This document shows positions 1 to 33,094 of a stretch of 33,094 nt of DNA, one piece after another. The DNA lies in contig JAMOMC010000100.1 of the NCBI GenBank assembly GCA_027068765.1, positions 1-33,094 on the forward strand, given 5' to 3'. The notes under the pieces are model-generated. The model was not told where the DNA came from. It saw nothing but the letters and a program-made list of their open reading frames with translations, and ran no database searches. Made by a program: the position numbers and the translations under genes. Numbering within the stretch: position 1 is the first letter of the stretch; every line of letters begins with the position of its first letter. The stretch is from Campylobacterales bacterium. GTDB lineage: Bacteria > Campylobacterota > Campylobacteria > Campylobacterales > QNZT01.

Positions 1-322
1 TCACATAATATTTCTTTGTCTTAAGACTAAAGTGTTGATAATCCTTACTTGGACTTGAAAACCAAGCTGTTTTTTTATAATAAGCATAAGTAGTAGAACT
101 CCAATAATATTTTGAACTATTAGAACGCGCATCTTTAAATGTTACCAATTTAGTTATCTTTGGGAGTCGCCAATCACTTCTGTTTTGGCTAGATAATTCT
201 TCACAATAAACTAAAGCATCTGCCCAGGTCATGGCATTTTGGCTCTCTTTGCTAAATTTTAAAGTTGAAGTTTTTGCATCTAACGAGATTATTAAGATAA
301 GGATTAATAGTATCTTCTTCAT
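1..322 (-). CDS. DUF1566 (Lcl_C) domain secreted protein, 3' end outside window
   Basis: Reading leftwards from an ATG at 322, 107 codons run open to the window edge. Residues 1-16 (MKKILLILILIISLDA) form a short signal peptide. The rest shows the hallmarks of the DUF1566 / Lcl_C family: a TWADALVYCEEL segment near residue 32, DWRLPKITKL near residue 50 and YYWSSTTYA near residue 74. These small modules are C-type-lectin-like in fold and occur in exported proteins; their ligand is usually unknown. A GGAGAAG ribosome site lies 4 bases upstream of the start. The product is probably only about 110-130 residues, because the WSS segment normally lies near the C terminus. It is divergent from the methyltransferase at 378, with only 55 bases between them. 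Confidence 0.75.
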   Translation of the reverse strand, partial: MKKILLILILIISLDAKTSTLKFSKESQNAMTWADALVYCEELSSQNRSDWRLPKITKLVTFKDARSNSSKYYWSSTTYAYYKKTAWFSSPSKDYQHFSLKTKKYYV

Positions 323-339
323 GTATCTTCTCCGTTTTG

Positions 340-349
340 TGATATTATA
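340..349. promoter_or_regulatory. Shared -10 region for two divergent genes
   Basis: On the plus strand TGA (340-342) plus TATTAT (343-348) is an extended -10 box about 30 bases before the methyltransferase start. On the minus strand the same bases read TATAAT (349-344) and face the DUF1566 gene, about 22 bases before its ATG. Neither side has a good -35 box. The overlap is seen directly; promoter activity is inferred. Confidence 0.5.
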
Positions 350-377
350 GTAAAATAACTACAAAAAGAGAAACATT

Positions 378-986
378 ATGAATAGATTTGATGAGTTAGC
401 CAAAGAGTGGGATTTAAAACCCGAACGAATAGAAAGTGCTCTTAAGACAACTACAAAAATTAAAGAGTTAATCAGCATAAAAGATAAAGATATTTTAGAT
501 TATGGTGCAGGTACAGGACTTATCTGTTTTCAACTATTTGAAGAAGTCAACTCTATAATCGCTATGGATAATTCACAAGGGATGCTAGATGAGCTAAATA
601 GAAAAATCACCAAAGCCAATATAAAAAATATTTCAACTAATCTACACAATGCGAACAGTGATACATTCACAAAAAATCAATTTGATTTGATTGTAACAGC
701 GATGACTCTGCATCACATTAAAAATCCTCAAAGGTTTATTTTAGATGCAACAGATGCTTTAAAAGATGGTGGATATTTAGTTATTAGCGACCTTGAGAGT
801 GAAGATGGAACTTTCCATAGTTTAGGGAATGATGATGTAGAGCATTTTGGTTTTGATAAAGAGAAGATTCGTACATTTTTTAAAAATGCAGGTTTAGATA
901 TAGTCTATCTTGAGACAAATGAGACGATACACAAACATAGAGATTTTGATGTTTTTTTGGCGATTGGGAAGTTGAGTAAAAACTAA
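378..986 (+). CDS. Class I SAM-dependent methyltransferase
   Basis: A 202-residue protein of the Methyltransf_11/25 type. Motif I, the SAM-binding glycine loop, is ILDYGAGTG near residues 40-48. The acidic end of strand 2 is IIAMDNS near residue 62. Post-motif residues FDLIVTAMTLHHIKNP (about 104-119) match the UbiE-like pattern, followed by LKDGGYLVISDLE. The substrate cannot be read from the sequence; small-molecule methylation is the usual role of this compact type. The start is supported by an AGAGAA ribosome site and the extended -10 at 343. It is a single-gene unit, convergent with the chemoreceptor gene that ends at 1035. There is no membrane segment, so it should be cytoplasmic. Confidence 0.85.
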   Translation: MNRFDELAKEWDLKPERIESALKTTTKIKELISIKDKDILDYGAGTGLICFQLFEEVNSIIAMDNSQGMLDELNRKITKANIKNISTNLHNANSDTFTKNQFDLIVTAMTLHHIKNPQRFILDATDALKDGGYLVISDLESEDGTFHSLGNDDVEHFGFDKEKIRTFFKNAGLDIVYLETNETIHKHRDFDVFLAIGKLSKN

Positions 987-1018
987 AAAAAATAGAGTGT
1001 GATATTAGCACACTCTAT
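985..1018 (-). terminator. Intrinsic terminator between convergent genes
   Basis: A perfect 10-bp stem (ATAGAGTGTG at 992-1001 with CACACTCTAT at 1009-1018) encloses a 7-base loop. Read on the minus strand it is followed by eight T residues, so it should terminate the chemoreceptor transcript. On the plus strand the tract after the stem is weak, so termination of the methyltransferase transcript is less certain. Confidence 0.85.
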
Positions 1019-1034
1019 AAAACTAATTTATAAA

Positions 1035-2975
1035 CTATGTCTTAAACGAAGCTAGTTTACTATTTAGCTCTTTAACCAGACTAGAGAGGCTATTTGTTGT
1101 TGTACTTATCTTGTTCACATTCTTTAAATTTATCTCTGAGATAGAAGTTACTTCAAATATTTGAGCTACGATAGATTCTGTCTCTTTTGCACTTTTTAGT
1201 GTTGTTGTTACACTTTTATCTACCTCTGTTGTTGCATTTTGCATAGAATAAGATGCATCTGTTATCTTATCTTGAACATCAGTTGAAAGATCTTGTAGAT
1301 TTTGAACTCTTTTTACATTTTTGTTCATCTCATCACTACTATCATTTATACCTTGAACTATTAGCGAGATAATTGTCTCTATCTCACCTAAAGATTTTTG
1401 TGTTCTCTCTGCAAGTTTTCTAACTTCATCAGCAACCACAGCAAAACCTCTACCATGTTCACCCGCTCGTGCTGCTTCAATAGCAGCATTTAGAGCTAAA
1501 AGGTTTGTTTGATCCGCGATGTCTGCAATGACTGTTAAAACCTCTTTTGCTTGATCTGCATCATTTGAAAGAGAGTTTAGTTTATCAGCTAATTCACCCT
1601 CTACCATACTTGTCTCTTGTATATCATTTACTATATTTACAATTGCATTTTTTGCAGTTAAAAGTGTATCATTTGCCTGCACAATCTCTGTTTTTGCTTT
1701 TTTTATCTCTTGTGCATTTCCATTTAAAGCATCTTTGATACTATTTCCACTTTGTGCTACATCTTTTAAGATATTAGACTCTTTTAAAGCAGAATCTTCT
1801 AACTCTTTTCCAATTGTACTCAAATCTGAAGATATAGCCATGTTTTTTGTACCACTATCTTTTACATCACTGATAGTAGATAAAATTCTACCTATAAAAG
1901 AGTTTATGTTTTTACTAGCTTTTCCTATTTCATCTTTAGATGTTATTTCCAATCTTTTAGTAAGATCTGCCTCTCCTGTGCTTAACTCTTCAGTTGTGAC
2001 TGCTAGCTTATTTATAGGTGATAGTATAGCTCTATTTAATACTATTGTCATCAAAATACTCATAACTCCTGCAAGAAAAAGTACCGTTGCAATTGCAAAA
2101 GAGAGTGTGGTTTGTACTGATTTTACATTTTCACTCGCTTTTTTTGAAAAATTATTTGAGACACTAGCTATAATTTTTATATCTTTTGTAGCTTTGTCTC
2201 TTATGCTTTGAAGTGTAGTTGCATTTTTTACAAACTCTTCAAAAGTAGCTTTATGTGAACTTGCAATTTGTGAAAATTTTACAATATCCTCTTTGTGTGC
2301 TTTTGCTTTTCTCTTTACATACATCGAGTATGCTCCAACTTCATCAAACTTTGCTAAAATTGCATCTTTTGTTGAGGTTTTTAAAACAGCATTTGGATTT
2401 GCATCTATACCTTGTAAATCTTTTATAAGTGATAAAAGATTTGTAACGGCAGAGTATGCTACGATAGAGTTTCTAACATCTTTTATACTCTCGCTATTTT
2501 GAGCTAAAGTGATAGTCTCTTTGTTTAGCTGTTTACTAATAGTACTTATCATTTTAAAAGACTCAGTAGAGTATTCTTGCATCTTTTTATTAATTTTATC
2601 TTTTGCATCTACTGTTTTTTTGTAATTATCAAACAAAAAAGTCAATTCCAAAGCAGCATCTTTCATAATAATTGCATCTTTTTTAAGCTTTTCATTTTCA
2701 ACATTTTTGATTAATTTATCACTTAATTTTACGATTTTTTCATTTGAGTCTTTTAGTAGCTCAAGCTCTATCATACTCTCTTGCCAAATAAAATCTTCTC
2801 TATTTTTATTTGTTTCAAAAAGTATAGCTACTATTTTAGAAGATAAATCTTGCTCATACATCTTATTTTCAAGTTTTCCCATATTAAATGAGTAGGTTAA
2901 GTATATAATGACAAGTAGACCAATTGTAACAATTGGTAACATCATTAATTTTTTCTTGATTGAACCGTTAAACAT
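1035..2975 (-). CDS. Methyl-accepting chemotaxis protein
   Basis: A transmembrane chemoreceptor of about 646 residues. From the chosen start ([11 protein letters not shown]) there is a first membrane helix at about residues 11-30, then roughly 260 residues of mostly helical periplasmic sensor, a second membrane helix ([18 protein letters not shown]), a HAMP domain (beginning around [10 protein letters not shown]) and a long cytoplasmic coiled coil. The hairpin tip is the conserved [20 protein letters not shown] followed by [14 protein letters not shown], which contacts CheA and CheW. The C terminus has no CheR/CheB tether. The sensor looks like a four-helix-bundle or HBM type; its ligand is unknown. 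An in-frame ATG at 3035 exists, but the start at 2975 has an AAGGA site 6 bases upstream, while the longer N terminus would be encoded by a palindrome. It may be co-transcribed with the cytochrome genes upstream. Confidence 0.92.
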
Positions 2976-2991
2976 TTTTTTCCTTTTTTTG

Positions 2992-3036
2992 TTTGACATT
3001 ATGCAAGATGATAAAATCGTCTTGTATAATGTCAAA
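2992..3036. repeat. 45-bp near-perfect palindrome upstream of the chemoreceptor
   Basis: Two 21-base arms (2992-3012 and 3016-3036) starting with TTTGACATTAT are complementary except at two positions, around a 3-base centre. In plus-strand RNA both exceptions become G-U pairs, so a 21-bp hairpin could form there; in minus-strand RNA they are A-C mismatches. No T tract follows on the minus strand, so it is not a standard terminator for the cytochrome operon. Confidence 0.8.
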
Positions 3037-3037
3037 T

Positions 3038-3057
3038 GAAGTAGTTTTTACTACTTC
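3038..3057. repeat. Short hairpin over the cytochrome c stop codon
   Basis: GAAGTAGT (3038-3045) and ACTACTTC (3050-3057) form a perfect 8-bp stem with a 4-base loop. The stop codon TAG of the cytochrome gene (3053-3051) lies in the stem. With the adjacent 45-bp palindrome this makes two tandem structures in the 75 bases between the cytochrome and chemoreceptor genes. It may stabilise the 3' end of the upstream mRNA. Confidence 0.5.
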
Positions 3058-3410
3058 TCTTGTTTTTCTATATTTTCTCTTTTAAAAGTATCTTTTACAT
3101 ACTTTGCAACCGCTCTTAACTCTTTGTCATTATGTCTTACACCCCAAGCTGGCATATCTTGCTTAAGTGCTCCATAGTAGTAAGCTCCATGTTTTGCAAC
3201 TAAAAATATCTGCTCCTCACTCAAAATAGTCTTATTTAGATTTTTTGGATAGAAGTAATTTTCAGGCTTTTTAGATGCAATTCCATCACCCATGCCACTC
3301 TCTCCGTGACAAAACAAACAAGAGCTTTTATATATCTTTTCACCACTAATCTCATTAGCATTTACTGATAAAGCAAATAGTAGTGAAGATGTTAAAATTA
3401 AAGCTCTCAT
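3051..3410 (-). CDS. Periplasmic monoheme cytochrome c
   Basis: A 119-residue class I cytochrome. The signal peptide is residues 1-18 (MRALILTSSLLFALSVNA). There is one heme c site, CLFCH, at 31-35 with the proximal His35. The likely distal ligand is Met86 in DMPAWG, and the C-terminal helix is ELRAVAKYVKDTF. Such proteins carry electrons in the periplasm. It begins one base after the stop of the cupredoxin gene, so translation is probably coupled. With the cupredoxin and the peroxidase upstream it would form a short electron relay. The C-terminal tail RENIEKQEK is charged and without known role. It could instead donate to a terminal oxidase; the partner is inferred only from the operon. Confidence 0.88.
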   Translation of the reverse strand: MRALILTSSLLFALSVNANEISGEKIYKSSCLFCHGESGMGDGIASKKPENYFYPKNLNKTILSEEQIFLVAKHGAYYYGALKQDMPAWGVRHNDKELRAVAKYVKDTFKRENIEKQEK

Positions 3411-3411
3411 A

Positions 3412-3723
3412 TTAATTTACCGTGATTTTTAACTGCATACTTGGATGTATTGCACACTCAACATTTATAGTTCCTGCAGCTTTAAGAGTGATTGTATAAT
3501 CCTCACCAGGTGCTTGCATTCCTATATCAAACTCATTTTCTCCATCTTCAGAAAATGCATTGTGTGCAAATGGATCAGCATTTTTAAACTTTATAACATC
3601 TCCAACTTTTGCATCTATAGCTGTTGGCTCAAAAAGTTTTCCTTTTTGAACTACCTCAAACTCTGCTGCTGTTGCAACACAAACTGTTAATAAAAGTGGT
3701 ATAGCTATTTTTAAAATTTTCAT
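3412..3723 (-). CDS. Periplasmic cupredoxin (plastocyanin/azurin-like)
   Basis: A 103-residue type I copper protein. Residues 1-20 are a signal peptide. The mature part has the cupredoxin pattern: VGDVIKFKNADPFAHNAF carrying His54, then the C-terminal ligand loop with Cys90, His93 and Met96 (CAIHPSM). All four expected copper ligands are present. It should shuttle single electrons in the periplasm. A strong AGGAGAG ribosome site precedes the ATG. It lies 23 bases after the peroxidase gene and 1 base before the cytochrome gene, so the three are very likely one operon. The simplest reading is an electron donor to the peroxidase, in place of or alongside a cytochrome c; that is inference. Confidence 0.87.
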   Translation of the reverse strand: MKILKIAIPLLLTVCVATAAEFEVVQKGKLFEPTAIDAKVGDVIKFKNADPFAHNAFSEDGENEFDIGMQAPGEDYTITLKAAGTINVECAIHPSMQLKITVN

Positions 3724-3746
3724 ATTTCTCTCCTAGTTTTTATTTT

Positions 3747-4880
3747 TTATTTTGGGAACACTGTTGGGATTGTAAGCTTCATTGGCTCACCTTCTAATGT
3801 CTTCATAAACTCTACGATTTTATCAATCTCTTTAGGTGTTAAACCTCTATCAACTATAAAAGAAGATAAGCCTTTTGCATCTGCAAATCTTCCACCGTTT
3901 CCACAAATTGCTGTAGCTTCGTGAAGAGTCTTTACACTTCCATCGTGAAAATATGGCCAAGATTTTGTAACATCTCTAAGAGTTGGAGTTTTCATAGCTC
4001 CAAAAAGTTTAGTTACACCTCGTCTAACTTTTACTCTTCCCTCATCTCCATCACCTAAACCTAAGTTATGAAAACTTCCATCTGAAAAGTTAAATCCATC
4101 GTGACAATCAGTACAATGCCCTTTTGCTTTAAATAGCTCAAAACCCTCTTGAGCAACAGTACTAATAGCTAATTTATCACCTTTTATAAACTTATCAAAT
4201 GGAGCTTCTGTTGATACAACAGTTCTCTCAAATGAAGCGATAGCTCTAGCTAAAGTATCTTCTGTAATTCCCTCACCTGGGTATGCTTTTTCAAATAGTG
4301 TTACATACTCTCCTATACCTTTTAACTTAGGTATCAACACATCTAGTGAAAGGTTCATCTCAACATCAGCCTCAATTGGACCTAATGCTTGATCTTCAAG
4401 AGTTCTAACTCTTCCATCCCAAAATTGATGATATTGATATGCTGAGTTTATGATAGTTGGAGAGTTTCTAGGACCGACAGCTCCACCAACTCCAACAGCT
4501 TTAGTCTGCTGATCACTCCAACCCATATCAGGATTGTGACAAGTTGCACAAGATACTGTATCATCTATAGATAATCTTGTATCAAAATACAAAAATTTAC
4601 CAAGCTCTATTCTCTGGGGTGTTACCTTGTTGTTTGAAGGAGCAGGAACAGGAGCTAATCTTAGCCACTTTTTAGCTTCATCTGAGAACTCTTTGGTTGG
4701 TGCTGGTTTAACCTCTTTTTCTTGTTTTACTTCTTGAACTATTTTAGTAGTATCTTGCGAAACTGATGATACAAATACCCATCCAGATTTTGATATATCA
4801 TCCATACTTGAAATTTCACTTACAACAGTCGCATTTAATGCACAAGCTGTAGCAACTCCAAGTAAAATTGATTTTTTCAT
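3747..4880 (-). CDS. Di-heme cytochrome c peroxidase (CcpA/MauG family)
   Basis: A 377-residue periplasmic enzyme that reduces hydrogen peroxide to water with electrons from small redox proteins. The two c-type heme sites are CATCH at 111-115 and CTDCH at 256-260. Met296 in the MKTPTLRDV segment fits the distal ligand of the high-potential heme, and WPYFHDG is typical of the family. A signal peptide covers about residues 1-20. Before the catalytic part there are about 45 extra residues, rich in Val, Lys and Glu (about 38-70), probably a linker. The ATG at 4880 is chosen because GGAGAAAG lies just upstream and the signal peptide begins there; an in-frame ATG at 4907 is less likely. It is the first gene of the operon with the cupredoxin and cytochrome c. 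The redox partner is inferred. Confidence 0.92.
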   Translation of the reverse strand: MKKSILLGVATACALNATVVSEISSMDDISKSGWVFVSSVSQDTTKIVQEVKQEKEVKPAPTKEFSDEAKKWLRLAPVPAPSNNKVTPQRIELGKFLYFDTRLSIDDTVSCATCHNPDMGWSDQQTKAVGVGGAVGPRNSPTIINSAYQYHQFWDGRVRTLEDQALGPIEADVEMNLSLDVLIPKLKGIGEYVTLFEKAYPGEGITEDTLARAIASFERTVVSTEAPFDKFIKGDKLAISTVAQEGFELFKAKGHCTDCHDGFNFSDGSFHNLGLGDGDEGRVKVRRGVTKLFGAMKTPTLRDVTKSWPYFHDGSVKTLHEATAICGNGGRFADAKGLSSFIVDRGLTPKEIDKIVEFMKTLEGEPMKLTIPTVFPK

Positions 4881-4970
4881 TTCTTTCTCCTTAATAATTT
4901 TTCTCACCTAAAAAAGTGACTTATGTGACTATATCGACCTTTAATATTTTTTATTTAACAAAATATTTTT

Positions 4971-4999
4971 TTGTAATAATTTATATTAAATATAATATA
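4971..4999 (+). promoter_or_regulatory. Candidate promoter of the desaturase operon
   Basis: TTGTAA (4971-4976) is followed after 17 bases by TAATAT (4994-4999), a plausible -35/-10 pair about 42 bases before the desaturase ATG. TATAAT at 4991-4996 is an alternative -10 with short spacing. Both -10 candidates overlap the 22-bp palindrome at 4993-5014. The region is very AT-rich, so chance matches are likely. Confidence 0.35.
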
Positions 5000-5014
5000 T
5001 TGTACAATATATTA
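4993..5014. promoter_or_regulatory. 22-bp perfect palindrome, possible operator
   Basis: Eleven bases on each side of the centre at 5003/5004 match without error. The half-site read outwards is TACAATATATT, and the two copies overlap in the central TGTACA. It covers the probable -10 and start of transcription of the desaturase operon, where a repressor dimer would block it. The same half-site forms the arms of the inverted repeat at 12031-12104. Confidence 0.6.
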
Positions 5015-5040
5015 ATTTTATTATAAGGAAGTTCCTCCAA

Positions 5041-6195
5041 ATGCCACAGCAATACACACACTATAAAGATGTAGATCAAACACAATTACAAAAAGACATA
5101 GAAGCGATCAAAGAGACACTAGGTGAAGCAACAAAAGAGGATTTTGAACATCTTTTGAAGTTAGAGAGATGGGGCAGAGGTTCTACTATCTTTGGGTTTT
5201 CTCTTATACTCGCTATAACTGTTTTTAATCCCTCTTCATTTATATTTTGGATTTTAGCTATTTTGGCTGCAGTTTTTATAGGTGTTGGAAATGTTGGAAG
5301 GTGGGCAAATGTGGCACATCCTATATTACATGGGGCTTATGATAAAGTTCCAAATATCCCATATAAGTATACAAAAAAAGGTTTTGCATCTGGAAAAAGA
5401 AGATATATAGATTGGCTAGATTGGATTAGACCAGATGCTTGGGCATTTGAGCACAATGTCATGCATCATTATCATTTAGGTGAAATGGATGACCCTGATA
5501 ATGTTGAAAAAAATTTAAAATGGCTTCATAAGTCAAAAATACCTATGTTTTTAAAATATGCTATAGTATATCTCTTTGCAACTACTTGGAAAGTGAGTTA
5601 TTATGCTCCAAATACACTTAGAATTTTAGAAAATAAACTAAGATCTAAAAAAAAATTAGAGCCTATAACATCATATGACATAACTCCATTTACAGAAAAT
5701 GGGCTTATATTATGGAAAGATTACTATCTACCTTATGGTCTGTTTCAGTTTGTTCTTTTGCCACTTCTTTTTTTACCATTTGGATTAGGTGCTGTTTGGA
5801 CAGCACTTTTTATCTTGATTTTGGCAGAGGTAGTTGCAAATTTGTGGTCATTTTTAGTGATTGTTCCAAACCATTCTGCTGAGGATATTTATCAATTTAG
5901 TACACCTCATAAAACTCAAGGAGAGTACTATCTTCGACAAATCATGGGAAGTGTAAACTACAACACTGGCTCAGATCTTATCGATTTTGCTCACGGTTTT
6001 TTAAATTATCAAGTAGAACATCATCTCTTTCCTGATAAACCTCATAGTTTTTATCAAAAGATGCAACCAATAGTAAAAGATATATGCAAAAAGCATAATT
6101 TAGAGTATAGACAAGAGTCCGTTTTTAAAAGAATAGGCATGACGGTTGAGCTTATGGTTGGAAATACTAAATTACTTAGAGTTGATGGTGTATGA
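5041..6195 (+). CDS. Membrane fatty acid desaturase
   Basis: A 384-residue integral membrane di-iron desaturase. The three histidine boxes are HPILH (His93, His97), HNVMHH (His138, His142, His143) and QVEHH (His327, His328); His278 in PNHSAED is a likely extra ligand. Hydrophobic stretches at about 49-62, 64-82, 170-182, 233-250 and 252-276 supply the membrane helices. Enzymes of this family use O2 and two electrons to put a cis double bond into an acyl chain. The exact position and whether the substrate is acyl-lipid or acyl-CoA cannot be told. A TAAGGAAG site precedes the ATG. It is the first gene of an operon whose later genes build the outer membrane (waaA) and flagella, and its stop overlaps the next start (ATGA). 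Confidence 0.9.
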   Translation: MPQQYTHYKDVDQTQLQKDIEAIKETLGEATKEDFEHLLKLERWGRGSTIFGFSLILAITVFNPSSFIFWILAILAAVFIGVGNVGRWANVAHPILHGAYDKVPNIPYKYTKKGFASGKRRYIDWLDWIRPDAWAFEHNVMHHYHLGEMDDPDNVEKNLKWLHKSKIPMFLKYAIVYLFATTWKVSYYAPNTLRILENKLRSKKKLEPITSYDITPFTENGLILWKDYYLPYGLFQFVLLPLLFLPFGLGAVWTALFILILAEVVANLWSFLVIVPNHSAEDIYQFSTPHKTQGEYYLRQIMGSVNYNTGSDLIDFAHGFLNYQVEHHLFPDKPHSFYQKMQPIVKDICKKHNLEYRQESVFKRIGMTVELMVGNTKLLRVDGV

Positions 6196-6917
6196 GGTTA
6201 GAAAAACTTTTTGAAATATTAGATAAATTAAGCCCATTTGAACTCCAAGAGGAGTGGGATAATAGCGGTTTGATTTTAGGAAATTTAGATGCAGTATTTG
6301 AAAATATCTATGTTGGAATTGATGTAGATTTTGAGCTTTTAGAAGAGATTTTGGAAAACTCAGTTTTAATTGTTCATCATCCTATTATATTTCGTGGACT
6401 TAAAAAGTTGGATTTTAACTCTTATCCGTCAAATTTAATTCAAAAAGCGATACAGAAAAATATCTCTATAATTGCTATGCACACAAATTATGATAAAACT
6501 CATCTAAATCGTTATGTGTTAGAAGAAGTTTTAGGTTTTAAGGTAAATGAATGTGATGAGTATCTTTGTAGTTTTGATGTAAATCTCTCTTTTGATGAGT
6601 TTTCCAAAAAAGTAACTAAAACTCTTGGTCTCTCTTGCATAAAAACAGTCTGCTCTCACAAAGAGATAAAAACTGCATCAATTTGCACAGGTTCAGGAGC
6701 TAGTATGCTATCTAGTTTAAAGACAGATTGTCTACTCACAGGTGATATAAAGTATCATGAAGCACTAGAAGCAAAAGAGAATAAAATCTCATTAATAGAG
6801 ATAGGACATTATGAGAGTGAAGTTCATTTTGGTCCATCTTTAAAAAAAGAGTTGCAAAATTATGGTTTATCTGCTATAATCGCAAATTCAAAAAACCCAT
6901 TTAGGTACTTAACATGA
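6192..6917 (+). CDS. Nif3-like dinuclear metal centre protein
   Basis: A 241-residue member of the Nif3 / YbgI / DUF34 family, sometimes annotated GTP cyclohydrolase 1 type 2. Metal-binding residues expected for the family are visible: His62-His63 in VHHPIIFRG, His97 and Asp101 in HTNYD, and His206 with Glu208 or Glu210 in IEIGHYESE. The stretch TGDIKYHEALEAKE is also typical. The protein forms a toroidal hexamer in relatives, and its true substrate is unsettled. At 241 residues it lacks the CutA-like insertion of the longer Gram-positive forms. The start overlaps the desaturase stop and the stop overlaps the next start, so translation is coupled on both sides. I recall HP0959 in H. pylori as the positional counterpart. 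Confidence 0.9.
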   Translation: MRLEKLFEILDKLSPFELQEEWDNSGLILGNLDAVFENIYVGIDVDFELLEEILENSVLIVHHPIIFRGLKKLDFNSYPSNLIQKAIQKNISIIAMHTNYDKTHLNRYVLEEVLGFKVNECDEYLCSFDVNLSFDEFSKKVTKTLGLSCIKTVCSHKEIKTASICTGSGASMLSSLKTDCLLTGDIKYHEALEAKENKISLIEIGHYESEVHFGPSLKKELQNYGLSAIIANSKNPFRYLT

Positions 6918-7657
6918 ACGCATATTTAGAACAACTTGTAAAATTAGTAGATATTGATAAGAAAATAGACTCATTTGAGCCCAGAGTTTTGCAGATAAGA
7001 CTTGATTTAGATGCCAAGCTTAATGCAGTTTCAAGCCTTGAAAGCAAGATTGAAACATACAAAGAAGAGCTTGGAGAAAATGAGCTTAAAAAGAGAAAAA
7101 ATGAGCTTCATTTAGAGGAACTTTCTCAAAAATTAAAAAGCTTTAGTGCAAAAAGTGCATCTGTAAAAACTGAAAAAGAGATGAAAGCACTACAACTTGA
7201 AGAGGAGATTGCAAAAGAGCAGATTGATTTTGCAAATGAAGAGATAGAGAGATTTGATAAAGTTGGTGAACAAAAAGAGTTAGATATCGAAACTTGTCAA
7301 GATAAGATACAAAAGATGCAAGGAGATATAAACTCTTTACAAAAAGATACAGACAAAGAGTTGCAAGAGCTTGAAAAAGAGCGGATGAATGTTTATGCAG
7401 ATAAGCAAAAACTTATGGCTGATATGAGTCAAAATATCATAGTTTTTTATGAGAAGATTAGAAGATGGGCTGGAAATACAACGGTAGTTCCTGTCAAAAA
7501 ACAAGCATGTTATGGATGCTATATGAGAATAAACGATCATACTTATGCAAATGTTATAAAAGGTGAAGAGATCACTACTTGTCCTCATTGTGGAAGAATT
7601 TTATATCTTGAGCCTCAGGTAGAAGAAGAGGAGAAAGAGGAAGTAGCCAAAAGTTAA
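6914..7657 (+). CDS. flgZ: FlgZ/HP0958-like coiled-coil zinc-ribbon protein
   Basis: A 247-residue protein. Residues about 1-185 form a long, charged antiparallel coiled coil. A C-terminal zinc ribbon follows, with Cys199, Cys202, Cys223 and Cys226 in CYGCYMRIN and CPHCGRILY, then an acidic tail of Glu residues. This is the architecture of H. pylori HP0958 (FlgZ), reported as a chaperone for the sigma factor RpoN and as a flagellin mRNA-binding protein, needed for motility. The neighbours (nif3-like before, waaA and a pseudouridine synthase after) match the order I recall in H. pylori, which supports orthology. The ATG overlaps the end of the nif3-like gene. The broader family name is C4-type zinc ribbon (CT398-like). 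Confidence 0.85.
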   Translation: MNAYLEQLVKLVDIDKKIDSFEPRVLQIRLDLDAKLNAVSSLESKIETYKEELGENELKKRKNELHLEELSQKLKSFSAKSASVKTEKEMKALQLEEEIAKEQIDFANEEIERFDKVGEQKELDIETCQDKIQKMQGDINSLQKDTDKELQELEKERMNVYADKQKLMADMSQNIIVFYEKIRRWAGNTTVVPVKKQACYGCYMRINDHTYANVIKGEEITTCPHCGRILYLEPQVEEEEKEEVAKS

Positions 7658-7660
7658 ATC

Positions 7661-8788
7661 TTGAGCTTTTTTTACTTTTTTATCGCTTTGATTATTTATA
7701 TCTTGGCGATACCCTTTTTGATATTTTTATCATTTAAACAAAAATACAAAAAATCAATACCTGCTCGTTTCGCACTTTTTAAAAATCCACCATTTGAAAA
7801 AGAAGGCATCTGGTTTCATGTTGCATCTTTTGGAGAGGTTAAGTCACTAAAGCCGATTATATCAAGACTTGATGGTATTAAAAATATCTCAACTATCACA
7901 CAAACAGGTTTTAAAGAGGCTAAAAACTTAACAAAACATAGTCGCTATTTGCCATATGAGTTGTTTTTACCTTTTTGGATAACAAAACAAAAAGCTTTAG
8001 TTGTTAGTGAAGCGGAGCTTTGGTATGGGCTTTTTTATATCGCAAAAAAGTTAAAAATAAAAACTTATCTCATAAATGCTCGCATCTCTAATAACTCATA
8101 TAAAAACTATCTAAAATTCTCTTTTTTTTATAAAAAGATTTTTGCAAATATCGATATGGTTTTTGCTCAAAGCGAAAAAGATAAAAAACGACTTTTGGAG
8201 CTAGGTGCTAAAAATGTTACTGTAAATGGAAATATCAAAGCTTTTCAAGAGATAGAGGTGACAAGAGTGTTTGAAAAACCTTTGGCTTTGAGTATCACTC
8301 TTGCAAGCACACACAAAGGTGAAGAAGAGTTGATTTTAAAGCATCTTAAGCTTGAAGAGGGTCAAAAGCTTATAGTTGTTCCTAGGCATCCTGAGAGGTT
8401 TGATGAAGTTGATAAGATTTTAAAAACTTATAGCCAAAAGTTTTCTCTTAGTTATCATAGATTTAGTAAATATGAGAACTTTGACAGCGATGTTGTTTTA
8501 GTAGATGCGATGGGAGAGCTTATAAATATCTACGCATTTTGTGATATTGTTATACTTGGAGGCTCATTTATCGATGGAATTGGTGGGCATAACCCTCTTG
8601 AGTGTGCTCATTTTGGTTGTAAAATCATAAGTGGTGAGTATATTTTTAATCAAGAAGCTCTGTTTTGTTTGGTTGATGGTATCAAAATTGTGAAAGTAAA
8701 AGATTTAAAAGCTAATATAAGCAAACTAAAAAGCACTAAAATTATAGCAAGTGCAGAGATAGAACCTATTATAAGAGAGTTAAAATGA
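7661..8788 (+). CDS. waaA: 3-deoxy-D-manno-octulosonic acid (Kdo) transferase
   Basis: A 375-residue GT30 glycosyltransferase that adds Kdo to the lipid A precursor on the inner face of the cytoplasmic membrane. Residues 1-25 are a membrane anchor (FFIALIIYILAIPFLIFL), followed by the family motif WFHVASFGEVKSLKPII near residue 51, which carries the catalytic Glu. Later family motifs are VVSEAELWYGL near residue 112, ARIS and VPRHPERF. C-terminal GGSFIDGIGGHNPLECAHFG near residue 298 binds the CMP-Kdo donor. The start must be TTG at 7661: the preceding in-frame codons are ATC and the stop of flgZ, and no ATG occurs before the conserved part. The ribosome site is weak, so translation probably depends on coupling to flgZ. 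Confidence 0.92.
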   Translation: MSFFYFFIALIIYILAIPFLIFLSFKQKYKKSIPARFALFKNPPFEKEGIWFHVASFGEVKSLKPIISRLDGIKNISTITQTGFKEAKNLTKHSRYLPYELFLPFWITKQKALVVSEAELWYGLFYIAKKLKIKTYLINARISNNSYKNYLKFSFFYKKIFANIDMVFAQSEKDKKRLLELGAKNVTVNGNIKAFQEIEVTRVFEKPLALSITLASTHKGEEELILKHLKLEEGQKLIVVPRHPERFDEVDKILKTYSQKFSLSYHRFSKYENFDSDVVLVDAMGELINIYAFCDIVILGGSFIDGIGGHNPLECAHFGCKIISGEYIFNQEALFCLVDGIKIVKVKDLKANISKLKSTKIIASAEIEPIIRELK

Positions 8789-9507
8789 CAGAAAAAGCAT
8801 ATAAATTATTAGCAATCCAAGAAAATATCACCAACCGTTCAGCCAAAGATCTGATAGATAGAGGTGTGGTTTATAGTAGTGGTAAAAAAGTTGTTATGGC
8901 AAGGGCGGAGATAAGTGTCAAGGCTAGATTTCGCGTTGAGGAGATTTCAAGAGTTAAGATTATTTTTGAAGATGAAAATATCATAGCAATTGATAAACCT
9001 GCATATGTTACAAGTGAGCAGATTGCCAAAAAAAGAAAACAGAAGTTACTACATCGTCTTGATAAAGAGACAAGTGGTATTTTATTACTTGTAAAAGATG
9101 AAACATTTAGACAAAAGGCGATAGAAGCTTTTAAAAAATTTGAAGTTCAAAAAGAGTATATAGCTTGGGTAGATGGAACTATCATAGAAAAAGCCACCAT
9201 TGATAAGCCTATACTTACTATCAAAAAAGATGGCGGAGCCTACTCTAAAATCTCAAAAGATGGAAGAGACTCTATAAGTGAGATAGAGCCACTTATGATA
9301 GAGGGTAAAAGCTCTAAAATCAAAGTCAACATCAAAACTGGAAGAACACATCAAATCAGAGTGCATCTAAAAAGTGAAGGACATCCGATAATAGGAGATA
9401 AACTCTATGGCGGAAGCAAACATAAAAGAGTTTTACTTCATGCTGCTAAGATTTCACTTATGGGTTATTCATTTGAGTCAAAAGAGCCAAAAGATTTTAG
9501 GCTTTAA
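8785..9507 (+). CDS. RluA-family 23S rRNA/tRNA pseudouridine synthase
   Basis: A 240-residue enzyme that isomerises uridine to pseudouridine in structured RNA. The N-terminal 50 residues resemble an S4 RNA-binding domain (LLAIQENITNRSAKDLIDRG). Catalytic motif II is HRLDKETSGILLLVKD with the essential Asp93. The fold continues through KTGRTHQIRVHLKSEGHPIIGDKLYGG, a signature of the RluA/RluC/RluD group. The target base cannot be predicted. The ATG overlaps the waaA stop (ATGA), making it the last gene of the five-gene operon. I recall HP0956 as the positional equivalent in H. pylori. Confidence 0.9.
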   Translation: MTEKAYKLLAIQENITNRSAKDLIDRGVVYSSGKKVVMARAEISVKARFRVEEISRVKIIFEDENIIAIDKPAYVTSEQIAKKRKQKLLHRLDKETSGILLLVKDETFRQKAIEAFKKFEVQKEYIAWVDGTIIEKATIDKPILTIKKDGGAYSKISKDGRDSISEIEPLMIEGKSSKIKVNIKTGRTHQIRVHLKSEGHPIIGDKLYGGSKHKRVLLHAAKISLMGYSFESKEPKDFRL

Positions 9508-9569
9508 GAATATTCTAAAATATATAATTTACACTTTGAAGGATAATATTTTCTGGATTTCATTTAAGG

Positions 9570-9645
9570 TGGTGGCTTGAGACGGAATCGAACCGCCGAC
9601 ACGGTGATTTTCAGTCACCTGCTCTACCGACTGAGCTATCAAGCC
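9570..9645 (-). tRNA. tRNA-Phe (GAA)
   Basis: Read on the minus strand, the 76 bases fold as a complete cloverleaf: acceptor GGCTTGA with TCAAGCC, D stem GCTC/GAGC, anticodon stem GGTGA/TCACC with loop CTGAAAA (anticodon GAA), and T arm with the TTCGATT loop. The discriminator is A and the CCA end is encoded. It sits alone between the pseudouridine synthase and murD genes. Confidence 0.98.
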
Positions 9646-9661
9646 TTAAAATAGAAAGGAT

Positions 9662-9690
9662 ATTATAGTTAAATTTTTTAAAAATCAACT
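9662..9690 (-). promoter_or_regulatory. Candidate promoter of tRNA-Phe
   Basis: On the minus strand TATAAT (9667-9662) lies about 17 bases before the first tRNA base. A TTGATT box sits 15 bases further upstream and overlaps the last codons of murD. The -10 is a perfect consensus; the spacing is short. Confidence 0.5.
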
Positions 9691-10875
9691 TAAATTTTTT
9701 ACTAAGTTTATAAAATCGTCTCCTCTTTTAGTATATGATGAGAATTGATCGAGACTAGCGGCAGCTGGAGATAGCAAATTTATATCTTTTTTATCCATTT
9801 TATCGATAGCTTTTACAGCATTTTCAAGAGTATTGCAAACAAGAGATGAGATATTATATTTATGTGAGAGTTTATCAAGTTTGTTGGCATTTTTTCCAAT
9901 AGCAAAAATTTGGACTTTGTAGCATTGTAGTTCTTCAAAAAGAGGAGTTAAATCTGCATCTTTGTCATCACCGCCTAAAATAAGATTTATCTTTTTATCT
10001 TTATAACTTTTTAAAGCGGCTATTGTTGCATTTGCATTTGTCGCTTTGGAGTCGTTTATCCATAACCTGCCTTTTGTATCTTTAAACTCTTCTACTCTAT
10101 GTCTTCCTATTTCAAAGCTATTTATTTTTTTATAGTCTATCTCATCAAAGAGAATTTTATTAACTCCAAGGGCTAAAAGTGCATCTGTTAAAAATGGCTC
10201 TTTAAATTTTACTTTATCTATATCTATATCAAAATATTTTGATAAATCATTGGCATCTTCATAAAGTATTTTAAATGCCTTTGTAGGATAAGATGCATAT
10301 TTTTTTGGGAGTATTACAGCCTCTCCTTCTCTCATGTTGTCAAGTGGTTTTAGTTTTGTTTTTTCGTAAATCTCAAAACTTCCATGCCAGCTTATGTGAT
10401 CTGGTGAAATTGGCAAAAGTACATAGAGGTTTGGTACAGCTTTGTTTGTATAGTGAAGTGTAAATGAGCTTGTCTCTAAAATCCAGATATTTGCTTTTTC
10501 ATCAAGATTTGCTAGAGGATTTCCAACATTTCCACCTGCAACACTTCCTCTTTTTTTTAATAGATGTTGCATCATGTTTGTTGTGGTTGTTTTGCCGTTT
10601 GTGCCACTTATCCAGATGGAGTAGGGCATTTTGTCTGCAAATAGATCATATTCGCTGATTAGATTTTTTGCTTTTTTTATGAGGTGGTTGTTGGGTGGGA
10701 TGCCTGGACTTGTAACTTCAATATCACTTTTTTTAGCCTCAAACATTTCTGGTGGTAAAAACTCATTTCCTTTTTTATCATAAGTAACTGCAAAAAATTT
10801 ATCATCATAAACTGTACATCCTCCAAACTTTTCTATGATAGCTTTAGTTGTTTTACCGTAACCAAAGATTGTCAT
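9685..10875 (-). CDS. murD: UDP-N-acetylmuramoyl-L-alanine--D-glutamate ligase
   Basis: A 396-residue cytoplasmic ligase that adds D-glutamate to UDP-MurNAc-L-Ala with ATP, forming an intermediate of peptidoglycan synthesis. The N-terminal nucleotide-sugar domain starts at MTIFGYGKTTKAI. The ATP-binding P-loop SGTNGKTTTTN is at 90-100, the Mg/catalytic segment ILETSSFTL near 132-140 and PDHISWHGS near 158. The C-terminal domain opens with WINDSKATNANATIAAL. At 396 residues it is somewhat shorter than the about 440 of E. coli MurD. The ATG at 10875 lies two bases after the mraY stop and begins the Rossmann strand; an in-frame ATG at 10935 would add 20 Ser/Asn-rich residues read from the mraY end and is rejected. 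Confidence 0.94.
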   Translation of the reverse strand: MTIFGYGKTTKAIIEKFGGCTVYDDKFFAVTYDKKGNEFLPPEMFEAKKSDIEVTSPGIPPNNHLIKKAKNLISEYDLFADKMPYSIWISGTNGKTTTTNMMQHLLKKRGSVAGGNVGNPLANLDEKANIWILETSSFTLHYTNKAVPNLYVLLPISPDHISWHGSFEIYEKTKLKPLDNMREGEAVILPKKYASYPTKAFKILYEDANDLSKYFDIDIDKVKFKEPFLTDALLALGVNKILFDEIDYKKINSFEIGRHRVEEFKDTKGRLWINDSKATNANATIAALKSYKDKKINLILGGDDKDADLTPLFEELQCYKVQIFAIGKNANKLDKLSHKYNISSLVCNTLENAVKAIDKMDKKDINLLSPAAASLDQFSSYTKRGDDFINLVKNLS

Positions 10876-10877
10876 TT

Positions 10878-11939
10878 TTATCGTATCTTTAGAGTTATTA
10901 GAGCTATTAGATTTGAGATGAGGGCTATTATCCAAAATCTTACGATTATCTTGTTTTCTGCCCAGCCTTTTAGTTCAAAATGGTGGTGAATTGGAGCCAT
11001 TTTAAAGACTCTTTTTTTACGAGCTTTATAACTTCCAACTTGTAGTATCACTGAGACAGTTTCCATAACAAAGACAAAGCCTATTAGTATCAAAAGAAGC
11101 TCATTTTTAGTGATAATTGCCATATAAGCTATAAAACCTCCAAGGGCTAAACTCCCACTATCTCCCATAAAAATTTCAGCAGGATGACAATTGTGCCACA
11201 AAAAACCGACTAAAGAGCCTACAAGTGCAGTAGCTATTATGGTGACCTCTCCAATTCCTTTGATATTTGGTAAGAGTAGATATTCACTTAAAAGTGCATG
11301 ACCCATAATATAGACAAAGATGCTTAAGCTCATGATGGAGAAAATTGAAGGGACAGTAGCTAAACCATCAAGTCCATCAGTTAGGTTTACAGCATTTGAG
11401 GTTGAGACAAATACTAAAATCCAAAAAACAATTGCTAGTATATTCATATCAAAAAGTGGATATTTATAAAATGGAATATAAAGCTCAGTCATAAAACCAC
11501 CAAAGTATAGATACAATCCGATAATAATGGAGGCTCCAATTTGTAGAAAAATCTTTTTATTTCCACTTAGCCCTGCTTCATTTTTTTTATGTAATATTTT
11601 TGCTAAATCATCTTTTATGCCAATTAGTGCAAATAAAATGATAGTTAAAATTGCACCAAGAGCTAAAAAGTTGTTATATTTTATCGTTAAAAGTGAAGCT
11701 ATGAGGGTTGAGCCTAGAAAAACTAACCCACCCATAGTTGGAGTTGTTGACTTAGCTTGGTGTGAATCTGGTGCATGTTTGTATATAGGTTGATTTGCAT
11801 TTTTAGCTTTTGCCCAAGCTATATATCTTGGCATCAAGACAAGGGTCAATATAAAAGCTGTAAAAAATGAGATACCAGCTCTTAGTGTTATGTATTGAAA
11901 AATATTTATGTCAAGAAGTTGATGAAGAAGATAGAGCAT
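10878..11939 (-). CDS. mraY: Phospho-N-acetylmuramoyl-pentapeptide transferase
   Basis: A 353-residue, about ten-helix membrane enzyme that links phospho-MurNAc-pentapeptide to undecaprenyl phosphate, giving lipid I. Family motifs are all present: PTMGGLVFL near residue 67, the Asp pair Asp110-Asp111 in [36 protein letters not shown] and the HHHFELKGW triple histidine near the C terminus. An AAGGA site precedes the ATG. It is the first gene of the mraY-murD pair. It is divergent from the polysaccharide locus, whose last gene (26740) is a distant paralog of the same superfamily that uses the same lipid carrier. Confidence 0.96.
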
Positions 11940-12030
11940 TAAAATCCTTAATTAAAAATCTTATTCTATTAAAACTTATCTTAACTGATGATAGAAGTTT
12001 TTGTATTTTGTATCATATGGTATCATTGAT

Positions 12031-12104
12031 ATTTTTATAATTTATTACAATATATTAAAATAATTATTAAAATAATTAAATATATTGTAATAAATTATAA
12101 AAAT
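12031..12104. repeat. Long AT-rich inverted repeat with 26-bp perfect arms
   Basis: Bases 12031-12056 and 12079-12104 are perfect reverse complements, with only one C or G per arm. The 22-base middle holds the direct repeat AAAATAATTATT. The inner ends of the arms are TACAATATATT, the half-site also found in the palindrome at 4993-5014. It sits in the 283-base divergent gap between mraY and the polysaccharide locus, about 65 bases upstream of a candidate promoter. It could extrude as a cruciform or bind a regulator such as a nucleoid protein. No T tract fits a terminator. Confidence 0.85.
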
Positions 12105-12166
12105 GTTCTCTTTTTTAAATATTATTTATGAAATATGGTAAAAATTAATTTATTTTAAAGTAAACC

Positions 12167-12175
12167 TGCTATATT
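12167..12175 (+). promoter_or_regulatory. Candidate promoter of the polysaccharide locus
   Basis: TGC (12167-12169) plus TATATT (12170-12175) is an extended -10 box about 48 bases before the first glycosyltransferase. There is no good -35 box, which is common for Campylobacterota. The gap 11940-12222 otherwise holds the long inverted repeat and no ORF of note. Confidence 0.45.
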
Positions 12176-12222
12176 ATAAATATTATTTTTAATTCACAAA
12201 TAGCAAGGATTTGTAAGTTTAT

Positions 12223-13365
12223 ATGAAAACAATAAATTTTTTAACAGGTAATTTTATGCCAGAGAATTGTGCAGGGACAAATCGTATTTTGTCACTTGTA
12301 AAAGAGCTTGAAAAAACTTATAAAGTAAATATTTTTTGCATAACTGAGCGAGGAAAACCTCAAAAAAATCAAAAAATTGTATATAGTGACAATATTGATG
12401 TATATTATGTTGATCAGCGTTACTATGATGGTGAAAAATTTTACTCTCGGGCACTACATGAATTATATTATGCTATAAAACTAACTTTAAAAGCGAGAAA
12501 GTTTCAGTCTGATATCACAGTAGCTACATCACCACAAATGTTTATTATACCAGCTGTTGCTGTTTTTGGTTCAAGAAAATCTATCATAGATGTTCGAGAT
12601 TTGGTTTGGGAGTATATAGAAGAGACATCAGCTTATAAGAAAATTTTAAAAAATTTAATTACTCAATTTATGAAATTATCTTTGAAAAAATTTAAGTATA
12701 TAACAGTAACAAATTCTCACGAGTATCATTGGGTTGAGGAGTTTGTCTCTAAAGATAATATAGTTCAAATTACAAATGGTATAGAAAACAGTACATTTGA
12801 ACAATTGTGCAGACTTAAACATAATGAAGAGAGAGTATTTACAGTAACATACATAGGAAATGTTGGAATTGCTCAAAATATAAAAACATTGATAGATGCA
12901 GCAAGAGATGTTCAAAATATTAGGGTAAATATCATAGGTGAAGGTAATCGTTATAAGCAATTAAAAGAGTATGTTCATAAAAATAGAATTTCAAATGTGG
13001 AGTTTTTTGGTAGAGTTCAACGAGATAAAATGATTGATTTTTACCAAGAAAGCTCACTTCTTTTTGCACAACTTGATGAGACATTTAGTGCAGCTATGCC
13101 TTCAAAATTGTATGAGTATGCTTCAACGGGATTACCTATCGTCTATGCTGGATCTGGTGTTGCTAGAGATTTTGTGAATGAACTTGAAAATTCTACCACT
13201 ATAAAACCTGGTGATACAAAAGCTTTGAAGGATGCAATTTTAAAATATAGAGATTTGAAATGCACTATTTCACAAAAAAATAGAGATTTTGTGCGAAAAA
13301 ATTTTATAAGAGAGAAACAAAGTACAAAAATGGTCGATATAGTAGATAGATTAATTATGGAGTAA
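12223..13365 (+). CDS. GT4-type glycosyltransferase (WbuB-like)
   Basis: A 380-residue GT-B glycosyltransferase, first gene of the polysaccharide locus. The N-terminal acceptor domain begins with FLTGNFMPENCAGTNRI, the loop typical of WbuB-like enzymes of O-antigen loci. The C-terminal GT4 domain starts about residue 204 (TVTYIGNVGIAQNIKTLIDA) and contains AAMPSKLYEYASTGLPIVYAG near 286-306, the nucleotide-sugar binding region. It should add one sugar to the undecaprenyl-linked repeat unit on the cytoplasmic side. Donor and linkage are unknown; UDP-ManNAcA, UDP-Gal or an N-acetylated sugar are possible given the neighbours. The AAGGA site is 13 bases from the ATG, rather far. The galE gene starts 5 bases after its stop. 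Confidence 0.85.
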   Translation: MKTINFLTGNFMPENCAGTNRILSLVKELEKTYKVNIFCITERGKPQKNQKIVYSDNIDVYYVDQRYYDGEKFYSRALHELYYAIKLTLKARKFQSDITVATSPQMFIIPAVAVFGSRKSIIDVRDLVWEYIEETSAYKKILKNLITQFMKLSLKKFKYITVTNSHEYHWVEEFVSKDNIVQITNGIENSTFEQLCRLKHNEERVFTVTYIGNVGIAQNIKTLIDAARDVQNIRVNIIGEGNRYKQLKEYVHKNRISNVEFFGRVQRDKMIDFYQESSLLFAQLDETFSAAMPSKLYEYASTGLPIVYAGSGVARDFVNELENSTTIKPGDTKALKDAILKYRDLKCTISQKNRDFVRKNFIREKQSTKMVDIVDRLIME

Positions 13366-13370
13366 TTTTT

Positions 13371-14351
13371 ATGAATATTTTAGTAACTGGTGGGGCTGGA
13401 TATATCGGCAGTCATGTTGTTAAGCAGTTGGGAGAGCTTGGGGAGCACAAAATTACTGTTTTAGATAATTTAGTGACAGGATTTGAAAGCTCTATTCTTT
13501 ATGGAGAGTTTATCAATATTGATTTGAGTGATTTTAAAAGAGTTGAAGAGATATTTTCAGAAAACAAGTTTGATGCGGTAATTCATTTTGCTGCAAGTTT
13601 AGTTGTTCCTGAAAGTGTTAGTGATCCTTTAAAATACTACTTAAATAATACGGTAAACACTGCCAATGTAATTAACCTTTGTTTAAAATATAAAGTTAAT
13701 AAATTTATATTTTCTTCAACTGCGGCTGTTTATGGTGAGCCGTCAATGGATAAGATTCCAGTTGATGAATTGAGTTTAACAGCTCCCATAAATCCTTATG
13801 GAAGTAGTAAGCTTATGAGTGAGAGTGTATTAAAAGATGCTTCAAATGCTTTTTTGGATTTTAACTATGTTGCACTTCGTTACTTTAATGTTGCAGGAGC
13901 TAGTGTTGATGGAAAAATTGGTCAATCAACTAAAGATGCAACACATCTTATAAAAGTAGCAGCCGAGTGTGCTCTTGGAAAAAGAGAGAAGATGTATGTT
14001 TTTGGAGACGATTATCCAACTGCTGATGGAACTTGTATAAGAGATTATATTCATGTAGAAGATTTAGCTAGTGCACATTTAAAAGCATTAGAGTATCTTG
14101 AAAAAAATGATAAAAGTGATATTTTTAATTGTGGTTATGGACATGGTTTTAGTGTAAATGAAGTGCTAGATACTATGAAAAAAGTAACAGGTGTTGATTT
14201 TAAAGTTTTAAAAGAGGATAGAAGAGCAGGAGACCCAGCAGCCCTTATCTCTAACAATAGTAAAATTACTAAGCTTATGAACTGGACTCCAAAATATGAT
14301 GATTTAGAGCTTATTTGCAAAACTGCTTATGAGTGGGAGAAAAAAATATAA
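13371..14351 (+). CDS. galE: UDP-glucose 4-epimerase
   Basis: A 326-residue extended short-chain dehydrogenase. The NAD-binding loop is TGGAGYIG (6-13), and the catalytic pair is Tyr143 and Lys147 in YGSSK, with Ser116 in the [10 protein letters not shown] segment. The downstream motif RYFNVAGA and the substrate region [13 protein letters not shown] are those of GalE. It interconverts UDP-Glc and UDP-Gal, and some homologs also act on UDP-GlcNAc/GalNAc; the sequence alone does not settle this. In this locus it would supply a galacto-configured sugar for the repeat unit. The stop overlaps the wecB start by one base (TAATG). Confidence 0.93.
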
Positions 14352-15487
14352 TGAAAAAAGTGATGCTTGTTTTTGGAACAAGACCAGAGGCTATTAAAAT
14401 GGCTCCTTTGGTTAAAGAATTTCAAAAATATCCTAAAGATTTTCAGACTATAGTTTGTGTTACAGCTCAACATAGAGAGATGCTAGATCAGGTGTTAACT
14501 CTTTTTGATATTGTGCCTGATTTTGATCTTGATATTATGAAGCCTGGACAAAATCTGTATGGAGTGACTTCAAGTATTCTTTTAGGACTTCAAGGAATTT
14601 TTGAGAAAGCTAAACCTGATATTGTGTTAGTTCACGGTGATACCACAACTACTTTAGCGACTTCTCTTGCTGCATTTTACCAAAAGATAACGGTTGGACA
14701 TGTTGAGGCAGGTTTAAGAACTAATGATATTTACTCTCCTTGGCCAGAGGAGGGGAATCGTCAAGTTACAAGCAGATTAGCAACATATCATTTTGCTCCT
14801 ACTGGTGAAAGCGGGGCTAATCTTTTAAAAGAAAATGTCGATACTGCAAATGTACTTGTAACGGGAAATACAGTGATTGATGCTCTTTTAAAGGTAGTGT
14901 CAAAAATTGAGTCCAATGAAGGTTTAAAAAGTGAGCTTAAAACTTTAATAGCTATTAAGGGTTATGAGTTAAATGAGAGTAAAAAGATAGTTTTAGTTAC
15001 AGGACATAGAAGAGAAAATTTTGGGCAGGGGTTTTTAGATATATGTACAGCTTTAAAAGAGTTGGCATTAAAATATCCAAAGTGCGATATCGTCTATCCA
15101 GTTCATCTAAATCCAAATGTTCAAAAGCCTGTAAATGAGATTTTATCTAACGTGGATAATGTTTTTTTAATATCTCCTTTGGATTATGAACCGTTTGTTT
15201 ATTTGATGAGTAAGGCTTATTTTATCTTAACAGATAGTGGAGGCATCCAAGAAGAGGCTCCAAGTTTAGGGAAACCTGTTTTGGTTATGAGAGATACAAC
15301 TGAAAGACCAGAAGCTTTAAAAGCTGGAACAGTAAGGCTTGTTGGTACAGATGTAAAAAAAATATTGAGAGAGTCAATTAAGCTTTTTGAGGATGAGAAA
15401 GAGTATAAAAAAATGTCAAAGTCACATAATCCTTATGGAGATGGTAAAGCTTGTGAAAAAATTGTGATATATTTAAAAGGGAAATAA
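14351..15487 (+). CDS. wecB: UDP-N-acetylglucosamine 2-epimerase (non-hydrolysing)
   Basis: A 378-residue cytoplasmic enzyme converting UDP-GlcNAc to UDP-ManNAc. Family motifs are [13 protein letters not shown] at the N terminus, [13 protein letters not shown] with Asp97, GHVEAGLRT with Glu119, PWPEEGNR with Glu133/134 and [11 protein letters not shown] with His219. The nucleotide-binding [19 protein letters not shown] segment is near the C terminus. The length is normal. The start at 14351 fits the usual N terminus and overlaps the galE stop; an in-frame ATG at 14333 lies inside galE and is rejected. It works with the next gene to give UDP-ManNAcA. Confidence 0.96.
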
Positions 15488-15492
15488 AAATA

Positions 15493-16713
15493 ATGATTGA
15501 AAAAATTTGTGTAATAGGTTTGGGATATATCGGTCTTCCAACTGCCGCACTTTTAGCAAATAGAGGCTACAAAGTAAGAGGTGTTGATGTAGTAGAAGAG
15601 ACAGTTAAGATTATTAATCAAGGTAAGATTCACATTGTGGAGCCTGATTTAGATACCTTTGTTCAATCTGCTGTTAATTCTGGAAATTTGGTAGCATACA
15701 CAGAAGCTGGCGAATCAGATATATTTATCATCGCAGTTCCTACCCCTTTTAAAGATAACAATGTTCCAAATATTGATTATATCATCTCGGCAACTCGTGG
15801 AATTGCACCTTATGTAAGAGAGGGAAATATTATTATATTAGAGTCAACTTCACCAGTTGGTACAACAGATATCATGGAGCAGACTCTTAAAGATGAGGGA
15901 ATTGATACATCTAAAATATATTTCTCTCACTGCCCTGAGCGGGTTCTTCCTGGAAAAATCATGCATGAATTAGTGCATAATGATAGAATTGTTGGAGGTA
16001 CTACCAAAGAGGCGACAGAGTTAACGGCTAAATTTTATGAGAGTTTTGTCTCTGGTGAAGTTTTGCAAACAGATGCAAGAACTGCAGAGATGGCAAAACT
16101 AACTGAAAATAGTTTTAGAGATGTAAATATAGCTTTTGCAAATGAACTCTCAATGCTTAGTGAGAAGTTTGGTATCGATGTTTGGGAGTTGATTGAGCTT
16201 TCAAATAGACATCCACGAGTCAATATCTTGCAACCTGGATGTGGAGTTGGTGGACACTGTATCGCTGTTGATCCTTGGTTTATTGTAGATGCTGCAAAAG
16301 GAGATGCAAAGATTATTAAAGCAGCAAGAGAAGTAAATGATTATAAGAGTGAATGGGCAATTGAAAAAGTAAAAAATGCCGCTTTAGAGTTTGGAAGAAA
16401 ACATGGTAGAAAAGCTAGAGTTGCCTGTATGGGGCTTGCTTTTAAGCCTGATATTGATGATCTTAGAGAGTCACCTGCACTTTATATTACTAAAAATTTA
16501 ATGAGTGATTGTTGTGATGTTTTAGCAGTTGAGCCAAATATCAAGAGTTATGATGGACTAGAGATAGTTAATTGTCACGATGCAGTAAAAATTGCAGATA
16601 TTATTGTTTTTCTAGTTTCACATAAAGAGTTTCTTGGTCTTGAGATTGAGGATTCAAAAGAGGTTATGAGTTTTTGTAAAATGGTAGATAGAAGAAAAGA
16701 GAAGCGTAAGTGA
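15493..16713 (+). CDS. wecC: UDP-N-acetyl-D-mannosamine dehydrogenase
   Basis: A 406-residue UDP-sugar 6-dehydrogenase that oxidises UDP-ManNAc twice with NAD to UDP-ManNAcA. The Rossmann loop is GLGYIGLP (9-16). The catalytic cysteine is Cys256 in GVGGHCIAVDPWF, and NRHPRVNI just before it is typical of WecC rather than of UDP-glucose dehydrogenase. The middle domain has ESTSPVGTT and FSHCPERVLPG. The last gene end overlaps the flippase start (GTGA). The wecB-wecC pair is the strongest evidence that the polymer contains an N-acetylated uronic acid. Confidence 0.95.
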   Translation: MIEKICVIGLGYIGLPTAALLANRGYKVRGVDVVEETVKIINQGKIHIVEPDLDTFVQSAVNSGNLVAYTEAGESDIFIIAVPTPFKDNNVPNIDYIISATRGIAPYVREGNIIILESTSPVGTTDIMEQTLKDEGIDTSKIYFSHCPERVLPGKIMHELVHNDRIVGGTTKEATELTAKFYESFVSGEVLQTDARTAEMAKLTENSFRDVNIAFANELSMLSEKFGIDVWELIELSNRHPRVNILQPGCGVGGHCIAVDPWFIVDAAKGDAKIIKAAREVNDYKSEWAIEKVKNAALEFGRKHGRKARVACMGLAFKPDIDDLRESPALYITKNLMSDCCDVLAVEPNIKSYDGLEIVNCHDAVKIADIIVFLVSHKEFLGLEIEDSKEVMSFCKMVDRRKEKRK

Positions 16714-17978
16714 TAGCAAAGTTTAAAAAAGTGCTCTCAAATGATGGAGCACTTTTTACACTTTCAAGTCTTATTTATAGTTTTTCAACTTATTTAATAG
16801 CATTAACAATTCCATATATTTTTGATGTTAAGATGATGGCAGGATTCTCTGCGACATTTAATATCATCATGATTTTCTCATTTGTATTTGAGTTTGGACT
16901 CTCTACTAGTTATCTTCGTTTTAATCAAATTAGAAAAAATACAGATTTTATAAATGCCTATTTTCAACTATTTATTTTTGCTATATTGACACTATTTTAC
17001 TTTACATTTTTGGGTAATTTTTTAGGTGATATGTTTGGTTTTGATAATATTGAGCTAGGGGAGGAGTATATATATCTAGCTACTTTTGCAGTTTTGTCTT
17101 GGATATTTTTTAAAAATGTATATCTTTCAAATAAAAAGATTAAATTTATACTTTTAAATAGTGTGATTTTACTACTCATTAGAGTTGGGTTTTTAATTTA
17201 TATCTTTACGATAGAGGGACCTGTAACATTAGATGAGATATTTATATATTTGTTTATCGCTCCTTTTGTCTTAGTTGCATTTTTTAATATGAAATATAAT
17301 GTTGAGTATATTGTAAAGTCTTTTGAAAAAATCAAAGAAAAAAGAAATATATCTATTTTTAAAAAGAGGGTTAAGCAGTTCTTAGCTTTCTCTTTTTTAG
17401 CATATATTATAAACTCACTTTATATATATACAGGTAGGTATGCTCTTGTCTATTTGACTGATGAGAAGATGGAGCAACTCTTGGCAGAGCTTGGGTATGC
17501 TTTTACTTTTGGAGGGCTTATTATGATTTTTACTGTATCTATTAGATTGTATCTTATCTCTAAGTTTAATATATCAAATGTAGATGAGATTGTGAAGTAT
17601 GTCAAAAAAATTAATGGTTATAAGTATCAATTTATGGTAGTTGGAGCAGTTTTTTCAAGTTTGGTTGCTTTTACAGTTTATTTTATAAAGCCTGATTATT
17701 TAACTGAAAGAACGGCACTATTTACATTTATTTTAATCTTCTCTTATATGGTTATAGCTTATTTTAGTATGTTTACACTTTTGTCAAAAACATTTGATTT
17801 TAATAAGCTGGAATTGGGGCTTAATGTTGTTCGTCTTATTTTGGTTGTGATAGCAGTTGAACTTCTTTTGGGAGAATATCCAATAGCTGGATTTGCAGTT
17901 GTAAGTTTTTGCATGGTTATAATTGAATATATTTTTGCTAAAATAGTTCTTAAGAGAGTTTTAAAAAAGGATATATAG
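16710..17978 (+). CDS. wzx: Wzx-like polysaccharide flippase
   Basis: A 422-residue, very hydrophobic protein with about twelve predicted membrane helices spread through its length (for example near residues 35-57, 88-106 and 150-170) and short charged loops. It looks like an MOP-superfamily polysaccharide exporter that flips undecaprenyl-linked repeat units to the periplasm. Sequence conservation in this family is low, so the call rests on topology and on its place next to a Wzy-like protein. The start is GTG overlapping the wecC stop, with AGAGAAG upstream. The polymerase gene begins two bases after its stop. Confidence 0.75.
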   Translation: MIAKFKKVLSNDGALFTLSSLIYSFSTYLIALTIPYIFDVKMMAGFSATFNIIMIFSFVFEFGLSTSYLRFNQIRKNTDFINAYFQLFIFAILTLFYFTFLGNFLGDMFGFDNIELGEEYIYLATFAVLSWIFFKNVYLSNKKIKFILLNSVILLLIRVGFLIYIFTIEGPVTLDEIFIYLFIAPFVLVAFFNMKYNVEYIVKSFEKIKEKRNISIFKKRVKQFLAFSFLAYIINSLYIYTGRYALVYLTDEKMEQLLAELGYAFTFGGLIMIFTVSIRLYLISKFNISNVDEIVKYVKKINGYKYQFMVVGAVFSSLVAFTVYFIKPDYLTERTALFTFILIFSYMVIAYFSMFTLLSKTFDFNKLELGLNVVRLILVVIAVELLLGEYPIAGFAVVSFCMVIIEYIFAKIVLKRVLKKDI

Positions 17979-17980
17979 TT

Positions 17981-19171
17981 ATGGGATTTAGATTAATTAA
18001 AGATTTTATGTTTTTATTATTGATTTTTAGTTTTATTAATGATAATTTTATTGTTAATATTGCTGGAGAATCTGCACTAAAAGCAATTTTCGGTCTCTTT
18101 ATTCTTGTTAATATAAAGGAGATTTTACATGCTTTTATAAGACCAAAAAACCGTATATTAAAGACTTTTTTTATCTATATTTTTATAATGATTATTATTA
18201 TGCTTATAACAAAAGTGTTTTACTCTCATACTACACTTGCAAGTGGGTTTTTGGTTTTAATGCCGATGACAATTATATTTGCATATCTTAGTTACTATGA
18301 AAATTTTGAGAGACTTCTCTATATTATCTGGATAAGTGTTGTTGTGTCGTCGATAATCTCATTTTTTAATCCTCCAGTTGATCAGTGGACATTTAGAAGA
18401 TCAGGTGGAACAATGGATCCAAATGAGTTCTCAGCACAACTTCTTATGGCTAGTGCAATTACTATATTTTTATATGAAAAAAATAGAAATCTTATTTTTC
18501 TTGTTGGTTCTTTGGTGTTATTTTTAATTGTATTTGTCTATGCTGGATCAAAATCAGCGATGTTGACACTTGCAATTTTAGGATTTTATGCATTAATTAT
18601 AAAGTTTGGTTCTTTATTTAGAAAGATATTATCTTTTAAAGGTCTTATTGCTTTAGCAATTGTAGGACTTATTGTTTTGCAAGTTGATTTTAATAAGTTT
18701 GAAGCAGTATCTGGCATGCAAGATAGAGCAGCACAGCATGGTACTGCAGATACTAGGTTTGTATCTTGGGAAGCTGGTTGGAGAATGGCTCAAGATAACT
18801 TTTTATTGGGTATAGGATTAGAGGTATATGAAGATTATGCAAGAGGTTATGCTGTGGATTATATTGCCGATGGCTCTTTAGCGCCCCATAATGTTTTTGT
18901 AAAATTAATTGCGGAGGCTGGCATCTTTGCTTTTGTTAGTTTTTTGGTCTTTTTATATTATCTATTTACTACAAAAAGTATGCAAATTAGGCAAAGTTCA
19001 TATTTTTGGATAGCTTTAGCTACATATTCAAATGTTTTGATGGGTTTAACTCTCTCATCTACATATGATAAGACTTTTTGGATAGCTTTAGCACTTTTAT
19101 CTAATGTTATAATTATCTTATACAAAGAACAAAACAAGGTAAAAAATGAAAATACTACACATTTCCTCTGA
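17981..19171 (+). CDS. wzy: O-antigen polymerase/ligase-like protein (Wzy or WaaL type)
   Basis: A 396-residue polytopic membrane protein with about ten to twelve helices. The large periplasmic loop contains DTRFVSWEAGWRMAQDN and GIGLEVYEDYA, and later SLAPHNVFVKLIAEAGI (about 304-320). This matches the Wzy_C pattern, in which Arg and HN residues are functional. GGTMDPNEFSAQ near residue 143 is also characteristic. It would join repeat units in the periplasm, or ligate chain to an acceptor; the sequence does not separate the two, but next to a flippase and a Wzc co-polymerase a polymerase is favoured. Its last 26 bases overlap the next glycosyltransferase gene. Confidence 0.78.
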   Translation: MGFRLIKDFMFLLLIFSFINDNFIVNIAGESALKAIFGLFILVNIKEILHAFIRPKNRILKTFFIYIFIMIIIMLITKVFYSHTTLASGFLVLMPMTIIFAYLSYYENFERLLYIIWISVVVSSIISFFNPPVDQWTFRRSGGTMDPNEFSAQLLMASAITIFLYEKNRNLIFLVGSLVLFLIVFVYAGSKSAMLTLAILGFYALIIKFGSLFRKILSFKGLIALAIVGLIVLQVDFNKFEAVSGMQDRAAQHGTADTRFVSWEAGWRMAQDNFLLGIGLEVYEDYARGYAVDYIADGSLAPHNVFVKLIAEAGIFAFVSFLVFLYYLFTTKSMQIRQSSYFWIALATYSNVLMGLTLSSTYDKTFWIALALLSNVIIILYKEQNKVKNENTTHFL

Positions 19172-20243
19172 TATGCACACAGGCGGTGCTCAGAAATTTT
19201 GTATAGACATCTGTAATGAACTTGTTAAAAATAGAGATTTAGAAGTTATTATCTGTTCAATTGAAAAAATGAGTGAAAAACAGCAGATTATGTATCAAAA
19301 AATAAGTCCTGATGTGAAGTTTTTATCACTTGATAAAGTTGGTAAAAGTCCCCTGATTGCATTTAAAATTGCTAAAATGATTTTTTCTATTAAACCTGAT
19401 ATTACTCATACCCATACAAGAGCTCAAATGTTTTCAGCTTTAGGTTTAGTCTTGTTTAGAAGACCTAATATCCATACCATTCATAGTGTTGCTCACAAAG
19501 AGACGACAAAAGGTCGTCTTAGATTTTATAAGTTTTTATATGATTTTTTTAATTTTACACCTGTTTCTATAAGTGAGCAAGTCTTAAAATCAACTCAAGA
19601 TTTATATGGAAAAAAATATGTTGAAAAGATTGATAATGGTGTAAAAAAATTAGAAAAAACAGATAAATATCAAGAGACAAAAGAGTTTATTGATAAACTT
19701 AGAAAGAGTAAAAATACAAAAATATTTGTAAGTATTGGTAGGTTTTATAATGTAAAAAATCAAGAATTATTAATAGCCGCATTTGAAGCTTTGCTAGATG
19801 ATGAAACAGACGCACATCTTTTGATTTTAGGCTCTTTAGATGTGGTACCAGCATATGCAAAAAAGTGTGAAAATATGATAAAAACAAAAAGTAATATTCA
19901 TCTTTTGGGAGAGAGAGCAAATGTTAGTGATTATTTGATAGAGTCAGATGCTCTTTGTTTCTCTTCAATTTATGAAGGGCTTCCTATGGCAATTATTGAG
20001 GCTATGTCTGTTGGAGTTCCTACCGTTTCAACGGCAGTTGGTGGAATACCTGATGTGATAGTAGATGGAAAAAATGGATATTTATCAGATGATATGAGTG
20101 TGAAGTCTTATAAAGAGGCATTAAAAAAAGTTGTAGTAAATAACACTTTAGATAAAAATATTCTTATACAACATTATGAAAAACATTACGAAATCAAAGA
20201 TTGTGCAAATAGATATTTAGAACTTTATAGGAAAAAACTTTAA
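19146..20243 (+). CDS. GT4 glycosyltransferase
   Basis: A 365-residue GT-B enzyme. The N terminus MKILHISSDMHTGGAQKFC has the donor-domain-facing GG-AQ loop typical of GT4. The C-terminal domain starts about residue 193 (FVSIGRFYNVKNQELLI) and carries the retaining GT4 motif with two glutamates seven residues apart, EGLPMAIIEAM near 278-288, followed by VPTVSTAVGGIPDVI. The transferred sugar is unknown. The start lies inside the end of the polymerase gene, so translation is coupled. A 13-bp AT-rich hairpin overlaps its stop codon, and a gap of 80 bases separates it from the next gene, the largest gap within this half of the locus. Confidence 0.88.
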   Translation: MKILHISSDMHTGGAQKFCIDICNELVKNRDLEVIICSIEKMSEKQQIMYQKISPDVKFLSLDKVGKSPLIAFKIAKMIFSIKPDITHTHTRAQMFSALGLVLFRRPNIHTIHSVAHKETTKGRLRFYKFLYDFFNFTPVSISEQVLKSTQDLYGKKYVEKIDNGVKKLEKTDKYQETKEFIDKLRKSKNTKIFVSIGRFYNVKNQELLIAAFEALLDDETDAHLLILGSLDVVPAYAKKCENMIKTKSNIHLLGERANVSDYLIESDALCFSSIYEGLPMAIIEAMSVGVPTVSTAVGGIPDVIVDGKNGYLSDDMSVKSYKEALKKVVVNNTLDKNILIQHYEKHYEIKDCANRYLELYRKKL

Positions 20244-20262
20244 TTATTGTAATTAAAGTTTT
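20234..20262 (+). repeat. AT-rich hairpin over the end of the GT4 gene
   Basis: A perfect 13-bp stem (20234-20246 with 20250-20262) has a 3-base loop; the stop codon is inside the left arm. A seven-base T tract follows about 8 bases later (20271-20276 region). It may attenuate transcription between the sugar/export genes and the CapK-lyase pair, or protect the upstream mRNA. Only one C-G pair is present, so terminator strength should be low. Confidence 0.45.
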
Positions 20263-20323
20263 AGTAAAGATTTTTTGCTGTAACATGAGAAATAATGAGA
20301 TTAAAAATTACAGGAGTTAGCCA

Positions 20324-21709
20324 ATGTCCATAGATAGTATTTTACATTTGTATCGAGGTTTTTATTATAAGATGCCACAATTTATGAAAACTTTTATCGG
20401 TTCGGTTTATGGTAAGATACCACTATCTAAGAGGTTTGGTGATAAATATACTGAGCAAAAAGAAATTTTAGATAATTATACAAGTATGGATGAAAAAAAG
20501 AGAGATGAGTTCATTTATAACAAAATTCTAGAAACAATTAAGTTTGCCGAGGAGAATATACCTTATTATCAAAAAAGTTTTAAAAAAGCTGGTGTCTCAT
20601 CTACAGATTTTAAAATATTAGCAGATATAGAAAAATTTCCAATTATCTCAAAAGCAGATATAAAAGCAAATTTAGAAGATTTTTATATAGATAAGTTTGA
20701 AAAACCTATAGCATATTATACAGGTGGCTCACTCTCAACTCCTACAAAATATTTTCAACCACTATACACATCAAGAGCAAAAGAGAAAGTTTATAATAAC
20801 TATTTTTTTGAGAAGATTAATTATCACTATAGAGATAAAACCCTTCTTTTAAAAGGGAGAGAAGTATCAAAGCCTGATGAAGATATATATTGGGAGTATG
20901 AGCCAATTGATAACTATTTTTTGATTTCAAATAATTATATGAATTCAGATAAGTTTCCACTCATGTTTGCTAAAGCAAAATCATTTAAACCTAAGTTTCT
21001 TTTTGGTTATCCTAGTGCACTTTTGAGTTTTATTAAACAGAGCAAAATGTATGGCTATGAGCCACTTGACATAAAAGGTGTTATTTTATCGTCTGAGACA
21101 GCTTATGCTCATGAGGTCAAAATCATTAGAGATTATTTTGGTGTAGATGTTTTAACTCAATATGGACATACAGAAAGAGCAGCAATCGCTTATAGAGTTA
21201 ATGAAGAGTCTTATAGCTTTATGAATTCATATGGTGCAACTCGTATAATAGACAATGAAATTGTAGCAACTGGATTTGATAACAAAGTGATGCCTCTTAT
21301 AAACTACAAAACAGGTGATAGTGTGTCTGGAGATGTGAAGTATATTGAAGGTACAGATATCGCTCTTAGTTGTGACTCTATTGAAGGTAGAACACAAGAT
21401 TTTCTTGTAACTGATGACAAGAGACTTGTCTCAATTACAACTATGTGTGGAGGTCAACATCTTCCATTAGATCAAATCAGCAATATCCAGTATATTCAAA
21501 GTGAAGCTGGAAAAGTAAAAGTACTTGTTGAAGATCAAAATAAAGGTGTTGATCCTGAGGCTGTGATTTTAGGGATGAAGCAACTTGTTCGAGATGGTGT
21601 GGATTTTGAAGTGGAGCTTGTAGATAAGATAGAAAAAAGTTCAAGAGGTAAAAGAGTCATATGCAAACAGTCACTAGATATCGAAAAAATTAGAGCAGGT
21701 GTTGTATAA
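20324..21709 (+). CDS. CapK-like adenylate-forming enzyme (PaaK-related)
   Basis: A 461-residue protein of the ANL superfamily, similar to phenylacetate-CoA ligases but of the CapK group found in capsule and exopolysaccharide loci. The nucleotide-binding loop is YYTGGSLSTPTKYF at 131-144. Further motifs are FGYPSALLSF near residue 227 and TQYGHTERAA near residue 274, which supplies the adenine/acid-binding Glu. Later come the Asp-containing INYKTGDS and EGRTQDF segments. It should activate a carboxylic acid with ATP, perhaps an acyl or amino-acid decoration of the sugar chain; the substrate is not known for this group. ACAGGAG lies 8 bases before the ATG. It is followed by the lyase gene after 20 bases. 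Confidence 0.83.
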   Translation: MSIDSILHLYRGFYYKMPQFMKTFIGSVYGKIPLSKRFGDKYTEQKEILDNYTSMDEKKRDEFIYNKILETIKFAEENIPYYQKSFKKAGVSSTDFKILADIEKFPIISKADIKANLEDFYIDKFEKPIAYYTGGSLSTPTKYFQPLYTSRAKEKVYNNYFFEKINYHYRDKTLLLKGREVSKPDEDIYWEYEPIDNYFLISNNYMNSDKFPLMFAKAKSFKPKFLFGYPSALLSFIKQSKMYGYEPLDIKGVILSSETAYAHEVKIIRDYFGVDVLTQYGHTERAAIAYRVNEESYSFMNSYGATRIIDNEIVATGFDNKVMPLINYKTGDSVSGDVKYIEGTDIALSCDSIEGRTQDFLVTDDKRLVSITTMCGGQHLPLDQISNIQYIQSEAGKVKVLVEDQNKGVDPEAVILGMKQLVRDGVDFEVELVDKIEKSSRGKRVICKQSLDIEKIRAGVV

Positions 21710-21729
21710 ACTATATAAAAGGCTTTTAG

Positions 21730-23316
21730 GTGGATAAATATTTAAATTATTTTCATACCCTAAAGTATATGAAAACAAAGCAGATTAATTATAGGCTTTT
21801 TTATATGCTTCGTTCAAAATATAGAAAATTAACTAAATTTTCATACCCTTACAAAAAAGCATCTAAATCTAATAGGTTGAATTTTATAAAGAGTATAGAG
21901 AGTTATGATAGCTTCAAGAACGGAGAGTTTGAGTTTTTAAATCTCTCATATAAATTTGAAAATGGGATTGATTGGAATTATTTAGGTTATGGAAAACTTT
22001 GGGCATACAATTTAAATTATTTTGAGTTTTTAAATCAAAAAGATTTTGATTGTAAAGTTGGATTAGAGTTTATAAATGAGTTTATTGCCTCTTTGAGGAT
22101 AAATACAGAGGGATTGGAGCCTTTTCCTATTTCACTTCGAGGGATTAATTGGATTAAGTTTTTAAGTCAAAATGATATTAAAGATGAAAAAATAGATGAC
22201 TCTTTATATGCTCAATATATGATTTTAATGGATAATTTAGAGTATCATTTGCTAGGAAATCACCTGCTAGAAAATGGTTTTTCACTTCTTTTTGGTGCTT
22301 ATTATTTTAAAGACAATGAACTATATAATAAGGCAAAAGAGATATTGATTAGTGAATTAGATGAGCAGATATTAGAAGATGGGGCACATTTTGAATTGAC
22401 TCCTATGTATCACCAGATCATGCTTTTTAGAGTTTTGGATTCTCTTAATCTTGTGGTAAACCATGAGATATTTGATAAAGAGTTAGAAGAATTTTTTATC
22501 AAAAAAGCTGAGATAATGCTTTCTTGGCTTAAAAAAATTAGCTATAAAGATGGAGCAATCCCACATTTTAATGATTCTACAGATGGCATTGCACCAACAT
22601 CTATTAATCTTTTTGAATATGCAAAAAGACTAGGTTTGAAAAATATAGTTAAATTAGAGTTAAATGAGAGTGGATATAGAGCGAAAAATTTTGAGAGGTA
22701 TGAGCTTAGAGTTGATGTTGGTGAGATAGGTCCATCTTATATCCCAGGTCATGCACATAGTGATACTTTTGGTTTTGAGCTTAGAGTTGATGGAAAACCT
22801 TTTATAGTCGATAGTGGAATTTCCACTTATGAGAGTAATGAGCTTCGTTTAAAACAAAGACAAACATCTGCTCACAATACAGTGCAAATTGGTGATATTG
22901 AACAGTCTAAAGTTTGGTCAAGTTTTAGAGTGGCAAATCGTGCAAATATAAATTTTTTAAAAGAGTATGATGATACTATCATAGCCTCTCACGATGGATA
23001 TAAAGATTTAGGGATTATCCATCAAAGAACATTTAGTGCAAGTAATAAAACTATTGAGATAAAAGATTTGCTCATTGGAAAATATAATGGTGGATTTGAA
23101 AATAATGCATATATACATTTTCATCCAGATATTGATAAGGTAGAGATAAAAGATAATAAAATTATGATAAAAGATATAACTTTACTTATAGAGGGTTCAA
23201 AAAATCTGCAATTGGACGATTTTACATATGCATTTGGTTTTAATAGATTAAAAGATGCAAAATTGTTAAAAATTACTTTTAATAACGAACTTTTAGTCAC
23301 TATAAGCTTTTTGTGA
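21730..23316 (+). CDS. Heparinase II/III-like polysaccharide lyase
   Basis: A 528-residue protein. The N-terminal half is an alpha-toroid with WAYNLNYFEFL near residue 96, ISLRGINWIKF near 136 and HLLGNHLLENG at 173-183, giving Asn177 and His178. MYHQIMLFR carries Tyr227. The C-terminal beta-sheet domain begins about residue 325 and contains PGHAHSDTFGFEL with His341 and His343, the signature of the Heparinase II/III family. These enzymes cleave uronic-acid glycans by beta-elimination; Asn/His and Tyr are the usual catalytic residues. No signal peptide is evident, which is odd for a periplasmic lyase. The start is GTG with AAAAGG 7 bases upstream. Its substrate may be the locus's own ManNAcA-containing polymer (inference). 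Confidence 0.85.
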   Translation: MDKYLNYFHTLKYMKTKQINYRLFYMLRSKYRKLTKFSYPYKKASKSNRLNFIKSIESYDSFKNGEFEFLNLSYKFENGIDWNYLGYGKLWAYNLNYFEFLNQKDFDCKVGLEFINEFIASLRINTEGLEPFPISLRGINWIKFLSQNDIKDEKIDDSLYAQYMILMDNLEYHLLGNHLLENGFSLLFGAYYFKDNELYNKAKEILISELDEQILEDGAHFELTPMYHQIMLFRVLDSLNLVVNHEIFDKELEEFFIKKAEIMLSWLKKISYKDGAIPHFNDSTDGIAPTSINLFEYAKRLGLKNIVKLELNESGYRAKNFERYELRVDVGEIGPSYIPGHAHSDTFGFELRVDGKPFIVDSGISTYESNELRLKQRQTSAHNTVQIGDIEQSKVWSSFRVANRANINFLKEYDDTIIASHDGYKDLGIIHQRTFSASNKTIEIKDLLIGKYNGGFENNAYIHFHPDIDKVEIKDNKIMIKDITLLIEGSKNLQLDDFTYAFGFNRLKDAKLLKITFNNELLVTISFL

Positions 23317-23320
23317 TAAA

Positions 23321-23371
23321 ATAGTTAAATTATTTAATAAATTTAAAGTATTTATTAATATATTTAATTAT
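23321..23371. repeat. Imperfect AT-rich inverted repeat after the lyase gene
   Basis: Arms 23321-23342 and 23350-23371 pair with one 3x3 internal mismatch and one G-T, leaving a 7-base loop. It begins five bases after the lyase stop. With only one G it would be a weak terminator. It lies in the 223-base gap 23317-23539, which has no gene. Confidence 0.55.
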
Positions 23372-23433
23372 AAAATTAACATTAAGTTGTTTACAGGTTT
23401 GTCTATAGTGACATTTTGTGTAAAAAAGTAATA

Positions 23434-23484
23434 AAATATTATTTTAGTCAATAAATATTAACAATTTATTTTAAAATAATATTT
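23434..23484. repeat. AT-rich inverted repeat upstream of the wza promoter
   Basis: AAATATTATTTTA (23434-23446) and its exact reverse complement (23472-23484) form 13-bp outer arms. Inside, AATAAAT (23450-23456) pairs with ATTTATT (23464-23470) around a 7-base loop. The right arm ends just before the candidate -10 at 23492 and covers its -35 position, so it could be an operator or bend site for the export genes. Confidence 0.6.
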
Positions 23485-23497
23485 AATATTCTATAAT
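23469..23497 (+). promoter_or_regulatory. Candidate promoter of the wza-wzc-wecA unit
   Basis: TATAAT at 23492-23497 is a perfect -10 box; the -35 position 17 bases upstream (23469-23474) reads TTTTAA, a weak match. Transcription would start near 23504, giving a leader of about 36 bases before the wza ATG, with AAAGGTAAGAG as ribosome site. Confidence 0.55.
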
Positions 23498-23539
23498 GAA
23501 TTTAAGACTAGAAAGATATAAAAAATAAAAGGTAAGAGA

Positions 23540-24364
23540 ATGAAATACAAATATTTAGCTGCTATCTCTTTATTGGTAACATCGATTTTTATCGGTGGTT
23601 GTGGTTCTAAAAACAATGAGTATGTTCTTTTTGAAAACGAAAAGAACAAAAATTTAAATCCAGAGCTTGCAACACAGAGAATTGCATCTTCGTATGAAGA
23701 TGCATATGAGCATAAGTTAATGCCAAATAACCGTGTATCTATTTTGGTCTTTAACCATCCAGAGTTAAGCACTAGAGATGTAAGATCTATGGTTGCACCT
23801 GCTGATGAGAGAGGAGCTCTTATCATTAAAGATGGTACGATAAATATACCGCTTGTTGGAGTGGTTCGTATCTCTGGCTTGACTGAGAGAGAAGCTAGTG
23901 ATTTATTATCTCGTGAATACTCAAGATATATTAAAAATGCTCATGTTACACTGGAAGTATTAAATAAAAGAGTTTATGTAATGGGTGAAGTAGTAACACC
24001 TGGTCGGGTAAATATCATAGAAAATAGCTCAAATTTATTAGAAATAATTTCTAGTAGTGGAGGATTGACTGATTTTGCAGCTAGAAATGAGGTAAAGATT
24101 ATTAGGGGAACGGAGTCTAATCCAATTGTTAAAACAGTGGATCTTACAAAAATTAGCTCTTTAGGTACAGGAAGTTTAACTCTCTATCCAAATGATGTTG
24201 TTTATGTGAAACCAAACAGATTAAAGCAGAGAAACTTAGCTATTGCTGAGGCTATGCCTGCGATTAATATAGTTCAAGCGGTATTGGGAGCACTTTTTAC
24301 AGGTAAACAGCTTACAAATACACAAATTTTTAATGTCGGTGAATTTACCGGTTATCAATTTTAG
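23540..24364 (+). CDS. wza: Wza-like outer-membrane polysaccharide export lipoprotein
   Basis: A 274-residue lipoprotein: signal peptide 1-20 with lipobox FIGGC and Cys21 as lipidation site. Residues about 60-145 are the polysaccharide export domain (NRVSILVFNHPELSTRD ... GTINIPLVGVVRISGLTEREASDLL). An SLBB domain follows at about 148-215 (VYVMGEVVTPGRVNI ... DVVYVKPN). It is shorter than E. coli Wza (about 379 residues) and has a single clear SLBB repeat, as in many compact exporters. It would form the outer-membrane exit channel and work with the Wzc-like protein encoded 17 bases downstream. A C-terminal amphipathic stretch could be the membrane-spanning helix. Confidence 0.9.
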   Translation: MKYKYLAAISLLVTSIFIGGCGSKNNEYVLFENEKNKNLNPELATQRIASSYEDAYEHKLMPNNRVSILVFNHPELSTRDVRSMVAPADERGALIIKDGTINIPLVGVVRISGLTEREASDLLSREYSRYIKNAHVTLEVLNKRVYVMGEVVTPGRVNIIENSSNLLEIISSSGGLTDFAARNEVKIIRGTESNPIVKTVDLTKISSLGTGSLTLYPNDVVYVKPNRLKQRNLAIAEAMPAINIVQAVLGALFTGKQLTNTQIFNVGEFTGYQF

Positions 24365-24381
24365 AAAAGGGGAGATAGAGT

Positions 24382-26724
24382 ATGCAAGATTCTCAATTAA
24401 ATTTGTCAAAAGGCAATGAGAGTGGAGATTTTAAAAAGGTACTAAATGTACTTGGGAAGCAAAAAGCACTTAGTTTTCTTATTGTATTTCTTTTTTTTGT
24501 TGGAGGTATTGTGTATGCTTATTTTGCACAGCCTACTTATGAGACTTATTCAACAATTGAAGTTAGTAATGATAATTTGGATTTGAGCCTAGATGCAGTT
24601 GTTAGAGGTGGCGGTATTGGTGAAGATGCTACATTAATTGATACAGAAGTTGAAATTATAAAATCTCGTAACTTAATAGAAAAAGCACTTGAAAAAGTTG
24701 GATATAATATACGGTACTTTCAAACATCAGGATATAAGGAGAGAGAGCTTTATAAAAACTCTCCGATAGAAATTACGGAGTTAAAAATTAAAAATCCACT
24801 TTTTTATGGTACAAAATTTATAATTGAACCTATAAGTGACAATTCATATAAAATTTATCCTGATGGTGGTGGAGTTATTGGAGGTATTAAAAAATCAATA
24901 GCATCACTTATGGGGAAGAGAATAAACGAGGTAATTTATAGTGGAGAACATGAGTATTCGCAAAAAGTTGATAATGAGTTTTTCTCACTTGTTGTTAAAA
25001 AAATAGGTTTTATAGATGGTGGAAAGTATGCATTTTTATCACTAAATAAAGATAAAGCTATAAATATAGTATCTTCAAATCTTAGTGTATTTTCTCTATC
25101 TCAAAATGGCTCAATTATTAAGATGGTTTATCAAGATAATAGTCACTTAAGAGCTAAAGAATTTTTAGATAATCTTGTAGATATCTATCTTGATCAGAGT
25201 GTGGAGAAAAAAACATCTCAAGCATCTAGTGCACTAACATTTGTTGATGAACAACTTCAAGAGATAAGTAAAAAACTTCAAAGTTCAGCTGTAAAACTAG
25301 AAAATTATAAAGAGGAGAATAATCTTATAGATATTGAAGCAGAGTCTCAATTAACTTTAACAAACTTAAGTAATTTTAAGACACAACTTTCAGAGATAAA
25401 AATTCAAGAGAGTGCATTTGCTGCTTTGTATAATGAGTTTAAGACAGGTAATTATGGCTCAGTATCTTCACTCTCTATTGATTACCCAGTTTTAGGGACT
25501 CTTTTAAATGATTTGCAAGTTGCTAAATCTGAGAGAATAGATTTGTTATCAACTTATACGGAGCTTCATCCTGATGTTGCTCAAATTGATGAGAAGATAA
25601 ATGATACTAAAATGGCATTAGAGAGTGCAATAGAAAGTATTAGTGATAGTATTAGAGAGAAGAAAAGATCTTTAGAAGACACTCTTTATACAAGCGAGAC
25701 AAAGCTTTTAAAATTTCCTGAAAAAGAAAGAGAGTTAGCTGATCTTCAAAGAAAGTATAAAATTAATGAGAGAACTTATGAGTTTTTACTTCAAAAGCAA
25801 GCAGAGATGTCAATCAATAAGGCTTCAACAGTATCTAGTAATCGTGTTTTAGATCGTGCTGTAAATGAGAGTGTAGCAAAAAGTCCTAATATACCAATGA
25901 TTGCGAGTGCAAGTTTATTACTTGGATTAATTACTGCTATGCTTTTAGCATTACTTAGAGATTTTTTAGACAATAAGATAAAAACTAGAGAAGATTTAGC
26001 AAGTGCTACAAGAATTCCATTTTATGGAGTAATTCCTTATGTTAAGACTTCTGAAAAGATGTTTACTATCGATGATCAGCAGTCTGTGGCCAGTGAAGCA
26101 CTTAGACTTATTAGAACAAATTTAGAGTTTATAGCAACTGAAAATAAGAGTAAAGTTGTTGTTGTAACTTCTACAGTTCCAAGTGAAGGTAAAACAACAA
26201 TTGCTACTAATTTAGCTGCAGTTTTTGGCATGGGAGATAAAAAATGTATTGTCTTATCACTTGATATGAGAAGACCAATGCTTCATAAAGTATTTTCTTT
26301 GACCAATAAAGTTGGTATGAGTACGGTTCTTTCTAAAAATAGTCTTCTTAAAGAGGTTATTTGGGAACATAAAAAGATTAAAAATCTTGATATTATTACA
26401 TCAGGACCAATTCCTCCAAATCCTTCTGAGCTTATGCAAGTTGGAAAAATTGAAGAAATTATCAATGAACTTAGAAAAGATTATGATTATATCATAGTTG
26501 ATTCTCCTCCAATGGGTATGGTTACAGATGCTCTACTTCTTATGAAGCAAGCAGATATATCTTTAGTTGTATTTAGATCAGAGGTTTCAGAAAAAGAGTA
26601 TATAAAGTCATTAGAAGATATTACACACTCATACAATATAGATAATGTAGGCTTAGTCTTAAATGCTGTAAAACCAAAAAATATGTCACAAAGCTTTTTC
26701 AAATATAGCTATGCATATAAATAG
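24382..26724 (+). CDS. wzc: Wzc-like co-polymerase and BY-kinase
   Basis: A 780-residue inner-membrane protein combining a chain-length (Wzz/PCP-2a) region and a tyrosine autokinase. Membrane helix 1 is about residues 31-50, helix 2 about 508-528 after SPNIPMIAS. Between them are a periplasmic Wzz domain and a long coiled coil (about 285-480) with the GNVR-like TYEFLLQKQAEMSINKAS end. The cytoplasmic kinase has Walker A STVPSEGKTT with Lys604, Walker A' LSLDMRRPML and Walker B YIIVDSPP. The C terminus KYSYAYK holds just three tyrosines (775, 777, 779), a short version of the tyrosine cluster that is phosphorylated in Wzc. It should control polymer length and export through the Wza-like protein. 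AGGGGAGATAG-type purines precede the ATG. Confidence 0.93.
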   Translation: MQDSQLNLSKGNESGDFKKVLNVLGKQKALSFLIVFLFFVGGIVYAYFAQPTYETYSTIEVSNDNLDLSLDAVVRGGGIGEDATLIDTEVEIIKSRNLIEKALEKVGYNIRYFQTSGYKERELYKNSPIEITELKIKNPLFYGTKFIIEPISDNSYKIYPDGGGVIGGIKKSIASLMGKRINEVIYSGEHEYSQKVDNEFFSLVVKKIGFIDGGKYAFLSLNKDKAINIVSSNLSVFSLSQNGSIIKMVYQDNSHLRAKEFLDNLVDIYLDQSVEKKTSQASSALTFVDEQLQEISKKLQSSAVKLENYKEENNLIDIEAESQLTLTNLSNFKTQLSEIKIQESAFAALYNEFKTGNYGSVSSLSIDYPVLGTLLNDLQVAKSERIDLLSTYTELHPDVAQIDEKINDTKMALESAIESISDSIREKKRSLEDTLYTSETKLLKFPEKERELADLQRKYKINERTYEFLLQKQAEMSINKASTVSSNRVLDRAVNESVAKSPNIPMIASASLLLGLITAMLLALLRDFLDNKIKTREDLASATRIPFYGVIPYVKTSEKMFTIDDQQSVASEALRLIRTNLEFIATENKSKVVVVTSTVPSEGKTTIATNLAAVFGMGDKKCIVLSLDMRRPMLHKVFSLTNKVGMSTVLSKNSLLKEVIWEHKKIKNLDIITSGPIPPNPSELMQVGKIEEIINELRKDYDYIIVDSPPMGMVTDALLLMKQADISLVVFRSEVSEKEYIKSLEDITHSYNIDNVGLVLNAVKPKNMSQSFFKYSYAYK

Positions 26725-26739
26725 GAAGAAGTGTAATTT

Positions 26740-27882
26740 ATGTTTGGAAGTGAACTTGATTTAATTGATGGAATTTTAATAATATTGTTAACAATATTGC
26801 TTGTTAGCTTGGTGATTAAGTTCTCTTCAAAAATAGGTTTACTAGATATTCCAAATGATAGAAGCTCTCATGTTGCTCCAACTCCTAGAGGTGCTGGAGT
26901 TGCTATGTTTTTTTCATATATGATTGTTTTAATACTTTTTCATAATAGCTTTGTTTATGAATATATAGGATTTTTTCTAGCTCTTTTTTTAATTTTTGTA
27001 GTTGGTGTTTATGATGATAACAAAGGAGTAGAACCAAAAATTAAATTTATTGCCATAATCGCTGCGACACTTTTGATATTTTTTATAAATGACTTTAAAA
27101 TTGATACTTTGGGAACTTGGTTTGGTTATGAGATAAGTTTACCTTGGTTTTTTGCCCTTATTATTACAATTGTAGCAGTTGTTGGATTTACAAATGCACT
27201 AAATCTTTTGGATGGGTTAGATGGTTTAGCAGGTGGTGTTTCTTTGGTTATTTTCCTCTCTTTTGCATACATTGGGTATGTATATGAAGATAATTTCATA
27301 ATAACCGTATCACTTTTTATGATTTTTTCCTTAGTTGGATTTCTATTTTTTAATTGGAATCCTGCTGCAGTTTTTATGGGAGATAGCGGCTCGTTGGTAC
27401 TTGGTTTTGTAATTGCTATAGTTGCTATTAAATCTATTGTTTATGTTAGTGTTACTTCTGTATTACTACTTGCCGCTTTGCCGATAATTGATACTTTAGT
27501 AGTTATGACTAGACGAATACAAAGAAACTTATCCCCTTTTAATCCAGATAAAACTCATATACATCATAAAGTATTGACTTGGAGAGGAAGTGTTGACCAC
27601 TCTGTTATGATTTTAGTTGTTATCCAGATTTTTTTCTCTTTTCTTGGGCTTTTATTTAGGGAGAGAGGTGATGAGAGTATCTTTTTTCTATTTGCTCTTT
27701 TGCTTTATCTATTTTTTAAGGCTTTAGATGAGAGAAGACTTTTAAGGGATAAGCTCTATATTACAAAAATGAAAAAAAAAGTAGTTTGTTATATAGAAGA
27801 TGTTTTGAGTGAGAAGATGGCTATTAAAATTTTATATGGACTTATCATATTTTTTCTTATTGCCAAGATAGTTTTTTACTAA
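26740..27882 (+). CDS. WecA-like undecaprenyl-phosphate sugar-1-phosphate transferase
   Basis: A 380-residue membrane protein of the MraY/WecA superfamily that starts the repeat unit by moving a sugar-1-phosphate, usually GlcNAc-1-P or a related HexNAc, to undecaprenyl phosphate. Signatures: IPNDRSSHVAPTPRGAG near 37-53, Asp92-Asp93 in VYDDNKG, NALNLLDGLDGLAGG at 152-166, [14 protein letters not shown] and the PDKTHIHHKVL histidine motif that separates this branch from MraY. About ten helices are evident. The last 60 residues form an extra segment with one more hydrophobic end. AGGAAG lies 10 bases before the ATG, and the gene follows wzc after 15 bases. It is the only initiating transferase in the locus. 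Confidence 0.9.
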   Translation: MFGSELDLIDGILIILLTILLVSLVIKFSSKIGLLDIPNDRSSHVAPTPRGAGVAMFFSYMIVLILFHNSFVYEYIGFFLALFLIFVVGVYDDNKGVEPKIKFIAIIAATLLIFFINDFKIDTLGTWFGYEISLPWFFALIITIVAVVGFTNALNLLDGLDGLAGGVSLVIFLSFAYIGYVYEDNFIITVSLFMIFSLVGFLFFNWNPAAVFMGDSGSLVLGFVIAIVAIKSIVYVSVTSVLLLAALPIIDTLVVMTRRIQRNLSPFNPDKTHIHHKVLTWRGSVDHSVMILVVIQIFFSFLGLLFRERGDESIFFLFALLLYLFFKALDERRLLRDKLYITKMKKKVVCYIEDVLSEKMAIKILYGLIIFFLIAKIVFY

Positions 27883-27887
27883 CTTTT

Positions 27888-27896
27888 TGTTATACT
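27888..27896 (+). promoter_or_regulatory. Candidate promoter of hisZ-purA
   Basis: TGT (27888-27890) plus TATACT (27891-27896) is an extended -10 box just after the WecA-like gene's stop, with a predicted leader of about 30 bases before the hisZ ATG. It marks the boundary between the polysaccharide locus and housekeeping genes. No good -35 box is seen. Confidence 0.5.
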
Positions 27897-27934
27897 TAAT
27901 GCTTATTAAAAACAAAACTGTATTTGGATAAAAG

Positions 27935-28777
27935 ATGATTTACGAACACGAGATACCTAACCAGAGTCGCTTATATTTTGGCAAGAGTGCAAAGTTGAAA
28001 AGAACCATTGAAAATGTGGCGAGTGATATTTTATATGGTGAAAATTATGAAGAGATACTAACACCTATCTTTTCATATCATCAACACTCTTGCATAGATG
28101 AACAAGAGTTGGTTAGGTTTTCAGATAAGCAAAATCATATCATATCTTTAAGGGCAGATAGTACACTTGATGTTGTTCGTATTATTACAAAAAGGTTGGG
28201 TCGAAGTATAGAAAAAAACAGATGGTTTTATATACAGCCTATTTATAAGTTTCCTAGTTTTGAATGTTATCAAATTGGAGCTGAGCAGATTGAAAATAGT
28301 GATTTGTCTCTTAGTATAAATGATAGCTCAAAGATTTTAAAAAATCTGAAGTTAAAACCATTATTGCAAATTTCAAATATGAATATTCCTCGTATAATTT
28401 GTGAAGAGTTAAAACTTAGTTTAGATATATTTAAAAATGCTAATTTGGAAGAGATTTTAAAACTAGATATCTCTTGGCTTAGTGGACTTGCATATTTGCA
28501 AAAACCTTCTCAAATAGATGCAATACTAAAAGAGGTTCCAAAATCATTAAAAAGTGAGCTTTTAATGATTAAATCACTATGTGAGAGAGTTGAATATAAA
28601 GATATTGTTATTGCTCCACTTTATTATGCAAAGATGCAGTATTATGATAATCTATTTTTTAGATATATACAAAAAAATGAGACACTTGGTATGGGTGGAA
28701 ACTACAACCATAAAAATTTAAATGCAACAGGTTTTGCACTTTATACAGATAAATTAATAGAGGAAATGAGTAAATAA
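27935..28777 (+). CDS. hisZ: ATP phosphoribosyltransferase regulatory subunit (HisZ-like)
   Basis: A 280-residue protein resembling the catalytic core of histidyl-tRNA synthetase. The start MIYEHEIPNQSRLYFGKSAKLKRTIE, ILTPIFSYHQ and the motif-2-like LRADSTLDVVRIITKRLG are class II synthetase features, but it lacks the length, motif 3 and anticodon-binding domain of a true HisRS (over 400 residues). HisZ forms a complex with short-form HisG and is required for the first step of histidine synthesis. GNYNHKNLNATGFALYTDKLI at the C terminus is the remnant of the synthetase histidine site. The purA ATG follows immediately after its stop, so the two are translated together. The hisG gene is not in this window. 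Confidence 0.8.
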   Translation: MIYEHEIPNQSRLYFGKSAKLKRTIENVASDILYGENYEEILTPIFSYHQHSCIDEQELVRFSDKQNHIISLRADSTLDVVRIITKRLGRSIEKNRWFYIQPIYKFPSFECYQIGAEQIENSDLSLSINDSSKILKNLKLKPLLQISNMNIPRIICEELKLSLDIFKNANLEEILKLDISWLSGLAYLQKPSQIDAILKEVPKSLKSELLMIKSLCERVEYKDIVIAPLYYAKMQYYDNLFFRYIQKNETLGMGGNYNHKNLNATGFALYTDKLIEEMSK

Positions 28778-30028
<1,251 letters not shown>

Positions 30029-30035
30029 GTATAAG

Positions 30036-30467
30036 ATGCAGACAAAATTTTTCCAGCTACTTAAAGTGAAGATGAGAAGAATTGATGAGATTGAGGGTGA
30101 AATCTTGGATGCACAAAATAAAAAGAGAGAAACAGAGTTAAAAATAAAAGAGATAGAAGTTGAGGTACAAGAGCTTAAAGTTCCAAAAAGTGGAAAGTTC
30201 TCGCAAATTAGCATTTCTAGTTTTTTTCTAACAAATCTTTCAAATCAAAAGAGTTTTTTAAAACAAGAACTATCTTCATTAAAGCTTCGAATTGAGGGGT
30301 TAAATACTCTATATAAAGAGGCAAATATAGAGTATGAAAAAGTAAAATATCTTGATGATTTAGAGAAGCAAAGATATATAAAAGAGTTAAAAATAAAAGA
30401 GAACAAAGATATGGATGAAGTTGGGAACCTTTTATTTGCAAAAAAAAACTTAAGAGTTAATGTATGA
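30036..30467 (+). CDS. FliJ-like coiled-coil protein
   Basis: A 143-residue, strongly charged, almost wholly helical protein with two coiled-coil stretches (about residues 10-55 and 72-125) separated by a short loop with Ser, Phe and Asn. It has no signal or membrane segment. No enzymatic motif is visible. Size, coiled-coil layout and position directly after purA match H. pylori HP0256, described as a FliJ homolog affecting motility; FliJ is a stalk-like part of the flagellar export ATPase. Orthology rests on context because coiled coils align poorly. Its stop overlaps the start of the MotE-like gene (ATGA), so the two products are probably needed together. Confidence 0.6.
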   Translation: MQTKFFQLLKVKMRRIDEIEGEILDAQNKKRETELKIKEIEVEVQELKVPKSGKFSQISISSFFLTNLSNQKSFLKQELSSLKLRIEGLNTLYKEANIEYEKVKYLDDLEKQRYIKELKIKENKDMDEVGNLLFAKKNLRVNV

Positions 30468-30997
30468 GAAGAGTTTTTTTAATACTATCTTTTTTACTCT
30501 CATTATCTTTTGCTAAGGTTCCTTTGGTTGATTGTGATCAGATTTTTGAGCTTAGAAAAGATGAACTTTTACGAGAGATGGAGAGAATTGATGAGAGACA
30601 ACAAGAGTTTGAAGCATATCAAGAGGCTTCAAAAACATTAATAGAGCAGAAAAATGAAAAACTCTCAAAAAAACTTGATGAATTAGATGCAACTTTAAAA
30701 GAGATAGAAGATAAAAAAAAAGAGATTGCAAAAATCCATACACAAAACAAAGAGCTTTTAGATCAGATTAAAGTAGCTAAAGATGATAAGATTAGAGATA
30801 CTTATCTAAAGATGAAAGATAAAAAAGCTGCTACTATTTTAGATACTATGCCAATTCCAAAAGCAGCAGGTATACTTTTTACTCTCACTCCAAAAAAAAT
30901 ATCAAAAATTATGGCAAAAATGGATCCAAACAATGCTTCACAAGTAACCTTGCTTTTAAAAGCAGGTCCACCATTTGATGATAATATCACCAAATAA
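30464..30997 (+). CDS. Secreted MotE-like protein with MgtE N-terminal-type domain
   Basis: A 177-residue protein. Signal peptide 1-17 (MRRVFLILSFLLSLSFA), then a coiled coil from about 26 to 105, then a compact C-terminal helical part (about 114-166) with MKDKKAATILDTMPIPKAA and KISKIMAKMDPNNASQVT. That repeat pattern, in which each helix pair ends in M-P or M-D-P, is the MgtE_N superhelix seen in MotE-like flagellar proteins. In Campylobacter the positional counterpart (Cj1496c as I recall) has been linked to the flagellar stator; whether it is the same as the protein called FlgX I cannot confirm here. It probably acts in the periplasm near the MotAB stator. It does not transport magnesium, since it has no membrane domain. 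Confidence 0.7.
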   Translation: MRRVFLILSFLLSLSFAKVPLVDCDQIFELRKDELLREMERIDERQQEFEAYQEASKTLIEQKNEKLSKKLDELDATLKEIEDKKKEIAKIHTQNKELLDQIKVAKDDKIRDTYLKMKDKKAATILDTMPIPKAAGILFTLTPKKISKIMAKMDPNNASQVTLLLKAGPPFDDNITK

Positions 30998-31023
30998 TCC
31001 ACTATTTACCAAAAACTTGCTAG

Positions 31024-31029
31024 TATAAT
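31024..31029 (+). promoter_or_regulatory. Candidate -10 box upstream of DUF507-carA
   Basis: TATAAT is a perfect -10 hexamer 26 bases before the DUF507 start. No clear -35 is found. It would let DUF507 and carA be expressed apart from the purA unit. Confidence 0.45.
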
Positions 31030-31055
31030 GGCAATTAATTTTGACAAGGCGTAAG

Positions 31056-31601
31056 ATGAAAATTCCAGTACCACATGCACCGTATATTGCAAATAAGATT
31101 TCGATTGATTTGTTAAACTCTGGATATGCAACATTTACAAAAGGACTTGATCCTATAAAAGAGTGTGCCCAAAAACTCATAGAAGAAGAGTTAGAAAAAG
31201 AGAGGTCATTAGAGCAAAGAGTTGAAGAGATTTTAGAAGAGAATGAAGATGAGGTTGAGTTTGTCGATAGAAGAAGTATGTTTTGGATGATAAAAAAGAA
31301 AATTGCAAGTGATTATGATGTCATACTCTCATATGAGGATCGTTTCAACAATGTTGCACATCTTATTTTAGATAAGTTGTGGAGTGATGATTTGATGAAC
31401 TATAGTGTGACTGAAAACTTGATGAAAAATGTTATCTATAAAGCGATAGAAGATTATATTCAAGGGTTTGAAGATATTGAGCAGACTGTGATAGATAAAA
31501 TTGACACAATGAAGAGAAGATTAATCCCAGGAACTGATGAGTATAGTACGGTTTTTGAGAGGTTATATAGAGAAGAGCTTCAAAGAAAAGGGATGTTTTA
31601 A
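31056..31601 (+). CDS. DUF507 family protein
   Basis: A 181-residue acidic, helical, cytoplasmic protein of unknown function. It starts MKIPVPHAPYIANKISIDLL, has a Glu-rich helix at about 42-66 (EEELEKERSLEQRVEEILEE) and a second, similarly folded half with DVILSYEDRFNNVAHLILDKL and a C-terminal ELQRKGMF. This two-part pattern is that of DUF507, conserved in Campylobacterota and some delta-type bacteria. The ATG at 31056 is chosen because AAGG lies 6 bases upstream; an in-frame ATG at 31041 has none. Its stop overlaps the carA start (TAATG), which suggests coupled translation, but no link to pyrimidine or arginine synthesis is known to me. Confidence 0.8.
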   Translation: MKIPVPHAPYIANKISIDLLNSGYATFTKGLDPIKECAQKLIEEELEKERSLEQRVEEILEENEDEVEFVDRRSMFWMIKKKIASDYDVILSYEDRFNNVAHLILDKLWSDDLMNYSVTENLMKNVIYKAIEDYIQGFEDIEQTVIDKIDTMKRRLIPGTDEYSTVFERLYREELQRKGMF

Positions 31602-32731
31602 TGTCAAAATTTAAAAGCATTTGGATTTATATTGAAAATGGTATTTTTTTGGAAGCTAAAAGTTTTGGCACAGAGGGTACAAAAACAGGAGAGATAGTTT
31701 TTAACACTTCGATGAGTGGCTATCAAGAGATTATGAGTGATCCAAGTTATGCAGGTCAGTTTGTTGTTTTTACAATGCCAGAGATTGGAAATGTTGGATG
31801 CAATGATAATGATATGGAGAGTGGGAGTGTATATTCGAGTGGTATGATTGTTAGAAACTATCAAGATAGATACTCAAGCTTTAGAGGCACATCAACTTTG
31901 TCAGAATTTTTAAACTCTTATGATAGTTTAGGGATTTGCCAGATAGATACAAGATTTTTGACTAAGATGATTAGAGATGAGGGTCCTAAGATGATGATTG
32001 CATCTACTGAAATTTCTGATAAACAAGAACTTAAAGAGTTACTCTCAAAATCAAAAAGAATTGAAGAGATAAACTATATAAAACAAGTTAGCACAAAAGA
32101 GATTTATGAGCATAAGGTAGGCTCTTGGGATAGTGAAAAGCAGGAGTATAAAAACCCAAAAAGTATCGGAAAAAAGATTGTTGTTTTGGATTTTGGTGTC
32201 AAGAGAAATATCTTAAATGAGTTAAAGCAGAGTGGGCTTAGTGTAGAGGTTATGCCAAACAATACACCTGCGGTTAAATTGATAGAGAGATTTCAAAAAA
32301 AAGAGATACAAGGTGTTTTTTTATCAAATGGTCCTGGTGATCCTTTAATACTAAAAGATGAAGCAAAAGAGATTAAAAAGTTAATAGATGCAAAAGTTCC
32401 TATGTTTGCAATCTGCTTAGGACATCAACTTCTCTCTATTGCTCACGGTTACAACACTTATAAGCTTAAATTTGGTCAACACGGTGGAAATCACCCTGTT
32501 CAAAACAAAGAAAGCTTAGTTGTGGAGATCACCGCTCAAAATCATAATTACAATGTTCCAGACTCTATCTGTGATATTGCTAAAATAACACATATTAATC
32601 TTTTTGACAATACAATTGAGGGTGTTAGCTATAATGATTCACCAATATTTTCAGTACAACATCACCCAGAAGCAAGCCCAGGGCCACATGAGAGTAAATA
32701 TATTTTTAAAAAGTTTGCGAATAGTTTATAG
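31601..32731 (+). CDS. carA: Carbamoyl-phosphate synthase small (glutaminase) subunit
   Basis: A 376-residue glutamine amidotransferase that releases ammonia from glutamine for the large subunit CarB, feeding arginine and pyrimidine synthesis. The N-terminal CPSase small-chain domain covers about residues 1-150 (GEIVFNTSMSGYQEIMSDPSYAGQ is diagnostic). The class I amidotransferase domain has GVFLSNGPGDP, the nucleophile Cys272 in FAICLGHQLL and the partners His355 and Glu357 in HHPEASPGPH. The length is normal. It overlaps the DUF507 gene by one base. carB is not present within the 363 bases downstream, as is usual in this phylum where the two are often apart. Confidence 0.97.
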   Translation: MSKFKSIWIYIENGIFLEAKSFGTEGTKTGEIVFNTSMSGYQEIMSDPSYAGQFVVFTMPEIGNVGCNDNDMESGSVYSSGMIVRNYQDRYSSFRGTSTLSEFLNSYDSLGICQIDTRFLTKMIRDEGPKMMIASTEISDKQELKELLSKSKRIEEINYIKQVSTKEIYEHKVGSWDSEKQEYKNPKSIGKKIVVLDFGVKRNILNELKQSGLSVEVMPNNTPAVKLIERFQKKEIQGVFLSNGPGDPLILKDEAKEIKKLIDAKVPMFAICLGHQLLSIAHGYNTYKLKFGQHGGNHPVQNKESLVVEITAQNHNYNVPDSICDIAKITHINLFDNTIEGVSYNDSPIFSVQHHPEASPGPHESKYIFKKFANSL

Positions 32732-32796
32732 GATGTGATATTTGTGTATAGGTTTTTATTTTAGTGCATTTATTAGTCTCTTCAAAGGTAAAAACC

Positions 32797-32812
32797 TCCG
32801 CCTTTAGGCGGA
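32797..32812 (-). terminator. GC-rich hairpin with T tract on the minus strand
   Basis: TCCGCC and GGCGGA pair around TTTA, the only GC-rich stem in the region. On the minus strand it is followed by GGTTTTT, so it fits an intrinsic terminator for leftward transcription, converging on carA. A similar GC hairpin is also common near the ends of IS200/IS605 elements, which is the alternative reading. Confidence 0.5.
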
Positions 32813-32838
32813 CAGATTTATCTCCAATTGCTAGTAAA

Positions 32839-32847
32839 TGATATAAT
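32839..32847 (+). promoter_or_regulatory. Extended -10 promoter without a clear downstream gene
   Basis: TGA (32839-32841) plus TATAAT (32842-32847) is the best-looking -10 box in this gap. It is followed by AGAGGGG and an ATG at 32868, but that frame stops after four codons (MKYR). A transcript starting near 32855 would be either a leader, a small RNA or the start of a decayed gene. Confidence 0.5.
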
Positions 32848-33046
32848 GTATTTCAAAAAGAGGGGATATGAAATACAGATAAGGGAGCCTCAATGGCATT
32901 AAGCTAAGCCCTAAGAAGCACCAAGAAAAACTATAAAACCAACAATAAATCAGAGTAAAATAATTCCATATAACATACCCTTATATTACAAAGGTTAGAT
33001 ATGCTAAAAAAAACTGTTTGTTTTCAGCAGTTTTTAGAAATATGAT

Positions 33047-33091
33047 TCACTCTGTTAAATTTAAAGTCAAACACAAAATAAAACAGAGTGA
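33047..33091. repeat. Inverted repeat at the right edge
   Basis: TCACTCTGTT (33047-33056) and AACAGAGTGA (33082-33091) are exact reverse complements with 25 bases between. The window ends three bases later, so whether it continues cannot be seen. Confidence 0.55.
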
Positions 33092-33094
33092 TTT

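Follow-up and report, generated by a model that had tools for sequence, protein, structure and literature searches.

The described elements that come closest to the inverted repeat analyzed here are the hairpins left by template switching, a process of replication by which one event produces stems that are perfect reverse complements and which also helps to keep them perfect (PMC8794818). The repeat lying upstream of mraY in this Campylobacterales genome shares with these elements (quasipalindrome correction, TSM; PMC8794818, PMC7202029) the possession of long and perfect reverse-complement arms in one lineage, and another repeat of the same genome, at locus L129, resembles them also in having one ancestral arm and a second arm that is its mirror. 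However, the mirror copy coincides here with a break in gene order, and the source arm of the mraY repeat was matched to no ancestral sequence. Template-switch hairpins are already known as a kind, of which this palindrome, according to the reading favored below, is an unusual example.

A second term of comparison is represented by symmetric bacterial promoters (bidirectional or pseudo-symmetrical), which can drive divergent transcription (PMC12825309). The likeness consists of symmetric AT-rich DNA placed between divergent genes; in contrast to these promoters, each of the two genes has here its own conserved -10 element, located at a distance of more than 60 bp from the palindrome, and the arms of the palindrome are devoid of good -10 boxes.

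The inverted repeat and its uniqueness

The window, that is, the whole stretch of DNA analyzed (33,094 nucleotides), corresponds to a complete contig (C100); the genome, of 2.3 Mb, is fragmented into 211 contigs. The features relevant to the repeat are the following:

10878-11939, - strand: mraY, an ORF whose product is up to about 90% identical to congeneric MraY proteins
11963-11968, - strand: probable -10 box of mraY (TAGAAT), from alignment with congeneric and family relatives
12031-12056, + strand: left arm, sequence ATTTTTATAATTTATTACAATATATT, perfect reverse complement of 12079-12104
12057-12078, no strand: centre of 22 nt, partly self-complementary
12079-12104, - strand: right arm, perfect reverse complement of 12031-12056
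12170-12175, + strand: probable -10 region (TATATT/TATTAT) for the glycosyltransferase operon, also conserved in G001
12223-13365, + strand: group 1 glycosyltransferase, first gene of the polysaccharide locus (Pfam PF00534, E 2.4e-18)

An earlier note on this DNA had described two perfect, AT-only arms of 26 bp separated by 22 bases and not followed by a T tract. On re-examination, the coordinates, the arms and the gap proved to be exact: the palindrome is 74 bp long in total, with 26/26 positions of the arms paired around the 22-nt spacer, and it can alternatively be drawn with 35-nt arms (91% match) and a 4-nt loop. The term AT-only is slightly wrong, since a single G or C occurs in each arm (2 of the 74 bases; 97% A+T), whereas the absence of a T tract is true of the directly adjoining bases but not further out, where six T are found after GTTCTC (12111-12116).

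The palindrome is embedded in an intergenic region of 283 bp with a G+C content of 13.8%. Arms of 26 bp were reached in none of 2000 dinucleotide-preserving shuffles of this region (maximum 21), and when only the 74 bp were shuffled, 5000 times, the longest arms measured 19; equally long arms, whose frequent appearance in shuffled sequence the earlier note had named as a reason to abandon its reading, never arose in this way. The palindrome exists, it is statistically strong, and it is no by-product of base composition.

Like an intrinsic terminator, the element is an inverted repeat able to form a strong RNA hairpin, with a predicted fold of -29.1 kcal/mol (z = -8.7). It differs from terminators in its base composition and in its 22-nt centre, and this identity was rejected: the terminator scan at the palindrome found nothing, the stem contains one G-C pair and is not immediately followed by a run of T, and the setting is a divergent region in which no gene ends at the palindrome. 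The Rfam search at the same position matched no structured-RNA family.

As far as the distribution of the repeat is concerned, the search of the whole genome with the arm, proposed in the earlier note, revealed a single copy, the sole strong extra match being that of the palindrome with itself on the opposite strand. The two-armed pattern was found in 0/398 other genomes of the order, the arm had no match in viral contigs, and the region around the palindrome had none in plasmids. The BLAST matches with other AT-rich sites, both in this genome and in others, were weak, as AT-rich DNA would give; one of these sites, on contig C213 of G004, is an 18-bp palindrome described further below. These data bear on the idea that the palindrome might be what a small mobile element, or the ends of a transposon, left behind at a junction. 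Terminal inverted repeats located at a break in gene order would fit this idea, which nevertheless appears extremely unlikely and is already largely refuted by the single copy, by the plasmid and viral searches and by the flanks (left, TATCATTGAT; right, GTTCTCTTTT), in which no target-site duplication was found. A mobile repeat of the MITE-like type was likewise discarded, on the basis of the single copy and of the absence of flanking direct repeats.

Gene order and promoters at mraY

The gene preceding mraY in the congeners G001-G004, as well as in wider relatives, is gpmI (identified by its protein sequence), which has the divergent orientation; the gpmI/mraY site of these relatives lacks a long palindrome, the longest perfect arms measuring 6-10 bp. 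In the genome analyzed in this work, gpmI is located on another contig (C21:11053-12522), where its neighbors are a thioredoxin-like gene and a ligA-like gene (both named by eye from sequence), and its place beside mraY is now taken by the polysaccharide glycosyltransferase gene, which in G001 has a different upstream neighbor. Since gpmI lies on C21, away from mraY, the gpmI/mraY pair has been broken, and the palindrome sits at the new junction. It is specific to one lineage, being missing at the same site in the close relatives as well as from the 398 genomes. The earlier note had offered three suggestions, i.e., a cruciform, the binding of a protein, and a mark of where the polysaccharide locus was inserted. 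The comparison of gene orders suggests that the last one is the best supported in spirit, even though only in part: the break falls exactly there, but the event behind it may have been an insertion or another type of rearrangement.

The two promoters surrounding the palindrome are separately conserved. The -10 box of mraY, which reads TAAAAT in congeners and TAGAAT here, lies in a sequence block (TTAAGATAAATTTTACTAAAATA) conserved immediately upstream of mraY, as revealed by the alignment of the mraY upstream regions, and the region upstream of the glycosyltransferase gene matches that of G001 from about window position 12144. The palindrome occupies the stretch between these two regions, which matches no relative; its edges are 62 and 65 bp away from the two -10 boxes and, thus, it lies outside both core promoters.

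Such a location, midway between two conserved promoters, might be that of a functional control site, which would bind a putative nucleoid or regulatory protein, or extrude a cruciform, and in this way tune both operons. This possibility, which we regard as rather unlikely, is in agreement with the enrichment of inverted repeats reported for E. coli promoter regions (PMC6060812) and with the finding that both of the longest palindromes of the sampled genome fall within divergent intergenic regions. The weight of the latter finding is limited, since divergent regions account for about 31% of the sampled intergenic bases (a count relying on a simple ORF heuristic for gene calls) and two palindromes out of two in such regions are therefore not significant. 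Usual operator dyads are far shorter than 74 bp with 26-bp perfect arms, which also counts against a control site. Moreover, the two long palindromes have no sequence in common, and the comparison of the mraY upstream region with that of relatives, also proposed in the earlier note, revealed that the palindrome is missing there although the congeners keep the mraY core promoter. A conserved operator was rejected, since the arm recurs neither elsewhere in the genome, nor in the 398 genomes, nor in the orthologous mraY promoters; for the same reasons, the suggested binding site of a regulatory protein is unsupported in its conserved version. As judged from these comparisons, conservation gives no support to a dedicated function of the palindrome. 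The formation of a cruciform is physically plausible. Indeed, the region between two divergent promoters experiences negative supercoiling when both of them fire, so that the extrusion of a putative cruciform, or a mild effect on expression, might be possible at this position.

A second long palindrome in the same genome

The inverted-repeat scan covered about 1.16 Mb, i.e., about half of the genome, and in this sample just one other perfect repeat of at least 20 bp was found (L129 17683-17749, on contig C9). It is AT-rich, with 25-bp arms and a 17-bp centre, and it is flanked by divergent genes for ppk1 and an aldehyde dehydrogenase (named by eye from sequence). In shuffled intergenic regions, a score of 18 or more was never reached in 12 rounds.

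Also in this case the gene order differs from that of relatives: ppk1 adjoins uvrB in G004, G010 and G002, whereas here uvrB is found on contig C32, its end being followed by a deformylase-like gene. The left arm aligns with the uvrB-ppk1 junction of the relatives, and the aligned part comprises a stretch free of variation over the stop of uvrB; exactly where the relatives run on into uvrB, the genome analyzed here carries the mirror copy of this arm. Each arm bears an outward-facing TTTGCTATAATAA, an extended -10; the left copy matches the region upstream of ppk1 in relatives, and the mirrored one points at the aldehyde dehydrogenase gene. This is the pattern that a fold-back template switch would be expected to leave.

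The outward-facing boxes of L129, one of which is shared with the relatives, and the existence of symmetric promoters for divergent transcription (PMC12825309) might also suggest that the palindrome upstream of mraY is a mirrored divergent promoter, in which a single promoter, duplicated so as to place an outward -10 box in each arm, would serve both genes. For the window palindrome, however, this appears very unlikely: its arms contain only weak outward -10-like hexamers (such as TATAAA), the number of promoter-like sites in the region is near that given by chance, and a conserved promoter already lies nearer to each gene.

The occurrence of both long palindromes at gene-order breaks relative to the relatives, in an assembly made up of 211 contigs, also raises the question of a chimeric join. 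We consider such an assembly artefact highly improbable because each of the two breaks finds support at its other side, where gpmI has a new neighbor on C21 and uvrB one on C32; in addition, the palindromes are located inside contigs of 33 kb and 51 kb, and the flanking genes have congeneric relatives.

Other palindromes, shorter or imperfect, were observed in the same material. In the window, a spacerless one with 23-nt arms (87%) lies at 4981-5026, between divergent genes for a di-haem cytochrome c peroxidase and a fatty-acid desaturase, and shares ACAATATATTAA with the 12031 element; two AT-rich imperfect palindromes (23321-23371 and 23431-23487) are located between heparinase-like and polysaccharide export genes. 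Elsewhere in the genome, an imperfect 23-nt palindrome with a 15-nt spacer (L217:7108-7168, on contig C75; AT 95%) carries an outward TATAAT in both arms and lies in a region containing restriction-modification-like and phage-repressor-like genes, and three successive imperfect inverted repeats, with arms of up to 38 nt, occur near the start of contig C36 (L164:166-531), possibly as a structured RNA. In the congener G004, an 18-bp perfect AT palindrome (L029:2499-2548, on contig C213) lies between divergent genes for a TAXI-type transporter and a MoxR-type ATPase.

Origin and possible meaning of the palindrome

The size, the AT-richness, the perfection, the uniqueness and the position at a break, all of which the window element shares with the L129 repeat, lead us to lean, with modest confidence, towards a lineage-specific fold-back (template-switch) scar, made at or after the rearrangement. 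According to this model, the ancestral gpmI/mraY neighborhood would have been broken and mraY joined to the polysaccharide locus; at that break, or during a later replication of the new AT-rich junction, the copying strand may have switched template within a small hairpin, so that about 26 or more bases would have been copied back on themselves, giving rise to two perfectly complementary arms. Repeated template switching might then keep the arms perfect. In its present state, the palindrome would be a hairpin or cruciform spacer, neutral or of mild effect, that separates the two divergent promoters and lies outside both cores. What the data show is the repeat itself, its uniqueness, the break in gene order and a location between two promoter regions that are separately conserved; that a template switch took place, when it did so, and that the palindrome has no dedicated function is what we infer.

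Two points affect the strength of this model. The alignments of the mraY and glycosyltransferase upstream regions gave no ancestral match for either arm of the window palindrome, so that the direction of copying there remains a proposal. Furthermore, since gene order is perhaps often shuffled in this group, the fact that both palindromes fall at a breakpoint is no more than suggestive and carries no p-value.

It is tempting to extend the fold-back model to these AT-rich Campylobacterota genomes in general. Fold-back copying might regularly seal or follow the junctions made by rearrangement, a recent rearrangement would be recognizable by its scar, a perfect palindrome of about 25 bp, and the promoter region of the surviving gene might be mirrored onto its new neighbor, thus providing newly joined divergent genes with a ready-made promoter or hairpin. 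In this general form the idea is unlikely, and we advance it as a speculation. If the scar reading of the window palindrome is true, long perfect palindromes in AT-rich genomes would flag recent breaks in gene order and record the repair route. The element at L129 suggests that one fold-back event can copy a promoter toward a new gene, and, in the case of the window element, the scar reading would account for a conspicuous motif with no need of an unknown regulator.
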